Below are positions 1 through 64,000 of a stretch of DNA of 64,000 nt, one piece after another (the first letter of the stretch is position 1; every line of letters starts with the position of its first letter). Made by a program: the position numbers and the translations under genes. Under the pieces are notes generated by a model. That model ran no database searches, was not told where the DNA came from, and saw nothing but the letters and a program-made list of their open reading frames with translations. Source of the DNA: Geothrix terrae (GTDB taxonomy: Bacteria > Acidobacteriota > Holophagae > Holophagales > Holophagaceae); contig NZ_JAKZLA010000001.1 of assembly GCF_022808775.1 (NCBI RefSeq), positions 372,001 through 436,000 on the forward strand. Reading direction: 5' to 3'.

Positions 1-710
1 TGGTCTGCTCCTGGCGTCTGGCCACGAGCCGCGAGCGCACGGTGGACGAGTACGGCGTGTCCGCCCTGGCCCTCATGCGCCACCAGGGCATCGAGGCCCG
101 CCAGATCAAGCACGTGGCCATCTCCTGCGTGGTGCCGCCCCTGCACCCCATCCTCATGAGCCTGTCCTCGGTTTACTTCGGGGTGGACGCCTTCTACGTG
201 GAGCCGGGGGTGAAGACCGGCGTGAAGGTCCTCATCGACAACCCCGCGGAGCTGGGCGCCGACCGGCTGGTGAACGCAGTGGCGGCCATCGAGGCCTACG
301 GGGCGCCGGTCATCGTCGTGGACTTTGGCACCGCCACCACCTTCGATGTGGTGAACGCCAAGCGGGAATACCTGGGCGGCCTCATCTGCCCCGGCCTGAA
401 GATCAGCGCCGACGCGCTCTTCCAGCGGGCCAGCCGCCTGCCCCGGGTGGAGGTGGCCGAGCCCGACCGGCTGGTGGGCCGAAACACCGTCCAGGCCATG
501 CAGGCCGGCATCTTCTACGGCTACGTGGGCATGGTGGATGGCATCCTGGACCGTCTGCTGGCCGAGTGCCCGGAGGCCAAGGTGGTGTCCACGGGCGGGC
601 TGGCGAAGGTGATCGGGCCCCATACCCAGCACATCCGCCTGGAGGCGCCCGACCTCACCCTGGATGGCCTGCGCATCCTCTGGCTCCGCAACCAGGGCAG
701 CCGGAAGTAG
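1..710 (+). CDS. coaX: Type III pantothenate kinase (5' end outside the window)
   Basis: This enzyme phosphorylates pantothenate, the first step of coenzyme A synthesis, in the cytoplasm. The reading frame is open from base 3, so the gene begins upstream; the GTG at 42 is only an internal codon. Visible family motifs are the GADRLVNAVAA stretch, the DFGTATTFD phosphate/ATP-site motif, the GGLICPGLKISADAL segment and a C-terminal STGGLA glycine loop. The N-terminal DVGNT phosphate loop lies outside the window. It ends at a TAG one base before the birA start, so the two cofactor genes are probably co-transcribed. In several bacteria coaX and birA are neighbours or fused, which supports both calls. 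Confidence 0.95.
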   Translation, partial: VCSWRLATSRERTVDEYGVSALALMRHQGIEARQIKHVAISCVVPPLHPILMSLSSVYFGVDAFYVEPGVKTGVKVLIDNPAELGADRLVNAVAAIEAYGAPVIVVDFGTATTFDVVNAKREYLGGLICPGLKISADALFQRASRLPRVEVAEPDRLVGRNTVQAMQAGIFYGYVGMVDGILDRLLAECPEAKVVSTGGLAKVIGPHTQHIRLEAPDLTLDGLRILWLRNQGSRK

Positions 711-711
711 C

Positions 712-1392
712 GTGGACCTGCCCCTGATCCACCTGGCCTCGGTGGATTCCACCCAGGCCTTTCTCCGGCGGCACCCCCACCTGGGTTTCTGCGCCGTGCT
801 GGCGGACCGCCAGACCGAAGGCCGGGGTCGCCAGGGCAACCGCTGGGAAAGCGCCGCGGGAGCAGGGCTCTGGCTGTCCGTTGTGCTGCCCGCGTCCTCA
901 GGCGTTGCACCGGGCCTGGTGCTCCAGCGCGCGATGACCGCCGCTGCGCAGGTGCTGGATCCCGAAGGCAGGATTCTGGGCCTGAAGTGGCCCAATGACC
1001 TCGTGGCCTGGAAGGCGGGCAGGCTGGTGAAGGTGGGCGGCATTCTCGGCGAGCAGGTGGGCGCCCGTCTCATCCTGGGCATGGGCGTGAACCTGACATC
1101 TGCCCCCGAAATCTCTGACCGCGCCGTTCCCCCTGCCTGTCTGCAGGACCTGGGACTGGAATTCCCATCCATCGAAGTCTTGGCAATTCATATCATCAAT
1201 TCATGGCGTAATTTAACGCAAAATATTCAACCGCCTTTCCGTTGGCCTGAGACGGGGACCCCCATCCGCTGGGAGGACGGGCAGGGCACGTGCCTGGGCT
1301 GGGAGCCGGACGGCCGCCTGAAGGTGGCCACGGCGGAGGGCATCCGACGCCTCAGCGCCGGTGAGGTCACCGGGTTGGGACAGGGCGGTTGA
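712..1392 (+). CDS. birA: Biotin--[acetyl-CoA-carboxylase] ligase, catalytic-only type
   Basis: It activates biotin to biotinyl-AMP and attaches it to carrier proteins. The start chosen is the GTG one base after the coaX stop. A longer frame from 664 would overlap coaX and adds no family sequence. The motifs are SVDSTQ near the N-terminus, GRGRQGNRW (biotin/AMP loop), LKWPNDLV and KVGGILGE. At about 226 residues there is no N-terminal winged-helix DNA-binding domain, so this is a ligase and not the repressor type. A short AT-rich patch around 1185-1240 encodes part of the region between the catalytic and C-terminal domains and stands out against the GC-rich background. Confidence 0.92.
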   Translation: MDLPLIHLASVDSTQAFLRRHPHLGFCAVLADRQTEGRGRQGNRWESAAGAGLWLSVVLPASSGVAPGLVLQRAMTAAAQVLDPEGRILGLKWPNDLVAWKAGRLVKVGGILGEQVGARLILGMGVNLTSAPEISDRAVPPACLQDLGLEFPSIEVLAIHIINSWRNLTQNIQPPFRWPETGTPIRWEDGQGTCLGWEPDGRLKVATAEGIRRLSAGEVTGLGQGG

Positions 1393-1512
1393 TCGACGGA
1401 AGAGGCCGGGAGCCTGGTTTCGAACTCTGGTGTCCGAATTCTGCTTGAGCATTGTGTCGTTCGAGCGCACTGTTTGATGGGTTTTTCCGGATCCATCAAG
1501 GAGATGCGCGCC

Positions 1513-3801
1513 ATGAGCGGTTCCCATCAGGATTCCACCCCCCTTTCCCCCCGCTGGCGTCAGGCCGTCATCCTCGTGATGATCTTCGGTTTCAGCCTGC
1601 TGATCTGGGTCACGGCCAAGACCTACGCCGGCGCGCCACCGATTCCAGCGCGCGTCGTGGGGGAGGCGGGCCAGGTCCTCTTCACGGGGGAGGACATCAA
1701 GGACGGCCAAGAGGTCTTCCTGAAATACGGTCTCATGGAGCACGGAACCCTCTGGGGCCATGGCGCCTACCTGGGGCCCGACTACACGGCCGAGTACCTG
1801 CACCGGCAAGCGGAGATCGGGCGGGATGTCCTGGCCCAGGCCCGGTACGGCCGGCCCTTCAAGGATCTGAGTGAGGGGCAGGCCCTGGAGATCGGCGCCC
1901 TGCTGGCCTCGCAGACCAAGCAGAACCGCTACGATCCGGGCACGGACTCCCTCCGCTTCACAGAGCTGGAGGTCGCGGCCTACCGCACGCAGATCGGCGA
2001 GTGGAAGGCGTACTTCTCCGGCGACAAGCCCGCCGTGGGCCTGCCCGCGAAGTTCATCCAGGACGAGGGAGAACTGCGAAACCTGACGGCCTACTTCGCC
2101 TGGGCCACCTGGGCCACCGTGGCACCGCGCCCCGGGAAGGACTACTCCTACACCAACAACTGGCCCTACGAGCCGCTGGTGGGCAACACGCCCACGGCCT
2201 CGACCTATCTGTGGAGCGCCATGAGCCTCATCGCGCTGCTGGGCGGCCTGGGCCTCATCCTCTTCATCTTCGGGAAGTTCGACTACCTGGGCTGGGGTGG
2301 CGAGGCGGGCTGGAAGCACGCGGAGGAGGGCCGGCTCCACGCCTGGACCCTCACCCCCAGCCAGAAGGCCGTGGGCCTCTTCTTCGCAGTGGTGGCCCTG
2401 CTGTTCCTCGGCCAGGCGGCCCTGGGCGGGGCGCTGGCGCACTACCGCGTCGAACCCGGGGGTTTCTACGGCTTCGACCTGGCCAGCATCCTGCCCTACA
2501 ACCTGGCGAGGACATGGCACCTGCAGCTGGCCATCTTCTGGATCGCCACGGCCTGGGTGGGCGGCGGCCTCTTCCTGGCTCCGCTCGTGGGCGGGGCCGA
2601 ACCCAAGGGCCAGCGGGCCGGCGTGCTCCTGCTGCTCGGGGCCCTGGCCATCGTGGTCTTCGGCAGCCTGTTCGGTGAGTACGCGGGCATCAACGGCTAC
2701 CTCGGCAGCCTGTGGTTCTGGCTGGGCCATCAGGGGAGCGAGTACCTCGACCTGGGCCGCTTCTGGCAGCTGTTGCTGGCGGCAGGGCTCATCTTCTGGC
2801 TGTTCCTCATGTTCCGGGCCCTGCGGCCGGCCATGAAGGATGGGAGCCAAGGGGAGCTGCCCTCCCTCTTCTTCTACGCGGCCATCGCCATCCCGCTGTT
2901 CTACGTGCCGGCCCTGTTCTACGGGCCCCGCACCAACTTCGCCGTCATCGACAACTGGCGCTTCTGGATCATCCACCTCTGGGTGGAGGGCTTCTTCGAG
3001 CTCTTCGCCACGGTGCTGGTGGCGGTGATGTTCTATCAGCTGGGTCTCGTCACTTCGAAGTCCGCCACGCGGCTCGTGTACCTCGACGCCATCCTCTACC
3101 TGGCCGGCGGCATCATGGGCATCGGCCACCACTGGTACTTCACGGGGCAGGGGACCCTGAACATGGGCCTGGCCGCCAGCTTCTCCGCCCTGGAAGTGGT
3201 GCCGCTCACGCTGCTGACGCTGGACGCCTGGGACTTCATCCGCCTGCAGGACAAGAACTGCGAGGACTGCGGCAAGCCCCTGGCGGCGCGGCAGCGCTGG
3301 GCCATCAAGTTCCTCATCGCCGTGGGCGTGTGGAACTTCGTGGGGGCAGGCGTCTTCGGCTTCCTCATCAACCTGCCCATCGTGTCCTACTTCGAGATCG
3401 GCACGACGCTCACGGCCAATCACGGGCACGCGGCCATGTTCGGCGTCTTCGGCATGCTGGCCCTGGCCGTGCTGGTCTTCTGCCTGCGGGAACTGAAGGG
3501 CGACCGGGCCTGGGCGCGGGCGGAGAAGGGCATCCGCTTCGGCTTCTGGGGACTCAACATCGGCCTGGGTCTCATGCTGCTCCTGGACCTGTTCCCGGGC
3601 GGCGTCATCCAGCTCTGGGACGTGCTCTCCCACGGCTACTGGCATGCCCGCCGCCTGGACTACCTCATGGGCGGCGCCTTCCACACCCTGGAGTGGATCC
3701 GCATCGTGGCCGACACGGTCTTCCTGCTGGCCGGCGCCCTGCCCATCGCCTACGCCACTCTGAGGCTGGTGTTCTCCCCTGAACCCAAAGACGCGGCCTG
3801 A
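1513..3801 (+). CDS. norB: Quinol-dependent nitric oxide reductase (qNOR, single subunit)
   Basis: It reduces two NO to N2O using quinol at the cytoplasmic membrane. An N-terminal periplasmic extension (about residues 30-215) precedes a heme-copper oxidase-like membrane core, as in the qNOR class that needs no NorC. Metal ligands are visible in WHLQLAIFW, the FeB-type HH in GIGHHWYF, the acidic FFELFATV segment and NHGHAAMFG. The start at 1513 follows an AAGGAG at 1498-1503; upstream in-frame ATGs at 1474 and 1504 lack this spacing. An unusual small insertion, NCEDCGKPL, places a CxxC pair in a loop near 3258-3280. Downstream cupin and NDH-2 genes follow closely, suggesting an NO-respiration or detoxification unit. 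Confidence 0.95.
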   Translation: MSGSHQDSTPLSPRWRQAVILVMIFGFSLLIWVTAKTYAGAPPIPARVVGEAGQVLFTGEDIKDGQEVFLKYGLMEHGTLWGHGAYLGPDYTAEYLHRQAEIGRDVLAQARYGRPFKDLSEGQALEIGALLASQTKQNRYDPGTDSLRFTELEVAAYRTQIGEWKAYFSGDKPAVGLPAKFIQDEGELRNLTAYFAWATWATVAPRPGKDYSYTNNWPYEPLVGNTPTASTYLWSAMSLIALLGGLGLILFIFGKFDYLGWGGEAGWKHAEEGRLHAWTLTPSQKAVGLFFAVVALLFLGQAALGGALAHYRVEPGGFYGFDLASILPYNLARTWHLQLAIFWIATAWVGGGLFLAPLVGGAEPKGQRAGVLLLLGALAIVVFGSLFGEYAGINGYLGSLWFWLGHQGSEYLDLGRFWQLLLAAGLIFWLFLMFRALRPAMKDGSQGELPSLFFYAAIAIPLFYVPALFYGPRTNFAVIDNWRFWIIHLWVEGFFELFATVLVAVMFYQLGLVTSKSATRLVYLDAILYLAGGIMGIGHHWYFTGQGTLNMGLAASFSALEVVPLTLLTLDAWDFIRLQDKNCEDCGKPLAARQRWAIKFLIAVGVWNFVGAGVFGFLINLPIVSYFEIGTTLTANHGHAAMFGVFGMLALAVLVFCLRELKGDRAWARAEKGIRFGFWGLNIGLGLMLLLDLFPGGVIQLWDVLSHGYWHARRLDYLMGGAFHTLEWIRIVADTVFLLAGALPIAYATLRLVFSPEPKDAA

Positions 3802-3823
3802 GGGCCGCAGCGAAAGGATCTCC

Positions 3824-4132
3824 ATGCCCATCACGAACCTCCAGGAAGCGCTGCCCATGCCTGAATCGCAGCGGGCCACTCTGCCGCTCATCGATGTGGA
3901 GCACGGTGTCAAAGTCGTTCTCGTGGCTCTGCCCGGAGGGGTGAAGATCGCCCCTCACAAGGCCCCCTATGTCGCCACGGCCCAGCTTCTGACCGGGCGC
4001 ATCGAGGTGCTCAAGGGCGAGACCTGGATTCCCATGGCGCCTGGCGACCGGGTGGTCTTCGACAAGGACCAGCCCCACGCCCTCACGGGAATCGAATCCT
4101 CCTACGTCCTCGTGACGCACATGCGGGACTGA
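3824..4132 (+). CDS. Small cupin-fold protein
   Basis: This is a 102-residue single-domain cupin. The pattern G-x-KIAPHKAP, LLTGRIEVLKG and MAPGDRVVFDKDQPHALTG gives the two conserved cupin motifs, with possible metal-binding histidines in APHKAP and QPHAL. Similar small cupins often sit beside nitrogen-oxide or redox genes, but no substrate can be assigned. The gene starts 22 bases after norB and ends six bases before the NDH-2 start, so the three genes probably form one transcript. No signal peptide is visible, so it is likely cytoplasmic. Confidence 0.85.
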   Translation: MPITNLQEALPMPESQRATLPLIDVEHGVKVVLVALPGGVKIAPHKAPYVATAQLLTGRIEVLKGETWIPMAPGDRVVFDKDQPHALTGIESSYVLVTHMRD

Positions 4133-4138
4133 AGGCCG

Positions 4139-5431
4139 GTGGCGGATCAGGGCTTCGACCGGCCCACGGTCCTCATCGTCGGCGGCGGGTTCGGGGGGCT
4201 GCGGGCCGCCCGGGCCCTCGCCGGGGCGGCGGTCCGCGTCGTGCTGGTGGACCGCCAGAACCACCACCTGTTCCAGCCCCTCCTCTACCAGGTGGCCTCG
4301 GCCACGCTCTCCCCGGCGGACATCGCGGCCCCCATCCGCCACATCCTCCGCGAGCAGGGCAATGCCGAGGTGGTGCTCGGGGACGTCGTTTCCGTGGAAC
4401 CCGGCACTCGGCAGGTCCTCCTGGCGGACGGGAGGGGCCTGTCCTATGACTTCCTCATCCTCGCCGCGGGCTCCCGCAGCTCGTACTTCGGACGGGACGC
4501 CTGGGCGGGCCTGGCCCCGGGCCTCAAGACCCTGGAGGACGCTTTGGAGATCCGCCGGCGCTTCCTGCTCAGCTTCGAGCAGGCGGAGCAGGAGGAGGAT
4601 CCGGAGCTCCGCCGCGAATGGCTGACCTTCGTCGTCGTCGGGGGGGGCCCCACGGGCGTGGAGCTGGCCGGCACGCTGAAGGAGATGGCCCGGTTGACCC
4701 TTCCGCGGGAATTCCGGCGCATCCGCACGGATCGCGCCCGGGTCATCCTGGTGGAGGCGGGGCCGGCGATCCTGGCGAACCTCGGGGTCGGGCTGTCCGA
4801 GAAGGCGGTGGAGAGCCTGGAGCGCATCGGCGTCGAGGTGCGCCTGGGCCAGCCCATCACGGGCATCGATGAGCGGGCCGTCCAGCTGGGCGGGGAGCGC
4901 ATCCCCACGCGGACGGTGCTGTGGGCGGCGGGGGTGGCCGCGGTGCCCCTGGGCGCCGGCCTCGGCGTGCCCGTGGACCGCCTCGGACGGGTGATCGTGG
5001 AGCCGGACCTCAGCCTCCCGGGCCATCCCGAGGTCTTCGCGGTGGGCGACCTGGCCGCCTTCACCCATGGCCCCGGGGGCCCGCTGCCCGGTGTGGCGCC
5101 TGTGGCCATCCAGCAGGGGGAATGGGCCGCAGCCAACCTCCTGGCCACCTTGGCGGGCCAGCCCCGGCGGCCCTTCCGCTACCGGGACAAGGGCAGCATG
5201 GCGACCCTGGGCCGCGGCCGCGCCGTCGCCCGCGTGGGCGGCCTGAGCTTCACGGGCTACCCCGCGTGGCTGGCCTGGCTCTTCATCCACCTCATGCTGC
5301 TCGTGGATTTCCGCAGCCGCGTGTTCGTCTTCTTCGAGTGGCTGTGGGCCTACCTGACGACCCAACCCCGGGCGCGGCTCATCGTCGGGAGGAGGGCCCC
5401 TACAACACCGCCCGGATCTCCCCCTCACTGA
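4139..5431 (+). CDS. ndh: Type II NADH:quinone oxidoreductase (NDH-2 family)
   Basis: This is a single-subunit flavoenzyme that passes electrons from NAD(P)H to the quinone pool without pumping protons. The first dinucleotide fold is VLIVGGGFGGLRAA at the N-terminus and the second is FVVVGGGPTGVELAG near residue 165. The FAD-site motif FAVGDLA lies near residue 300. A C-terminal hydrophobic or amphipathic stretch (LFIHLMLLVDF to LWAYL) fits membrane anchoring. It starts at a GTG six bases after the cupin stop. It could supply quinol to the qNOR encoded upstream, an inference from co-location. Its 3' end overlaps the convergent acyl-synthase gene by 32 bases. Confidence 0.92.
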   Translation: MADQGFDRPTVLIVGGGFGGLRAARALAGAAVRVVLVDRQNHHLFQPLLYQVASATLSPADIAAPIRHILREQGNAEVVLGDVVSVEPGTRQVLLADGRGLSYDFLILAAGSRSSYFGRDAWAGLAPGLKTLEDALEIRRRFLLSFEQAEQEEDPELRREWLTFVVVGGGPTGVELAGTLKEMARLTLPREFRRIRTDRARVILVEAGPAILANLGVGLSEKAVESLERIGVEVRLGQPITGIDERAVQLGGERIPTRTVLWAAGVAAVPLGAGLGVPVDRLGRVIVEPDLSLPGHPEVFAVGDLAAFTHGPGGPLPGVAPVAIQQGEWAAANLLATLAGQPRRPFRYRDKGSMATLGRGRAVARVGGLSFTGYPAWLAWLFIHLMLLVDFRSRVFVFFEWLWAYLTTQPRARLIVGRRAPTTPPGSPPH

Positions 5432-6599
5432 GGATCCGCGGGCTGTTCTTGGCGGCCTGGAGGATGCGCTCCACCCGGTCGGGGCTGGGGTCGTAGCCAT
5501 TGAGCTCGAGCCAGTAGACCACGTTGCTGTGGCCGGCCATGGGGCCGATCTCGATCTCCTGGCGGCGGCCCACCAGAGCGGCGGGGACGCCGGAGTAGAC
5601 CGTGTCTGCCAGCTCCACGTCGCCCCGGTGGAGGGCCTTCACGATGGCCGCCGCATGTACGCCCGTGCCCGTGCGGAAGGCATCGCGGCCGAGCACGGGA
5701 TAGTTGGTCGGGATCTCCACGTCGCATAGCTCCGCCACGCGCTCAGCCAGGGCCGGCAGGTCCGAGAGATCCCCCTTGGGGAAGCCCATGAGATGGAGGT
5801 TGATCATGAGCTGGTCCAGGGCCACGTTGCCGCAGCGCTCGCCGATGCCCAGGATGGTGCCGTGCAGGCGGTCTGCGCCGGCTTCGAAGGCGGCGATGGC
5901 GTTGGCGACACCCAGGCCCCGGTCGTTGTGGCCGTGCCAGTCGATGCGCACGGAGCGGTCCTTGACGACCTCGTCCTTGATGAAGCGAACCAGGCGCCGG
6001 GCGCCATCGGGCGTGGCATGGCCGCAGGTGTCCGACAGGCAGATGGACTGGGCGCCCTCCTCCAGGGCGGCGCCGTAGATGGCCCGGAGCACGTCGGGCC
6101 GGGCTCGGGTGCTGTCCTCGGTCACCATCATCAGAGGCACCTCGTGGCGGCGGCAGAAGGCGGCGGCCTTCCGTGCCATGTCCACGAGGAAGGCCAGGTC
6201 CCAGCCTTCCACGTCCATACGGATGGGGCTGGAGCCCAGGAAAGCGCCGGCCTCCAGGGCGGTGCCCACGCGTTGCTGGATCTCGGCCACCTGGGCCAGA
6301 TCCGCTTCCATGGTCCGCACCGCCACCTGGGGGTGGATGGGCAGGCGGTGGTCCCGGATCTCCACCATGAGGGCCCGCACCGCCGCCAGGGCTTTGGGGC
6401 CGGCGCCGGGCATGCCCAGGTCCACCGCGTCCACGCCGAGGCGCGCCAGGCGATGGATGAGGTCGCGCTTGGCGGCGATGTCCGGGTCACGCACCGAGGG
6501 GCTCTGGAGCCCGTCGCGCAGGGTCTCGTCCAGCAGGACCGGAACGCGCCCCCCCGCCAGCGGTCCGTTCCAGTCGTTGATCAGCTCGTCGAGGGTCAT
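5400..6599 (-). CDS. DRE-TIM metallolyase family acyl synthase (homocitrate/2-isopropylmalate synthase-like)
   Basis: This is a TIM-barrel enzyme that condenses acetyl-CoA (or a relative) with a 2-oxoacid using a divalent metal. The defining LLDETLRDGLQ motif is near residue 22, and the metal-binding WHGHNDRGLGVANAI and the GIGERCGN segments are near residues 205-245. At 399 residues it has no clear C-terminal leucine-type regulatory domain, which argues against a classical LeuA. Homocitrate synthase, citramalate-type and Re-citrate synthase homologues all share these motifs, so the substrate remains open. It lies just downstream of the Ppx/GppA gene on the same strand (7-base gap), so the two may be co-transcribed. 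Confidence 0.8.
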   Translation of the reverse strand: MTLDELINDWNGPLAGGRVPVLLDETLRDGLQSPSVRDPDIAAKRDLIHRLARLGVDAVDLGMPGAGPKALAAVRALMVEIRDHRLPIHPQVAVRTMEADLAQVAEIQQRVGTALEAGAFLGSSPIRMDVEGWDLAFLVDMARKAAAFCRRHEVPLMMVTEDSTRARPDVLRAIYGAALEEGAQSICLSDTCGHATPDGARRLVRFIKDEVVKDRSVRIDWHGHNDRGLGVANAIAAFEAGADRLHGTILGIGERCGNVALDQLMINLHLMGFPKGDLSDLPALAERVAELCDVEIPTNYPVLGRDAFRTGTGVHAAAIVKALHRGDVELADTVYSGVPAALVGRRQEIEIGPMAGHSNVVYWLELNGYDPSPDRVERILQAAKNSPRILSEGEIRAVL

Positions 6600-6606
6600 G
6601 GAGGAA

Positions 6607-8103
6607 TCAGCCTACGGTGACTTCGATCCTGCGGTCCAGCAGGGTGGCCAGGAGGGCGGATTTCTCCCGGAAGGCCTCCATCTCGGGATCCGCGTCACCG
6701 GCGGCGTCCAGCCGCACCTTCAGGGACTCGTCATCGATGACCACGGAAAGGTCCCGCACCGCCTGCCGACGGCGGCGATCGAGGGCGTCGGCCCCTCGCA
6801 GGAGGGCCGCCAGCTTGCGCACGACCTGGCGGCGCCAGGGCGGCAGGGCGCGGAAGGCCTCGTGCTTGGCATGGTGGGGCGGCTTGCCCCGGTGAAAGCG
6901 CACCACCTGGGCCATCAGGTCGACCTCCTCGGGCCAGAAGCCTGGGAGGGTGGCGTTCCGCACCAGGTATTCGCCGTGCTTGTGGTGATTCTTCTCGGAG
7001 AGGGAGAAGCCGATGTCGTGGAGGCGCGCCGCGAAGGCCAGCCACTGGCGTTCGGTGTCGCCCAGCTCGAATTGTGGTTGGAGCGCGAGGAAGAGCTGGT
7101 CCGCCAGCCGGGCCACCTGGCGGCTGTGGCCGGGGTCGGGGTCCAGCCGCGCCGCCAGCTGTTCGATGGAGGCCCGCCGGCGGTCCGCCAGGGGCGGGAT
7201 GGCCGCGCCGCCATGCTGGAGGGCCTCCCAGATCATGCCTTCCCGCAAGCCCACGGCGAGATGGCGCAGGGGCGGCGTGCCCAGCCATTCCATCAGGGAC
7301 AGGGCCCAGATGGCGCCCACATGCAGCACCTCGGCCCGTTTGGGATCCACGTCCAGGCGGTCAATGCGCTGCTGCGCGTCCGCCCGCCAGAGCTTCAGGG
7401 CGTAGGCGCGGAGCTGCTCCGCCGTGAAGCCCATTCCGTCGTCAGAGCCCCGGGCGAGGTCCTCCAGCGTGCCGGAAGTGCCGAGGAGGAGCGTGGGCTC
7501 GGGCAGCTCGGTGGGCAGGTCCTTGCGGGCCTTCTTGAGGATGCGGCGGATCATCTTCCGGAGTTGCTTGAGGTCGTGGGCGGAGGGAGGGTCGGAGGTC
7601 CGGGCGGCATCCGCCAGCCGCTGGAGCCCCCAGGGCAGGGAGATGCTGGCCGCCACGCGCCCCGCCTGCACCCAGGTCAGCTCCGTGCTGCCCCCGCCGA
7701 TATCGACCAGGGTGACGGGCTCCAGAGGGAAGGGGATGGCGTGGGAGACCGCCTGGTGGATGAGCCGGGCCTCCTCCTCGCCAGAGATCACCTGAATGGC
7801 GATGCCCAGCTTCTCCGCCTCCATGACGAAGGCCTGGGCGTTCTTCGCGTCGCGTAGGGCCGCCGTGCCGCAAGCCATGACGGTCTCGCACTCGAAGCCG
7901 CGAATGGTCTTGGCCATCTGGGCCAGGGCGTCGAGGCCGGCCCGGAAGGCTTCGGCACCGATCTCGCCGGAGGTCGCTTCGCCCCGGGCCAGCCGCACCA
8001 TGGCCTTTTCCCGGGCCAGGATCTGCTGTCCGCCCATGGGATCCGCCTCCACCACCACCAGGTGGATGGAGTTCGATCCGACGTCCACGGCCGCGATCCG
8101 CAT
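6607..8103 (-). CDS. Ppx/GppA exopolyphosphatase-type phosphatase with HD domain
   Basis: It probably hydrolyses polyphosphate or pppGpp. The N-terminal ASKHA fold begins IAAVDVGSNSIHLVV, followed by the EEEARLI and DIGGGSTEL motifs that define the family. After about residue 310 an HD-type helical domain follows (ARLHDIGFS, with HKHGEYLVRN). At 498 residues it matches the long two-domain form. The start at 8103 (MRIAAVD) is preferred because it opens directly into the fold; an in-frame ATG at 8127 would add eight residues. Its upstream region contains the divergent BlaI-type operators, the nearer only 36 bases from this start, so it may share that control. Confidence 0.9.
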   Translation of the reverse strand: MRIAAVDVGSNSIHLVVVEADPMGGQQILAREKAMVRLARGEATSGEIGAEAFRAGLDALAQMAKTIRGFECETVMACGTAALRDAKNAQAFVMEAEKLGIAIQVISGEEEARLIHQAVSHAIPFPLEPVTLVDIGGGSTELTWVQAGRVAASISLPWGLQRLADAARTSDPPSAHDLKQLRKMIRRILKKARKDLPTELPEPTLLLGTSGTLEDLARGSDDGMGFTAEQLRAYALKLWRADAQQRIDRLDVDPKRAEVLHVGAIWALSLMEWLGTPPLRHLAVGLREGMIWEALQHGGAAIPPLADRRRASIEQLAARLDPDPGHSRQVARLADQLFLALQPQFELGDTERQWLAFAARLHDIGFSLSEKNHHKHGEYLVRNATLPGFWPEEVDLMAQVVRFHRGKPPHHAKHEAFRALPPWRRQVVRKLAALLRGADALDRRRRQAVRDLSVVIDDESLKVRLDAAGDADPEMEAFREKSALLATLLDRRIEVTVG

Positions 8104-8138
8104 GGAACGATTGTCGCCTGAAGGCATCTCCCAGAAAG

Positions 8139-8181
8139 TACGAATCAGTTCGTTGACAACTTACGAATCGGTTCGTATGTT
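8139..8181 (+). promoter_or_regulatory. blaI promoter covered by two BlaI/MecI-type operators
   Basis: Two dyads of the same type, TACGAATCAGTTCGTT (8139-8154) and TACGAATCGGTTCGTA (8162-8177), start 23 bases apart, about two helical turns. Between and within them lie a perfect -35 TTGACA (8153-8158) and a -10 TATGTT (8176-8181), 17 bases apart. Operator 1 overlaps the -35 and operator 2 fills the spacer and enters the -10. A BlaI dimer here should block RNA polymerase, giving autorepression. The blaI GTG start follows 24 bases after the -10. Confidence 0.85.
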
Positions 8182-8205
8182 GTCTCCAGACCCCCTGGAG
8201 GCCCC

Positions 8206-8592
8206 GTGTCCACCGCGCCCATCCGTCCTTCCGACGGCGAGCTCGCCATCCTCAGGGTCCTGTGGTCGCGGGGACCCTCGACGGTTCGGGATGTGCACAC
8301 CGAATTGTCGAAGGACCGGGACATGGGCTACACCACCGTGCTGAAGCTCATGCAGATCATGGTGGAGAAGGACCTGGTGGCGAGGGACGAACGCGCGCGT
8401 TCCCACACCTACCAGGCCCTCCAGGGGGAAGCCGAAACCCAGCGCTGCCTGTTGAAGGAACTTCTGCAGAAGGCCTTCGCGGGCAACCGCCGGGACTTGG
8501 TCCTCCAGGCCCTGGAAACCGAGCCCGCCTCGGCCGAGGAACTGGAGGAGATCCGCAAGCTGTTGAATGACGCCAAGGGGAGGATCCGATGA
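8206..8592 (+). CDS. blaI: BlaI/MecI/CopY-family transcriptional repressor
   Basis: This is a 128-residue winged-helix repressor. The N-terminal DNA-binding domain reads ELAILRVLWSRGPSTVRDV then TTVLKLMQIMVEKDLV, and the C-terminal helices (LLKELLQKAFAG onward) form the dimer domain that is normally cleaved or displaced on induction. It starts at a GTG preceded by GGAGG (8197-8201). It overlaps the downstream M56 peptidase gene by four bases (ATGA), the classic BlaI-BlaR1 arrangement in which the membrane protease relieves repression. No beta-lactamase gene is nearby, so the regulated function is unknown. Confidence 0.93.
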   Translation: MSTAPIRPSDGELAILRVLWSRGPSTVRDVHTELSKDRDMGYTTVLKLMQIMVEKDLVARDERARSHTYQALQGEAETQRCLLKELLQKAFAGNRRDLVLQALETEPASAEELEEIRKLLNDAKGRIR

Positions 8593-9905
8593 CCGACCTA
8601 TCCTCCTTCCCTTTGCTGCAGGCCATGGGCTGGGCGCTGCTCCACAGCCTTTGGCAGGGCCTGCTACTGGTCCTGCTGGCGGCGACAGCGCTCTGGCTGG
8701 CACGGCGGCGGTCCGCGGAACTCCGCTACGCCATCGCGTTCACCACCCTGGGTCTGCTGGTTCTGACCTTCGCGGGAACCCTGATTTGGGTCTCAGCCGG
8801 CGGGGAACCCCTGTCCACGGCCAATGCCGTCTTGATCACCCCCATGGGCGAGGGAGGCAGCTTCGGGGGCTGGGTGTTCCGGCTGCACGCCATTTTCGGT
8901 CTCTGGATCCCTTGGCTGTTTCTGGCCTGGTTCTTGGGGTTCAGCTTCAGGCTCGTGCAGATGGGACATGCCATGACTTGGCTCTACGGGCCCTGTCTCA
9001 ACAGCCTTCAGCCGCCACCCGTCGAATGGCTGACGCGATTCGAGGCCCTGAGGGCACGCACTCGCGTCCAAATTCCGGTCCGTCTTGGGTTGTCCGACCG
9101 GGTGGATTCGCTCGTGGTGCTGGGTTGGCTGAAACCCGTGGTGCTTGTTCCGGCCGCGGCCCTGCTGGTTCTGTCGCCCGAAGCGCTGGAAGCCCTCCTG
9201 GCCCATGAACTGGCTCATGTCCGACGGGGCGATTTCCTTGCGAACCTTGTCCAGACCCTTGCAGAAGCTCTGCTGTTCTATCACCCCGCCGTCTGGTGGC
9301 TCTCCCGGCGCATCCGCCAGGAGCGTGAGCACTGCTGCGATGACGCAGCCGTGAACACCTGCGGTGATCCGATCCTCTACGCCTCCGCCCTCGTCGGGCT
9401 GGAGGAACTCCGATCCCGATCGAACCTGATTCCCGATCTGGCCCCCGCGGCCAGTGGAGGCCACCTCATGCTCCGCATTCAGCGACTGCTCCGTCCCCAT
9501 CCCACCCATGCCACGGGCTCACCTGTGGCCGCGTTCATCCCGGCCCTCCTGCTGGCGACGGCCCTTGGTCTCACCACGCTGTCCGCCACAACCACACCGA
9601 AGCCTGCAACGAGGGTTTCGGATCCCGTGGAGATGGACTTCAAGAAGATCCGCGTCAAGCATCAGCCCGACGCACCCGCCTATCCGCCCGAAGCCAAAGC
9701 CCAACGCATCCAGGGCACCGTCGTGGTGGTCGTCGTCATCGATGCCCAGGGCAAAGTGCAAGACGCCAAGGCCATTTCCGGTCCTCCCGAACTGCATGCC
9801 TGCGCCGTGGGCTATGCCAAGATCTGGGAATTCGAACCCGTCAAGGTGAAGGGCAAGCCTGTGCCCGCGAGGTTCAAGCTCACCATGCCGTTCCGGTTGC
9901 GATGA
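8589..9905 (+). CDS. BlaR1-like M56 membrane metallopeptidase with C-terminal TonB-like domain
   Basis: The N-terminal half has several membrane helices (from about residues 10, 38 and 95) and a cytoplasmic zinc-protease core with HELAHVRRGD near residue 210 plus the downstream EREHCCDDAAV segment typical of M56 enzymes. A further helix near 310-330 leads to an external domain. Here the external domain is a TonB-type C-terminal fold (YPPEAKAQRIQGTVVVVV to FKLTMPF), not a penicillin-binding sensor. In the family the protease inactivates the BlaI repressor on sensing a signal; the TonB-like domain suggests a different signal or partner. It is coupled to blaI through an ATGA overlap. Confidence 0.9.
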   Translation: MTDLSSFPLLQAMGWALLHSLWQGLLLVLLAATALWLARRRSAELRYAIAFTTLGLLVLTFAGTLIWVSAGGEPLSTANAVLITPMGEGGSFGGWVFRLHAIFGLWIPWLFLAWFLGFSFRLVQMGHAMTWLYGPCLNSLQPPPVEWLTRFEALRARTRVQIPVRLGLSDRVDSLVVLGWLKPVVLVPAAALLVLSPEALEALLAHELAHVRRGDFLANLVQTLAEALLFYHPAVWWLSRRIRQEREHCCDDAAVNTCGDPILYASALVGLEELRSRSNLIPDLAPAASGGHLMLRIQRLLRPHPTHATGSPVAAFIPALLLATALGLTTLSATTTPKPATRVSDPVEMDFKKIRVKHQPDAPAYPPEAKAQRIQGTVVVVVVIDAQGKVQDAKAISGPPELHACAVGYAKIWEFEPVKVKGKPVPARFKLTMPFRLR

Positions 9906-9919
9906 GGCATTCCGATCCG

Positions 9920-9953
9920 GGCGCAAAAGGGGCCGGATGGCCCCTTTTGCGCC
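9920..9953. terminator. Strong hairpin terminator after the blaI-blaR pair
   Basis: A 15-bp perfect stem (GGCGCAAAAGGGGCC and its complement) with a four-base loop lies 15 bases after the M56 gene stop. The internal TTTT run gives a terminator-like profile, although the external T tract is weak. It separates the pair from the SCP2 gene. Confidence 0.75.
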
Positions 9954-10046
9954 TTGAGAGAGATCTGAAGGAGCCTGACCTCTGGTAACCGTTGCATGAA
10001 GTCCGAGGGCCCGGCCATGCTCGATCCCACATTCCGAGGTGATCAA

Positions 10047-11261
10047 ATGGCTTTGACGGTGGATGGCATCTTTGCGCTCATGCCTGAACTCTTCCTGCCT
10101 GAGAAGGCACAGGGGCTCACGGTCTCCGTCTACTATCAGGTGACGGGCGAAGGCGGCGGTGACTACACGTGCCTCATCGAGAACGGGGCCTTCTCCCTGA
10201 AGCGGGAGGCCAAACCCGACGCCACCTCCGTGGTGGTGATCGGCGCCGAGGACTGGATCGCCCTGAACGAAGGCAAGCTGGATCCCATGCAGGCCTTCAT
10301 GACCGGCAAGCTCAAAGGCACCGGCGACCTGGGCCTGCTCCAGAAGTTTCCGAAGTTCTTCAAGAAGCCGCAGAAGGAGAGCGGCCCGGTGAAGCCCCTG
10401 AAGGACCTGGTGCCGGCGCGGCTGGCGCTGGCCGGGGCCGGGATCAAGGTGACTGTGGGCGGCGAGAGCTGGGGCGACGGCGCCGAGGTGGCCGGCGACG
10501 AAGCGGCCGTGCGCGCCCTGGTCTGCGGTATCGCCGACCCCGGTCCGGCCCTGCTGGGAGGCCAGCTCCGCTTCTCTGGCGACATGACCGTTCTCCGAAA
10601 GGCGTGGAAGACCTGGTCCCAGGAGCCCGAGATCAGCTTCCCCGACACGCCCGGAGGCAAGGCCCTGGCGACGCTGCGCAAGCGCTACAAGGGCGGCGCC
10701 ACCGGCACCATGGAAGTGAAGGTGGACGGCGTTCCCTACCGCCTGGACTTCAGCCCCGAGGGGCTGTCCGTGCGGCCCGGCGAGGTGGAGGGCGGCGCGG
10801 CGCTGGGCATCTCCGACGCGGACTTCGCGGCCCTCAACGTCGGCAAGCTGAACCTGGTGGCGGCCCTTCTCGGTGGCTCCATCACGGTGAAGGGGGACGT
10901 GAGCCAGGTGGCGTCCTACACGGCCCACTTCGAGGCCGCCGTGAACCCGGCGGAGGCGCTCCTGGAATCCATGCCTGAGCGTTTCAACGCCGAAAAAGCC
11001 GGAGATCTTGAAGCGGCCGTGGGTTACCAGATTGATGACCTGGGCTACACGCTTTTCATCCGGAATGGCGCCTGCATGGTGTTCCCCCGGCTGATGAAAC
11101 CCTGTGATACGCTCCTGAAAGCCAAGGCCGACGACTTCATTGCCATGAGCACCGGAATGCTGAACGCCCAGGAGGCTTTCATGACCGGCAAGATCCAGAT
11201 CGAGGGCGACCCTCTGCTCATGCAGAAGGTCGCGAAGAGCTTCAGGCGCCCGGAAGCCTGA
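10047..11261 (+). CDS. Multi-domain SCP2 sterol-carrier-like protein
   Basis: SCP2 domains are small hydrophobic-cavity folds that bind lipids or acyl-CoAs. This 404-residue protein contains at least three copies. The first (about residues 6-105) and last (about 307-401) share the pattern FALMPELF/LLESMPERF, YTCLIENGA/YTLFIRNGA, WIALNEGKLDPMQAFMTGKLKG/FIAMSTGMLNAQEAFMTGKIQI. A third copy lies near 210-300 (DFAALNVGKLNLVAALLGGSITVKG), and a degenerate partial copy near 125-195 lacks the N-terminal half. The start at 10047 is decided by GAGGTGATC at 10036-10044, an extended match to the anti-Shine-Dalgarno sequence; an earlier ATG at 9996 lacks one. No signal peptide is seen. The ligand is unknown. 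Confidence 0.8.
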   Translation: MALTVDGIFALMPELFLPEKAQGLTVSVYYQVTGEGGGDYTCLIENGAFSLKREAKPDATSVVVIGAEDWIALNEGKLDPMQAFMTGKLKGTGDLGLLQKFPKFFKKPQKESGPVKPLKDLVPARLALAGAGIKVTVGGESWGDGAEVAGDEAAVRALVCGIADPGPALLGGQLRFSGDMTVLRKAWKTWSQEPEISFPDTPGGKALATLRKRYKGGATGTMEVKVDGVPYRLDFSPEGLSVRPGEVEGGAALGISDADFAALNVGKLNLVAALLGGSITVKGDVSQVASYTAHFEAAVNPAEALLESMPERFNAEKAGDLEAAVGYQIDDLGYTLFIRNGACMVFPRLMKPCDTLLKAKADDFIAMSTGMLNAQEAFMTGKIQIEGDPLLMQKVAKSFRRPEA

Positions 11262-11268
11262 GCCTTCC

Positions 11269-11493
11269 ATGACCCCTGCCGCCCCTTCCCGCAAGAAGTC
11301 CCCGGCCCCTAGGCCCGGGAAGGCGGCTGTGGCGACCATCCGCGTGGCCAAGTGCATCGTGCCCTTGCCGGCTCCCAAGCCCAGGGCGAAGGGCTCGGTC
11401 GACCATGAGGAGGATCTGGCGCCGGGGCTGCCCTGCGAAGGGCGCTGCGGGCACTGCCATCACCACCCCTGCCGCCTGCACGGCGCGGTGTGA
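11269..11493 (+). CDS. Small Cys/His-rich protein, hypothetical
   Basis: This 74-residue frame begins eight bases after the SCP2 stop. The N-terminal half is basic and proline-rich. The C-terminus has a dense metal-ligand cluster, CEGRCGHCHHHPCRLHGAV, with four cysteines and four histidines in 17 residues. Codon third positions are GC-rich like the neighbours. There is no good ribosome site, but coupling to the SCP2 gene is possible. The cluster could bind zinc or another metal. The frame lies opposite no other confident gene. I do not recognise a family. Confidence 0.45.
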   Translation: MTPAAPSRKKSPAPRPGKAAVATIRVAKCIVPLPAPKPRAKGSVDHEEDLAPGLPCEGRCGHCHHHPCRLHGAV

Positions 11494-11506
11494 GGGCCAA
11501 TTCCCT

Positions 11507-12262
11507 TCAGGCTCCTTCCCACAAGGTCCGCAGTCGCTGGTAGCCTGCGCGGCTGATGGGGAGGGTCGTGCCGTCGCGGAGGATCGCGTCCCGGTGCTCC
11601 TTGCTGTCCTGCTCAACCCGCACGAGGCGGTCGAGGTTCAGGATGTAGCTGCGGTGGATGCGGATGAAGCGATTCGGATCGAGCTGGGATTCAAGGCTGG
11701 CGAGGGTCTGCTGCTTGAGCAGGCTCCTGCCTTCGGTGCGGAGGAGCACGTAGTCGTCCTGGGCCTGGATCCAATCCAGGCGGTCCAGATGGACCACCGT
11801 CACCTTCGGGCCGTCCTTCACCACGATGCGTTCCAGGGGCCTCCCCTGGCGCGCCGCCGCGGCGAGGTCCGTCGCGGACGGGGCCGGAACCGCGGGCTGA
11901 GCCGCCTGCAGGGCCCGGGCTTTGGCCAGGGCCGCGTCGAAGCGCTCCTTCGAGAAGGGCTTCAGCAGGTAGTCCACCGCATGGGATTCGAAGGCGCGCA
12001 TGGCGTGCTGGTCGTAGGCGGTGACGAAGACCACGGCGGGACGCTTCCCTTCCGCCTCCAGGAGCTCCAGCACTTCGAAGCCGTCCAGCTTGGGCATCTG
12101 GATGTCCAGGAAGACGAGGTCGGGGTGGTGCTCGGCCGCGGCCTTCAATGCCTCGAAGCCGTTGGCGCATTCACCCACCACCTCCACGTCGGGGTGGGCG
12201 GCCAGATGCTCGCGCACCACGGAACGGGCGAGATCCTCGTCGTCGATGATCAGGGCTTTCAT
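11507..12262 (-). CDS. LytTR-family response regulator
   Basis: The N-terminal receiver domain (residues 1-120) has IIDDEDLAR acidic residues, the phospho-acceptor aspartate in LVFLDIQMP and the lysine in YLLKPFSKE. After a linker, a LytTR DNA-binding domain (about 150-251) shows LDWIQAQDDYVLLRTEG and FIRIHRSYILNLDRL. It overlaps the histidine-kinase stop by four bases (ATGA). With the upstream LiaF-type membrane proteins it forms an envelope-stress-type signalling operon; the target genes are not identifiable here. Confidence 0.94.
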   Translation of the reverse strand: MKALIIDDEDLARSVVREHLAAHPDVEVVGECANGFEALKAAAEHHPDLVFLDIQMPKLDGFEVLELLEAEGKRPAVVFVTAYDQHAMRAFESHAVDYLLKPFSKERFDAALAKARALQAAQPAVPAPSATDLAAAARQGRPLERIVVKDGPKVTVVHLDRLDWIQAQDDYVLLRTEGRSLLKQQTLASLESQLDPNRFIRIHRSYILNLDRLVRVEQDSKEHRDAILRDGTTLPISRAGYQRLRTLWEGA

Positions 12263-13323
12263 GGCTCCATCTCCAAAGGGAAGACCAGCGTGACGCGGTG
12301 GAGGCCGTCCTGAGCCGTGGCCTCGAAGCGGGCCCGGTTCCCGAAGCGGCCCAGCAGGCGCTGGCGGACCTGGCGCAACCCGAGCCCCAGACCCTGGGGG
12401 ACCGGAGCGTCGGCATCCAGTGGATTGTCCACCTTCAGCAGGACGTGTCCTTCCACCACCTCCGCGGCCACGGCCAGGGTGCCGCCCTCAGGCAGCGCCG
12501 CGATGCCGTGCTTGATGGCGTTCTCCACCAGCGGCTGCAGCAGCAAGGTGGGCAGGAGCGCCGGTTCAGCGGCGGGATCGATGCGCCAGTCAAGCTTCAG
12601 ACGGGTGCCGAAGCGGATCTGCTCGATGGCCAGGTAGGCCCTCGCCAGATCGAGCTCCTCACGCAGAGCCACCTGGCGGCGCTCGCCCAGGCCCAGGCTG
12701 CGGCGGAGGAAATCCGAAAGCAGCACGCACATCTCCCGGGCCCGTGCGGGATCCACGGCGGTCAGCGCCGACAGGGAGTTCAGGCTGTTGAACAGAAAGT
12801 GGGGATTGAGCTGGGCCCGCAGGGCCTTCAGCTCCGATTCCTGGGCGAGGATCTGGAGCTCGGCTCCTTTCCGCTCGGCTTCCATGGCGCGTTCCTGGGC
12901 CAGCATGAGGTAGCTGAGGGCCACGGAGGCCAGGTAGAGCAGGATGCCCAGGCCCGTGAGCACGGGCAGGGCGATGTCCACGCGGCGGGGCAGGGCGCCA
13001 AGGCCGGGAATCCAGGCCAGGACCCGGGCCAGCAGCCAGGCCAGCCCCGCCCAGATGCTGCCCATGAGCACGGCCGCCAGGCTCCAGGCCGCTCCGTGGG
13101 AGCCCAGCGTCTCCACCCGCTGGCCGAGCGGGAGCGCCCGGCAGAGAAACCAGGCGGACAGGAAGAGGAAGGCCGCGATCAGGCAGAGGGGCAGGGCCAG
13201 GGCGGCGCCCTCCGCCCAGCTCCAGTTCTGGGTCCGGGCGATCCCCATCAGCAGCAGGGCGATGGGGGCCCACCCCAGGAGGTAGGCCCCCAGACGCGCC
13301 CGGTTGGCCAGGAGGGGATGCAT
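12259..13323 (-). CDS. LytS/YehU-type sensor histidine kinase
   Basis: This is a 354-residue membrane kinase. Four or more hydrophobic segments occupy the first 150 residues. They are followed by the His_kinase domain with LRAQLNPHFLFNSLNSLSAL (phospho-acceptor histidine in NPHFLFN) and an ATPase domain with LLQPLVENAIKHGI and GLGLGLRQVRQRL. The start at 13323 shares its A with the TGA of the preceding gene (TGATG), so translation is coupled. It presumably phosphorylates the adjacent LytTR regulator. The input is probably modulated by the co-encoded LiaF-like membrane proteins, an inference from Lia-type systems. Confidence 0.93.
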   Translation of the reverse strand: MHPLLANRARLGAYLLGWAPIALLLMGIARTQNWSWAEGAALALPLCLIAAFLFLSAWFLCRALPLGQRVETLGSHGAAWSLAAVLMGSIWAGLAWLLARVLAWIPGLGALPRRVDIALPVLTGLGILLYLASVALSYLMLAQERAMEAERKGAELQILAQESELKALRAQLNPHFLFNSLNSLSALTAVDPARAREMCVLLSDFLRRSLGLGERRQVALREELDLARAYLAIEQIRFGTRLKLDWRIDPAAEPALLPTLLLQPLVENAIKHGIAALPEGGTLAVAAEVVEGHVLLKVDNPLDADAPVPQGLGLGLRQVRQRLLGRFGNRARFEATAQDGLHRVTLVFPLEMEP

Positions 13324-14033
13324 CAGCTCTTGACCTCGGTTCCGCCGAAGAGGATCAGCCCCGTGATCACCAGGCGGGGCCGGCCTTCCACGGGGGCGGG
13401 CCCGTGATGGGTGCCGTCGTTGAGGGCGCCGGCGATGGCCGTCGCGCGATGGACCACCTCCCACCCGTCCGGCACACGGATCTCCCCGCCGCCGAAGAGC
13501 ACGAAGACGTCGATGCGGGCCTGGCCGTTCTCGATGGCGGCCTGGCGGAGATCCACTTCATAGCCACCGAAGATGGCCGTCAGCTCGCCCCCCTTGAAGG
13601 CCTGGGTGACCACGCGCCGCTTGAAGCCGCCGAAGATGGCCGTGCCCTGGAGGAAGTCGTCGGAGCGGGCCAGCTCGGGCGGGATGCCCCGGCTCTGCTT
13701 GAGAGCCTTGGTGACGATGAGGATGCCGAGGGCCACCACCAGCATGGGACCAAGCGCATCCGCCAGGTGGCCGTGGCCGAAGGTGAAGAGCAGCAGGAAG
13801 GCACCGCCCAGCACGAGGAACCATCCGCCCGTGCTGCTGCCCTGCCGGTCCTGGCGGATCTTGGCGATGCCCACGGCCACCAGCGCCAGCGGCCAGAGCT
13901 TGAAGAGGGTGTGGGCCTGGACGAGGCCGAGGTTGTCCAGGGTGAGCACGAGGCCCGCCACGATGATGGCGACGCCCAGCACCAACTTGGGGCTGAACGG
14001 ACTCGGAGTCCGGGTGTCGTCGGCGGCGTTCAT
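13323..14033 (-). CDS. LiaF-like membrane protein with C-terminal beta domain
   Basis: This is a 236-residue protein. The first half has four short hydrophobic helices (LVLGVAIIVAGLVLTL, LWPLALVAVGI, GGWFLVLGGAFLLLF, LGPMLVVALGILIV). The second half is a repetitive beta-helix-like domain marked by recurring FGG motifs (TAIFGGFKRR, TAIFGGYEVDL, FVLFGGGEIRV, ILFGGTEVKS). This matches the LiaF/DUF5668 family that restrains a partner sensor kinase. It lies directly upstream of the kinase gene and overlaps the preceding gene by four bases. Confidence 0.88.
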   Translation of the reverse strand: MNAADDTRTPSPFSPKLVLGVAIIVAGLVLTLDNLGLVQAHTLFKLWPLALVAVGIAKIRQDRQGSSTGGWFLVLGGAFLLLFTFGHGHLADALGPMLVVALGILIVTKALKQSRGIPPELARSDDFLQGTAIFGGFKRRVVTQAFKGGELTAIFGGYEVDLRQAAIENGQARIDVFVLFGGGEIRVPDGWEVVHRATAIAGALNDGTHHGPAPVEGRPRLVITGLILFGGTEVKS

Positions 14034-14455
14034 GGGTTCACCTGCGTGGATCCGGAATCAGGATCACAGGAATCGGGCTCGGTTGGCGACGGCCGGCGGC
14101 GCCTGCTGCGGCGCGGTGGGCTCCATTGGGGGAACAGGGCGCGGAGTGTGACGATGAGGCCGCCCCACACCAGGAAGACCGGCCACCAGCGTTCCAGGAG
14201 CCCCCAGGGGCCGAACTGGGAGATGAAACCCGCGACGGCGAAACCCAGCCAGATGTGGCCGCGGAGGCTGAGGGGGCCATCCTGGGCCAGGCGGGCGAGA
14301 CCAATGGCGGCCACCGCCAGCGGCCACCAGGCCAGCAGGTGCCAGGCGTCGAACCAGTGGAGGCTGTCCACCAGGAGGATCAGGCCGGCCACGATGACCA
14401 CCAGGCCGAGGACCAGCTTCACGGAAAAGACAGGGGGACGATCCTGGACGTTCAT
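14030..14455 (-). CDS. Small LiaI/LiaF-type membrane protein
   Basis: This is a 141-residue protein with four predicted membrane helices (VKLVLGLVVIVAGLILLV, WWPLAVAAIGLARL, IWLGFAVAGFISQF, WWPVFLVWGGLIV). It resembles the transmembrane half of the next gene and may be its paralogue without the beta domain. The C-terminus is arginine/proline-rich and soluble. The start at 14455 follows AAAGGAG with about eight bases spacing and overlaps the stop of the 37-residue gene upstream. An extension to 14551 would have no family similarity. Confidence 0.82.
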   Translation of the reverse strand: MNVQDRPPVFSVKLVLGLVVIVAGLILLVDSLHWFDAWHLLAWWPLAVAAIGLARLAQDGPLSLRGHIWLGFAVAGFISQFGPWGLLERWWPVFLVWGGLIVTLRALFPQWSPPRRSRRRRPSPTEPDSCDPDSGSTQVNP

Positions 14456-14565
14456 GGGTGGCGCTCCTTTCGGCCGGAACCCGCGGAAAAGCTGAAGGCG
14501 AGCGTGGGCAGCCACAGGGCCAGCCACCACCAGGGGCTGTCGATGAACCATCCCAGCTGGATCAT
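14452..14565 (-). CDS. 37-residue membrane microprotein at the head of the LiaF/LytTR operon
   Basis: This short gene begins at an ATG preceded four bases upstream by a perfect AAGGAGGT (14570-14577). It encodes 37 residues with one tryptophan-rich hydrophobic helix, SPWWWLALWLPTLAFSF, and a basic C-terminus ending GRKERHP. Its TGA overlaps the next gene's ATG by four bases. The strong ribosome site, clean helix and coupling make it a credible small membrane protein, perhaps a regulatory subunit of the LiaF-type system. No family is recognised. Confidence 0.7.
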   Translation of the reverse strand: MIQLGWFIDSPWWWLALWLPTLAFSFSAGSGRKERHP

Positions 14566-14655
14566 GGGCACCTCCTTCCGCATGACCAAGCTACGGGCGT
14601 CCTGACAGGAAACCGGGCCGGGATCGGTGAACGGCGGGTGGGGATCGGCGAGTGG

Positions 14656-15264
14656 TCAAGCCCAGGCGATCGCCCCGCCCCGGCTGCGCTCCCGCCAGGC
14701 GTGGTCGAGGGCGGGACAGAGGTCCGGCGGGCACTCGAAGCGGAGGACGGCCGCGTCTCCCTCGAAGGTCTGGCCGGTCACGGAAGCGGCCGGGAAGGCC
14801 CCCAGCAGGGCGAAGGGCAGGTGGGCCTGGGCCGCGGGGACACGGATCTCCCCGTGGCGGAGAATCCGGACCTCCTCCCAAAGGCCCCGGACTTCGGCTT
14901 CGGCCAGGGCGCCCTGGACGCCCTCCGTATAGGCCCGCACCAGACCGCCGGTGCCGAGCTTGGTACCCCCGTACCAGCGGATGCAGACCGCGATGAGGTC
15001 GGTGGCCTCGGCTCCCTCCAGCACGGCCAGCATGGGCTTCCCGGCCGTGCCGGAGGGTTCGCCGTCATCATCGGCCCCGAAAGCTGCGACCGGGACGCCC
15101 TCCCGCCAGGCGCTGCAGTGATGCGTGGCGTCGAAGTCCCGCTTGCGAAGCAAGGCCAGCACGACAGCCCGGGTTTCAGCGTCAGAGGCGGGATGCAGCT
15201 CCGTGAGGAAGACCGAAGCCTTCTCCCTGAAGCGATGGGTGGCGACCCCGGTCAGACGACGCAT
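14656..15264 (-). CDS. YigZ/IMPACT (UPF0029) family protein
   Basis: This is a 202-residue cytoplasmic protein of the conserved YigZ family, related to eukaryotic IMPACT. Family signatures are SVFLTELHPASD, the DATHHCSAWREG segment, FGADDDGEPSGTAGKPML and CIRWYGGTKLGTGGLVRAY. The C-terminal ferredoxin-like domain (HLPFALLGAFPAA onward) is present but divergent. The molecular function in bacteria is poorly defined; roles in translation or RNA binding have been proposed. It lies 90 bases upstream of the microprotein gene on the same strand. Confidence 0.92.
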   Translation of the reverse strand: MRRLTGVATHRFREKASVFLTELHPASDAETRAVVLALLRKRDFDATHHCSAWREGVPVAAFGADDDGEPSGTAGKPMLAVLEGAEATDLIAVCIRWYGGTKLGTGGLVRAYTEGVQGALAEAEVRGLWEEVRILRHGEIRVPAAQAHLPFALLGAFPAASVTGQTFEGDAAVLRFECPPDLCPALDHAWRERSRGGAIAWA

Positions 15265-15312
15265 GGATCCAGCATGCGAGCGCCTGTGACGCGAATCAAC
15301 AAAGGCGATCCA

Positions 15313-15346
15313 ATTGCGACCGTTCAGTCGTTTTTTACTTATAGTT
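15313..15346 (+). promoter_or_regulatory. Possible fhs promoter
   Basis: In the 108-base gap before fhs, a -35-like TTGCGA (15314-15319) and -10-like TTATAG (15339-15344) flank a T-rich 19-base spacer. This is one of the few AT-rich stretches nearby. The spacing is long, so the assignment is tentative. The fhs start has GAGGAGA just upstream. Confidence 0.35.
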
Positions 15347-15372
15347 GAAGTGGATCTTTTCGAGGAGACGGC

Positions 15373-17280
15373 ATGACCACCGTCACGCGGCCCTTCACGC
15401 CCACGGCCCTGCAGCGCAGAACCCCCGTGCCCTCAGATCTGGACATCGCCCAGGCGGCGACCCTCAAGCCCATCAGCCAGATGGCCGCGGAGCTGGGCCT
15501 CGAGGCGGACGAGTTGGAGCTCTACGGCCCCACCAAGGCCAAGGTGCGGCTGGAGGTGCTGGACCGCCTGAAGGGCCGTCCGGACGGCAAGTACATCGAC
15601 GTCACCGCCATCACCCCGACGCCGTTGGGTGAAGGGAAGACCACGGTCACGGTGGGGCTCAGCCAGGCCCTGGGCGCCCACCTGGGCCAGCGAGTGGTGA
15701 CCTGCATCCGCCAGCCAAGCCAGGGCCCCACCTTCGGCATCAAGGGCGGAGCCGCCGGCGGCGGCTACAGCCAGGTGGTCCCCATGGAGGACTTCAACCT
15801 CCACCTCACCGGGGACATCCACGCCATCACCGCGGCCCACAACCTGTGCGCGGCCGCCATCGACGCCCGCATCCTCCATGAAGCCGGTGCTTCGGACGAG
15901 CAGCTGTTCGAGCGGATTTTCCCGGCGGGAAAATCCGGAAGGAAGTTCCCGCGGTCGCTCCAGCTGCGGTGCGCGAGGCTGGGCATCACCAAGGGGAATC
16001 CCGATGATTTCACCCCGGAGGAGCGCCGTCGCGTCTGCCGGCTGGACCTGGACCCCGCCGCCATCACCTGGCGCCGCATCCTGGACACCAGCGACCGGTT
16101 CCTGCGAGGCGTGACCGTGGGGCGGGGCGAGGAAGAGCAGGGCTTCGCCCGCGAAACGGGCTTCGACATCTCTGTGGCCAGCGAGATCATGGCCGTCCTG
16201 GCCCTCACCACGGGTCTCCAGGACATGCGGCGCAGGCTTGGAAGCATGGTGGTGGGCCTCGATCGCCAGGGGCACGCGGTGACCGCGGAGGATCTGGGCG
16301 TGGCCGGCGCCATGACCGTGCTCATGAAGGACGCGCTGAAGCCGAACCTCATGCAGACGCTCGAGGGCACGCCCGTGTTCGTGCATGCGGGCCCCTTCGC
16401 CAATATCGCGCACGGAAACAGCTCCATCCTGGCCGATCAGATCGCCCTCAAGCTGGCGGACTACGTGGTCACCGAATCGGGCTTCGGCGCCGACATGGGC
16501 ATGGAGAAGTTCTTCGACATCAAATGTCGCGTTTCGGGGTTGAAGCCCGACGCCGTGGTGCTGGTGGCCACCGTGCGCGCCCTCAAGATGCACGGCGGCG
16601 GGCCCAAGGTGGTGGCGGGGAAGCCGCTGGATCCGGTCTACGTGGATGAGAATCTCGATCTGCTCCGCCAGGGGCTGCCGAACCTGCTGCACCACATCCG
16701 CATCGCACGGAAGTTCGGTGTGCCCGTGGTGGTGGCGGTGAACGGCTTCGCCACGGACAGCCCCGCGGAACTGGACCTGGTGCGCCGGGCCTCGCTGGAG
16801 AGCGGCGCGGAGGATGCGGTGGTCTGCCGGAACTGGGCCCTGGGCGGGGAAGGGGCCCTGGATCTGGGTCGGGCCGTCATGCGCGTCTGCGAGCGGTCTT
16901 CGGAGTTCCGTTTCCTCTACGGCGTGGACGAACCCATCAAGCAGAAGATCGAGGCCATCGCCACGGAGGTCTATGGTGCCGACGGCGTGGACTACACGCC
17001 GGAGGCCGAAGCGAAGATCGAAGCCTACACGCGGCTCGGCTACGACCGCCTGCCCATCTGCATGGCCAAGACCCACCTGAGCCTGAGCCATGACCCGGCC
17101 CTGAAGGGCGTCCCCACGGGCTTCCGCATCCCGGTCAGGGATGTCCGCCTCAGCGCCGGAGCCGGATTCCTCTACCCGCTGCTGGGCAAGATGGCCACCA
17201 TGCCCGGCCTCCCCACGAGGCCCGGCTTCTATGATGTGGACATCGATCCGGATACGGGCCGCGTGGTGGGGCTGTTCTGA
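15373..17280 (+). CDS. fhs: Formate--tetrahydrofolate ligase
   Basis: It makes 10-formyl-THF from formate, THF and ATP, feeding one-carbon metabolism or acetogenic-type formate assimilation. The ATP site [16 protein letters not shown] is near residue 75. Family blocks include [22 protein letters not shown] split across 115-140, [19 protein letters not shown] near 350 and [19 protein letters not shown] near 370. At 635 residues it is somewhat longer than the typical 555-560. The excess lies in the N-terminus and an insertion around residues 180-210 ([20 protein letters not shown]). No folD or other folate genes adjoin it. Confidence 0.95.
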
Positions 17281-17329
17281 CCGTGCGTGGCAGGGAACGG
17301 AACCGGCCGCTCCACCAGACCCCAGCCCT

Positions 17330-17486
17330 CCGGTACCGGCTGCGGATTAGCTGATAGCCAGGTCGTCAAAGCTAGGGCCGGAACAGCCTGTCGCGCGATC
17401 AAATTGCTTGTAATGTATTTAATAACATCATTTTAAAATGGATGTACCCCTGGGCAGCCGGCCTCGGCTGGCCCCATCTTTTTTTA
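17330..17486 (+). promoter_or_regulatory. Structured leader with intrinsic terminator, possible riboswitch
   Basis: The 273-base gap before the small exported protein has two structured parts. First, 17330-17400 is GC-rich with several self-complementary pieces (CCGGTACCGG, GGCT...AGCC) and a run GTCAAAGCTAGGGCC that faintly recalls the core of GEMM c-di-GMP/cGAMP aptamers. An AT-rich linker follows at 17401-17440. Second, an intrinsic terminator at 17452-17486 has stem GGGCAGCCG/CGGCTGGCCC followed by seven T. An aptamer-plus-terminator layout is plausible, but the GEMM GGCAAACC motif is absent. The terminator may instead serve fhs. Confidence 0.4.
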
Positions 17487-17553
17487 TTCGGGGGTGTTAT
17501 CGCGGCCTTCCGCAGGGTCGAAAAGAAGGTTGACCACCTGCGAGGAGCGCCCG

Positions 17554-17973
17554 ATGGGCCGCCTTGGAACCTTCCGATCGACCTGCCGCCTGGGGCTCCT
17601 GCTGGCCCTGGCCTGTGGCTCGGAAGTCGTGGTCATGGCCCAGAGCACGAGCAGCGCCACCTGCACCGTCCGGATCCGTCCTCGCGAAGCGGCGGATTAT
17701 GACCTTTCCACGGAAGTGACCATCCACGGCGTGGTCGATGGCTGGGAGGGCCGGTCGCTCCGGATCCGCCTGGCGGCCGGAGTTCTGTGGGTGGACACCG
17801 GCGGGTGGAACACGTCGAACCTGTTCGAAGCGGGAACCCCTCTCGAGGTTCTCGCGTCCCGGAGCGTGGTCGAGGGTCGGCAGCGGTTCCTCGCTCGCGA
17901 GATCCGCCATGCGAGGGGAGTCCTGACGATCCGGGACGCCTTCGGGGCGCCGATCCAGGCCGGCTCTCTCTAG
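17554..17973 (+). CDS. Small exported protein, hypothetical
   Basis: This is a 139-residue protein with a signal peptide-like N-terminus (basic start, LGLLLALACG core, cleavage near VMAQS). The mature part is rich in beta strands (TEVTIHGVVDGWEGRSLRIRLAAGVLWVDTG) in an OB-fold-like pattern. The start at 17554 follows GAGGAG at 17542-17547; a longer frame from 17494 has no such site. It is convergent with the pilus operon, with one base between stop codons. I do not recognise the family. Confidence 0.7.
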   Translation: MGRLGTFRSTCRLGLLLALACGSEVVVMAQSTSSATCTVRIRPREAADYDLSTEVTIHGVVDGWEGRSLRIRLAAGVLWVDTGGWNTSNLFEAGTPLEVLASRSVVEGRQRFLAREIRHARGVLTIRDAFGAPIQAGSL

Positions 17974-17974
17974 A

Positions 17975-18916
17975 TCAGTTGTAGGCCACCGTCACGCTGA
18001 AGGTTCCGGCGTAGTCTCCGTCGGGCTGATTGGCGGACACGTTCAGCGTGCCGCCCACGCTCAGCGTCTGCCGCCCGGTGGGATCCAGACGCCCCGTCGG
18101 GCCGGGAGAACTCGTGAAGGCGGTGATCGTGAGGGTCCCATCCGGAGAGCTGAGGACGACGCTGCCCGGGAGGGTGATGGCGTAGGTGGCGTTGGCGGCT
18201 CCGGTCACGGAGAAAGTGGCGGGTCCGACCGGCAGCTGGGAACCCAGGCTCACGCCGCCCGTCGTGCTGAGCGTGCCGGCGGGGCTGAGCACCACCGTTC
18301 CCGGAGCCGGGCTCGTGAAGACCGCCCCGAACCGCAGCCCCGTGAGCTCCGCGAGGCTGATGACGGGCGCGACCTGGATCTGCACCGAGAAGGTCATGGG
18401 GGTGACGGCTCCCTTGAAGGGGTCCATCACATTCAGGGTGTAGCTGCCGGAGTAGGTTCCCGCCGGCGTGGCGACGTTCGAGCCGACGGAGACGGTGGCG
18501 CCCAGGTAGTAGTAGCCCGTGGTGCCCGTGGAAGGGAAGGTGCCGCTGGTGGCGGGCTGGCAGTCCACGGCCGTGACGACCACTGTCGCGCCGCCCGGTC
18601 CCACGAGGGGGAAGGGAACGGGGCTGCCCGCCGAGGCGAACCAGCTGTCGCCCACCTTGCCGGTCAGGGTGAAGCTGCCCAGGCTGACGCCAGCGGAGGA
18701 ACCCAGGGCGGTGCCACCCGAGGCGCTCCGGTTCCCGGATGGCGAACTGAGCACCGCCGTCCCCCCGAAGGCGCTGGGGATGACATAGCCCAACGAGATG
18801 TCCGAGTACTTGTTGATGATCGGCACCCAGGCCTGGCTGAAGGCGGGGAGCGACGCGACCGCCAGAATCGCCAGGCAGAACCGTCGGGAGAGCGCTGAGA
18901 GGGCGGAGAAGCTCAT
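17975..18916 (-). CDS. Two-domain DUF4402 fimbrial subunit, probable tip or minor pilin
   Basis: This is a 313-residue exported protein with a signal peptide ending near PAFSQA. Two DUF4402-like domains are seen (about residues 35-185 and 190-313). The second ends GGTLNVSANQPDGDYAGTFSVTVAYN, nearly the same C-terminal signature as the major pilin (GGTLTLGANQTDGDYAGTFNVTVAYN; each split here for recognition by its shared NQxDGDYAGTF core). That terminal beta strand is the likely donor strand in chaperone-usher assembly. Last gene of the pilus operon, it overlaps the usher stop-start by four bases. The extra N-terminal domain suggests an adhesin or tip role. Confidence 0.8.
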   Translation of the reverse strand: MSFSALSALSRRFCLAILAVASLPAFSQAWVPIINKYSDISLGYVIPSAFGGTAVLSSPSGNRSASGGTALGSSAGVSLGSFTLTGKVGDSWFASAGSPVPFPLVGPGGATVVVTAVDCQPATSGTFPSTGTTGYYYLGATVSVGSNVATPAGTYSGSYTLNVMDPFKGAVTPMTFSVQIQVAPVISLAELTGLRFGAVFTSPAPGTVVLSPAGTLSTTGGVSLGSQLPVGPATFSVTGAANATYAITLPGSVVLSSPDGTLTITAFTSSPGPTGRLDPTGRQTLSVGGTLNVSANQPDGDYAGTFSVTVAYN

Positions 18917-21621
18917 GGTTGATCTTCTTTCCGGCCGTCCTGTCCCGGAAGGGGCGGGTTGGAGCGGTCTGGGGTGAGCAGGAGATCGAGGCCGTCCACG
19001 ACCGTGCCCTCGGAGGTCACGACCACAGGGATGGGCGGCAGTTTCGAGAGCCCGAAGCGCTGGATCTCGGCGTCCGGCACCCGGAGCTGGTAGGTGCCGG
19101 GCGGGAGATCGGACAGGGTGTAGAAACCGTCGAAGGCCGTCCGGGTGGTCTTGATGGGTTTGCCCTGGCTGTCCACGAGCTCCAGGAGCAGGCCGGGAAG
19201 CTCCCCGGAGGCGCCATCACGCTTCAGATAGGCCGTTCCCGTGACCTCGCCGAACAGCACCACGGGGACCTCGATCCGGGCCACATGGCCCTGGCGCGGG
19301 GTGATGCGCAGGCCCGGGCCCTGGGGTCGCATGAACGGATCTTCAAGGGTGGTGGAGTTGGCGGACAGGTTGGCGTCGAGATCGCCGGAGAGGTTGGTGA
19401 GGAAGGCCACGCCCTTCGTGTCCGTGCTGGCTGGCTGAGACGCGCCGTTCGCCAGGAAGCCGACTCCCTGGAGGGGCTTCTCATCGGCATCCATCACGCC
19501 ATTCCCATTGGCATCCAGGAAGGCGCGGGCGGAGACGGCGCCATGGGCGGCGATGCTCTGAGCCTGCGTGTGGACCCGGCCGTTCCGGGGTTCCCTGGCC
19601 AGGCCCACCCGGAAGGTGAGGTCCAGGGACAGGCGGCTGCGGGTGGAGTAGCCCAATTCCACGCTGAGGGCATAGGTGCCCTGGGTCTTGTAGGCCCCGA
19701 GCTGCACCAGGGTGTCGTTGGATGCCACCGAGTGCGTGAGCCCGGCCCGGAGGTTGAAGGGGATGAAGACCGGCGTTTCCAGGAAGGTGGACAGGGCATT
19801 CAAGCGCCGGGCGCCGCCGCCCAATTGATAGTTCGCCTGCGCCCGCAGCGAGAAGGTCCGGAAGAACTTGCTGGCGAGAAAGTCGCCGATGGTGGTCGCG
19901 GGGAAGGGCGTCGCCGTGTCCAGGCCCCGGGTGAGGGTGATCTCGTTGGAGAGAAAGTACCCCTGGAAGGAGGTGGAGAGGCGGTTGTAGAGACGATCGA
20001 TGCTGCCGCCCGCGAGGAGCCGGTCCCGGGCGGCGCCGAGGTCCAGCGTGACGAGGCTGCGCTCCAGGCTGGGCAGCAGGGAGGAGGTCTCCAGGCCGCT
20101 GCGGCTCCGGATCGGGCCGTAGATGGGCCGGAACACCTCGCTGGAGAAGCCATCCTGGAGTTGCGCATGCTTGACCGTGAGGCTGGTTGAGCCCAGGCGG
20201 CTCCGGAGACCCAGCTGGGCGACGCTGCCTCCGAGCTGGTCGCTGACCGCGCTGAAGGTCGCCGACAGAGGCTTCCAGAACCCCTGAAGATCGATTCCGC
20301 GGTAGGCGTGATGGCGCCCGTCCAGGTCCAGGCCGGACAGGGAGAAGCCGGCCGTGAACTGCCGGGAGAGGCCGTAGCGTCCTTCGACCTGGCCCCGCTT
20401 TCCAGCCTGGCGGGGATCCACACCCACCAGCCGGTACTGGAACTCGCCCTCCGGTGTCTGGTTCTCGCTCACATCGAAGCGCACGACTTCCTCGCGGCGC
20501 TGCCCCTGGGGGCCATAGAACACCAGGCGGAAATCGTTCCAGCCGAAGTAGAGCGGCACATTCAGGAATTCATAGCGGCCATCGGGGCGGGAGGCCTGGA
20601 AACCCAGGAGAGCCTGGTTCCGGTAGAGTTCCACCTGCCAGCCCGGCGACAGGTTCCCCTGGAAGGAATGGCGGTCGAAGGCGTTTTCCCGCTGGAGAGG
20701 ATAGTTGGTGAGCAGGGCTCCCGTGCCCGCCATGGGCAGGGTGAGCAGGCTCAGGCCCGGATCGAGCACTTCCCCGAAAGCGAACTCCGTCGCCTTGAGC
20801 GGGCCGAGCAGGCCCGCGTGGGGATCGCGGCGGCCCATGGCCATCCGGAACTCTGAGAGGCCGCTCTCGGTATCGAGGATCGCGTAGAGGTTCGAAGACA
20901 GCCCGAGGAAATCCCCCGCGGCGAACGTGGTGCTCTGGGCCCGGATGTGCCGATCCGCATCGGGCGACGTCTGGGCCGTCAAGCGCAGTGTCTCGTCCAC
21001 CATCGGCACTTCGAGGATGCGGTAGGGATCCGGCGATCGCGGGAAGACCTTCGGGCCCTCCGAAGGACGGAACCGGCCGACCATGCGCTCCCGCTTCCAA
21101 CGCTCCTGGATGGGAAGGGGTTCCCGGGGCGACACGGCGATGGATGAGCTGCGGAGGACGACCTGGAAATCCAGGGGCAGCCACGTGGCGAGGAGGCGCG
21201 TGTCCACGTAGATGTCATCCGCGTGGAGTTCCATCAAGGACCGGTCGAGCGGCAGGCTTCGGCCCTCCACCACCGCCGTCCCCGCCACGACGTCCAGGTC
21301 GAAGCGGCGCTTCTCGTTGATGAAGAAGCCCGAGGCCCGGCCGCGGTTGGGATCGACCTCGATGGCCAGGTCCAGCAGGCGGCACAGCTCCCCCAGGGGC
21401 ACCAGCACGCCGTCCTTCGCGGGAAATCCAGGGAAGGTGCTGCTGACGGTCGACTGGTCCAGACGCAGGGCGAAGAGGAAGACCTCCTCCTCGGAGCGGT
21501 TCACGAGCATCCCCGGCAGGGCGGTGGTGTCTGCGGGAGCCAGGCCTCCGGCATGCAGCATGGCCGCCACCCCCAAGAGGGCCGGGCCCAGGAGGGCCTT
21601 GCGGACGGCGGGACGGCCCAT
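18913..21621 (-). CDS. Fimbrial outer-membrane usher, divergent type
   Basis: This 902-residue protein is predicted to translocate and polymerise pilus subunits in the outer membrane. After a signal peptide, an N-terminal domain with VLVPLGELCRLLDLAIEV and a long beta-barrel follow. The barrel includes a plug-like segment near residues 340-400 (GRYEFLNVPLYFGWNDFRLVFYG is part of the usher core). The C-terminus carries carboxypeptidase-regulatory-like beta domains: ARAFLDANGNGVMDADEKP and FDGFYTLSDLPPGTYQLRVP. This composition fits divergent chaperone-usher lineages rather than the classical PapC/FimD group. It sits between the chaperone, ending one base before its ATG, and the two-domain subunit. 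Confidence 0.82.
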   Translation of the reverse strand: MGRPAVRKALLGPALLGVAAMLHAGGLAPADTTALPGMLVNRSEEEVFLFALRLDQSTVSSTFPGFPAKDGVLVPLGELCRLLDLAIEVDPNRGRASGFFINEKRRFDLDVVAGTAVVEGRSLPLDRSLMELHADDIYVDTRLLATWLPLDFQVVLRSSSIAVSPREPLPIQERWKRERMVGRFRPSEGPKVFPRSPDPYRILEVPMVDETLRLTAQTSPDADRHIRAQSTTFAAGDFLGLSSNLYAILDTESGLSEFRMAMGRRDPHAGLLGPLKATEFAFGEVLDPGLSLLTLPMAGTGALLTNYPLQRENAFDRHSFQGNLSPGWQVELYRNQALLGFQASRPDGRYEFLNVPLYFGWNDFRLVFYGPQGQRREEVVRFDVSENQTPEGEFQYRLVGVDPRQAGKRGQVEGRYGLSRQFTAGFSLSGLDLDGRHHAYRGIDLQGFWKPLSATFSAVSDQLGGSVAQLGLRSRLGSTSLTVKHAQLQDGFSSEVFRPIYGPIRSRSGLETSSLLPSLERSLVTLDLGAARDRLLAGGSIDRLYNRLSTSFQGYFLSNEITLTRGLDTATPFPATTIGDFLASKFFRTFSLRAQANYQLGGGARRLNALSTFLETPVFIPFNLRAGLTHSVASNDTLVQLGAYKTQGTYALSVELGYSTRSRLSLDLTFRVGLAREPRNGRVHTQAQSIAAHGAVSARAFLDANGNGVMDADEKPLQGVGFLANGASQPASTDTKGVAFLTNLSGDLDANLSANSTTLEDPFMRPQGPGLRITPRQGHVARIEVPVVLFGEVTGTAYLKRDGASGELPGLLLELVDSQGKPIKTTRTAFDGFYTLSDLPPGTYQLRVPDAEIQRFGLSKLPPIPVVVTSEGTVVDGLDLLLTPDRSNPPLPGQDGRKEDQP

Positions 21622-22473
21622 TCAGGGGGTCGTCATGACGGTTTCCGCGAGCAGGCGGCCGCCATCCAGAACGGGCTGGGAGTAGGCGATGCGGATCCGG
21701 CTGCCGGGAGGGATGGGCTGGCCACTCCGGATGGGCAGGGTGACGGTCCGGCCGGAGTTCGGGGTGTATACGGCCAGGCCTGAGGCTTCCGCCAGGACTT
21801 CCGGGGCTCCGGCGGCCGGGAGGAGCGTGGCTTTGAGGTCGCCGTAGACCGACTGGTTGCCGCTGCGGTCCAGGCGGAAGCGCAGCACGCCGCCCTTGGC
21901 GTCGAAGGTGGGCGCGGTGATGGATATGCTGGCGGACGTCTTGCCGTGTCGCACGATGAGGGGGATGGCGATTCCATAGACGGGCGTGAGCTTGATGGCG
22001 ATTCCCTTGGGCGCCTCCGCCACGGCCTGGGGCGCGGGCACGGGAGCGTCCGGAGGTACCGCCCGGAAGGTCATGTGCAGGCGGTATTCCCCCTCGGGCA
22101 GCTGGGCCGGCTTGCGCACCTGGATGCGCACGGTCTGGGATTCCCGGGGGTCGAGGGTCACCTGCCGGGGGGAGAAGCGGAACAGCGGCCGGAGGTTCTC
22201 GGTGCCCGGGTCGAACGGCAGCTCCTTGATGCCGCCCATCTCGTCCATCTCCATGCGCACCAGGGAAATCCGGAAGGTGGCCCGGGCCTGCCCGATGTTC
22301 GAGAGGTTCAGCTCGGCACTCCGCTTGCGCTCCTCGAACACCACCCGGGTCGGGGCCACCAGGAGGTCACCGATGCCCCCGTCGGCTGGCGGGGGTGGCG
22401 TCTGGGCCGGAAGACCGAGCGCGAGCAGGCCGAGGAACAGGCTGGAGATGACCCGGGAGCGGAGATGAAGCAT
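21622..22473 (-). CDS. Periplasmic pilus chaperone, PapD-like
   Basis: This is a 283-residue protein with a signal peptide (LFLGLLALGLPAQ). Two immunoglobulin-like domains follow: the first has VAPTRVVFEERKRSAELNLSN and FRFSPRQVTLDPRESQTVRI, matching the PapD-type N-terminal fold. GEYRLHMTFRAVP is the strand that would carry subunit contact residues. The second domain runs from about residue 165. It should cap DUF4402 subunits in the periplasm and deliver them to the usher immediately downstream. It starts with a TTGAGGTCTC-type site just upstream. Confidence 0.87.
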   Translation of the reverse strand: MLHLRSRVISSLFLGLLALGLPAQTPPPPADGGIGDLLVAPTRVVFEERKRSAELNLSNIGQARATFRISLVRMEMDEMGGIKELPFDPGTENLRPLFRFSPRQVTLDPRESQTVRIQVRKPAQLPEGEYRLHMTFRAVPPDAPVPAPQAVAEAPKGIAIKLTPVYGIAIPLIVRHGKTSASISITAPTFDAKGGVLRFRLDRSGNQSVYGDLKATLLPAAGAPEVLAEASGLAVYTPNSGRTVTLPIRSGQPIPPGSRIRIAYSQPVLDGGRLLAETVMTTP

Positions 22474-22490
22474 GAGACCTCAAGTACGGA

Positions 22491-22519
22491 GAAAACCCAG
22501 GGCGCGGGTACGCCCTGGG
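22491..22519 (-). terminator. Intergenic attenuator between major pilin and chaperone
   Basis: Read on the minus strand, a perfect 9-bp stem (CCCAGGGCG and CGCCCTGGG) with a six-base loop is followed by TTTTC. It lies in the 68-base gap after the pilin stop. It should end many transcripts after the pilin, giving excess subunit over chaperone and usher. Confidence 0.8.
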
Positions 22520-22541
22520 TGGACCAGCGGATCAGCGGGCC

Positions 22542-23084
22542 TCAGTTATAGGCGACCGTGACATTGAAGGTGCCGGCGTAGTCGCCATCGGTCTGATTGG
22601 CGCCGAGGGTCAGGGTGCCGCCCACCGTAAAGGTCTGCGAGGCGTTGGCCGCGGAGGGGAGCAGGCCGGTGGCCGTGGTCGTGGCGGCGGCGCCCGCGAC
22701 GGAGGCGGTGAACTTGCTCACGGGCATGGGGGTGCCGGAGCCGGTCAGCGTCACGGTGCCGTCGGCCGGGAGGGTGATGGCATAGGTGGCGCTGCGCTTC
22801 CCGGTCACCTTGAATTCCGCGGCGCTGACGGAGCCGGTGGTGCCCAGGGTCGGATTGGTGCTCGTGCGGGTGTTGTTCTGGGGGTCCAGCGTCACGTCGC
22901 CACCAGTGGTGCTTGCGAAGATGTCGCCGAAGCTCAGGCCGCCATTGGTGAGGCTCACCGAGATCGGCACGTAGATGCGGGCCGAGGCGGGGACATTGGA
23001 CGCCGTGGCGGTGGCGGACTGCGCGAAGGCGGCCGGCGCGGCCAGAAGAAGGGCGCCCGCGAAGATACGGGAGAGGGTGTGCAT
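22542..23084 (-). CDS. Major pilin subunit, DUF4402 family
   Basis: This is a 180-residue exported protein with signal peptide MHTLSRIFAGALLLAAPAAF, cleaved near FAQSA. The mature domain is threonine/alanine-rich beta sandwich with ISVSLTNGGLSFGDIFAS, SAAEFKVTGKRSATYAITLP and the C-terminal NQTDGDYAGTFNVTVAYN strand shared with the distal subunit. It is the first gene of the pilus operon. The start at 23084 follows AAGGAG at 23091-23096; a longer frame to 23147 is not supported. A TATAAA (23208-23213) lies about 124 bases upstream and may be part of its promoter. Confidence 0.85.
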   Translation of the reverse strand: MHTLSRIFAGALLLAAPAAFAQSATATASNVPASARIYVPISVSLTNGGLSFGDIFASTTGGDVTLDPQNNTRTSTNPTLGTTGSVSAAEFKVTGKRSATYAITLPADGTVTLTGSGTPMPVSKFTASVAGAAATTTATGLLPSAANASQTFTVGGTLTLGANQTDGDYAGTFNVTVAYN

Positions 23085-23490
23085 GTGTGGCTCCTTGAGG
23101 TGTTTAGAGGGATGGACATGAGCGGGGGTGCCACGTGGCTCCCACATCTCAGACCCGATGTGTTTCTGTTAGGGTTGCATAAATAAATAGTGAATATTCA
23201 TGGGAAATTTATACTGAGTGCGGTAATTGCCTAAGAGGCTCGATGCCCGGCAATTTTCTTCCTGGGGCGATCGCATGAATGGGCTATGCGTGCCCTGCCA
23301 GCATCCAGGCCAGTCGAGTTCAGGCGACGGATCCACCAGGTACGCCTGGGGCGGCACCACGCGCGGCGCCACGCGCGAGACTAGGCCTGGCGCGCCTTCG
23401 GGATGGAGGGCGCGGGGTTGACTCGGGGATGGGCGAACTCGTCATATCCGGCTTGACGGCCAGCTTCGCCCCACACCTGAGTTTTGGCCG
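23085..23490. other. Intergenic region between pilin promoter and isocitrate dehydrogenase terminator
   Basis: About 400 bases with no convincing gene. The part next to the pilin (23160-23230) is AT-rich and probably holds the promoter and leader. The middle (23330-23420) is very GC-rich with self-complementary pieces such as CCAGGTACGCCTGG and GCGCGGCGCCACGCGC. Short frames here have no ribosome sites and poor composition. Confidence 0.5.
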
Positions 23491-23538
23491 AAAAGCCTGC
23501 GGGTGCCGGGACACTATGCATCCCGACACCCGCAAGGC
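23491..23538 (-). terminator. Intrinsic terminator after isocitrate dehydrogenase
   Basis: On the minus strand a long, nearly perfect stem (arms 23495-23511 and 23521-23538) is followed by TTTT (plus-strand AAAA at 23491-23494). It begins 24 bases after the icd stop. Confidence 0.85.
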
Positions 23539-23561
23539 GCCTTCGGTTGTTCCGGACTGGA

Positions 23562-25796
<2,235 letters not shown>

Positions 25797-25952
25797 TTAT
25801 GGGCGTTTACGGCAGCGCCGGGGCCTGGACCCCCGCTGTTCCGGCACAGGGCATTCAAGGCAGGCTCCCACGGGGAAAGCCTGCCATCAAGCGGGTTTCC
25901 CTGTGGGGACGGGGAATTGGGACTTCCGTCACTCCGGCCCTGGGCAGATCTC

Positions 25953-26882
25953 TCAGCCCACCACCGGCATGGCAGCTCCGGAAGCGGCCCTGACCTCGCC
26001 GCGGGCCAGGGTGAAGTCCATGCGGCCGAGGTTCACGCCGCCGAATCCGACCTGGAACACGAGGGTCTCCCCCTGGGCCTGCTTCACCTTCACCGGAGCG
26101 TCCAGGAAGGTGTGGCTGTGGCCGCCGACGATGGCGTCGATGCCCGCCACCTGGCCGGGCAGGCGCAAATCGTCATGGGCGGCGTCCTTCACGTCGTAGC
26201 CCAGGTGGGAGAGGACCACCACCAGATCCACCTTCTCGACCTCCCGGAGCCGCTTCACCACGGGCTTCAGACTCTCGTAGGGATCTCTCCAGACGATCCC
26301 CTCGTGGTTCTTCGGGGCCACCAGGCCCGCGAAGGCCACGCCCACACCGGTGATGCCGACCTTCACGCCCGGGAACTCCCGGACCATGTAGGGCCGGATC
26401 CGCTTGGCCAGCTCCGGCGCGCCTTTGCAGTCGAAGTTGCAGTTCAGAAAGGCGAAGGGCGGGTTCCTGTGCTGGAGCTTCTCCATGGACGCCATGGCCT
26501 CCACCAGCATCTCCACCCCGTTGTCGAAGTCGTGGTTGCCCAGGGTGGTGGCGTCGTAGCCCACCATCCGCATGAGCTGGTAGTCCAGGCGGCCTTTGTA
26601 GCGGTTGAAGTAGGGCGTCCCCTGGAAAGTGTCACCGGCGTCCAACAGCAGCACGGGCCCCAGCTGGCTCCGGAGCTGCTTCACGAGGGTGGCCCGCCTA
26701 GCCATGCCGCCCTTGCCGCTGATGGCGCCGTTGCCGGGGCCGAAGGGCTCGATGCGGGAGTGGGTGTCGTTGGTGTGCAGCAGGGTGATGCGACCTGCGG
26801 CCGGGCCTTCCGCCGCCTTCATGGGCACCTGGGAGGCGACGGCGGCGGCGCTGAGGGAGGCGAGAAACGTGCGGCGCTCCAT
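25953..26882 (-). CDS. 5'-nucleotidase-type metallophosphoesterase, catalytic half, Tat-exported
   Basis: This is the calcineurin-like catalytic domain of a UshA-type 5'-nucleotidase, 309 residues. Metal motifs are LLHTNDTHS, LLDAGDTFQG, TLGNHDFDNG, VVLSHLG and GGHSHTF. The N-terminus ERRTFLASLSAAAVAS is a twin-arginine signal (RRTFL), suggesting export after folding. The substrate-binding C-terminal domain normally fused to it is instead encoded by the gene immediately upstream (8-base gap). The start at 26882 is chosen because the signal peptide begins there; the longer frame overlaps the upstream gene. Confidence 0.88.
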   Translation of the reverse strand: MERRTFLASLSAAAVASQVPMKAAEGPAAGRITLLHTNDTHSRIEPFGPGNGAISGKGGMARRATLVKQLRSQLGPVLLLDAGDTFQGTPYFNRYKGRLDYQLMRMVGYDATTLGNHDFDNGVEMLVEAMASMEKLQHRNPPFAFLNCNFDCKGAPELAKRIRPYMVREFPGVKVGITGVGVAFAGLVAPKNHEGIVWRDPYESLKPVVKRLREVEKVDLVVVLSHLGYDVKDAAHDDLRLPGQVAGIDAIVGGHSHTFLDAPVKVKQAQGETLVFQVGFGGVNLGRMDFTLARGEVRAASGAAMPVVG

Positions 26883-26890
26883 GGTCTCTC

Positions 26891-27688
26891 CTACAACTTG
26901 AACGTCTTGTCGCGGATGGCTTCCAGGATCGGGACAGGCACGGTGTAGCGCCCCGGCGCCGGCGGCAGCAGGTCCTTGCCCGCCTTGCCCAGGGCGGCGC
27001 ACTGGTCCAGGAGCATCTGACGGAGGGTGACGCCCGTGGTGAAAGGCCTGCGGCCCTTCTTCAGGGTGGGGATGGAGTCACCGCCACCATAGAGGTAGTC
27101 GGTGGTGGCGACCTTCACCACGGCCGCGGGATCGATGGGGCTGCCATCCTCCCAGGTGACGGTGAGGACGGCCTGCTGCGGCGTCCCCTCCACCTTCACC
27201 TTCACGCCGGAGCAGGGCTCGCCGCCCCGGCGGAGCAGCCCCTCCTTCACCACCTGGATGACCTCGGCTCCGGTGAGCTCGATGACGATCAGCTCGTTCT
27301 CGAAGGGCATCAGCTCGAAGATGTCGCCCACCTTCAGCTGGCCGGGGCGCAGGTTGGCCCTCAGACCCCCGGCGTTGGTGATGGCGAAGCGCACTGGCGC
27401 ACCAACCAGGGGCTGGGCCGCGTGGCGCATGACGTCGGAGACCCAGTAGCCCAGCAGGTTTTCCTCGCCCCGTCTCCCGCGGAACACGCCCTGGGGCGCC
27501 TGCACCAGCGGCTGGCCGAAGCTGGCCCGGATCTCCTCCGCCAGGGGCGCGATGATCTTCTGGATCTCGGGATCATCCGGGATCGTTTCGGTGACGGGGA
27601 TGACTTCGGCCTTGACGCTCGGCGGCTGGGCCGTCACGGGGACGGCAAGCAGGAGGGCGAGCAGGACGCTAGCTGGCGATGGCTTCAC
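26891..27688 (-). CDS. 5'-nucleotidase C-terminal domain protein, Sec-exported
   Basis: This is a 265-residue protein with a Sec-type signal peptide (VLLALLLAVPVTAQ) and the 5_nucleotid_C fold. Substrate-pocket motifs are NAGGLRANLRPGQLKVGD, FENELIVIELTG and TDYLYGGGDSIPTL. It has no catalytic metal domain, which is encoded by the next gene. In UshA-type enzymes the two domains form one chain, so here a two-subunit enzyme is likely. It overlaps the upstream membrane-protein stop by 20 bases. Confidence 0.86.
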   Translation of the reverse strand: MKPSPASVLLALLLAVPVTAQPPSVKAEVIPVTETIPDDPEIQKIIAPLAEEIRASFGQPLVQAPQGVFRGRRGEENLLGYWVSDVMRHAAQPLVGAPVRFAITNAGGLRANLRPGQLKVGDIFELMPFENELIVIELTGAEVIQVVKEGLLRRGGEPCSGVKVKVEGTPQQAVLTVTWEDGSPIDPAAVVKVATTDYLYGGGDSIPTLKKGRRPFTTGVTLRQMLLDQCAALGKAGKDLLPPAPGRYTVPVPILEAIRDKTFKL

Positions 27689-28601
27689 GGGACAGGTCCT
27701 TCAGGGCGGCGCGGGCGGTGCGCACATCGGCATCATGGGCCCAGAACAGGGCGGTGGTGCGCAGCAGCCAGCCCATCAGCCAGCCGTTGAGCAGGGTGAC
27801 AGCCAGCTGCAGGGCGAGGAACAGGCCGACGCGGAAGGGAGTTCCGCCTCCCATCCGCCAGGCCAGGACCAGGACCAGGAAGGGCAAGAGCGACCTCAGG
27901 GCCGCGCCGCCGAGGGAGAGGAGGCTCCATTGGACGGGGTGCGTCCACAGCCGCAGGAAACAGTCGGTCAGGTGGGCGCGGTAGCCGCGGGTCGGGCCGG
28001 CTGCGCGCCCCAGGCGGCAGAACCACCACTGGAGGTTCAGGGCCGCCACCGCCGCCATCCAGAGCAGGGGGCGGCCGAAGAAGGCGATCCAGCCCAGACC
28101 GTCGATTCCGAGGCCTCCAAGCCAGGTCAGGACGACGTCCCCGAGCCACGCGAGGAGGCCCACGGGAAGGAACCCGATGAGGACCGTGTCCAGCGCGCCC
28201 AGCAGCCAGGAGCCCAGGCGGGCCTTCAACCCCGCCCGCTCCGCTTGCATGCGCCAGCCGCACCATAGGACGATCACGAGCCCCAGGCCGAAGAGGTGCA
28301 CCGTCGGGGAGTTCGCCAGGCGGTGCTGAAGCCCGCCGTTCTCCCATAGCTCCCAGATGTCGCGGGCGCTGATGCGCTCGCCCCAGTGGCTGGGCAGGGC
28401 GCTCCAGCCGGCGGCCCGGCGCAGATGGCCGGCCCAGCCCAGCACGGGACCCAGGAGCACCAGCAACCACCCGATCATGAGGCCCCAGCCCCAGCGGCTG
28501 AAACCGCCGCGCAGGCCCAGGCGCAGGAAGCGCCAGGGGTCCCTGGGCGCGAGGGCGTCCTCCGCATGGATGGTGGTGGGGCGTTCCTCTGCTGGATCCA
28601 T
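27669..28601 (-). CDS. Polytopic membrane protein, unknown function
   Basis: About 310 residues with at least six hydrophobic segments (LMIGWLLVLLGPVLGWAG, LFGLGLVIVLWCGW, LIGFLPVGLLAWLGDVVLTW, LLWMAAVAALNLQWWF, LLPFLVLVLAWRM, LFLALQLAVTLLNGWLMG). Tryptophan content is high. No family motif is recognised. The ATG at 28601 is chosen; ATG 28625 or TTG 28628 are possible, and none has a good ribosome site. It is divergent from the trp operon and 3'-overlaps the nucleotidase C-domain gene. Confidence 0.7.
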   Translation of the reverse strand: MDPAEERPTTIHAEDALAPRDPWRFLRLGLRGGFSRWGWGLMIGWLLVLLGPVLGWAGHLRRAAGWSALPSHWGERISARDIWELWENGGLQHRLANSPTVHLFGLGLVIVLWCGWRMQAERAGLKARLGSWLLGALDTVLIGFLPVGLLAWLGDVVLTWLGGLGIDGLGWIAFFGRPLLWMAAVAALNLQWWFCRLGRAAGPTRGYRAHLTDCFLRLWTHPVQWSLLSLGGAALRSLLPFLVLVLAWRMGGGTPFRVGLFLALQLAVTLLNGWLMGWLLRTTALFWAHDADVRTARAALKDLSREAIAS

Positions 28602-28635
28602 GGCCGTCCGCAAGCAATCCTTCATCAAACCACAC

Positions 28636-28665
28636 TTGACAGGGCCTGCGCGGATGGGGTTTCAT
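28636..28665 (+). promoter_or_regulatory. Probable trp operon promoter
   Basis: A consensus -35 TTGACA (28636-28641) is followed after 18 bases by TTTCAT (28660-28665), a fair -10. A start site about seven bases further would fall at or next to the ATG of the leader peptide (28673), so the leader would be read from a leaderless message. Confidence 0.5.
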
Positions 28666-28672
28666 CGGTTTC

Positions 28673-28765
28673 ATGACGCTGTCCTTCCCGACCCTTCGCC
28701 AGGGCTTCCTTCAGGGGGCTTGGTGGTGGCGTGCGGGCTCGGACGGCTCCCTGTGCGAGGCCTAG
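28673..28765 (+). CDS. trpL: trp operon leader peptide
   Basis: This is a 30-codon frame with three consecutive tryptophan codons (TGG TGG TGG at 28721-28729, residues 17-19) and a TAG at 28763-28765. It lies between a TTGACA promoter element and a terminator, upstream of trpE. Ribosome stalling at the Trp codons when charged tRNA-Trp is scarce would free the downstream antiterminator. No Shine-Dalgarno sequence precedes it. The peptide itself has no further role that can be seen. Confidence 0.88.
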   Translation: MTLSFPTLRQGFLQGAWWWRAGSDGSLCEA

Positions 28766-28820
28766 CGGCCCACGCCAACCCGGACCTTCCGAGCCCGACC
28801 TTCCGGTCGGGCTTTTTCTT
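28735..28820 (+). terminator. trp attenuator: antiterminator/terminator switch
   Basis: The terminator is AGCCCGACC (28792-28800), loop TTCC, GGTCGGGCT (28805-28813), then a T-rich tract. The antiterminator forms when GGGCTCGG (28735-28742), six bases after the Trp codons, pairs with CCGAGCCC (28789-28796), which takes away the terminator's 5' arm. The placement matches classical ribosome-mediated attenuation. Confidence 0.88.
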
Positions 28821-28915
28821 TGATGTTCTCCGGTGGTTCCGCGCTTCGCGCACACCCCCGGACCCCCACACCCCATCCCGGCAAAGCCGGTCTGTGGTCT
28901 TCCAAGGTTTTCCTC

Positions 28916-30301
28916 ATGCACCTGATCCGCCACCCGCTTCCCGCGGACCTGCTCACGCCCCTCGCCGCCTACCTGGCCCTGCGCCCCGCTGGTGCCAGCC
29001 TGCTGCTGGAATCCTGCGACCAGGGCGAGCGGGTGGGCCGCCACAGCTTCGTGCTGCTGGAGGGCTCCGCCGAGTGCCGCCTGGACCCGCCGGCCCGGGG
29101 CTGGATCGAGTCTCTGCGGGCACTGGCCGGGCCACCGCCCGCGGGCACCGTCCATGATCCTGTCGCGGAACTGCCAGCTTTCAAGGTCCCCCTCCCCATC
29201 GGCGTGGGCTGCGCGGGCTACCTCGGTTTCGAGGCCGTGGGGGCCCTGGAGCCCACGCTCCCCCAGCCCGCCCGGGACAGCCTCGGCCTTCCCGGCCTCT
29301 GGGTGCGCCGCTTCGACACGGCCCTCGTCTTCGACCACCTGCACCAGGTGGCGGAACTCCAGACCCTGGACGCGGATCCGGAGGCGGGGTCCCGCCGCCT
29401 CCGCCGCCTCCGGGCCCAGCTCCTGGCGGGTGTCCGCGATCCAGGTTCCGCCAAGCCGGCTCCGCGGGTGGCCGCCCAGGTGGCCCGTGAAGCCTACGAA
29501 GGCATGGTCCGCACCGCCCAGGAGCGGATCCTGGATGGCGACGTCTACCAGCTCGTGCCCAGCCAGCGGTTCCGCATCGAGGACCCGCCCCCGCCCCTGG
29601 AAGCCTACCGCCGCCTCCGCCGCTTGAATCCCAGCCCCTACGGCTTCCTGCTGGAGTGGGGGGACTTCTCCCTGGTGGGCGCCTCGCCGGAGATGCTGGT
29701 GCGCGTGCAGGACGGCGAGGCCGAGACCCTCCCCATCGCGGGCACCGTGCCCCGCGGCGAGAGCGCCGAGGAGGATGCCGCGCTGTTCGAGGCCCTGAAG
29801 CGCGACCCCAAGGAGCTGGCCGAGCACCAGATGCTGGTGGACCTGGCCCGCAACGATCTGGGCCGCGTGGCCGTTCCCGGCGGCGTCCGGGTGGAGAAGC
29901 CCCTCGCCCTCCAGCGCACGAGCCACGTGCTGCATCTCACCACCACCGTGAAGGCGAACCTGCGGGAGGGCGTGGATGCCCTGGACGTGCTGGCGGCGGC
30001 CTTCCCGGCGGGCACCGTGAGCGGCGCCCCCAAGCTGCGCGCCTGTCAGCGCATCGCGGAACTGGAAGGGGAGATGCGCGGGCCCTACGGCGGCGTGCTG
30101 CTGCGCCTCGGGGCGGATGGCGCCCTGGACACGGCCCTCATCCTGCGCACGGCGGTCTATGCGGGCGGTGTCGCCCACATCCAGGCCGGCGCCGGCGTGG
30201 TACGGGCCTCCAAGCCCGAGTCCGAGTACTTCGAGACCCTGCACAAGCTGGGCGCCATCGCCCAGGCCCTCGGTGTCCAGCTGCCCGGAGCCTCCCGATG
30301 A
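28916..30301 (+). CDS. trpE: Anthranilate synthase component I
   Basis: It converts chorismate to anthranilate with ammonia supplied by TrpG. The 461-residue chain has the C-terminal chorismate-binding domain with RILDGDVYQLVPSQRF, YGFLLEWGDFSLVGASPEML, LPIAGTVPRG, ELAEHQMLVDLARNDLGRV and FPAGTVSGAPKLRA. The N-terminal region carries the LLESCDQGERVGRHSF motif that forms the tryptophan feedback site. The start at 28916 (MHLIRHPLP) follows the attenuator; the frame is open further upstream into the leader but that part is not TrpE. The stop overlaps the first copy of the duplicated trpG start. Confidence 0.96.
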   Translation: MHLIRHPLPADLLTPLAAYLALRPAGASLLLESCDQGERVGRHSFVLLEGSAECRLDPPARGWIESLRALAGPPPAGTVHDPVAELPAFKVPLPIGVGCAGYLGFEAVGALEPTLPQPARDSLGLPGLWVRRFDTALVFDHLHQVAELQTLDADPEAGSRRLRRLRAQLLAGVRDPGSAKPAPRVAAQVAREAYEGMVRTAQERILDGDVYQLVPSQRFRIEDPPPPLEAYRRLRRLNPSPYGFLLEWGDFSLVGASPEMLVRVQDGEAETLPIAGTVPRGESAEEDAALFEALKRDPKELAEHQMLVDLARNDLGRVAVPGGVRVEKPLALQRTSHVLHLTTTVKANLREGVDALDVLAAAFPAGTVSGAPKLRACQRIAELEGEMRGPYGGVLLRLGADGALDTALILRTAVYAGGVAHIQAGAGVVRASKPESEYFETLHKLGAIAQALGVQLPGASR

Positions 30302-30423
30302 TCCTCCTCATCGATGTCCCGACTCTGCGCGAGCAGGGCGCAGCCCAAGCGCGCAGGAGCGGCGCGGAGGAGCGCCGCGATAGGAGGGAGAGGGCATCGG
30401 CTCCCGAGCGGAGGTTGGCATGA
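30298..30423 (+). CDS. 41-residue frame created by the insertion between trpE and trpG
   Basis: It starts at the ATG that overlaps the trpE stop (ATGA) and reads the first residues of TrpG (MILLID). It then continues through the inserted sequence as an Arg/Glu/Ala-rich tail and stops at a TGA overlapping the current trpG ATG. It is probably translated because the original trpG start signal lies in front. It could keep ribosomes coupled between trpE and trpG. The peptide has no recognised function. Confidence 0.45.
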   Translation: MILLIDVPTLREQGAAQARRSGAEERRDRRERASAPERRLA

Positions 30424-30438
30424 TCCTCCTCATCGATG
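30298..30438. mobile_element. Small insertion element with 19-bp direct repeats between trpE and trpG
   Basis: The sequence ATGATCCTCCTCATCGATG occurs at 30298-30316 and again at 30420-30438, where it begins trpG. Between the copies lie 103 bases rich in hairpins, for example CTGCGC...GCGCAG and GCGGCGC...GCGCCGC. Removing one repeat plus the insert restores a perfect trpE-trpG ATGA overlap, the same junction used at trpG-D, D-C and C-F. This points to a recent insertion with target duplication, or a templated duplication. Confidence 0.75.
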
Positions 30439-30998
30439 CCCTGGATTCCTTCACCTACAACCTGGTGCAGGCCTTCGAGACGTTGGGCGCTCCCGTGAAG
30501 GTCGTCCGCCACGACGCCATCACCCTCGACGAGGCCCGGGCCCTCCGGCCCGAGGCGGTGGTGCTGTCGCCGGGCCCCGGCCACCCCACCGAGAGCCCGG
30601 CCCACATGGCCCTGGCGGGCTCGGATTGGGGCATTCCCATGCTCGGCGTCTGCCTGGGCCACCAGGCCCTGGCTGCGGCCAGCGGCGGCCGGGTGGTCCG
30701 GGCCCTCGAGCCCCTCCACGGCGAGGCCACTCCGCTGGAGCACGAGGGCGACGGTCTCTTCCGGGGCCTGCCTCAAGGTCTCTCCGTGGGCCGCTACCAC
30801 AGCCTGATCGCGGATCCTGCCGCGCTCCCCGGCTGCTGGCGTGTCACGGGCCGCAGCCCCGGCGGAGAAATCATGGCCATGGCCCACCGGCATCTGCCCC
30901 GCTGGGGCGTGCAGTTCCACCCTGAAAGCATCCTCACGCCGGACGGCCCGGCCATGCTCGCGAACTTCCTCCGCCTCGCCAAGGAATCCCACCGATGA
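30420..30998 (+). CDS. trpG: Anthranilate synthase component II, glutamine amidotransferase
   Basis: It supplies ammonia from glutamine to TrpE. This is a class I amidotransferase of 192 residues. The oxyanion region is LSPGPGHPTE, the nucleophile cysteine is in GVCLGHQAL, and the catalytic His/Glu pair is in GVQFHPESI. SVGRYHSLIA is the usual internal family block. There is no C-terminal TrpD fusion. It overlaps trpD by four bases. Its original start signal has been moved 122 bases downstream of trpE by the insertion described separately. Confidence 0.96.
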   Translation: MILLIDALDSFTYNLVQAFETLGAPVKVVRHDAITLDEARALRPEAVVLSPGPGHPTESPAHMALAGSDWGIPMLGVCLGHQALAAASGGRVVRALEPLHGEATPLEHEGDGLFRGLPQGLSVGRYHSLIADPAALPGCWRVTGRSPGGEIMAMAHRHLPRWGVQFHPESILTPDGPAMLANFLRLAKESHR

Positions 30999-32029
30999 CC
31001 CTGCTCACCACCCACAACCCCATCCGCCCGCTGCCCGAGGCCACGGCGTCGGAGCTCATGCGCATCTTCATCGACCAGGGCACGGACGCCCTGCTGGTGG
31101 GAGCCTGCCTGGCCCTCCTGGCCCAGCGGGTGCCCGAGGCCCATGAGCTGGCAGCCTTTGCCGATGCCCTTTCGGAGGTCGCCGTGTCCTTCCCCCAGGT
31201 GCCCGACGGCGCCATCGACGTGGTGGGCACGGGCGGCGATGGCGCTTCCACCGCCAACCTCAGCACCCTCACGGCGCTGTTCCTCCCGACCCTCGGCGTA
31301 CCCGTGGTGAAACACGGGAACCGCGCCGCCACAGGTGTCTGCGGCAGCGCGGACCTGATGGAGGCCCTGGGCTACGATCTGGCCCGCCCCAGCGCCGACC
31401 TTTCCCAGGACCTGAAGGCCCACCGCTTCGCCTTCCTCTTCGCCCCGGCCTACCACCCGCTCATGGGCCGCCTGCGGGAGATCCGCCGTCGCCTGGGCAT
31501 CCCCACGATCTTCAACCTGCTGGGCCCGCTCATCAATCCGGCGAACCCGCCGCTGCAGCTGCTGGGTGTGGCCCGGGAGGATCTGCTGGCGCCCATGGCC
31601 GGGGCCCTGGCCCGGCGGCCGACGCTGCGGCGGGCCTTCGTGATCCACGGCAAGGACGCGGAGGGGAAGGGCCTCGACGAAGCCTCCATCGAAGGCCCCA
31701 CGACGATCCTGGCGGTCACCGATGGCCGGGTCCGGGCGCCTCAGGTGCTCGTCCCCCGGGAGCTGGGCATCACCCAACCCGGCCGCCACGCCCTGCGCGT
31801 GGCAAGCCGGGCCGAAGCCCTGACCGTGGCCCGGGGGATTTTCGCTGGCGCCGGCCACGTGGACTTCCGGCCCGCCGTGGCAGACGCCGTGGCCCTCCAG
31901 GCGGCCCTGGGACTGGCCCTGCATCGCGACGGCTCGCTGGAGGGTGTGGACGCCAGCTTCCGCGAGATGCGGAGCGCCCTCGACGGCGGCTTCGTCCCGC
32001 CCTTTTCCGTGGCGGGGGTGAACCCATGA
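30995..32029 (+). CDS. trpD: Anthranilate phosphoribosyltransferase
   Basis: It transfers phosphoribose from PRPP to anthranilate. At 344 residues it is a standard length. The glycine-rich PRPP site is VVGTGGDGASTANLST, then VVKHGNRAATGVCGSADLMEALG is the anthranilate/PRPP block, and FLFAPAYHPLMGRLREIRRRLG and TIFNLLGPLINPA follow. Overlaps of four bases at both ends couple it to trpG and trpC. Confidence 0.97.
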   Translation: MTLLTTHNPIRPLPEATASELMRIFIDQGTDALLVGACLALLAQRVPEAHELAAFADALSEVAVSFPQVPDGAIDVVGTGGDGASTANLSTLTALFLPTLGVPVVKHGNRAATGVCGSADLMEALGYDLARPSADLSQDLKAHRFAFLFAPAYHPLMGRLREIRRRLGIPTIFNLLGPLINPANPPLQLLGVAREDLLAPMAGALARRPTLRRAFVIHGKDAEGKGLDEASIEGPTTILAVTDGRVRAPQVLVPRELGITQPGRHALRVASRAEALTVARGIFAGAGHVDFRPAVADAVALQAALGLALHRDGSLEGVDASFREMRSALDGGFVPPFSVAGVNP

Positions 32030-32874
32030 GCGCCCTCCCGGATCCCGCCTCCCTGGTGCGTGGTACCGGCCTGCCGAAGAGTTCGCACCTCCAGCGGGTG
32101 CTGATGTCCGAGCTGGCCCGCCTGTCCTCGACGGGGACCGTGGCGGGGCCTGTGGCGGCGCCCGCCCGGGTCCGCCTGGACGGTCCCGGTCCCTTCGAAT
32201 CGGCCCTGCGCCGGGATGCCGCGGCCCGGGGTGGCGCCGTCATCGCCGAGTACAAGCAGGCCTCGCCTTCCCTTGGCCCCTTCGCCGCCGGCACACCGCT
32301 GCAGGCCCAGCTCCAGGCCTACCGGGAAGGCGGCGCGGCGGCCTTTTCCATCCTGGCGGAACCGACCTACTTCCGCGGGGCGGCCGCCCACCTGACCGCC
32401 GCGGCGGCCTTCGGCATGCCGCGGCTCTACAAGGGCTTCGTCATCTCCGAGTCCCAGCTCGCGGAGGCTGAAGCCTGCGGCGCGGAGGCGGTGCTGCTCA
32501 TCGTCCGGGTGCTGAAGGACCACACGGCCGCCTTCCTGGAAGTGGCCCGTCGACGGGGGCTGGAGGCCCTCGTGGAGCTGCACGACCTCACGGAGGTGCC
32601 TTTCGCCCAGGAGGCCGGGGCCCGCATGGTGGGCATCAATGCCCGGGACCTCTCCACCTTCACCCTAGGGGAGCCCACCGCCGCGCCCCTGCGCAAGGCC
32701 TTCCCGGAGGCGGTGCTGGTGCGCGAATCGGGCCTCGCCACACCCGAGGACGCCCAGGTCTCGCTGCGGGCGGGTTTCGACGCCGTGCTCATCGGCGAGG
32801 CGCTCATGCGCAGCCCGGATCCCAAGGGGTTCCTGGAACGCGTCTTCGCGGACCTCCGCCAGGAGGCCCGATGA
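32026..32874 (+). CDS. trpC: Indole-3-glycerol phosphate synthase
   Basis: It cyclises carboxyphenylaminodeoxyribulose phosphate to indoleglycerol phosphate. The (beta/alpha)8 barrel of 282 residues shows IAEYKQASPSLGPF (catalytic lysine segment), SILAEPTYFRGAAAHL, LYKGFVIS, LLIVRVLKD, LVELHDLTEV, VGINARDLSTF and LVRESGLATPED. It is monofunctional, with trpF encoded separately just downstream (four-base overlap). Confidence 0.97.
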   Translation: MSALPDPASLVRGTGLPKSSHLQRVLMSELARLSSTGTVAGPVAAPARVRLDGPGPFESALRRDAAARGGAVIAEYKQASPSLGPFAAGTPLQAQLQAYREGGAAAFSILAEPTYFRGAAAHLTAAAAFGMPRLYKGFVISESQLAEAEACGAEAVLLIVRVLKDHTAAFLEVARRRGLEALVELHDLTEVPFAQEAGARMVGINARDLSTFTLGEPTAAPLRKAFPEAVLVRESGLATPEDAQVSLRAGFDAVLIGEALMRSPDPKGFLERVFADLRQEAR

Positions 32875-33509
32875 GCCTTCTGGCCAAGGTCTGCGGCCTC
32901 GTCCAGGCCGAGGACGCGGCCTTCGCCGCGGGGCAGGGCGCGGATCTGCTGGGCTTCGTGTGCCACCCTCCCAGTCCGCGCCACTGTGCGGATCTGTCCG
33001 TGGCCGGGCCGTTCCTGGGCTGGGCGGTCCTCGTGATGGTCGCGGATCATGTGGAGACCATGCTCGAGATGGCCCGCCGCCACGGTTTCCGGCGGGTCCA
33101 GCCCTACCTGCCGGCGTCCGGACGGGAGCGGGGTGTCGCTTCGCTGCGCGAGGCCGGCCTTGCCGTCCTGCTGCCCTGGGCCGACGAGCCAGGCCAGGTC
33201 CCGATACCCGCGGATCTCTACCTGTGGGAGCCCAGTGCCATGCAGACGGGTGTGGCGGGAGGTTCGGGACAGGGCCATGCCATGGCCTTCCCGCCGCCAG
33301 GGCCCTACCTGCTGGCGGGGGGGCTGGACGGCGCCAACCTGCCGGGCCGGGCCGCCGCGCTTCCGCCCCTCGCCCGGGCCGCTCTGCGGGGCTTCGACGC
33401 CGCGAGCCGGCTGGAAGCCGGGCCCGGCCGGAAGGATCCAGCGAAAGTGGCCGCCTTCGTGACGGCCGTGAGACAGGAATCACGGGCAGGAAAGGGAACC
33501 CATGACTGA
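32871..33509 (+). CDS. trpF: Phosphoribosylanthranilate isomerase
   Basis: It catalyses the Amadori rearrangement before TrpC in the tryptophan pathway. This is a 212-residue TIM barrel. The catalytic cysteine is in AKVCGLVQAEDA, followed by GADLLGFVCHPPSPRHC, and the phosphate-site block is YLLAGGLDGANL. The catalytic aspartate is in RGFDAASRLEAGPGRKD. The sequence is divergent in its middle but order and position in the operon settle the call. It overlaps trpB by eight bases. Confidence 0.94.
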   Translation: MSLLAKVCGLVQAEDAAFAAGQGADLLGFVCHPPSPRHCADLSVAGPFLGWAVLVMVADHVETMLEMARRHGFRRVQPYLPASGRERGVASLREAGLAVLLPWADEPGQVPIPADLYLWEPSAMQTGVAGGSGQGHAMAFPPPGPYLLAGGLDGANLPGRAAALPPLARAALRGFDAASRLEAGPGRKDPAKVAAFVTAVRQESRAGKGTHD

Positions 33510-34686
33510 TGCATTCGCGCTTCCCACGCGCTTTGGCGCCGAGTCCCTCGGGGGCTGCTACGCCCCGGAGACGCTCATGCAGCCTCTGCTGGACCTGGAG
33601 GCCGCCTTCCGCTCGGCCCTCGCCGACCCGGCGTTCCAGGCGGAGTTGAAGGCCGAGCTGCGCCACTTCGTGGGCCGTCCCACACCCCTGATGGCCGCCC
33701 CGCGTTTGGCGGCGGAGCTGGGACTCAAGGCCCTCTACCTCAAGCGGGAGGACCTCACCCACACCGGCGCCCACAAGATCAACAACGCCCTGGCCCAGGC
33801 CCTGCTGGCCCGGCGCATGGGCAAGGCGGAGATCATCGCCGAGACCGGTGCGGGCCAGCATGGCGTGGCCACGGCCGCGGCCTGCGCGCGGCTGGGCCTC
33901 TCCTGCACGGTGTACATGGGCGTCACGGACATGGCCCGCCAGGCTCCGAATGTGGCCCGCATGCGGCTCTTCGGCACCAAGGTCGTGCCCGTGGAGGCGG
34001 GGCAGGGCACCCTCAAGGAGGCCGTGAACGAGGCCCTGCGTGCCTGGGCGGGCCGCTGCGACCACGCCCACTACATCCTGGGCTCGGCCCTGGGACCGCA
34101 TCCATTCCCGACGCTGGTGCGAACCTTCCAGACGGTCATCGGCGAGGAGGCCCGGTCCCAGGTGCAGGAGCAGGCCGGGGCTCTGCCCGAAGCCGTGGTT
34201 GCCTGCGCCGGCGGTGGCAGCAATGGCCTGGGCCTGCTGGTGCCCTTCCTGGGTGATCCCCTGCGGCGCCTCGCCGTGGAGGCCGGCGGCCACGGCCGCG
34301 CTCTCGGCGAACACGCCGCGCGGCTGGACGGCGGCCGCATGGGCGTGCTCCACGGCTGCAAGACCCTGCTGCTGCAGGATGCGCACGGTCGCACGGCCGA
34401 GACCGCCAGCATCAGCGCGGGTCTGGACTATCCGGCCCTGGGTCCGGAACTGGCCGCTCTCGCGCTGGATGGGCAGGTTGAGGTGCGCCGCGCCTCCGAC
34501 GATGAGGCCCTCGCCGGGGCCCGGCTGCTCTGCGAACGCGAGGGCATCCTGCCGGCCCTGGAAAGCAGCCATGCCCTGGCCGCGCTGCCCGCCCTCGCCG
34601 CCGAGGGCGTCGCCACAGTGCTGCTGGGCCTCAGCGGCCGCGGCGACAAGGACCTGTCCACCTACCAGTCGCGCCTGGAGATCTGA
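33502..34686 (+). CDS. trpB: Tryptophan synthase beta chain
   Basis: It joins indole and serine using pyridoxal phosphate. It has 394 residues. The PLP lysine is in REDLTHTGAHKINNAL, the catalytic glutamate in AETGAGQHGVATA and the phosphate loop in CAGGGSNGLGLL. The C-terminal SGRGDKDLSTY motif is complete. It is preceded by AAAGGGAACCC and followed within one base by the trpA start region, so TrpA2B2 assembly is supported. Confidence 0.98.
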   Translation: MTDAFALPTRFGAESLGGCYAPETLMQPLLDLEAAFRSALADPAFQAELKAELRHFVGRPTPLMAAPRLAAELGLKALYLKREDLTHTGAHKINNALAQALLARRMGKAEIIAETGAGQHGVATAAACARLGLSCTVYMGVTDMARQAPNVARMRLFGTKVVPVEAGQGTLKEAVNEALRAWAGRCDHAHYILGSALGPHPFPTLVRTFQTVIGEEARSQVQEQAGALPEAVVACAGGGSNGLGLLVPFLGDPLRRLAVEAGGHGRALGEHAARLDGGRMGVLHGCKTLLLQDAHGRTAETASISAGLDYPALGPELAALALDGQVEVRRASDDEALAGARLLCEREGILPALESSHALAALPALAAEGVATVLLGLSGRGDKDLSTYQSRLEI

Positions 34687-34687
34687 C

Positions 34688-35479
34688 ATGAACCCTCTCC
34701 TTCCATTCCTGATGGCGGGCGATCCCAGCCTTGAAGCTCTGCCAGCCCAGCTCTCCGAGGCCAGATCCCTCGGCATCGAAGCTCTGGAACTGGGCCTGCC
34801 CCATTCGGATCCCATCGCCGACGGTCCCGTACTCCAGGGGGCGGCGCACCGCGCCATCGGACGCGGGGCTACGCCGACCCGGGTGCTGCAGGCCTTGGCG
34901 GGCCTTACGGGCAGCCCTGATCTCATCCTGTTCACCTACCTGAACCCGCTGCTCCAGATCGGCGCAGAACGGCTGAAAATGCTGCTGGCCCCCACACCGG
35001 TGAAGGCCCTGCTCGTGGTGGACCTGCCTTTCGGGGAGGAGCCGACCTTCGAGGCGGCCCTGCGTGAAGCCGGCTATCCCATGGTGCCGCTGCTGGCGCC
35101 CACCACCACGCTGGACCGGGCCCGACAGGTGCTGGCGGCGCGCCCGGATCCCGGGCCGGCCGCGCCCTTCGCGCAGCGCTTCGCCTACGTGGTGGCCCGC
35201 CTGGGCGTCACGGGCGAGGGGCAAGACGCAGGGCAAGACGCGGCGCAAGGCACGACGCAGGGCGCAGACCTAACGCCCGTGCGCGAGCGCGTGACCCAGC
35301 TGCGGAGCATCTCGGGCCGACCCCTGGCCGTGGGCTTCGGACTCTCGGATGCCGCCAGCCTGGCGACGGTGCGCGCGATGGGCGCCACCCCGGTCGTGGG
35401 ATCCGCCCTGGTGCGGGAGCTGGCCCAGGGGAAGGGCCTGTCGGCGTGCCTCACTCCGCTCATGGATGGTGACCTATAG
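34688..35479 (+). CDS. trpA: Tryptophan synthase alpha chain with an expanded loop 6
   Basis: It cleaves indoleglycerol phosphate to indole and glyceraldehyde 3-phosphate. It has 263 residues. The catalytic glutamate and aspartate are in ALELGLPHSDPIADGP. The block AYVVARLGVTG corresponds to the mobile loop 6 anchor. It is followed by an inserted GQDAGQDAAQGTTQGAD run before normal sequence resumes at RSISGRPLAVGFGLS. The DNA for this run (about 35214-35272) is an imperfect 12-base tandem repeat. Loop 6 closes the active site in this family, so the insert may affect channeling. The start at 34688 follows the trpB stop by one base. Confidence 0.95.
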   Translation: MNPLLPFLMAGDPSLEALPAQLSEARSLGIEALELGLPHSDPIADGPVLQGAAHRAIGRGATPTRVLQALAGLTGSPDLILFTYLNPLLQIGAERLKMLLAPTPVKALLVVDLPFGEEPTFEAALREAGYPMVPLLAPTTTLDRARQVLAARPDPGPAAPFAQRFAYVVARLGVTGEGQDAGQDAAQGTTQGADLTPVRERVTQLRSISGRPLAVGFGLSDAASLATVRAMGATPVVGSALVRELAQGKGLSACLTPLMDGDL

Positions 35480-35516
35480 GTCGCGATCCTTCCTTAGGGT
35501 AGGCTCTCGGGAGTGA

Positions 35517-35544
35517 TTGCAGGTCTGCATCGATTTGGTATTGT
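35517..35544 (+). promoter_or_regulatory. Possible ompP1 promoter
   Basis: TTGCAG (35517-35522) and TATTGT (35539-35544) are 16 bases apart in the 137-base gap after trpA. The match is moderate. A TAGGAG ribosome site precedes both a four-codon frame (35609-35620) and the gene start at 35617, which overlap by ATGA. Confidence 0.3.
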
Positions 35545-35616
35545 GGTCCATCTTCCACCTTCGGAATCGGCTGCCAACAGCCACCCACCCCACCCGGGAT
35601 TAGGAGCCATGCGCCC

Positions 35617-37116
35617 ATGACCCACCGTTCACGCCTCACCCTCACGGCCTTGACCCTCATCGCCGCCGGCGCCTTTGCTCCCCAGGCCCAGGCCTCCGGC
35701 TTCCAGCTCCGCGAGCAGAGCCCGAGTTCCCAGGGCAATGCCTATGCGGGCGTCAGCGCGGGAGGCAACGACATCAGCGCCCTCTTCTTCAATCCCGCGG
35801 TGATGACCCAGTACGAAGGCTGGCAGTTCTCCCTCGGCGGCACCTACGTGGGCCTGGATGTGAAGCTCGATGGCATGACGGCCACCCGCACTCCCGCGCT
35901 CACCGGCCTCGGCTTCAACGTGTACCCCAACACCACGACCAGCCTGATGCCGATCTCCGGCCCCTCCAGCCACGGGAACTCCGGACAGTCCGCCATCCTC
36001 CCCGAGTTCAACATCATGTACAGCGCGAGCAAGGACCTGAAGCTGGGCCTCTCCGTGAACGTGCCCTTCGGCCTCACCACCGAGTACGACGCCAACTGGA
36101 TTGGCCGCTACCACGGCCTGAAGTCCGATCTGAAGGTCATCGACATCACGCCCAGCCTGGCCTACCGGGTGAACGACCAGTTCTCCTTCGGCGTGGCCTT
36201 CATCGCCCGCTATGCCGATGCCGAGCTGACCAATGGCGTGGACTACGGCACCGCGCTGGCCCTGAAGGTGGGTTCCGGACTGGCCGCCGCCGGCTTGTCC
36301 CCTGTGGCGCCGAGCCCGACCCAGAACAGCCCCGTGGCCACCATCGCCATGGGCGCGCCCAACGCCACCTTCGGCACGCCCGGCTACGCCATCCCCGGGG
36401 CCTGGGACGGCAAGGCCGGCCTGAAGGGCAATGGCTGGGACTATGGCTGGAAGGCGGGCTTCACCTGGCAGCCCACCAAGGACTTCCGCCTGGGCGGCGC
36501 GTACTCCGCGGCCGTGACCATGACCCTGAAGGGCGATGCCACCTTCGAGTACCCCGCGGGCATGCCCCCCACGGACCTGGCCGCCCTCCAGGGCGCCGGA
36601 CTCCGCAACGGCAAGGGCCAGGCTGACCTCGCCCTCCCCGCCACGGCCTCCCTGGGCTTTGACTGGCAGGTGAATCCCGCCTTCTCCCTCCAGGGCGAGG
36701 TGGCCCAGAGCACCTGGTCCCGGTTCAAGGAACTCCGCGTGAAGTTCGATACGGGCCTCGCGGATTCCGTCACCGACGAGAGCTGGCGGAACACCTGGTT
36801 CTACTCCCTGGGCGGCACCTGGAAGATGGACCCGACCTGGACCTTCCGGGCTGGCGTGGGCTTCGACCAGGGCGCCGTGGACGATAACCACCGCACCCCC
36901 CGCATCCCCGACAACGACCGCAAGTGGCTCTCCGTGGGCATGAGCTACGCATTCTCCAAGAAGATGTCCCTCGATGTGGGCTACTCCCACCTGTTCATCA
37001 GCGACGCCAAGATCAATCTGACCTCAGCGGGCGACAACCTCACCCGGGGCAGCCTCAACGCCACCATGAAGGCCACCATCGAGATCCTGGGCGCGCAGCT
37101 GCGGTACAGCTTCTAG
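35617..37116 (+). CDS. OmpP1/FadL-family outer-membrane transporter
   Basis: This is a 499-residue beta-barrel protein for uptake of hydrophobic compounds such as fatty acids or aromatics. A signal peptide ends near [13 protein letters not shown]; the family-typical mature N-terminus [18 protein letters not shown] forms the plug. [12 protein letters not shown] (the NPA motif) is conserved. The C-terminus ends with the aromatic residue pattern LRYSF needed for barrel assembly. It stands alone with its own promoter region and terminator. Confidence 0.92.
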
Positions 37117-37125
37117 CCTGCGACA

Positions 37126-37173
37126 GACACATGCAAAAGGGGCCCGGCATGCCGGGCCCCTTTTGCATGTGTC
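37126..37173. terminator. 48-bp perfect palindrome, bidirectional terminator
   Basis: A 24-bp perfect inverted repeat with no unpaired loop bases, centred at 37149/37150, lies between the convergent ompP1 and thiolase genes. The arm includes TGCAAAAGGGGCCCGG. The A and T runs inside the stem allow termination in both directions. Confidence 0.88.
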
Positions 37174-37188
37174 AGCTTCGCTGCGGAA

Positions 37189-38361
37189 CTACACGCGCTC
37201 GACGGCCATGGCGATGGCGTTTCCGCCGCCCAGGCACAGGGCGGCGATGCCGCGCTGCTTCCCGTGGCGCTCCAAAGCGTGGAGAAGCGTGGCCATGACA
37301 CGGGCACCGCTGGCGCCAATGGGGTGGCCCAGCGCCACGGCGCCGCCGTGAACGTTGATGCGGTCGGCCGGCAGCTTCAACTCATTCATCGTGGCCACCA
37401 GCTGCACGGCGAAGGCCTCGTTGATCTCCCAGAGGTCCACGTCGCCCACGCTCCAGCCCACCTGGGCCAGGAGCTTGCGGATGGCCTCCACGGGCGCCAT
37501 GAGCACCCACTCGGGGTCCAGGCCGGCGGTGGCGGTGCCGAGGATGCGCGCCTGGATGGGCAGGCCATGGGCCTTCGCGTAGCTCTCGGTGGTCACCAGG
37601 GCGGCCGCCGCGCCGTCGTTCACGCTGGGGGCGTTGCCGGCGGTGACGGTGCCGTCCTTCTTGAAGGCCGGGCGCAGCTTGGACAGGGTCTCGGGCGTGG
37701 TGTCCGCGCGCGGACCCTCGTCCTCGGCCACGATCACGTCACCCTTCTTGCCGGGGACGGCGATGGGCACGATCTCAGCCTTGAAGGCGCCGGACTGGAT
37801 CGCCGCCACGGCCTTGCGGTGGCTTTCGGCGGCCCAGGCATCCTGCGCCTCCCGGCCCACGCCGTACTTGGACGCCACCAGCTCGCCCGTGTGGCCCATG
37901 TGCTGGTCCGTCATGGCGCACCACAGGCCATCGAGGATCATGGCGTCCTTGGCTTCCGTATGGCCCATGCGGGCCCCGGCGCGGAGCTTGGGCATGAGAT
38001 AGGGCGCGTTGGACATGGACTCCATGCCGCCCGCCAGAACCACATCGTGGTCGCCGAGGCGCACCGCATTGGCGGCGAGTTGGATGGCCTTGAGGCCGCT
38101 GCCGCAGACCTTGTTGATGGTGAGGGCCGAGACACTGGCGGGCAGGCCCCCCCGCAGGGCTGCCTGGCGGGCCGGAGCCTGGCCCACGCCGGCGCTCACC
38201 ACATTCCCGAAGATCGCCTCGGTGGGCTCTGCGCCTGGCACGGCCGCCAGGACGGCCTTCACCACCTGGGCGGCCAGATCCGGCGCCGGAAGGGATGCGA
38301 GGGAGCCCTGGAACTTTCCGATGGGGCTTCGGAGGACTTTGAGAATGACTGCGTGGGACAT
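37189..38361 (-). CDS. Acetyl-CoA acetyltransferase (thiolase II family)
   Basis: It condenses two acetyl-CoA to acetoacetyl-CoA or performs the reverse. It has 390 residues. The nucleophile cysteine is in [13 protein letters not shown], the catalytic histidine in [19 protein letters not shown] and the C-terminal cysteine in [14 protein letters not shown]. The [12 protein letters not shown] block is typical of biosynthetic thiolases. A heptad repeat lies just upstream of its start. No other fatty acid or ketone-body gene adjoins it. Confidence 0.95.
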
Positions 38362-38378
38362 GCGAACTCCGGAGGTTG

Positions 38379-38427
38379 TCAGCTGACGGCCATCGGCTGA
38401 GAGCTGACAGCTGATGGCTGAGAGCTA
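38379..38427. repeat. Heptanucleotide tandem repeat (RGCTGAN type)
   Basis: Seven consecutive 7-base units follow the pattern AGCTGAC, GGCCATC, GGCTGAG, AGCTGAC, AGCTGAT, GGCTGAG, AGCTAAT, equivalent to two 21-base copies plus a partial one. It fills the gap between thiolase and divIVA and touches the divIVA stop. Confidence 0.75.
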
Positions 38428-38976
38428 ATTCGTGGGCTTGGGACGCCGGACGGGCGGGATGGTGGGCTCGTCGAGGGAGCTGAGATCCAGCCCTTCGAGC
38501 TTCAGGGTGGGCGGGGGGGCGAGGTAGATGTCCGGCGCCTCGTCCTGGATGTGGCGGCGGGTCCGCTCCATGAGCGTCTCCACCTCCCGGACGAACCGGG
38601 TGCGCTCCATCTTCAGGTTGCGAATCTGGACCTCGAGCTCCACCACATGCTGCTGGGCCTCCCGGATGACCTCATCGGCCTTGAACTGGGCTTCCCGCAG
38701 GATGAGTTCCTTCTCGCGGTTGGCGCCGTCCAGCACGTCCTCGCGGGTGCGCTGAGCCTGGAGCAGGGTCTCCCGGAAGATGCGGTCCTGCTCCTGGTAC
38801 TGGCGCAGGCGCTCCCGGTTGTCGATGATCTCTTCCTTGAGCTTCTGGTTCTCGGCCAGCAGCTCCTCCCATTCCGCGGCCACCTCGTGGAGGAAGGCCC
38901 GGACTTCGGATTCCTCAATGCCCCGGAAGGCCTTCTCGAACTCCCGGCGCTGGATGTCGAGGGGCGTGTACTTCAT
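38425..38976 (-). CDS. DivIVA-domain coiled-coil protein
   Basis: This is a 183-residue cytoplasmic protein. The N-terminal DivIVA motif (YTPLDIQRREFEKAFRGIEESEVRAFL) binds curved membrane in family members. A long heptad coiled coil (about residues 30-145) and a proline-rich tail (PPPTLKLEG, PPVRRPKPTN) follow. In Gram-positive bacteria DivIVA organises poles and division; in Gram-negative lineages its role is less defined. It lies eight bases downstream of yggT, a pairing seen in many bacteria. Confidence 0.9.
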   Translation of the reverse strand: MKYTPLDIQRREFEKAFRGIEESEVRAFLHEVAAEWEELLAENQKLKEEIIDNRERLRQYQEQDRIFRETLLQAQRTREDVLDGANREKELILREAQFKADEVIREAQQHVVELEVQIRNLKMERTRFVREVETLMERTRRHIQDEAPDIYLAPPPTLKLEGLDLSSLDEPTIPPVRRPKPTN

Positions 38977-38984
38977 GGTTCACC

Positions 38985-39242
38985 TCATGAGACCAAGGCC
39001 CGGAGGAAGACCCGCTGGATGAGTCCCAGCAGGATCACGGCGATCAGGATGTCGAAGCTGAACCCCCCGATGGATGGCACGAGGGCCCGGATGGGGTGCA
39101 GGATCGGGTCGGTGAGGGTGTGGAGCAGTCGGATCCACCGGTTCCGGGGATCGATGGGGAACCAGGACAGGATGGCCACCGCCAGGAGGAGGTAGATCAT
39201 CACGTCAAGGGCGTAATAGGCGATGGAGAACAGAAGAGGCAT
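38985..39242 (-). CDS. yggT: YggT-family membrane protein
   Basis: This is an 85-residue protein with two membrane helices (YYALDVMIYLLLAVAILSWF and FDILIAVILLGLIQRVF) separated by the conserved LTDPILHPIRALVPS segment that defines the family. It has been linked to cell shape, division and osmotic tolerance in other bacteria. The gene is immediately upstream of divIVA. Confidence 0.92.
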   Translation of the reverse strand: MPLLFSIAYYALDVMIYLLLAVAILSWFPIDPRNRWIRLLHTLTDPILHPIRALVPSIGGFSFDILIAVILLGLIQRVFLRALVS

Positions 39243-39292
39243 GGGCAGGATTCCCGGGACCCGTTCATCATAGCGGGTAGTGAGGATCCCAC

Positions 39293-40402
39293 ATGCGCAT
39301 CGGCATCTCCTGCTACAGCACCTTCGGCGGTTCCGGCGTCGTGGCCACGGAGGTGGGCAAGGCCCTCGCCGCCCGGGGCCACGAGGTGCACATCCTCAGT
39401 CCCAGCGTCCCGCCGCGTCTCCTGGGTTTCGAGGACCGCATCAGCTTCCATGAGGTCCGGGCCACCACCTACCCCCTCTTCGAGGACGCCCCCTATTCCA
39501 TCGCCCTGGGCTCCAAGATGGCAGACGTGGCCGAGCACCATGGCCTGCAGATCATCCATGCCCACTACGCCATTCCGCACGCCATGGCGGCCCTCCTCGC
39601 GCGGATGGCCATTCCGGGCCTGAAGGTCGTGACCACCCTCCACGGCACGGACATCACGGTGGTGGGCAGCGATCCCAGCTACCTGCCCATGGTCCGGATG
39701 GCCATCCGGGAAAGCGACGGCGTGACGGCCGTCTCCGAGTACCTCCGGGACGAGACCTATCGCACGTTCGGGGTGGAGCGGGAGATCGACGTCATCGGGA
39801 ACTTCGTCGAGCCTCCGGGCCAGGAGCGTCCGGATTGCCGGGCCTGGCTTGCGCCGAAGGCCACCTCGGTACTGACACACATCTCCAATTTCCGCGCGGT
39901 GAAGCGCGTGATGGACGTGCTGAAGGTGTTCGAGCGCGTCCGCCGGGAGGTTCCGGCCCGCCTGGTGATGGTGGGGGACGGCCCCGACCGCGTGGAGGCC
40001 GAGGCCTACTGCCGGGATCACGGTTTCGCGGCCGAGGTCCGCTTCACGGGGAAACAGCTCGATATCGGCACCGTCCTGGCCTGTTCCGACCTGTTCCTGC
40101 TGCCCAGCGCCACCGAGAGCTTCGGCCTGGCCGCCCTGGAGGCCATGGGCCACCGGGTGCCCGTCATCGCGAGTCGCGTGGGGGGGCTGCCCGAAGTGGT
40201 GCGCCACGGTGTGGACGGTTTCCTGGAGCCGGTCGGGGACGTGGAGGCCATGGCCGCCGATGCACTGACGCTCCTGCGCGACGAGACGCTCCGCCGGAAG
40301 ATGGGGGACGCGGCCAGGGAGCGCGCGCTCGGTGCCTTCGCGGAAGGCCCCATCGTGGACCGCTACGAGGCCCTCTACCGGCGGGTGCTGGGCCAGGTCT
40401 GA
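39293..40402 (+). CDS. bshA: N-acetyl-alpha-D-glucosaminyl L-malate synthase
   Basis: This GT4 glycosyltransferase joins GlcNAc to malate, the first step of bacillithiol synthesis. It has 369 residues. The BshA-type start [20 protein letters not shown] is followed by [33 protein letters not shown] and DVIGNFVE. The C-terminal nucleotide-sugar site includes [17 protein letters not shown]. The GSDPSY motif is more specific than general GT4 patterns and supports BshA over other sugar transferases. bshB and bshC are not in the window. Confidence 0.9.
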
Positions 40403-40468
40403 GCCTGAATCCTGGAATCAGGTCCGGGGTGGAGGATGCCGTTCAGTCGGATGGCAATGGGAGTGGAC

Positions 40469-43012
40469 ATGGCGTGGTTGCGGATCCTGCTGGTGGTGGC
40501 CCTGGGGGCGCTCCACCTGTCCGCGGACGGCTGGCGCCTCCCCTTCGCGGTGCTCGGCCCCGACCAGGGCCTGCCCTCCGGCGCCATCACCTGCCTGACG
40601 CAGGACTCGGACGGGTTCCTCTGGGTCGGGACTGAAAGTGCCCTCCTCCGCTACGAGGGGGGCCACTGCCGCCGGTGGGGCCGGGAGGACGGCCTGCCCT
40701 CCGGCTTCATCCACCGGGTGCTCCCCGCCTCGGGCGGCGGGGTCTGGGTGGCCACGCTCCGGGGCCTCGTGAGGATCCGGGAAGGCCGCATCGAGGCCAT
40801 CACCCTCAATGGGGCCGCCCAGCCCCCGGTCGCAGACGCCTTGGCTCTGGGGCAGGGCGGTCGTCTGTGGGTCCTGACCCGGCAGGGGCTCTTCGTCGAG
40901 CAGGAAGGCCTCCGGTTCCACCAGCAGACCGGGCGCCCGGAAGGACGGGTCTTCACCCTCAGCGGCGGGCCCAGCGGCGCCGTGTACCTGGGGACGGAGG
41001 CCGGCCTCAAGGCCTTCCTGCCCGACGGATCGGAGCGCGAGTGGGGATCGGACCATGGCCTTCCCGCCACAGGCGTCGCCATGGTGGTGGAAGACGGGGC
41101 GGGCCGCATCTGGGCAGGGTCGGGCCGGTCCCTGGCCATGAAGGCGCCCGAGGACCTCTGGTTCACCGACGAGTCCCGGCGCCTGGGGGCGAGCCTCTCT
41201 CCCAACAGCATTCCTTTCCTGGATCCAGACGGATCGATCTGGCTGCCGACCCAGGGCGGTGCCCTCCACGTGTCAGGGACGGAGACCACGCAGCTGGATG
41301 CCTCGGGAGGACTGCCGTTCCGGTGGGTCCGCACCGTCTTCCGCGATCGGGAGGGCACGCTGTGGATCCTTGGAACGGCGCTGGCCCGGCTGCAGGGCGG
41401 GGGACGGGTCTGGAACCACAGCCTGGGTGTGGGGATCTCCGGCGAGGTGGTCTGGTCCATCGCGCGGGATGCCCGGGGCGCCTTGCTGGCGGCCACGGAC
41501 AACGGGGCCTTGCGGATGGGGGCCGCAGGCCTCACCCGGATCCCCGGCACCGAGGGCCACCGCATCAAGAGCCTGGCCATGGCACAGGGGGGGATCCTCT
41601 GGATGGTCAGCACCATCGGCCCCACCCTCTGGCTCCACCCCGGCAGCCGTCAGGCGGAGATCGCGCCGCTGGGCGACTTCGGCTTCGCCGTGAACACCGT
41701 GATGACCGACTCGCAGGGAAGGACCTGGCTGGGGCATGCCCGGCAGGGGGTACTCCGTTGGGATCCCGCGGCGCGACGGCTCGTCCAGGAGGTCGGACCG
41801 CGCGGCGCGTCCCCGCTCGGCGTATTCCGGATCCGCGAGGATGGCCAGGGCCGGCTCTGGGCGGCGACCACGGCGGGACTCTACCTCCGGGACCCCGCCG
41901 GGACCTGGAAGCTCTTCACAGAAGCCGACGGCTTGAAGCCGTTCGGGCTCTACGGCATGGCCTTCCTGCCGGACGGCAGCGCCTGGGTGCACTACCAGGA
42001 GCCCCAAGGGCTCACCCGGATCCGGATCGACCAGGGGCGCCTGACGGTGCTGGAGCAGCGGGTCAAGGGGCAGGGGCTCCACTCCAACCTCCTCTACGCC
42101 GTGGAGGTGGATGCGCAGGGCCGGACCTGGGCCACCTCCGACCAGGGTCTGGACCGGGTGGACCCGCCCCTGCACATCGGCCGGCAGGAGGGCATGGTCA
42201 GCGAGGACTGCGCCATCCAGGCCCTCTTGGCCGAAGGCGGCCGCATCTGGGTGGGAACTGCCGCCGGGCTGGTGCGGTACGACGTCGGCCCTGACCTGCC
42301 GAGGGTTCCACCCACCGCCCACATTGTCCAGATCACCCACGGAGCCGGACAGAGCGAGCCGCCCTTCGCCAGCCTCACCCCATTCCCCCGGGGCGAGGCC
42401 ACGGTGGCTTTCCGGGTGGCGGCCCCCACCTTCCTCGACGAGTCCCAGGTCCGGTTCCAGGTGCGCCTCCAGGGACTGGAGGACGCCTGGCGGGAGACGG
42501 ATGGCACCCACGTGCGGTACCCCGCCCTGCCGGGCGGCCACTACCGCTTCGAAGTCCAGGCCGCCCAGGGGGACGGCCCCTTCGGGCCCGTCGCTGGCGT
42601 CGACTTCGACGTCCGCCCTCCCTGGTGGCGCACCTGGTGGGCCCTGACCCTCGAAACCATGGCCTTCCTCGGGCTCGGCATCCTCATCCTCCGCCTGAGG
42701 GTGGCCGCCCTGGCCCGGGGCAAGGCAGAGCTGGAAGCCCTGGTGGCCAAGCGAACCGAAGAACTCCAGGCGCGGAACGCCGATTTGTCCGCGGCCCTGG
42801 GCCAGGTGAAGCAGCTCTCCGGGCTGCTCCCCATCTGCGCCAGCTGCAAGAAGATCCGCGACGACAAGGGCTACTGGAACCAGCTGGAGCACTACATCAG
42901 CGCCCATTCCGGAGCGGATTTCACGCACGGCATCTGCCCGGACTGCGCGGATGCGCTGTACCCCGAACGCCGGGAGGCCAAGCGGGGAAAGGGATTCGAG
43001 CCGGGGGCGTGA
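40469..43012 (+). CDS. Two-component-type beta-propeller sensor with C-terminal cysteine motif, no kinase domain
   Basis: It has 847 residues. A signal or anchor helix (LRILLVVALGALHLSA) leads to a periplasmic region with about a dozen Reg_prop repeats (for example DSDGFLWVGTESALLRYEG, GQGRLWAATTAGLY). A Y_Y_Y domain follows (about 625-700), then a membrane helix (LETMAFLGLGILILRL) and a short coiled coil. The expected histidine kinase or GGDEF domain is missing. The protein ends with LPICASCKKIRDDKGYW and HGICPDC, a CxxC/HxxCxxC cluster likely to bind metal. The start at 40469 follows GGGAG; an earlier ATG at 40436 has poor spacing. Confidence 0.85.
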   Translation: MAWLRILLVVALGALHLSADGWRLPFAVLGPDQGLPSGAITCLTQDSDGFLWVGTESALLRYEGGHCRRWGREDGLPSGFIHRVLPASGGGVWVATLRGLVRIREGRIEAITLNGAAQPPVADALALGQGGRLWVLTRQGLFVEQEGLRFHQQTGRPEGRVFTLSGGPSGAVYLGTEAGLKAFLPDGSEREWGSDHGLPATGVAMVVEDGAGRIWAGSGRSLAMKAPEDLWFTDESRRLGASLSPNSIPFLDPDGSIWLPTQGGALHVSGTETTQLDASGGLPFRWVRTVFRDREGTLWILGTALARLQGGGRVWNHSLGVGISGEVVWSIARDARGALLAATDNGALRMGAAGLTRIPGTEGHRIKSLAMAQGGILWMVSTIGPTLWLHPGSRQAEIAPLGDFGFAVNTVMTDSQGRTWLGHARQGVLRWDPAARRLVQEVGPRGASPLGVFRIREDGQGRLWAATTAGLYLRDPAGTWKLFTEADGLKPFGLYGMAFLPDGSAWVHYQEPQGLTRIRIDQGRLTVLEQRVKGQGLHSNLLYAVEVDAQGRTWATSDQGLDRVDPPLHIGRQEGMVSEDCAIQALLAEGGRIWVGTAAGLVRYDVGPDLPRVPPTAHIVQITHGAGQSEPPFASLTPFPRGEATVAFRVAAPTFLDESQVRFQVRLQGLEDAWRETDGTHVRYPALPGGHYRFEVQAAQGDGPFGPVAGVDFDVRPPWWRTWWALTLETMAFLGLGILILRLRVAALARGKAELEALVAKRTEELQARNADLSAALGQVKQLSGLLPICASCKKIRDDKGYWNQLEHYISAHSGADFTHGICPDCADALYPERREAKRGKGFEPGA

Positions 43013-43030
43013 AGTCCCCGGGTCCGGATC

Positions 43031-44197
43031 TCATGGTTCGAGCGCATCGAAAAGCCCCGGCGTGGCCGGACGGTCTGGTTCCGGAACCGCGTACTGGCCA
43101 GGCTTGACCAGCGCGCCGGCGCGGACGCCCAGCAGCCTCAGCCTGCGGTCCAGGGCCACACGGCGGAGGTTGCCCCGGGCGGCCTCCAGCAGGGCGGCCG
43201 CATCGGCCACGGGATGCGGCAGGGTGTGGTCGCGGGTGACGGTGGTGAAATCCTCGAACCGCAGCTTGATGCCAACGTTCTGGGCCAGGTAGCCCTTGCG
43301 GCCGAGATCGCCGGCGAGCCGCTCGCAGAGGTCGCACAGGATGCGGGAGAGCGCGTCCCGATCCAGCCTGGGATGGAGGTCCCGCTCGAAGGTGGTCTCC
43401 CGGCTGATGGATTTGGGCTCCCGCAGGATCGCCAGGGGGCGGTCGTCCCGGCCGTTCGCGGCCTGGTGGAGCCAGACCCCATAGCTCTGCCCGAAGTGTT
43501 CCACCAGCCACGTGGGATCGGCCTTCGCGAGCTCGCCGATGGTGCGGATGCCAAGGCCCTCCAGCTTCGCGGTGGCTTTGGGGCCGATGCCGTTGACGGC
43601 AGAGCAGGGCAGAGGCCAGATGCGCGTGGGAATGTCGTCGTATCCGAGGAGGGTGATGCCATCGGGCTTCTGGAGTTCGGAGGCCAGCTTGGACAGCAGC
43701 TTGTTCGGGGTGATCCCGATGGAGCACGTGAGGCCGGTGGCCTGCCGGACGGCCGTCTTGAGCCGCCGGGCCAGCTCCAGCGGGTCGCCTGGAACCTCGG
43801 TCAGATCAATGTAGATCTCATCGATTCCGCGGTCCTCGATGAGGGGTGCCACCTCCGCCACGGCGGCCTTGAAGGCCCGGGAAGCCCGGGCATAGGCCTC
43901 GAAGTGCGCGGGCAGCAGGATCGCCTCCGGGGCCAGCGCGGCCGCCTTCATGAGCCCCATCCCGCTGCGCACCCCGAAGGCCCGGGCTTCGTACGTGGCG
44001 GTGGTGACCACGCCCCGGCCTGCGTAGTCCTTCAACTTTGGGAATCCGCGCTCCTCGGCGGCCACGGCCCGCCGGCCCCCCACCACCACGGGAAGGCCTT
44101 TCAGCTCAGGATGCTCGAGGAGCTCCACCGAGGCGAAGAAGGCATCCATGTCCAGGTGGGCGATGCGTCTGGCGATGGGAAGCCGGGTCTCAGCCAT
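43031..44197 (-). CDS. dinB: DNA polymerase IV, Y-family
   Basis: This is an error-prone translesion polymerase. It has 388 residues. Catalytic acids are in IAHLDMDAFFASVE and in DRGIDEIYIDLTE; the TATYEARAFGVRSGM block and the helix-hairpin-helix AVNGIGPKATAKLEGLGI are characteristic. The little-finger domain spans about 240-345. The C-terminus ends TPGLFDALEP, resembling a beta-clamp-binding peptide. The start at 44197 is chosen because MAETRLPIARR leads directly into the palm; a longer frame upstream has shadow-like composition. No SOS box is evident. Confidence 0.94.
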   Translation of the reverse strand: MAETRLPIARRIAHLDMDAFFASVELLEHPELKGLPVVVGGRRAVAAEERGFPKLKDYAGRGVVTTATYEARAFGVRSGMGLMKAAALAPEAILLPAHFEAYARASRAFKAAVAEVAPLIEDRGIDEIYIDLTEVPGDPLELARRLKTAVRQATGLTCSIGITPNKLLSKLASELQKPDGITLLGYDDIPTRIWPLPCSAVNGIGPKATAKLEGLGIRTIGELAKADPTWLVEHFGQSYGVWLHQAANGRDDRPLAILREPKSISRETTFERDLHPRLDRDALSRILCDLCERLAGDLGRKGYLAQNVGIKLRFEDFTTVTRDHTLPHPVADAAALLEAARGNLRRVALDRRLRLLGVRAGALVKPGQYAVPEPDRPATPGLFDALEP

Positions 44198-44243
44198 GCG
44201 ATCCAGTGTGGCGGGATCGCCCCCGGTTGACCAACGTGACCCG

Positions 44244-44720
44244 TCAGCGTCGGGGCGCGGCTCCGCTCCGCCATTCCCAGAGCACGTTCGCGATGGCCCA
44301 GCCTTCATGATGGGCCGCCAAGTGGATGAAGGCCGTCCACGGGCCCAGATCCATCCGGGCACTTCCGCTGCGGCCCTGGATGTCCAGGATCTTCACGTCG
44401 CCCTCGGAAAACTGGCCCCGGACCGCCTTTCCGAGCAGCGATTGGACACCGATGAGCCGCTGAAGGGCCTCCCGGCTGGAGGCGGCCTCCATCCCCAGGA
44501 TGTGCTTGGCCAGCGAGGGATGGAGGCAGGCGTACATCGCCTCTGTGTTTCCGTCGAGCCAGGCCGCGGCCCACTGCTGGACCACAGACGCGATGCCATC
44601 CGTCCGCGGAGTGGGCCTGAGGGAAAGCGCCGCGGGGGCGGGGGTCGAGTCCTCGGGCGCCTCGGTCATGCCCAAGGTTCCGACAAGCAGCAAGGATGAT
44701 TTCAAAGCGCCCCGTGGCAT
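44244..44720 (-). CDS. NTF2-like (putative lumazine-binding type) protein
   Basis: This is a 158-residue protein. After a variable N-terminal 40 residues with a weak hydrophobic stretch (SLLLVGTLGM), an NTF2-like alpha+beta domain is seen: VVQQWAAAWLDGNTEAMYACLHPSLAKH, VKILDIQGRSGSARM and WTAFIHLAAHHEGWAIANVLWEW. Such domains often bind small ligands or act in dehydration enzymes, but no catalytic residue can be fixed. Export is possible. It is encoded 46 bases upstream of dinB on the same strand. Confidence 0.7.
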   Translation of the reverse strand: MPRGALKSSLLLVGTLGMTEAPEDSTPAPAALSLRPTPRTDGIASVVQQWAAAWLDGNTEAMYACLHPSLAKHILGMEAASSREALQRLIGVQSLLGKAVRGQFSEGDVKILDIQGRSGSARMDLGPWTAFIHLAAHHEGWAIANVLWEWRSGAAPRR

Positions 44721-44799
44721 GGTGTCCTCCGGTGGACGGAATAGACCCGCATTCCAACGATGAGGTTGAGTCCCATTTGGTTCCCGGGGCGATCCAATC

Positions 44800-45786
44800 T
44801 CACCCGTTCAGCTGGGCCATGGTGGCTTCCGGGTACCGCGGCCCGGCCGCGACCCCCTTCGGCGCCACGGCATCGATTTCGGCCAGCTCCTCGGGGGTGA
44901 GCAGGATCTCCAAGGCGGCCAGATTCTCATCCAGGTGGCTGCGCAGGGTGGTGCCCGGGATGGGCACGATGTCCCTCCCCTGGGCCAGCACCCAGGCCAG
45001 GGCCAGCTGAGAGGCCTTCACGCCCTTCTGGTGCGCGAGTCCCTCGATCTTCGCCACCAGGTCGAGGTTCTTCTGGAAGTTCTCCCCCTGGAAGCGGGGT
45101 GCGTTGCGGCGGTAGTCCCCTTCCGGGAGATCCTCCAGCGTGCGGAAGCGGGCCGTGAGGAAGCCGCGGCCCAGCGGGCTGTAGGCGACGAAGGAGACGC
45201 CCAGATCCCGGACGCTGGGGAGGATCTCGTCCTCGGGATCCCGGCTCCACAGCGAGTATTCGGTCTGGAGGGCGGTGATGGGATGGACGGCGTGGGCGCG
45301 GCGGATGGTGGCCGGGGCGGCCTCTGACAGGCCGAGGAAGCGCACCTTGCCGGCTTTCACGAGGTCGGCCATGGCCCCAACGGTCTCTTCGATGGGCACG
45401 GTGCGATCCACCCGGTGCTGGTAGTAGAGGTCGATGTGGGCCACGCCCAGGCGCTTGAGGGAGGCATCGCAGCAGGCCCGCACGTAGTCGGGCCGGCCGC
45501 TCACGCCCCGGAAGCTGCCATCCTCGCCCCGGACGTTGCCGAACTTGGTGGCAAGCACCACCTGGTCGCGGCGGCCCTTGATGGCCCGTCCCACCAGCTC
45601 CTCGTTCTTGAAGGGGCCGTACATGTCGGCGGTGTCGAGGAAGTTGAGACCGCAGTCCAGCGCGTGGTGGATGGTGGCCACGGATTCCGCCTCCGTGGCG
45701 CCCTTGTAGAACTCGCTCATGCCCATGCAGCCGAGGCCAAGGGCGGAGACGGTCAGATCGGAGTGGCCGAGGGTGCGGGTCTTCAT
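44800..45786 (-). CDS. Aldo/keto reductase
   Basis: This is an NADPH-dependent carbonyl reductase of the AKR superfamily, 328 residues. The catalytic tetrad is visible: FLDTADMYG (Asp and Tyr), VVLATKFG (Lys) and LYYQHRVD (His). The C-terminal cofactor loop is [16 protein letters not shown]. It matches the AKR13/YajO-like group (start [19 protein letters not shown]). The start at 45786 follows GGAGGT with four bases spacing. The natural substrate is unknown. Confidence 0.94.
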
Positions 45787-46042
45787 GGGGACCTCCGGGG
45801 TAGGGGAGCCTTGCGGAGCCATTATCCGCCTGTGGGGAGCTCTCAGCGTTTTCGTGAAGGTTGCAGAGGCGTGAATGGCTCAAACCTCAGATGGCTGAAT
45901 CCATTGGGCAGACTCGAACTGGCGTGTGGCTGGGCCCTGGGCCGACGGCTCCGACGCCCCGCTGGGGCGTCTCCACCTGGCCCCTACCGGCCCGCCACAC
46001 TTTCTCGGCAGTCCGAGTCTGCTTCCACTGCCGGGCGTACAG

Positions 46043-46074
46043 AAGAAGATCGGAGCCGTGGCTCCGATCTTCTT
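46043..46074 (-). terminator. Second terminator-like hairpin in the tRNA-Met array
   Basis: Stem AAGAAGATCGGAGC with its complement and a four-base loop, directly next to a tRNA 3'-end remnant (TGGTGGCTGG at 46077-46086). It parallels the functional terminator at 46257-46291. Confidence 0.65.
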
Positions 46075-46256
46075 GGTGGTGGCTGGCGTAAGACTTCGGG
46101 CCACGTCCGCGTGGCCCGAAGGAGGCAGACTCGAACTGGCCAGCGGCTGGCCCCGGCCGCGGACGCTGCGCAGGCCCCGCTGGGGTCTTGCTCGCTGCGG
46201 CCTACTGGGCCGCCGCTGTTTCTCGGCAGTTCGAGTCTGCCGGCTGCGGTGGGCAT

Positions 46257-46291
46257 ACAAAAACACCGGAGCCGCGCGGCTCCGGTGTTTT
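46257..46291 (-). terminator. tRNA-Met terminator
   Basis: A 13-bp perfect stem (AAACACCGGAGCC with its complement, loop GCGC) is followed on the minus strand by a T run. It begins four bases after the tRNA 3' end. Confidence 0.88.
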
Positions 46292-46294
46292 GAG

Positions 46295-46371
46295 TGGTGG
46301 CTGGAGGCAGACTCGAACTGCCGACCTAGGGATTATGAGACCCTCGCTCTAACCACCTGAGCTACCCAGCC
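46295..46371 (-). tRNA. tRNA-Met (CAT anticodon), elongator-like
   Basis: 77 bases with encoded CCA. The acceptor stem GGCTGGG/TCCAGCC, D-arm GCTCAGGTGGTTAGAGC, anticodon loop CTCATAA and T-arm GGCAGTTCGAGTCTGCC are all present. The first pair G1-C72 argues for an elongator rather than an initiator. There is a T-T mismatch at the top of the anticodon stem. It lies 36 bases downstream of lutC on the same strand. Confidence 0.93.
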
Positions 46372-46407
46372 ATGAAGGAGCAGTCTAGCGCGAGGGTGGG
46401 CTTGCGT

Positions 46408-47070
46408 CTACGCCTGATCGTCCACGAGCACCACGATGAGGCGCTTGGGGCCGTGGACGCCGTAGGCGAGGGTCTGCTCGATGTCGGCGGTCTTGCTGGG
46501 GCCGGAGATCATCAGGGCGTTGGGAGGGAGGGCACGGCCCCAGCCCAGGGCCTTCACGGCGGACCAGAAGGTGTCGTGGATGGTGGAGGCGCGCAGCAGG
46601 GCGATGTGGATGGGCGGCACCAGGGACATGAGCCGCGGTTCCGCGGGCCCGGGCATCAGCAGGAGGCCGCCCGTCTCGGCCACGCCGCCCACGGTGCCCG
46701 TGAAGCCGGCATCCACGCCGTTGAAAAGCTCCTCCTTGAAGGTCTCCACGGGGCGGTCGTAGGGCTTCAGCGCCGGCCCGCCGGCGGGCCAGGCGGCAGC
46801 CAGGGCGGACCCGGCCTCGCTGGTGGGGCCATAGAGCAGGTTCTTCAGGCCTTCGCGTTCGCAGAAGCTACGGATGACGGCGGGCCAGTCCGCAGGGGTG
46901 GCTTCCAGGAACTCCGTGTGGACCGCTTCCATGCCCTTGCGGAGCTGGGCGGGGCGCTGGGCCGCGGGCCACTGCCGGCGCTCGAGGACGGCGGTGTCGA
47001 GGTCGGGCAGGGGGCCGGAATCGCCAGAGGCGCGGAGGCGGCCGAGAATGGCGGTGCGGGGATCATTCAT
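46408..47070 (-). CDS. lutC: Lactate utilization protein C
   Basis: This is the LUD-domain subunit of the LutABC L-lactate dehydrogenase complex, 220 residues. The family blocks DAGFTGTVGGVAETGGLLLM and RLMSLVPPIHIALLRAS and the C-terminal ISGPSKTADIEQTLAYGVHGPKRL are present. It overlaps lutB by eight bases and is the last gene of the lactate operon. It has no cofactor motif of its own. Confidence 0.95.
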   Translation of the reverse strand: MNDPRTAILGRLRASGDSGPLPDLDTAVLERRQWPAAQRPAQLRKGMEAVHTEFLEATPADWPAVIRSFCEREGLKNLLYGPTSEAGSALAAAWPAGGPALKPYDRPVETFKEELFNGVDAGFTGTVGGVAETGGLLLMPGPAEPRLMSLVPPIHIALLRASTIHDTFWSAVKALGWGRALPPNALMISGPSKTADIEQTLAYGVHGPKRLIVVLVDDQA

Positions 47071-48496
47071 GGGGGACTCCCTCGGCGCGCATGCGCTCGC
47101 TCAGCGAGCGGCGGGCCGGAACGGGTTTGGTGCGGGACTGGGTCCAGTTCTTGATCAGGGGCGCGTTGGCGGGCAGGGCCTTCCCGAAGCGTGTGGCAAA
47201 CCATGTGGCCACCCGGTACAGGCCCGGGCGCTTGATCACGCCGGCCCACAGACGCCAGGCCCAGTCCTCGGTGGCCGTGCGGCCCGTGCCCTTGCCAGCC
47301 ACCTTCGAACCCAGGTCCTCGTGGGTGGCTTCCCGGCGCAGGCGAACCAGGATCTCGGGGATGGGGATCTCCACGGGACAGACCTCGCCGCAGGCTCCGC
47401 ACAAGCTGGAGCCGTGGATGAGGTCATGGCGGACACCCACGCCTTCCATCTGCGGGGTGAGGATCTTGCCGATGGGGCCGGGATAGATGGCCTCGTAGGC
47501 GTGGCCGCCCACGCGGGTGTAGACGGGGCAGTGGTTCATGCAGGCGCCGCAGCGGATGCAGCGCAGGGTGGCCCGGAGCTGTGGATCCGCATAGATCCGC
47601 GACCGGCCGTTGTCCAGGATGACCAGGTGCACTTCCTGAGGTCCGTCCTTCTCGCCCTCGCCCCGGGGGCCGGTGATGAGGTTGAAGTAGGTGCTCACGG
47701 CCTGGCCCGTGGCCGAGCGGGTGAGGATGGAATAGAGCGGCGCCGCGTCCTCCAGCCGAGCCACCACCTTCTCCAGGCCCATGACGGCGATGTGGATGGG
47801 CGGAACGTGGGTGCTCATGCGACCGTTGCCTTCGTTCTCCACGAGGCACAGCGTCCCCGTCTCCGCCACGGCGAAGTTCACGCCGGAGAGGCCGGCGTCG
47901 GCGTTCAGGAACTTCTCGCGCAGTACCTTGCGGGCCATGGCCGTGAGCTCGTCCACGTCCTCGGTGTACTTCGCGTCCTTGATCTTCTGGCTGAACTGCC
48001 GGGCGATCTGGTCCTTGTTCTTGTGGATGGCCGGCATGATGATGTGGCTCGGCGTCTCGCCGTCCTGCTGGATGATGTACTCTCCCAGGTCGGACTCCAG
48101 CGCCTCGATGCCGTGCTTCTCCAGGAAGGCGTTGAGGTGCATCTCTTCGGAGACCATGCTCTTGCCCTTGACCATGGTCTTGGCACCGCGGGCCTCGAGC
48201 AGGCCCAGGATCAGCTCATTGGCCTGCTCGCAGGTCTCGGCCCAGTGAACCTTGATGCCGTTCTTGGCGCAGCTGGCCTCCAGCTGCTCGAGCAGCTCCG
48301 GCAGGCAGAGGAGGCTGCGGGAGCGGATGGCCGTGCTGAGGTCGCGCAGGTCCTGCAGGTCCCGCGGATCGGGGAACTGCGCCTTGCGCTTGGCGATGAG
48401 GCCGTCCATGGCCCGGCGGAAGTTGGCCCGGAGCTGGGGATCCAGCAGAGCCTTTGCGGCGGCATCGCGGAAGTGGACTTCGTTCTCAGCGTGCAC
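47063..48496 (-). CDS. lutB: Lactate utilization iron-sulfur protein B
   Basis: This is a 477-residue LUD plus ferredoxin-type protein that carries electrons from lactate. The LUD domain has KSMVSEEMHLNAFLEKHGIE and GVNFAVAETGTLCLVENEGN. Two [4Fe-4S] clusters are bound by CIRCGACMNHCPVY and CGACGEVCPVEI. The start is a GTG at 48496 with GGGAG seven bases upstream, overlapping the lutA end by 11 bases; the longer frame to 48568 reads through lutA in another frame. Confidence 0.95.
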   Translation of the reverse strand: MHAENEVHFRDAAAKALLDPQLRANFRRAMDGLIAKRKAQFPDPRDLQDLRDLSTAIRSRSLLCLPELLEQLEASCAKNGIKVHWAETCEQANELILGLLEARGAKTMVKGKSMVSEEMHLNAFLEKHGIEALESDLGEYIIQQDGETPSHIIMPAIHKNKDQIARQFSQKIKDAKYTEDVDELTAMARKVLREKFLNADAGLSGVNFAVAETGTLCLVENEGNGRMSTHVPPIHIAVMGLEKVVARLEDAAPLYSILTRSATGQAVSTYFNLITGPRGEGEKDGPQEVHLVILDNGRSRIYADPQLRATLRCIRCGACMNHCPVYTRVGGHAYEAIYPGPIGKILTPQMEGVGVRHDLIHGSSLCGACGEVCPVEIPIPEILVRLRREATHEDLGSKVAGKGTGRTATEDWAWRLWAGVIKRPGLYRVATWFATRFGKALPANAPLIKNWTQSRTKPVPARRSLSERMRAEGVPHE

Positions 48497-49232
48497 GGGT
48501 GCGCTCCCACAGGAATTCGGCGATGTGCTGGACCTTGAGCTGGCTGCGTTTGGCCTCCAGCGCGCCATTCACGTTCATCAGGCAGCCACCGTCCGTGGAC
48601 AGGACGACGGAGGCCCCCGTGGCGGTGGCATCGGCGATCTTGTCCGCGACCATGGCCCCGGAGATTTCCGGATGGCGCACGGCGAAGGTGCCGCCGAAGC
48701 CGCAGCACTCGTATTCCCGGGCAAGAGGCGCCAGCTCCACGTTCGCAAGCTGGCCGATGAGGGCCTGGGGCTCGCCCTTCAGGCCCAGGTCGCGAACGGC
48801 ATGGCAGGAGCTGTGCCAGGTGACCTTCACCGGCTCGCCCAGGTCCTTGAGCTTCACGTCCAGCACGTCCACCAGGAACTGGGTCAGTTCATAGACCCGG
48901 GCACTGAAGGCGCGGACCTTGGCCTCATCCGGCTGGCCATGGAACAGCTCAGGGTAGTGGACCTTCATCATCCCCGCGCAGCTGCCGGAGGGCAGGATGA
49001 CGGGCAGGTCCTCGGGGAAGAGGGCCACCTGGGTCCGGGCCACGTCCCGGGCCTCCTCGAAGTAGCCGCAGTTGAAGGCGGGCTGGCCGCAGCAGGTCTG
49101 GCCGTCGGGGAAGACGACCTCCACGCCCGCCCGGCGCAGGAGCTGGATGCCGGCCATGCCGGCATCCGGGAAGAACAGGTCCACCAGGCAGGTGCCGTAG
49201 AAGTAGACCCTCTTGGGCTTGGTACCGTTCAC
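48486..49232 (-). CDS. lutA: Lactate utilization protein A, CCG-domain Fe-S protein
   Basis: It has 248 residues with two cysteine-rich CCG domains: FPDGQTCCGQPAFNCGY and LAREYECCGFGGTFAV, with SSCHAVRDLG between. Homologous CCG domains bind Fe-S clusters in LutA, GlcF and heterodisulfide reductase subunits. With LutB and LutC it oxidises L-lactate to pyruvate. It overlaps the upstream dehydrogenase gene by four bases. Confidence 0.94.
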   Translation of the reverse strand: MNGTKPKRVYFYGTCLVDLFFPDAGMAGIQLLRRAGVEVVFPDGQTCCGQPAFNCGYFEEARDVARTQVALFPEDLPVILPSGSCAGMMKVHYPELFHGQPDEAKVRAFSARVYELTQFLVDVLDVKLKDLGEPVKVTWHSSCHAVRDLGLKGEPQALIGQLANVELAPLAREYECCGFGGTFAVRHPEISGAMVADKIADATATGASVVLSTDGGCLMNVNGALEAKRSQLKVQHIAEFLWERTRAR

Positions 49233-52084
49233 TTGGAGGCCTCCGGTCGGGTGGCGGATTCGAGAAGGTACAGGAAGCTACGATACACCTGGCCCGTGGA
49301 CCGGGTCATGCCCACCTCGCAGGTTCGGCTGCTGGCGTAGTAGCCGTCGAAGGACTGGGCCTTCACCTCCCGCGCCTCGTGCTTGGTGGCCGAGGCGGTC
49401 AGCTCCGCATGAGTGAAGCCGCGATCCCCGGCGAAGCCGCAGCAGCCCGCGTCCCGGGGCACCACGACCTTCTCTGAGCAGGCCTTGGCGACGCCCTCCA
49501 GCTTGGGCAGGAGGTTCATCTTGGTGATGGAGCAGACCGGGTGGAGGACCACTGAGTCGACCTTCTTCGTCACGCGCAGGCGGGGCAGCAGCACATCATT
49601 GGCAAAGGATGGGCTGTCGAGGATCTTCAACTTGTCGAACTTCGCCTGGTTCTCGGGCGTGAGGTAGCCGCGGCTGGTGAGCACGCCATAGGTGCAGGGG
49701 CTGGTGTCCATGACGATGGCCAGGCGGCCCTGCTGGCTCCACTCCCAGAACTTCTCGATGGTGCGGTTGATCGTGTAGCGGTGGGCCTCGTCGTAGCCTT
49801 TGGAGCTGAAGGGCACCCCGCAGCAGATCCCCTCCACGTCGAAGGGGATGTGGACCGGGTAGCCGGCCCGCTGGGACACCTTCACCAGGGCCTCCACCAG
49901 GCTCATCTCCTCGGGCTCGCCGGGCAGGTGGCCCATCATGCGGGAGAGGCAGGCGGGGAAGTAGATGGCCTGCGCCCCTTCCAGGGACGTGGAGGGCAGG
50001 GGCGCCTTGGCCGGCTTGGGCATCTCCGGGCTCCACTGGTGGGAGGCGCCGAAGGCCTTCATGATCCGGGTGATGAATGGCATGGCCTTGGGACCGAAGA
50101 TGCTCTGCACCAGGTGGCCGGAGCGGAGCGCCAGGCGCATGGCCGGCTCCACGGTGGCGAAGTTGCGAGCCACGGAGAGGGCGATCTTCTGGGCGCGGCG
50201 GCTGTGGCTGGCGCGGCGGAAGCGCTTGGTGAGCTGGCCGGTGTCGATGCCCACGGGGCAGGCCGTGGCGCAGAGGCCGTCGGTCGCGCAGGTGTCCAGC
50301 GCCATGTAGGGGAAGGCCTCCTGGAGCGAGGAGAGCAGGGCGGGATTCTCGCGGTTGCCCTCCAGGCGGGCCATCTCGCGGCGCACCACGATGCGCTGCC
50401 GGGGCGTGAGGGTCAGCTCGCGGCTGGGGCACTTGGGCTCGCAGTAGCCGCACTCGATGCACTTGTCGACTTCCTCCTCTACGCCGGGCATGGGCTTGAG
50501 GTTGGACAGGTGGCAGTGGGGATCGGCGTTGAGGATGACTCCGGGGTTCAGCAGGCGCTCGGGGTCCACCAGGTTTTTGAGCTTCTCCATGACGCCCTTG
50601 GCCTCGGGGCCCCACTCGGCCTCCACGAAGGGCGCCATGTTGCGGCCCGTGCCGTGTTCAGCCTTGAGCGCGCCATCGTACTTCTTGACCACCAGTTCCA
50701 CCACGTCGTCGATGAGGGCCGAGTAGCGGTCCACGGCGGTCTGGTCGTTGAAGGACTGGGTGATGACGAAGTGCAGGTTGCCGTCCTTGGCGTGGCCGAA
50801 GAGGATGGCCTCGTCGTAGCGGTGCTTGGCGAAGAGCTTTGTGAGGTCCACGGCGGCGTCGGCGAGCTTCTCGATGGGGAAGGCCACATCCTCGATGAGG
50901 ACCGTGGTGCCCCGCTGGCGGACCGCGCCCACGGAGGGGAAGGTGCCGGAGCGGATCTTCCACATGAGGGCCTGCTCCACAGGATCGTGGGTGAAGCGGG
51001 CGGGCTCCAGCAGCGTCAGGTGGGCGGCAGCGTCCAGGGCCAGGCGCTCAAGTTCGGCGCGGGCGGATTCGTCCTTGCCCTGGAACTCGACCAGGAGGGC
51101 GGCGGCGCCCTCGGGCAGGGTCTTGATGGTGGGGGGCACGCCGGCCTGGTTCTCCACGGAGCGGAGCGAGGCACGGTCCAGCAGCTCCAGGGCGGCGGCG
51201 CCGGCGTCGCGCAGGGGGACGATGGCCGCGCAGGCGGCATGGAGGTCGGGGAAGATCAGGAAGCCCGTCACCTTGACCGGAAGATCTGGAACGGTGTTCA
51301 GCACGGCCTCGGCGATGAAGGCCAGGGTGCCCTCGGAACCCACCAGTACGTTCCGGAAGATGTCCACGGGCCGGTCGAAGTCGATGAAGGCGTTGAGGGA
51401 GTAGCCCGTGGTGTTCTTCATCTTGTACTTGGCCCGGATCCGGTCGGCCAGGGGGCGGTTCGCCTCGATCTCGGCCTTCAGCTTCAGCAGCCCCTCGGTC
51501 AGGGCCGGCTCAGCCTCGCGGAAGCGTTGGTCGGCATCGGGCGCGGCCGTGTCGATCACCGTGCCGGAGGGAAGCACGAAGGTCAGGGACTCCAGCGTGT
51601 GGTAGGCGTTCTGCACCACGCCGCAGCACATGCCGCTGGAGTTGTTGTTGAGGATGCCGCCCACTGTGCAGGTGTTGATGGAGGCCGGATCGGGGCCCAT
51701 CTTCGCGCGGAACATCCGCAGGGCGTGGTTGACGTGGGCGCCGATGACGCCGGGCTGCACCTTCACCTTGGCGCCGCCTTCCAACACCTGGATGCCCCGC
51801 CAGTTGCGGGCTACCTCCACCAGGATGCCGTCGGAGACGGACTGGCCGGAGAGGCTGGTGCCCGCCGCCCGGAACGTCATGGGGGTGCGGGTTTCGTGGC
51901 TGACGCGGAACAGGGACTTGACCTCTTCCACATCGGCCGCGAAGACCACCGCCTTGGGGATGAGACGGTAGAAGCTCGCGTCGGCGGCGAAGGCGATCAG
52001 GTCCACGGGGCGGTCGAGCACGCGGTCCGGCCCGACGATGGAGACGAGGGAATCCCTCAGGGAAGTGGCGGTGGCGGTACTCAT
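49229..52084 (-). CDS. FAD and Fe-S D-lactate dehydrogenase-type oxidoreductase
   Basis: This is a 951-residue single-chain fusion. The N-terminal FAD-binding domain (about 35-215) includes TPMTFRAAGTSLSGQSVSDG and VGGILNNNSSGMCCG. The FAD-oxidase C domain (about 285-535) has ILFGHAKDGNLHFV and AEHGTGRNMAPFVE. A ferredoxin-type module has CIECGYCEPKCPS and CATDGLCATACPVG. C-terminal CCG domains have ICCGVPFSSKG and GCCGFAGDRGF. This matches Dld-II/GlcD-GlcF-like D-lactate dehydrogenases that feed quinone or cytochromes. The ATG at 52084 is preferred over 52093 by ribosome-site spacing. Confidence 0.92.
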   Translation of the reverse strand: MSTATATSLRDSLVSIVGPDRVLDRPVDLIAFAADASFYRLIPKAVVFAADVEEVKSLFRVSHETRTPMTFRAAGTSLSGQSVSDGILVEVARNWRGIQVLEGGAKVKVQPGVIGAHVNHALRMFRAKMGPDPASINTCTVGGILNNNSSGMCCGVVQNAYHTLESLTFVLPSGTVIDTAAPDADQRFREAEPALTEGLLKLKAEIEANRPLADRIRAKYKMKNTTGYSLNAFIDFDRPVDIFRNVLVGSEGTLAFIAEAVLNTVPDLPVKVTGFLIFPDLHAACAAIVPLRDAGAAALELLDRASLRSVENQAGVPPTIKTLPEGAAALLVEFQGKDESARAELERLALDAAAHLTLLEPARFTHDPVEQALMWKIRSGTFPSVGAVRQRGTTVLIEDVAFPIEKLADAAVDLTKLFAKHRYDEAILFGHAKDGNLHFVITQSFNDQTAVDRYSALIDDVVELVVKKYDGALKAEHGTGRNMAPFVEAEWGPEAKGVMEKLKNLVDPERLLNPGVILNADPHCHLSNLKPMPGVEEEVDKCIECGYCEPKCPSRELTLTPRQRIVVRREMARLEGNRENPALLSSLQEAFPYMALDTCATDGLCATACPVGIDTGQLTKRFRRASHSRRAQKIALSVARNFATVEPAMRLALRSGHLVQSIFGPKAMPFITRIMKAFGASHQWSPEMPKPAKAPLPSTSLEGAQAIYFPACLSRMMGHLPGEPEEMSLVEALVKVSQRAGYPVHIPFDVEGICCGVPFSSKGYDEAHRYTINRTIEKFWEWSQQGRLAIVMDTSPCTYGVLTSRGYLTPENQAKFDKLKILDSPSFANDVLLPRLRVTKKVDSVVLHPVCSITKMNLLPKLEGVAKACSEKVVVPRDAGCCGFAGDRGFTHAELTASATKHEAREVKAQSFDGYYASSRTCEVGMTRSTGQVYRSFLYLLESATRPEASK

Positions 52085-52115
52085 GAGAAACATCCTCTGG
52101 GTCGGGGTATCGCGG

Positions 52116-52152
52116 AAAAAGGTCCCGCCGGCCTGCTGGGCGCGGCGGGACC
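52116..52152 (-). terminator. Attenuator between lactate permease and dehydrogenase genes
   Basis: On the minus strand a 9-bp stem (GGTCCCGCC/GGCGGGACC) is followed by TTTTT (52120-52116). It sits in the 96-base gap inside the operon, so it should reduce expression of the dehydrogenase genes relative to the permease, or be a regulated stop. Confidence 0.82.
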
Positions 52153-52180
52153 CGGGTCTTACGTCAAGATGCCGCCCGGC

Positions 52181-53938
52181 CTACTTGGCAGGGGCGGGGG
52201 CGGGCAGGGTGGCCGGAGCGGCCGGGGCCGCCGGAGCAGGCGCGGTCACGGCGGCAGGGGCCGGAGGCAGCTGGGGCATCCAGTTGGCGGGCAGCACCTT
52301 CGCGTAGAGGAAGATCACGACGCCGACCATGGCCGCCAGGGCCAGGCTGTGGAAGAACACGTAGCGGAGGATGGTGCCTTCCTCGCCCTGCTGGTTGGTG
52401 GCGACGGAGGCCACCACGAGGCTCTGGGCGTCGATCATCTTGCCCATGACGCCGCCGGTGGTGTTGGCCGCGGCGGTGAGGATGGGGTTCAGGCCCAACT
52501 GCTGGGCGGTGATCTTCTGGAGGCCGCCGAACAGCACGTTGGAGGAGGTGTCGCTGCCGGTCAGGGCCACGCCCAGCCAGCCCAGCATGGCGCTGAAGAA
52601 GGGGAAGAGGACGCCGGTGCTGGCGAAGGCCAGGCCCATGGTGGCGTCGAGACCCGCCGCCTTGGAGGTGAAGCCCAGGGCCAGCATGGCCGCGATGGTG
52701 AGCAGGGAGATCTTCACGCGGGCGACCGTCTTGCCGAAGATCTTGAGCAGTTCCACGGGGCCGAAACCGGCCAGCAGGCCGCTGCAGATGCCGGCGAGGA
52801 GGAGGCTGGTGCCGGTGAGGGAGAGCCAGTTGAAGGTCCAGACGGCGGGCTCCTTGGAGACCTTGGCCACGACGGGGGGGGCCTTCTGGACATTGTTGTG
52901 GAGCAGGGGGATCTCGATGTTCTTGACGGTGTAGCCGTAGAGGAAGTTCGGCTTGTCCTTGGTGCCGCCGTTGAGGAAGGTCTTCACGTGGGGGGTGCCC
53001 CAGGCGAACACGAAGAGGGACAGGAACACCCAGGGCATCCAGGCCTTCACGACCTTGCCGGTGCCGTGGCTCGGGCCGGACTCGTGGGCTTCCTCGCGCT
53101 CGTGCTCATAGCGCCAGATGGTCTTGGGCTGCCAGACCTTGAGGAACAGGACCAGGGCGACCATGGAGACGATGGCGCCGATGATGTCCACCAGCCAGGG
53201 GCCGTGGAAGTTGCTCACAAGGAACTGGGTGATGGCGAAGCTGCCGCCAGCCACGAGGCAGGCCGGCCAGACTTCCAGCATCGCCTTGCGCCCCGCCATG
53301 GTCCAGATGATCCAGAACGGCACGATCAGGGAGAAGAAGGGCAGGATGCGTCCCGCGGCGGCGCTCAGCATCTCGAGCGGCAGGCCGGTCACGCCAGCGA
53401 GGGCGAGGAGTGGGCTGCCCAGGGCGCCGTAGGCCACCGGGGCCGTGTTGCCGATGAGGGCGATGCCGGCGGCCTGGAGGGGTCGGAAGCCCAGGCCGAT
53501 CAGCATGGCCGCGGAGATCGCCACGGGCGTGCCGAAGCCGGCCGCGCCCTCGATGAAGGCGCCGAAGCTGAAGGCGATCAGCAGGGCCTGGATGCGCCGG
53601 TCGGCCGCCAGGCCGGCGATGGAGTGCTTCACCACTTCGAAATCGCCGGATTTCACCGTGATGTCATAGATGAAGATGGCGTTGAGCACGATCCAGCCGA
53701 TGGGGAGCAGGCCGTAGAGGGCGCCGTGCACCGCGGCCATGCCCGCCATGCCCGCCGGCATCCTGTAGACGAGGACGGCCACCACGTAACAGGTGAGGAG
53801 GCCGAGGATGGCTGAGTAGTGAGCCTTCACATGCTTGGCGAGGAAGCCTAGCAATACGAAGACCGGCAGCGCGGCCACCAGGGCGGAGAGGAAGATATTC
53901 CCCGCTACCGGGGAATAGACTTGAGTCCAGGGAGTCAT
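52181..53938 (-). CDS. lctP: L-lactate permease
   Basis: This is a LctP/GlcA-family proton-coupled lactate importer of 585 residues with about twelve membrane helices. Family blocks are FSFGAFIEGAAGFGTPVAISAAML (seen as SFGAFIEGAAGFGTP), GNTAPVAYGALGSP, GWLGVALTGSDTSSN and NTTGGVMGKMID. The C-terminus carries a low-complexity Ala/Pro tail of about 30 residues. The start at 53938 follows AGGAGG; the upstream extension to 54064 runs through the regulatory region. It is the first gene of the lactate operon. Confidence 0.95.
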   Translation of the reverse strand: MTPWTQVYSPVAGNIFLSALVAALPVFVLLGFLAKHVKAHYSAILGLLTCYVVAVLVYRMPAGMAGMAAVHGALYGLLPIGWIVLNAIFIYDITVKSGDFEVVKHSIAGLAADRRIQALLIAFSFGAFIEGAAGFGTPVAISAAMLIGLGFRPLQAAGIALIGNTAPVAYGALGSPLLALAGVTGLPLEMLSAAAGRILPFFSLIVPFWIIWTMAGRKAMLEVWPACLVAGGSFAITQFLVSNFHGPWLVDIIGAIVSMVALVLFLKVWQPKTIWRYEHEREEAHESGPSHGTGKVVKAWMPWVFLSLFVFAWGTPHVKTFLNGGTKDKPNFLYGYTVKNIEIPLLHNNVQKAPPVVAKVSKEPAVWTFNWLSLTGTSLLLAGICSGLLAGFGPVELLKIFGKTVARVKISLLTIAAMLALGFTSKAAGLDATMGLAFASTGVLFPFFSAMLGWLGVALTGSDTSSNVLFGGLQKITAQQLGLNPILTAAANTTGGVMGKMIDAQSLVVASVATNQQGEEGTILRYVFFHSLALAAMVGVVIFLYAKVLPANWMPQLPPAPAAVTAPAPAAPAAPATLPAPAPAK

Positions 53939-54018
53939 GCTGCCTCCTGAAAAGGGGGTAGGGGATGAAAAGGTAGAGTTTTGGTAAAGAACCTGGCAGA
54001 AGCCTACAATGGGTCTAG

Positions 54019-54029
54019 TGGTCAGACCA
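54019..54029. promoter_or_regulatory. GntR/FadR-type operator in the lctP-regulator intergenic region
   Basis: TGGTCAGACCA is an exact TGGT-N3-ACCA dyad as bound by FadR-subfamily regulators. It lies between the divergent lactate operon and the GntR gene, 81 bases from the lctP start and 65 from the regulator start, so it can control both. Confidence 0.72.
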
Positions 54030-54093
54030 TACGCAAGAACCCGGTTTTTGATCACATTTCGCATCTCATTCGCTTTTCGTCACTTAGGATGAT

Positions 54094-54816
54094 ATGAGTA
54101 TGGAACTCACCCCCATCAAGACCAAGCGCCTCTACGAAGAGATCGTGGACCAGATCAAGCACCTCATCGCCGAGGGGAAGCTGAAGCCTGGCGATAAGCT
54201 GCTCGCCGAGCGGGACCTGGCCGACCGGTTCCAGGTCAGCCGGGCCTCCGTGCGCGAGGCCATCCGGACGCTGGAGATGCTCGGCATCATCGACATCCGG
54301 CCTGGCGAGGGCACCTTCGTCCGGGGCACCGAGACCGACGACATCATCCGCCCCCTGGCCATGTTCCTCGCGGTGGAGCGCAACTCGCTCCTGGACATGT
54401 TCGAGATGCGTCGGATCTTCGAGACCGCCACGGCCAGCCTGGCCGCCCAGCGGGCCACCTTCGAAGAGCTCGATCAGATCGAATCCATGCTGGCGAACAT
54501 GCGGGAGCGGCTCAACCTCCAGGACTCGGAGAAGGGCGAGGAGTTCGACGCCGCCTTCCACTACGCGGTGGCCGAGGCCACCCACAACAGCCTTCTGATC
54601 AAGCTCTTCAAGACAGTGTCCGAAGAGTTCGCCAAGGCCAACTCCGTGGCGCGCCGCCAGCTGTACCAGGACAACGTCCAGAACGCGCAGAGGATCATCG
54701 ACCAGCACTCGGAGATCCTGCAGGCCATCCGTTCGGGTTCGCCCCAGAAGGCCTCTGAAGCCATGCTGGCGCACCTGACCTTCGCGGAAGGCGAGTTGAG
54801 GAAGTGGATCGTCTGA
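54094..54816 (+). CDS. GntR-family (FadR/LldR-type) lactate operon regulator
   Basis: It has 240 residues. The N-terminal winged helix has LYEEIVDQIKHLIAEGKLKPG, LAERDLADRFQVSRASVREAIRTLEMLGII and RPGEGTFV. The C-terminal FCD ligand domain (about 85-235) has FEMRRIFETATASLAA and the metal/ligand histidines in AAFHYAVAEATHN and IIDQHSEILQAI. Its position divergent to lctP and the TGGT-N3-ACCA site point to control of the lactate genes, probably relieved by lactate. Confidence 0.9.
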   Translation: MSMELTPIKTKRLYEEIVDQIKHLIAEGKLKPGDKLLAERDLADRFQVSRASVREAIRTLEMLGIIDIRPGEGTFVRGTETDDIIRPLAMFLAVERNSLLDMFEMRRIFETATASLAAQRATFEELDQIESMLANMRERLNLQDSEKGEEFDAAFHYAVAEATHNSLLIKLFKTVSEEFAKANSVARRQLYQDNVQNAQRIIDQHSEILQAIRSGSPQKASEAMLAHLTFAEGELRKWIV

Positions 54817-54859
54817 GCCTGGCGCCGCCTGCGCGGGCCGCGAGGGCGGCGCGCGCAGA

Positions 54860-54935
54860 TGGTGGCCCCGGTGGGGTTCGAACCCACGACCAAGCGGTTA
54901 TGAGCCGCCAGCTCTGACCGCTGAGCTACAGGGCC
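54860..54935 (-). tRNA. tRNA-Ile2 (CAT anticodon, lysidine type)
   Basis: 76 bases with encoded CCA. The acceptor stem GGCCCTG/CGGGGCC, the anticodon stem-loop GGCGGCTCATAACCGC and the TTGGTCG variable region match bacterial tRNA-Ile(CAU) rather than tRNA-Met. The C34 would be modified to lysidine by TilS to read AUA. Confidence 0.85.
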
Positions 54936-55077
54936 GGGGCCAGTGTAGCAAACGCGGAGACAGCCCACGGACGGCACGGACCGCGACAAGAGTGGGCACG
55001 GGCCAGGGCGGGGAATGAGGATGGAGAATGGCTGGTAGCATGAACCCTTTGTTCACCACGCCATCGGAGCCGGAACC

Positions 55078-56064
55078 GTGAAGGATCAGAATCACGCCAC
55101 AGGGGCCCTGGAAGCCGGACGGGCCGTGCTGGAGGCCGCTCAGGCCGCCCTCAAGGAACTGCGGGATGCCTGGGATCCAGTCCTGGTGGATGACTGGTGC
55201 GGCAGCGTGTTGTCCCGCTCTGGCCGGGTGGTGCTCACCGGCATGGGCAAGTCGGGGCTCGTCGCCCAGAAAGTGGCCGCCACCCTGGCCTCCACGGGAT
55301 GCCCGAGCCTGTTCCTGCATCCGGCGGAAGCCCTGCACGGAGATCTCGGGATGGTGACCCGGGAGGATTCTGTGCTGGCCCTGTCCAACAGCGGGGAGAG
55401 CGAAGAGCTCGTCCGGCTGCTGCCAAGCCTCGTCCGCCTGGGCACCCCGCTGGCGGCGATCACCGCCCGTCCCGCAAGCAGCCTGGGACAGGCGGCGCAT
55501 TGGACCTTCAGCTACCAGCTCCCTCAGGGCGAGGGTTGCCCCCTCGATCTGGCCCCCATGGCCAGCACGACCCTCCAGCTGATCTGGGGGGACCTTCTGG
55601 CCGCCAGCCTCATGTCCCGTCGAGGATTCACCCGGGACAACTTCGCCTTGAATCATCCCGCTGGAAGTCTGGGGGCGAAACTCATGAAAGTGAAAGCTTT
55701 GATGCATACGACCTGGCCCGTTGTCCGGGCCTCGTCAGGGTTGACCGAAGTGCTGCGGGCCATGACGGGGGGACGGCTGGGTATGACCAGCGTGATGGAG
55801 GGCCCGAAGCTCCTGGGCGTCATCACCGATGGGGATATCCGGCGTGCGCTGGAGGGCGCGGAGCGCGAAGGAAGGAATCCGCTCGACCTCCAAGCCGAGC
55901 AGATGATGACCCGGACTCCCGCGATGATCGGGGAGGATGCGCTGGCCCTGGAAGCCGCCAGTGACATGGAGACGCGGAAAATCACTTTCCTCATGGTGGG
56001 GAAGTCGGACCGTCCCGTCGGCCTCATCCACATCCATGACCTCCTGACAGCAAAGGTTTTGTGA
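55078..56064 (+). CDS. kdsD: Arabinose 5-phosphate isomerase
   Basis: It converts ribulose 5-phosphate to arabinose 5-phosphate for Kdo in LPS. It has 328 residues: an N-terminal SIS domain (about 35-190) with VVLTGMGKSGLVAQKVAATLASTG, HPAEALHGDLGMV and ALSNSGESEEL, then two CBS domains with MHTTWPVV and LGVITDGDIRRAL. The start is a GTG at 55078. The following genes (lptFG and a phosphotransferase) also serve the envelope. The second CBS domain lacks an obvious regulatory ligand. Confidence 0.94.
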   Translation: MKDQNHATGALEAGRAVLEAAQAALKELRDAWDPVLVDDWCGSVLSRSGRVVLTGMGKSGLVAQKVAATLASTGCPSLFLHPAEALHGDLGMVTREDSVLALSNSGESEELVRLLPSLVRLGTPLAAITARPASSLGQAAHWTFSYQLPQGEGCPLDLAPMASTTLQLIWGDLLAASLMSRRGFTRDNFALNHPAGSLGAKLMKVKALMHTTWPVVRASSGLTEVLRAMTGGRLGMTSVMEGPKLLGVITDGDIRRALEGAEREGRNPLDLQAEQMMTRTPAMIGEDALALEAASDMETRKITFLMVGKSDRPVGLIHIHDLLTAKVL

Positions 56065-56138
56065 GTTTCATTCCCGGCTTCCGGGTTGATTTCAAGGTTA
56101 CATAATATACATTATCGAAAGTTAAATCTGGACCTCGA

Positions 56139-58358
56139 GTGCCTTCCGTTCTGACCCGATACATCCTTCGCCGCTGGACGGTCCCTTTCCTGGGGGCGCT
56201 GTTCTTCTATGGGTTCCTCCTGGTTTCGTGGGAGATGATCGCCATCTCGCGGGAGATCTTTTCCCAAGGCGCCCCCCTGCGCTGGATGTTCCCCCTTCTC
56301 CTTCTGTCCCTTCCGGAAACCTTTTCCATGGTCCTCCCCATGGCGGCGGTGCTCGGGGGCCTGCTGGGGACACAGCAGATGATGGAGGGATCCGAGCTGG
56401 TTGCGGCACAAGGGCTCGGTGCGGGACGCCGGACCTGGTCCTCCCCGTGGCTGATCATGGCCTGTGGCCTCCTGCTCCTGGCTTCCTTCAATGCCCACTT
56501 CCTGGTGCCCGCCTCAGCGGGCCTCCAGCAGACCCTGCGCCAAAAGATGTCCGAGGAGGCCAAAGCCAGGTTCCTCCGTCCCGGGAGCCCACCTTGGCAC
56601 CCCCCGGGTTCTCCGGATACCGCCTTCTGGGTCTCGGAGAACGGCCAGATCCACCTGATGGAATCAACGCCCCAGGGCACCCAGCACATGACCGCCTCCC
56701 GGATGACCTACGCCCTGGAGAACACGCTGTCGGGAAATTCGGAGATCCGACTCCACCTGTCGGATCTCCAGGGTGTGCTGTTCCAGTCATCCGGGGACGG
56801 CAGCGTCATCCATCTGAGGCAGGAGCAGCAGATCCTCCGGTTCGCCATACCCTCTGGCCCCCGCCTCCTCGCCCAGGTTCCGCTGAGGTACGAGTCCTCC
56901 CGTGCCTTGATGCAGATCTACCGGGACCCGGCGGTTCCGGACGCCCAGCGCCAGCAAGCGGCCTTGGAGCTTAGCCGTCGGCTGACCCTCCCGGTGGCCG
57001 GGATCGCCCTGCTGCTCATGGGCATCGCCTTGGGATTCAGCCACCCGAGGTTCTACCGTGGTGGGGCCGTCATCAAGAGCCTGGGTGTGATCCTCGTCTA
57101 CTATTTATTGATGAAGTATTTTGAAAACATGATTTTGAGTGGAAAAGTTAAATCAATATATCCAACACTGCTCCTTCCCATTCTCTTTCTTGGCGCCGGC
57201 TGGCTGATCCTCACCCATCGGCTCTCACCCCACCGGACCCGTCGGGGCGTCCTCTCCCGATGGCTTCGTCCCCTGGCTCGCGCCCTGCACCTGACTCCCC
57301 TGCATGCGCGTTGGTCGGCCACCAAAGCTTCGATTCTCTGCTGGATCCACGGTCAGGGGACACGGCGCGGCATCTTCAGGCACTGGTCCACCCTGGCCTG
57401 GTGGCGCAATTGGGGCCTGACCCTGGGCAGTCTCCTGGCGCTGGACCTCCTCATCGAGTTCTCGAACCTTGCCGGAGACCTGTCGAAGAACAACATTCAT
57501 CTGTTTGTTTTCATTAAATACTGGATATGGAATCTTCCGCCATTCCTGGAGGTCGCGTTCCCGATCTCCTTCCTCCTGGGCACCATGCTCGCCCTCTCCG
57601 AGGCCGCCCTCAACCGGGAATGGCTGGCCATCCGCGCGGGCGGGGTCAGCCTGCTCCAGTGGATCTGGGCCAGCCGTTTCGCCTGGGGCGCAGTGGTTCT
57701 TGCCACCTTCCTCCTCCAGGCGGGCCTGGCGCCGCTGGCCAGGACTCAGGCTCGGGCCCTGTATCAGCAGATCCTGCAGCGGCCCAGGGGATCGTCCTCA
57801 TCCACGCCGTGGATGTACCTCGGCTCCACGGGGGTCCTGTGGCACTTGGCCCCCGAGGCCCGGTGGGGATTCCCCTTGAAGGCTCCGGGCGAAGCTCCGA
57901 TCCTCCTCCGGTGGCAGCCTGGCGCCGAACGCTCGGAAGCCTTGGCCTGGGGGGGAGCCCACCTGGTAGCCGGCCCAGCCACCCCGGAACTCTTCCCGGA
58001 TCGGGCCCTTCGGACGGCCCCTTCCGCGGCTGAAGCTTCCACCCTCGATCTGATCCAATGGCAACGGTGGGCTCCGGATCCCGAGCGCTCCTACTTGCTG
58101 TGGGGTCGCCTCCTGGGCTGGCTGGCTGGGCCATTGCTCGTCCTAGCCATGCTCTCCTATACCTTCCCGGGCCCCCGTGGGGGACGCGGCCAGGCCATCG
58201 GGGCCGGGCTGGTCAGTGGGCTCGTCTTCTTCGGTCTCCAGACGCTGTTCGGCGGGGCGGCCAGAGCCTCTGAAATGCCGGCCTATTGGGGGATCCTGGC
58301 TCCCTACCTCCTCCTGGGCGCCGGCGCCCTGCTCCGCGTGTCGAAGCTGCGGACGTGA
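56139..58358 (+). CDS. Fused LPS transport permease LptF-LptG
   Basis: The LptB2FG exporter extracts LPS from the inner membrane. This 739-residue protein contains two consecutive YjgP/YjgQ permeases. Half one (about 1-365) starts LTRYILRRWTVPFLGALFFYGF with the coupling segment GLLGTQQMMEGSELVAAQGLG. Half two (about 405-739) has LLIEFSNLAGDL, PPFLEVAFPISFLLGTMLALSEA and LNREWLAIRAGGVSLLQW. Its length equals LptF plus LptG of other bacteria (about 360 each). The gene starts at a GTG and has AT-rich patches at 57100-57175 and 57490-57535. lptA, B and C are not in the window. Confidence 0.88.
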   Translation: MPSVLTRYILRRWTVPFLGALFFYGFLLVSWEMIAISREIFSQGAPLRWMFPLLLLSLPETFSMVLPMAAVLGGLLGTQQMMEGSELVAAQGLGAGRRTWSSPWLIMACGLLLLASFNAHFLVPASAGLQQTLRQKMSEEAKARFLRPGSPPWHPPGSPDTAFWVSENGQIHLMESTPQGTQHMTASRMTYALENTLSGNSEIRLHLSDLQGVLFQSSGDGSVIHLRQEQQILRFAIPSGPRLLAQVPLRYESSRALMQIYRDPAVPDAQRQQAALELSRRLTLPVAGIALLLMGIALGFSHPRFYRGGAVIKSLGVILVYYLLMKYFENMILSGKVKSIYPTLLLPILFLGAGWLILTHRLSPHRTRRGVLSRWLRPLARALHLTPLHARWSATKASILCWIHGQGTRRGIFRHWSTLAWWRNWGLTLGSLLALDLLIEFSNLAGDLSKNNIHLFVFIKYWIWNLPPFLEVAFPISFLLGTMLALSEAALNREWLAIRAGGVSLLQWIWASRFAWGAVVLATFLLQAGLAPLARTQARALYQQILQRPRGSSSSTPWMYLGSTGVLWHLAPEARWGFPLKAPGEAPILLRWQPGAERSEALAWGGAHLVAGPATPELFPDRALRTAPSAAEASTLDLIQWQRWAPDPERSYLLWGRLLGWLAGPLLVLAMLSYTFPGPRGGRGQAIGAGLVSGLVFFGLQTLFGGAARASEMPAYWGILAPYLLLGAGALLRVSKLRT

Positions 58359-58407
58359 GGCTGTTGAGAGCCGGTCTCATGGACGGGGTGCCGCCGGGGA
58401 TGCGAGA

Positions 58408-60438
58408 ATGGGAAAATGCATTCCACGCTTTTCCAAGTGGAGTGCTTGTTTTCTGCTGCTGAATTCGAAAGGGACCTTCTTGGGAATCCGATTGACCACT
58501 GACCGACCGACGCCCCCTTCTCCCGACAACGGCGTGGTCGCCAGGTACCGTCCACTGTTCCTCCTGGCCTCCTGGTACCTCGGCCTCGGGTCGTTCCTCC
58601 GAGTGGCCCTGTGGCTGACATCGGGTCGGGAGGCTCAAGTGCCCATCGCCTCCCTGCTCTGGGTCCTGCCGGCAGGGCTGGTCTCGGACGCCGTCCAGGC
58701 TCTCTACGTGCTCTTCCCTCTGGCCCTGTATCTGTGGCTCAAGGCCCCGGCCGAACCCGGGCGCGTGGGAGCGCCCATCGCCTCCTCCGCCGTCACCTTC
58801 CTGTACGTCCTGGGCGGGCTCTTCCTCGCGGCCTGTGAGTTCTTCTTCTTCGAAGAGTTCAACTCGAGGTTCAACCTGGTATCGGTGAACTACCTGATGT
58901 ACCCGACGGAAGTAGCCGGGGACATCTGGTCGGAATATCCGGTCGTCAAGATTCTCCTCACCTGCGCCATGCTGGCCGCCATCGCCACCTGGCGGCTGCG
59001 GAGCCACTGGGCGAAGGCCCTGTCCGCGCCCATGAACCTCAAGAAGCGCAGCTACGCCATGGCCCTCTATGGCGCCGCGCTGGCGGTCGCCATCGCCTGG
59101 ATTCCCGCCACCCTTGTCGCCGCCTCTCAGAACCGGGTCGCCAACGAGCTGGCGGAGAATGGCCTGTCCACCTTCTTCCGGGCGCTCCGGACGAGTGAGA
59201 TCGACTATCACGCCTACTACGCCACCCGACCCCGCGCCGAGAACCTGGCGCACCTCGCCTCCCAGTTGTCCGCGGGGGGTGGCACCTTCACCCGGCTGTC
59301 TGAAGGCCGCCTGGATCGCCAGTTCCCGGCCCGCCCCGACGGCCTGGGGAAGCTGAACGTCATTCTCGTATCGAGCGAATCCTTCGGAGCCGAGTTCAGC
59401 CGCCTGTACGGCTCGTCCCGGGACTGGACGCCCGAGTTCGACCGCTTCGCCCAGAAGGGTCTCTGGTTCAGTCATGTGTACGCCACGGGGACCCGGACGG
59501 TCCGCGGTCTGGAGGCCATTTCCACCTCCCTGCCCCCGGTCCCCACCGAATCGATCCTCCGGCGGCCCGGTCATGAAGGCATGGCCACCCTCGGATCCGT
59601 CCTCCGGGCCCAGGGCTACCAGACAGCCTTCCTGTACGGGGGCTACGGCTACTTCGACAACATGAATGCCTTCTTCCAGAGCAACGGCTACGACGTCCTC
59701 GACCGGACCAGCCTGAAGAACAAACCCCGATTCGAGAACATCTGGGGGGTGTCGGACGAGGACCTGTTCGACATGGCCCTGTCCTACGCGGACCAGCAGT
59801 CGGCCAAGGGTGGCCCATTCTTTCTCCACATCATGAATACCTCCAACCACAAGCCCTTCACCTTCCGTCCCGGCCTGGAAGCCATCGGCGTGAAGGCCTC
59901 GGGAGGAGGCCGGGAGTCCGGCGTGCGCTACGCCGACTTCGCTCAGGGGCAGTTCCTCAAGGAAGCGGAAAAGCACCCCTGGTTCAAGGACACGCTCTTC
60001 ATCGTGGTGGCCGATCATGGCGCCAGGGTCTACGGCCGCCAGGAGATCCCGCTCCGGACCTATGAGATCCCGCTGATGTTCTACTCGCCGGCCCACCTGT
60101 CCCCCAGGCGCTCGGATGGCCTCATGTCCCAGATCGACCTGGCCCCAACCCTGATGGGCCTGCTCGGCTTGCCCTACACGGCACCCTGGTTCGGCCAGGA
60201 TGTGCTGAACACGCCGGAGTCAGGTCGGGTCCTGCTGTTCAACCACAACGACCACGTGGCCCTGATGAAGGACGGCCTCCTCACCGTCCTCGGCCTGCAT
60301 GGCAGCAGGGTGTCGAAGGTCTATGACTTCGAGACGGACAAATACCTCCCCGCCCCTCCTGGGAAGAGCCATGACGACCTCACCGTGGCCTACTACCAGA
60401 CCGCCTACGAGCTCTTCAAATCCAAGAATTACAATTGA
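58408..60438 (+). CDS. LTA synthase/sulfatase-family membrane phosphotransferase
   Basis: About 676 residues. Five membrane helices occupy the first 250 residues (for example LFLLASWYLGLGSFLRVALWL, FLYVLGGLFLAACEFFFF). The periplasmic alkaline-phosphatase-fold domain has VILVSSESFGAEF, the nucleophile threonine in GTRTVRGLEAIS, FFLHIMNTSNHKPF and FIVVADHGARVYG. Such enzymes transfer phosphoglycerol or phosphoethanolamine to surface glycans. In a Gram-negative cell it may modify LPS or periplasmic glucans. The start codon is uncertain between 58408 and later positions. Confidence 0.83.
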   Translation: MGKCIPRFSKWSACFLLLNSKGTFLGIRLTTDRPTPPSPDNGVVARYRPLFLLASWYLGLGSFLRVALWLTSGREAQVPIASLLWVLPAGLVSDAVQALYVLFPLALYLWLKAPAEPGRVGAPIASSAVTFLYVLGGLFLAACEFFFFEEFNSRFNLVSVNYLMYPTEVAGDIWSEYPVVKILLTCAMLAAIATWRLRSHWAKALSAPMNLKKRSYAMALYGAALAVAIAWIPATLVAASQNRVANELAENGLSTFFRALRTSEIDYHAYYATRPRAENLAHLASQLSAGGGTFTRLSEGRLDRQFPARPDGLGKLNVILVSSESFGAEFSRLYGSSRDWTPEFDRFAQKGLWFSHVYATGTRTVRGLEAISTSLPPVPTESILRRPGHEGMATLGSVLRAQGYQTAFLYGGYGYFDNMNAFFQSNGYDVLDRTSLKNKPRFENIWGVSDEDLFDMALSYADQQSAKGGPFFLHIMNTSNHKPFTFRPGLEAIGVKASGGGRESGVRYADFAQGQFLKEAEKHPWFKDTLFIVVADHGARVYGRQEIPLRTYEIPLMFYSPAHLSPRRSDGLMSQIDLAPTLMGLLGLPYTAPWFGQDVLNTPESGRVLLFNHNDHVALMKDGLLTVLGLHGSRVSKVYDFETDKYLPAPPGKSHDDLTVAYYQTAYELFKSKNYN

Positions 60439-60473
60439 CCACGACCTCCATGGCCGCCCCTGGGATCTGAATC

Positions 60474-61607
60474 GTGAGCTCACTGCTTTCCCGCGCTCAA
60501 GCCTCCCTCAGAGAACACCCCTCGCTCAAACCCGGGGACAGGGTTCTTGCGGCCATGTCCGGGGGAGTGGACAGCTCGGTCATGGCCGCCCTGCTCCGCC
60601 GGAGCGGCTACGAAGTCATCGGCATCTCCATGCAACTCTTCGACAAGAAGACCGATCAAAGTTCGGATGGGAAGTGCTGCACTCTCGATGATTTCCAGGA
60701 TGCGCGCCGGGTGGCTTTTGAGATGGGGTTTGCCCATTACGTGATGGATTTCGAAGCCCGGTTCAGGGACACGGTCATCGAAGGCTTCATTCAGGGCTAT
60801 CTGAACGGAGAAACACCCAGTCCCTGCATTCGTTGCAATCAGCACCTCAAGTTCTCTGCGCTGATGGAGCGAGCCGATTCGCTGGGGGCTCCGTTCGTCG
60901 CCACGGGGCACTACGGGACCATCCGGTTGGAAGACGGCCGTTGGCACCTGCGGAAGGCTTCCGATCCCGCCAAGGACCAGAGCTACTTCCTCTTCCATCA
61001 CACCCAGGCGACCCTCGCGCGGACCTTGTTCCCCCTGGCCCATCTGACCAAGCCTGAAGTACGGAGCCTAGGTGCTGAATTGGGCCTACATCTGGCAGAA
61101 AAGGCCGAGAGCCAGGAGATCTGTTTCGTCACCCAGGACCGCTACGACGCCTTCCTGGAGGCAGAGGGACGTGACCCGGGCTTGGGGGATGGGGACATCC
61201 GCCACCTCGACGGTCGCATTCTTGGCCGCCATCACGGCTACTGGCGGCACACAGTGGGCCAGCGCCGCGGTCTGGGAGTCGCCTTCGCCGACCCCCTGTA
61301 CGTGGTCCGGGTCGAACCCGCCACGAACACCGTCTGGGTGGGCGGCGAGTCCGAGCTCTTCAGCCGGGAGTTGGTGGCCCGTGAGCTGAGCTGGGTGGAT
61401 GCCCCGCCCCGAGGCCCCCTGGCCTGCCAGGCGCGCATCCGCAGCCGGGCTCCTGAGGCTGATGCCCTCGTGATCCCCCTGCCGGACGGCCGGATGAAAG
61501 TCGTGTTCGACGAGCCTCAGCGGGCCATCGCTCCGGGTCAGGCCGTGGTCTTTTACCAAGACGGGGACGTACTGGGCGGTGGCTGGATCAGCGCCCGGCC
61601 GGAGTAA
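60474..61607 (+). CDS. mnmA: tRNA-specific 2-thiouridylase
   Basis: It thiolates U34 of tRNA-Lys, Glu and Gln. It has 377 residues. The PP-loop is VLAAMSGGVDSSVMAALL, the catalytic cysteines lie in PSPCIRCNQHLKF and ESQEICFV, and KDQSYFLF and TVGQRRGLG are family blocks. It begins at a GTG 35 bases after the sulfatase gene and converges with the Memo-like gene with a 10-base gap. Confidence 0.97.
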   Translation: MSSLLSRAQASLREHPSLKPGDRVLAAMSGGVDSSVMAALLRRSGYEVIGISMQLFDKKTDQSSDGKCCTLDDFQDARRVAFEMGFAHYVMDFEARFRDTVIEGFIQGYLNGETPSPCIRCNQHLKFSALMERADSLGAPFVATGHYGTIRLEDGRWHLRKASDPAKDQSYFLFHHTQATLARTLFPLAHLTKPEVRSLGAELGLHLAEKAESQEICFVTQDRYDAFLEAEGRDPGLGDGDIRHLDGRILGRHHGYWRHTVGQRRGLGVAFADPLYVVRVEPATNTVWVGGESELFSRELVARELSWVDAPPRGPLACQARIRSRAPEADALVIPLPDGRMKVVFDEPQRAIAPGQAVVFYQDGDVLGGGWISARPE

Positions 61608-61617
61608 GGCGGAGGGG

Positions 61618-62769
61618 TCACTGCCCGCCCAGGGTGTAGGCCACGCCGGGGTAGCTCACGAAGTGGTAGAGGTTGGCTTCCGCGGTCGCCCCCAGGCCCA
61701 GATCCCGGACCGGAATCTGGGGGAAGCTGATGGAGGTGCCGAAAGCCACGGGGTGCCCGACGGGGGCAGGCCGTCCCAGGCTCCGGGCGGTTTCATCCAG
61801 GAGCAGAAGGCCGAAGGGGATGGAGAACCGGCCACACCAGGGCATGCGGTACTGGTCGGGATCCTGCGGGTTCACCACCGCCTCGTAGAAGGCCCGGACC
61901 TTCGCCGACGTGACCGGCCCGGCCAGGGGTCCCTTCAGCAGCTGGCGGTCGCGTTCGACGGCCTTGGTGTAGGCCTGCACACCGCCGCTGCCGTGGGGCG
62001 TGTACTTGAAGTCTTCGCCGTAATGGATGCCATCGGAAGAGATGACGATGGCCAGATCCCGGCCGAGCGCCCAACCGCGTGCCCGCACGCTTTCCGCCAG
62101 GGCCTTGCCGAGGTGGGATGCCAGCTCCTGGAACCGCTCGAAGGAGGCCGAAGGCAGGAGGATGGGCACGATCTCCACCGTCGGGTCCTGGTGCTTCAGC
62201 CAGTAGGCGATGGCCTCGACCGAGTGTTCGCTGTCCTGCATGGCGGCGTCCTGGATGACGTCCGCGGCGGGGATCCGCTTCAACAGGTCCTCCCGCAGGC
62301 CGGAGACGGGGATCTCGCCATCCGGGGAGCGCCAGGCCCGATAGGAATCGAACACCAGGGCGTTCTTGGCGCCGAAGCGGCGGTATTTGTGGAAGACCCC
62401 TACCAGAACGATGGTCCTGGCCTTCACCAGCGGCATCAGCTGGCGGTACACGCGGCCTGCATAGAGGTAGTCATCGTGGGGGCAGATGAGACCGGCCACG
62501 CCCGGGGGAGGCATGGGGTCGAGCGCCTCCGGCGCCGGCGGGAGGGCGGTCCGTTCCCACACCTTGGCCATCTGCTCCGGCGTCGAGGCGAACCCCACAG
62601 CGTCCTGCTGACCTCGGAGATCTCCCTGGGAGGGAATGCCCATGGACTTCCTGACCTCTTTCACCGTAGGCCGCTGAGGGGGTACGGGGAGCGTGGAGAG
62701 CGAAGCCTGGGCGAGGCCCGGGAGGCATGCGAGGAGACAGGCGCAGAAGAGGGCCGCGGCGCGTTTCAT
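61618..62769 (-). CDS. Memo-family protein with signal peptide (AmmeMemoRadiSam B-like)
   Basis: It has 383 residues. A lipoprotein- or Sec-like leader (LFCACLLACLPGLAQ) precedes a Memo/extradiol dioxygenase-like fold: GLICPHDDYLYAGRVYRQLMP, IVLVGVFHKYRRFG, DSEHSVEAIAYWLKH and AIVISSDGIHYGEDF. Conserved histidines (PHDDY, EHS, DGIHYG) match the metal-site positions of the fold. Export is unusual for this family. The AMMECR1 and radical SAM partners are absent. The start at 62769 follows GGAGAT; a longer frame reads through the tRNA repeats. Confidence 0.83.
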   Translation of the reverse strand: MKRAAALFCACLLACLPGLAQASLSTLPVPPQRPTVKEVRKSMGIPSQGDLRGQQDAVGFASTPEQMAKVWERTALPPAPEALDPMPPPGVAGLICPHDDYLYAGRVYRQLMPLVKARTIVLVGVFHKYRRFGAKNALVFDSYRAWRSPDGEIPVSGLREDLLKRIPAADVIQDAAMQDSEHSVEAIAYWLKHQDPTVEIVPILLPSASFERFQELASHLGKALAESVRARGWALGRDLAIVISSDGIHYGEDFKYTPHGSGGVQAYTKAVERDRQLLKGPLAGPVTSAKVRAFYEAVVNPQDPDQYRMPWCGRFSIPFGLLLLDETARSLGRPAPVGHPVAFGTSISFPQIPVRDLGLGATAEANLYHFVSYPGVAYTLGGQ

Positions 62770-62814
62770 GGGGGGATCTCCGGAACCACCGTAACAGCAC
62801 GAACGGAGACTACC

Positions 62815-63052
62815 CGCGACTTCGATTCCGATCGGCCCACGAAAAAACCCCCCTTGCGGGGGCTGGTTGGAGGCGCCGATCGGAATCCGGTTCCCGCCGC
62901 GCGGCTGGCTGCGCACGGCCCTGATCGCCGGAAACGCCACATCAAGTGGCGTCCCCGGCGGGGCCTACCTGCGCGCCATCCGCGACTTCGATTCCGATCG
63001 GCCCATGAAAAAGCCCCCTTGCGGGGGCTGGTTGGAGGCGCCGATCGGAATC
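62815..63052 (-). repeat. tRNA-Cys-derived repeat unit with duplicated terminator
   Basis: A 72-73 base block containing TTCGATTCCGATCGG, an A run, a terminator stem and GGAGGCGCCGATCGGAATC occurs at 62815-62887 and again at 62981-63052. The second copy runs into the true tRNA-Cys 3' end. Period 166 bases; only a few differences. Between them 62888-62980 is a GC-rich hairpin-forming spacer. The layout matches the tRNA-Met array at 45907-46294. Confidence 0.82.
63008..63029 (-). terminator. tRNA-Cys terminator
   Basis: Stem AGCCCCC/GGGGGCT with loop TTGC, followed on the minus strand by TTTTT, four bases after the tRNA 3' end. A near-identical copy is at 62842-62863. Confidence 0.85.
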
Positions 63053-63107
63053 GAACCGATGAATACAGGATTTGCAGTCCCGGGCCTTACCACTTGGCTA
63101 CGGCGCC
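63033..63107 (-). tRNA. tRNA-Cys (GCA anticodon)
   Basis: 75 bases with encoded CCA. The acceptor stem GGCGCCG/CGGCGCC, anticodon stem-loop around ACTGCAAAT and T-arm ATCGGTTCGATTCCGAT are clear; discriminator T. It lies 61 bases after tRNA-Gly on the same strand, so the two are probably co-transcribed. Confidence 0.95.
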
Positions 63108-63168
63108 TTGCGTTTGGTGCGATGGAGCTTCTGACATGATCCGGGCCGCTTGCGCGGCCCGGGTGGAG

Positions 63169-63243
<75 letters not shown>

Positions 63244-63279
63244 GTGAGACATCAAGACTAGCAATGGCGCGCGATACGG

Positions 63280-63714
63280 TCAACGGTCTTTTTCGGATCG
63301 GCAGGTGGGGCAGAGTCCGAACAGCATCAGTTGATGCCGGGTGATGCGGAATCCCGACAGGGTCTCGAGTTCGATCAGCGATTCGTCGAGACCGCACGCG
63401 TCCACTTCCACCGTGCGGCCGCACCGCTCGCATTGAAGGTGGTGGTGGTGCCGACGCGAGTCGCAGCGGACGAAGCGCATCACCTGGTCCGGGCCCATGA
63501 TGCTCTCGGCCCAGCCCTCTTGCACGAAGCGCTCGAGGTTGCGGTATACCGTGGGCAGGCCCGAGCGGCGCTCCGGCATGCGCTCCCAGATCTCTTCCAC
63601 CGTGAGCGGGCGATCCGAATTCCGGAGGACCTGGAGAATCCCCTCGCGCTGAGGCGTCTGCCGCATGCCGGCGGCGCGCAGGGAGGGCGAAGGAGCGGGG
63701 GCAGGGTCGGGCAT
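63280..63714 (-). CDS. Fur-family transcriptional regulator
   Basis: It has 144 residues. The N-terminal winged helix reads MRQTPQREGILQVLRNSDRPLTVEEIW and GLPTVYRNLERFVQEG. The C-terminal dimer/metal domain has the histidine run RRHHHHLQCERCG (a CxxC), and the second pair CPTC near the C-terminus forms the structural zinc site. The balance of motifs does not separate Fur, Zur and PerR. The start at 63714 is 24 bases from the divergent gene's ATG, so the two share a very short control region. Confidence 0.9.
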   Translation of the reverse strand: MPDPAPAPSPSLRAAGMRQTPQREGILQVLRNSDRPLTVEEIWERMPERRSGLPTVYRNLERFVQEGWAESIMGPDQVMRFVRCDSRRHHHHLQCERCGRTVEVDACGLDESLIELETLSGFRITRHQLMLFGLCPTCRSEKDR

Positions 63715-63738
63715 GGTCCTAGGATGCCAGATTCGGGC

Positions 63739-64000
63739 ATGCTGGACCCTATGCTCCAGCGCACATTGGGCCGGTTGGGCGCCCCGGACGCCAGCCAGCC
63801 GTTCCTTCCCCTCGCCTTCCGGCTCTACGCCAGCTTCGGGCTGCTCGTGCTGCATCTCGCGCTGCCCGCCGAGGGGCGCGTCGCCGGCGCTGGCGAGGAT
63901 CTGTACCTGGCGTGCCTGGCGCTGCTGCTTCTCGAGTCGATCTGGGAGGTCAGCCTCGGCCTCCGCGCGCGGGACCAGATCTTCCCCACGCCCGCCCTGC
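63739..64000 (+). CDS. Membrane protein, N-terminal part (cut by window end)
   Basis: The frame from ATG 63739 is open to the end of the window (87 codons). It contains at least two hydrophobic segments, LAFRLYASFGLLVLHLAL and LYLACLALLLLESIWEV, separated by a short loop. The layout resembles the membrane input region of PilS-type sensor kinases, but the part seen is too short to name it. It is divergent from the Fur-family gene. Confidence 0.65.
   Translation, partial: MLDPMLQRTLGRLGAPDASQPFLPLAFRLYASFGLLVLHLALPAEGRVAGAGEDLYLACLALLLLESIWEVSLGLRARDQIFPTPAL

Follow-up and report, generated by a model that had tools for sequence, protein, structure and literature searches.

What kind of sequence carries the T-arm of a tRNA gene in both orientations around a core, and repeats this arrangement in tandem directly behind that gene? 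The question is raised by the DNA downstream of a tRNA-Met(CAT) gene of Geothrix terrae, in the stretch of 64,000 nucleotides analysed here (the window). The original prediction, made from the sequence alone, had described two units there, each with an inverted T-arm copy, a GC-rich core and a direct T-arm copy. This layout and its coordinates were borne out by repeat search and motif statistics (Table 1): the T-arm-like 15-mer GGCAGNYTCGAACTG, with at most one mismatch, has four occurrences in the window where 0.07 would be expected, a count that none of the shuffled sequences attained. Read on the tRNA strand, the tRNA-Met gene is followed by a terminator, an inverted copy, a core, a direct copy and an extra hairpin, and then by a CCA-end remnant, a second terminator and another inverted copy, core and direct copy; inserts comparable to the extra hairpin stand at the equivalent place in other Met arrays (L020, L062). 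On folding, each unit forms one long hairpin closed by pairing between its inverted and direct T-arm copies (z = -4.8 each). The description of the cores as GC-rich was correct but incomplete, since the two cores are homologous and the units can be aligned over their whole length. ARAGORN calls a tRNA-Ser(act) at 46169-46249 (+), which is unit 1 read on the wrong strand; hairpins of this kind may contaminate the tRNA annotation of Geothrix. The window also holds a second locus of the same kind, not picked up in the original prediction, behind tRNA-Cys(GCA), where the direct copy is followed by a second terminator and then by a truncated next inverted copy.

Table 1. Features of the two unit-bearing loci in the window. 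R1 and R2 are the covariance models described in the text.
Feature	Position	Strand	Basis or remark
Host tRNA-Met(CAT)	46295-46371	minus	ARAGORN; Rfam tRNA 62.5 bits; T-arm copied in both units
Terminator hairpin behind tRNA-Met	46260-46291	minus	16-bp perfect arms
Unit 1, inverted T-arm copy	46223-46241	minus	19 nt, 100% complementary to tRNA-Met
Unit 1, hairpin core (GGTAG-type superfamily, subfamily A)	46141-46219	minus	R2 50.6 bits; R1 125 bits over 46123-46242; motif reads AGTAG
Unit 1, direct T-arm copy	46124-46141	minus	Repeat search
Extra hairpin, between direct copy 1 and CCA remnant	46094-46121	minus	Inverted-repeat pair
Displaced tRNA 3' end remnant with CCA end, CCAGCCACCACC	46075-46086	minus	Read from sequence
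Second terminator hairpin	46043-46074	minus	Inverted-repeat pair
Unit 2, inverted T-arm copy, GACTCGGACTG	46005-46022	minus	Recurrent G opposite T55
Unit 2, hairpin core (GGTAG-type superfamily, subfamily A)	45924-46001	minus	R2 66.4 bits; R1 118.8 bits
Unit 2, direct T-arm copy	45907-45924	minus	Repeat search
Second host, tRNA-Cys(GCA)	63033-63107	minus	ARAGORN
Cys unit (class II) as a whole	about 62864-63002	minus
Cys unit, inverted T-arm copy	62987-63002	minus	Sequence; score 16 at +30
Cys unit, hairpin core	62901-62982	minus	R2 75 bits
Cys unit, direct copy, tRNA position 57 to CCA end	62864-62887	minus	Sequence
Truncated next inverted copy behind Cys unit	about 62823-62838

The block in the window is confirmed as part of a family of gene-free units far larger than one tRNA-Met locus, so that tRNA-Met, the host described earlier, is one among many. 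A DNA search over 60 relatives recovered the block within the genus and found units behind other tRNAs as well, with their T-arm parts altered to suit each tRNA; the records came from Geothrix (Holophagaceae, Acidobacteriota) and other Holophagaceae. In Geothrix the units measure about 140-220 bp, are often arranged in tandem, and lie 3' of tRNA or tmRNA genes. Each consists of an inverted T-arm copy, a GC-rich hairpin core with a GGTAG motif and a direct copy that runs from the T-loop on, and the tail of the unit is often the tRNA 3' end with a terminator. The motif is near-invariant in alignment A4 and stands before an inner imperfect hairpin in nearly all GGTAG-type cores, its GGTA forming an unpaired bulge in the covarying hairpin. 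A first covariance model (R1), with double changes in 20 of its 38 pairs, matched 38 of 47 genus genomes. To remove circularity, a second model (R2) was built from the cores alone, without T-arm sequence; its fold shows double compensatory changes in 22 of 25 core pairs, and it matched 25 of 27 sampled Holophagaceae genomes (five genera) and 1 of 270 other genomes of the phylum. This lone outside match (G163, from another family) is likely a contamination, because the tmRNA 3' fragment and the unit sit in a 410-contig assembly. At that locus (L290) both lie behind AT-rich DNA, which may reflect contamination or horizontal transfer.

Other repeats were observed alongside these units. A second T-arm-flanked superfamily has the same overall layout, partly in long tandem arrays, without GGTAG; its pattern reads CGAGTGGG...GCCAGACGC-GTTCGA (also written CGAGTGG...GCCAGACGC) and it occurs at Pro, Asp, Asn, His and Arg genes, in genome G000 at three tRNA-Pro genes and at Asp, Asn, His, Arg(CCG) and Arg(TCT) (loci of the superfamily: L198, L203-L206, L208, L217). 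Another repeat (GACTCGGGGCTCCGCCCC...CGCTGCGGTCGAATGG), about 90 bp long, has inserted into units or at their ends, in recurrent positions, as if one repeat family targeted the other (L049 at about 1270-1360, L050 at about 1555-1645, L115, L138, L316, L203). Genome G000 also has, at C14:157281-163603, a 6.3-kb cluster of about 26 tRNA genes, all on the same strand and many of them low-scoring, which is probably a phage or plasmid-like tRNA array.

The location of the cores is largely uniform. The fetched loci contain 130 distinct R2 cores, and 123 of these are preceded on their own strand, at a distance below 1 kb, by a tRNA or tmRNA gene; the hosts represent 19 types. The inverted-core-direct layout, when sought at other tRNA genes of this genome and its relatives, was indeed found. 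By eye, five of the remaining seven cores lie just downstream of a displaced tRNA or tmRNA 3' end (L290, L309, L316 and two in L322) and two are cut by a contig end (L292, L298). The inverted flank matched its own tRNA best among the 19 types in 117 of the 123 cases (median score 15 versus 6), and the direct flank did so in 98 of 123. In a model-free scan of the window's own genome, 17 of 45 tRNA genes had their own T-arm repeated in inverted orientation at +1 to +59, compared with 8 of 511 mismatched tRNA/T-arm pairings in the control; roughly two in five tRNA genes of this Geothrix bear units. The same scan scored 4 of 44 tRNA genes, three being units, in G152, which belongs to another genus of the family, and 0 of 34 in an outgroup genome from another family of the class.

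The copies also have exact limits, by which two classes can be told apart. Class I inverted copies stop exactly at tRNA position 47 (54 units), and the direct copies of this class can be recognised from positions 50-53. Class II inverted copies extend down to position 54 (46 units), with direct copies beginning at 57 (40 units). As every tRNA reads TTC at positions 54-56, the true class II limit may be 57 for either copy. Among 51 class I units, the inverted copy is identical to the tRNA at each of positions 47-52 (51 of 51), and at position 46 in just 2 of 51. The tRNA-Met T-stem itself occurs in four different variants among loci. Class I units whose direct copy deviates from the tRNA still have a matching inverted copy (40 of 40 at position 50 and 25 of 25 at position 51), which indicates that the inverted copy tracks the tRNA gene and not merely its pairing partner. 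Position 55 is exceptional: 38 of the 51 class I inverted copies differ there from the tRNA, and G was the sole alternative base seen opposite T55.

Several observations point to movement. Cores that are 98.7% identical stand behind Ser(TGA) and Ser(GGA) with different arms, as do cores that are 93% identical at Met in Geothrix and at Ala in another genus. The subfamily at tRNA-Arg(TCT) varies between species, one and the same tRNA bears different subfamilies or no unit in sister species, and tandem copy numbers vary. At tRNA-Asp, a predicted GTPase gene (recognised by its GRPNVGKST motif) is the immediate downstream neighbour in G152, whereas in G027, of another genus, units spanning about 400 bp separate the two. 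Behind tRNA-Val (L053) and tRNA-Ser(CGA) (L130), the far side of the unit carries a displaced tRNA 3' half together with a different terminator, an arrangement that looks as it would after insertion in the T-loop; at other loci the displaced 3' tail has been lost or has degraded. That the units are mobile or integrative elements is well supported, and we consider it probable.

How such units could integrate is suggested by CTXphi, a filamentous phage of Vibrio cholerae whose two attP copies face each other across about 90 bp; each double-stranded copy is unfit, but the two fold on one single strand into a functional site, and the phage forms tandem arrays at its target (PMC4246890). In systems of the CTXphi type, single-stranded DNA is integrated by a tyrosine recombinase of the host. 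The folded attP(+) is the closest mechanism, sharing with the units the inverted target copies that pair on one strand and the tandem arrays, and the incompatible central base of the CTXphi-type site has its counterpart in the base opposite T55 of class I. In this respect the original statement that the layout is not one known from integrons, REPs or attachment sites holds for attC and REP but leaves out the folded CTXphi site, which it resembles. Differences are that class II units keep the right half only, that the target is the T-arm of many tRNA genes and not dif, and that the units lack phage genes and have arms that track the host tRNA. Recognition by shape rather than by sequence is plausible for such hairpins, as for attC, and attC reactions would leave covalently closed ends if they were resolved by a second exchange (PMC2727003).

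We regard it as an even chance that the units are small non-coding integrative elements at the 3' side of tRNA and tmRNA genes that use a folded attachment site; this folded-site mechanism is moderately supported, and neither an excised circle nor an ssDNA form was seen in the genomes. The outer stem would consist of the inverted host T-arm copy paired with the direct copy, and the inner part of the conserved core with its GGTA bulge, so that the unit could act as a folded single-strand attachment site comparable to CTXphi attP(+) or an integron attC. The inverted copy of class I would represent an entire T-arm site in which a base of the presumed overlap (the T-loop) is recurrently changed, and the direct copy the right half only, which when folded with the inverted copy would rebuild the overlap and the right arm. 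A putative tyrosine recombinase would act in the T-loop, exchanging strands of the folded hairpin with those of the double-stranded tRNA gene, and replication would then resolve the junction, with the tRNA 3' half restored; repeated events or unequal crossing-over could generate the tandem arrays. Each genome encodes several tyrosine recombinases, none of which could be assigned to the units. An additional arm-copying step is assumed because, by plain insertion alone, a tRNA gene of another type would receive a foreign 3' half. The inverted copy may be refreshed from the tRNA gene itself, for example via a hairpin-capped or fold-back intermediate; its agreement with the tRNA, and not with the direct copy, would then be accounted for. 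More speculatively, replication of a hairpin-capped tRNA 3' half could give precisely an inverted 3' half, a core and a direct 3' half, and this would explain how the arms come to copy the target.

Two alternatives dispense with integration. The units might be genes for structured small RNAs, or might serve as cis-acting trailers in the regulation or processing of the adjacent tRNA, with the inverted copy antisense to the T-arm. Their single orientation immediately behind tRNA genes, the covarying hairpin with its conserved unpaired GGTA, the perfect complementarity of the inverted copy to tRNA positions 47-52 and the recurrent G opposite T55, a wobble pair if the molecule is RNA, would all suit such a role. 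For an RNA-level fold, however, one-sided changes should give G.U far more often than A.C. The core mismatches show no such bias (62 G.T versus 61 A.C, equal counts that do not single out one folding strand), whereas the tRNA acceptor stems of the same genomes gave 21 versus 0 and the canonical attC sites of the genus 13 versus 4; the covariance alignment, if anything, leans to G.U. The equal counts in the cores point to a constraint on the DNA fold and not on a sense RNA. Furthermore, a terminator usually stands between the tRNA and the unit, a given tRNA may have different subfamilies or none in sister species, and at the gathering score Rfam recognised the tRNA alone, the units fitting no Rfam family; we consider an RNA function unlikely. 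We judge equally doubtful the proposal that the units arose by replication accidents without a dedicated enzyme: a switch of template at the T-arm and the terminator palindrome would produce inverted duplications, which unequal crossing-over would then multiply. At Ser(GGA), Gln, Pro and Phe loci and at L063 the inverted copy is indeed the far arm of a terminator-centred palindrome, and intrastrand correction could hold the arms identical, but accidents would hardly account for a homologous core at 19 tRNA/tmRNA types and across genera, for endpoints fixed at positions 47, 54 and 57, or for the lack of inverted T-arm copies behind the 34 tRNA genes scanned in the outgroup genome.

Known mobile systems deserve the same scrutiny. 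Geothrix has a chromosomal integron outside the window (G000:C9:374660-375604; L174-L186). Most Geothrix genomes encode full-length IntI (430-471 bits, cut-off 265), as do two further genera rich in units; in G067 and G028 IntI is broken. The units could accordingly be attC-like sites used by this resident enzyme, gene-less cassettes for which the tRNA T-loop serves as attI. They resemble attC in being long imperfect hairpins with an outer stem, an unpaired spacer, an inner stem with a bulged, extrahelical base and a terminal hairpin, features that recur in the consensus folds, and class I direct copies include G53-T54-T55. Unlike attC, they have no cassette gene, are sited at tRNA genes, and have outer arms that are the tRNA T-arm and misfit the R-box consensus (R'' RYYYAAC and R' GTTRRRY), class II direct copies lacking GTT. 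IntI recombines attC on the bottom strand, and the core mismatches of the units show no strand asymmetry. The resident attC arrays, by comparison, are canonical (sites of about 124 nt, short cassettes, R boxes present) and unrelated in sequence to the units; the tRNA genes examined had no such site. Although genus-level co-occurrence with IntI looked perfect under R1, R2 and the direct scan broke it, and IntI was demoted as the agent because units occur in G152, which has no IntI; the proximity of IntI to tRNA-Arg (L191) and to tmRNA (L177) looks coincidental. A role of the resident IntI thus appears rather improbable. The GGTAG motif had prompted a further reading, in which the units are REP elements spread by a TnpA_REP (RAYT) transposase, since REPs carry a conserved GTAG (PMC8266576) before an imperfect hairpin. 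As with REP, BIME and MITE sequences, the units are small, gene-free and palindromic, with dispersed copies and GTAG 5' of a short hairpin, but they lie strictly behind tRNA/tmRNA genes (13 of 13 R2 cores in the own genome) instead of being scattered over many intergenic regions, and their terminal repeats match the host tRNA. The transposase (Y1 type, PF01797) is absent from the own genome and was found in 3 of 28 genus genomes, and by its absence this highly improbable reading is largely refuted. In rejecting both attC and REP, the original prediction was right.

A derivation from prophages or genomic islands integrated in the tRNA gene is just as remote. Islands of about 10-30 kb do occupy tRNA-Met in several species (L063, which contains a tyrosine-integrase-like ORF, L054/L055 and L056), but they cross over at the anticodon loop and displace the units intact, and for this reason were rejected as a source of the units and are treated as separate from them. 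Relatives that showed nothing but degraded prophage remnants would have refuted the original prediction, but structurally conserved, intact copies exist in almost every Geothrix genome and at all 19 host types, and the subfamily A pattern had no exact match in viral contigs. A likeness to Islander-type tRNA/tmRNA islands does exist, in which the whole tRNA is kept and a displaced 3' fragment is left (PMC4383910): the Val and Ser(CGA) loci described above show the same outcome, as supported by tRNA-Asp without and with units in the same synteny. The units differ from such islands in their small size, in the lack of an integrase or any gene, and in the extra inverted T-arm copy, and we agree with the original view that this copy is no ordinary attachment-site duplication.

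In the literature searched, where subscription papers were mostly not covered, we found no earlier description of these units, and searches on Geothrix integrons and tRNA-adjacent repeats returned nothing relevant. The claim of novelty rests on the layout and the distribution, with the mechanism inferred from them. We tentatively suggest, as a possibility short of even odds, that the units constitute a new class of mobile DNA: gene-free hairpins for which the T-arm of every tRNA or tmRNA gene is a possible insertion point and whose inverted arm is copied from the target on insertion, the process being driven by a putative folded-strand recombinase. If IntI or another known enzyme were responsible, they would be a variation on a known system. 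The sequence evidence makes the proposal directly testable, as endpoints, class positions and candidate strands are all defined. tRNA genes are the commonest landing sites of bacterial islands, and to our knowledge folded-strand integration has so far been known from integrons and some filamentous phages. If our reading of the units as integrative elements with a folded attachment site is true, this mode of integration would be extended to tRNA genes, and a site-specific element of the Holophagaceae could switch its target among 19 tRNA/tmRNA types without switching its enzyme, by means of a target-matched inverted arm through which it would re-address itself to each new tRNA.
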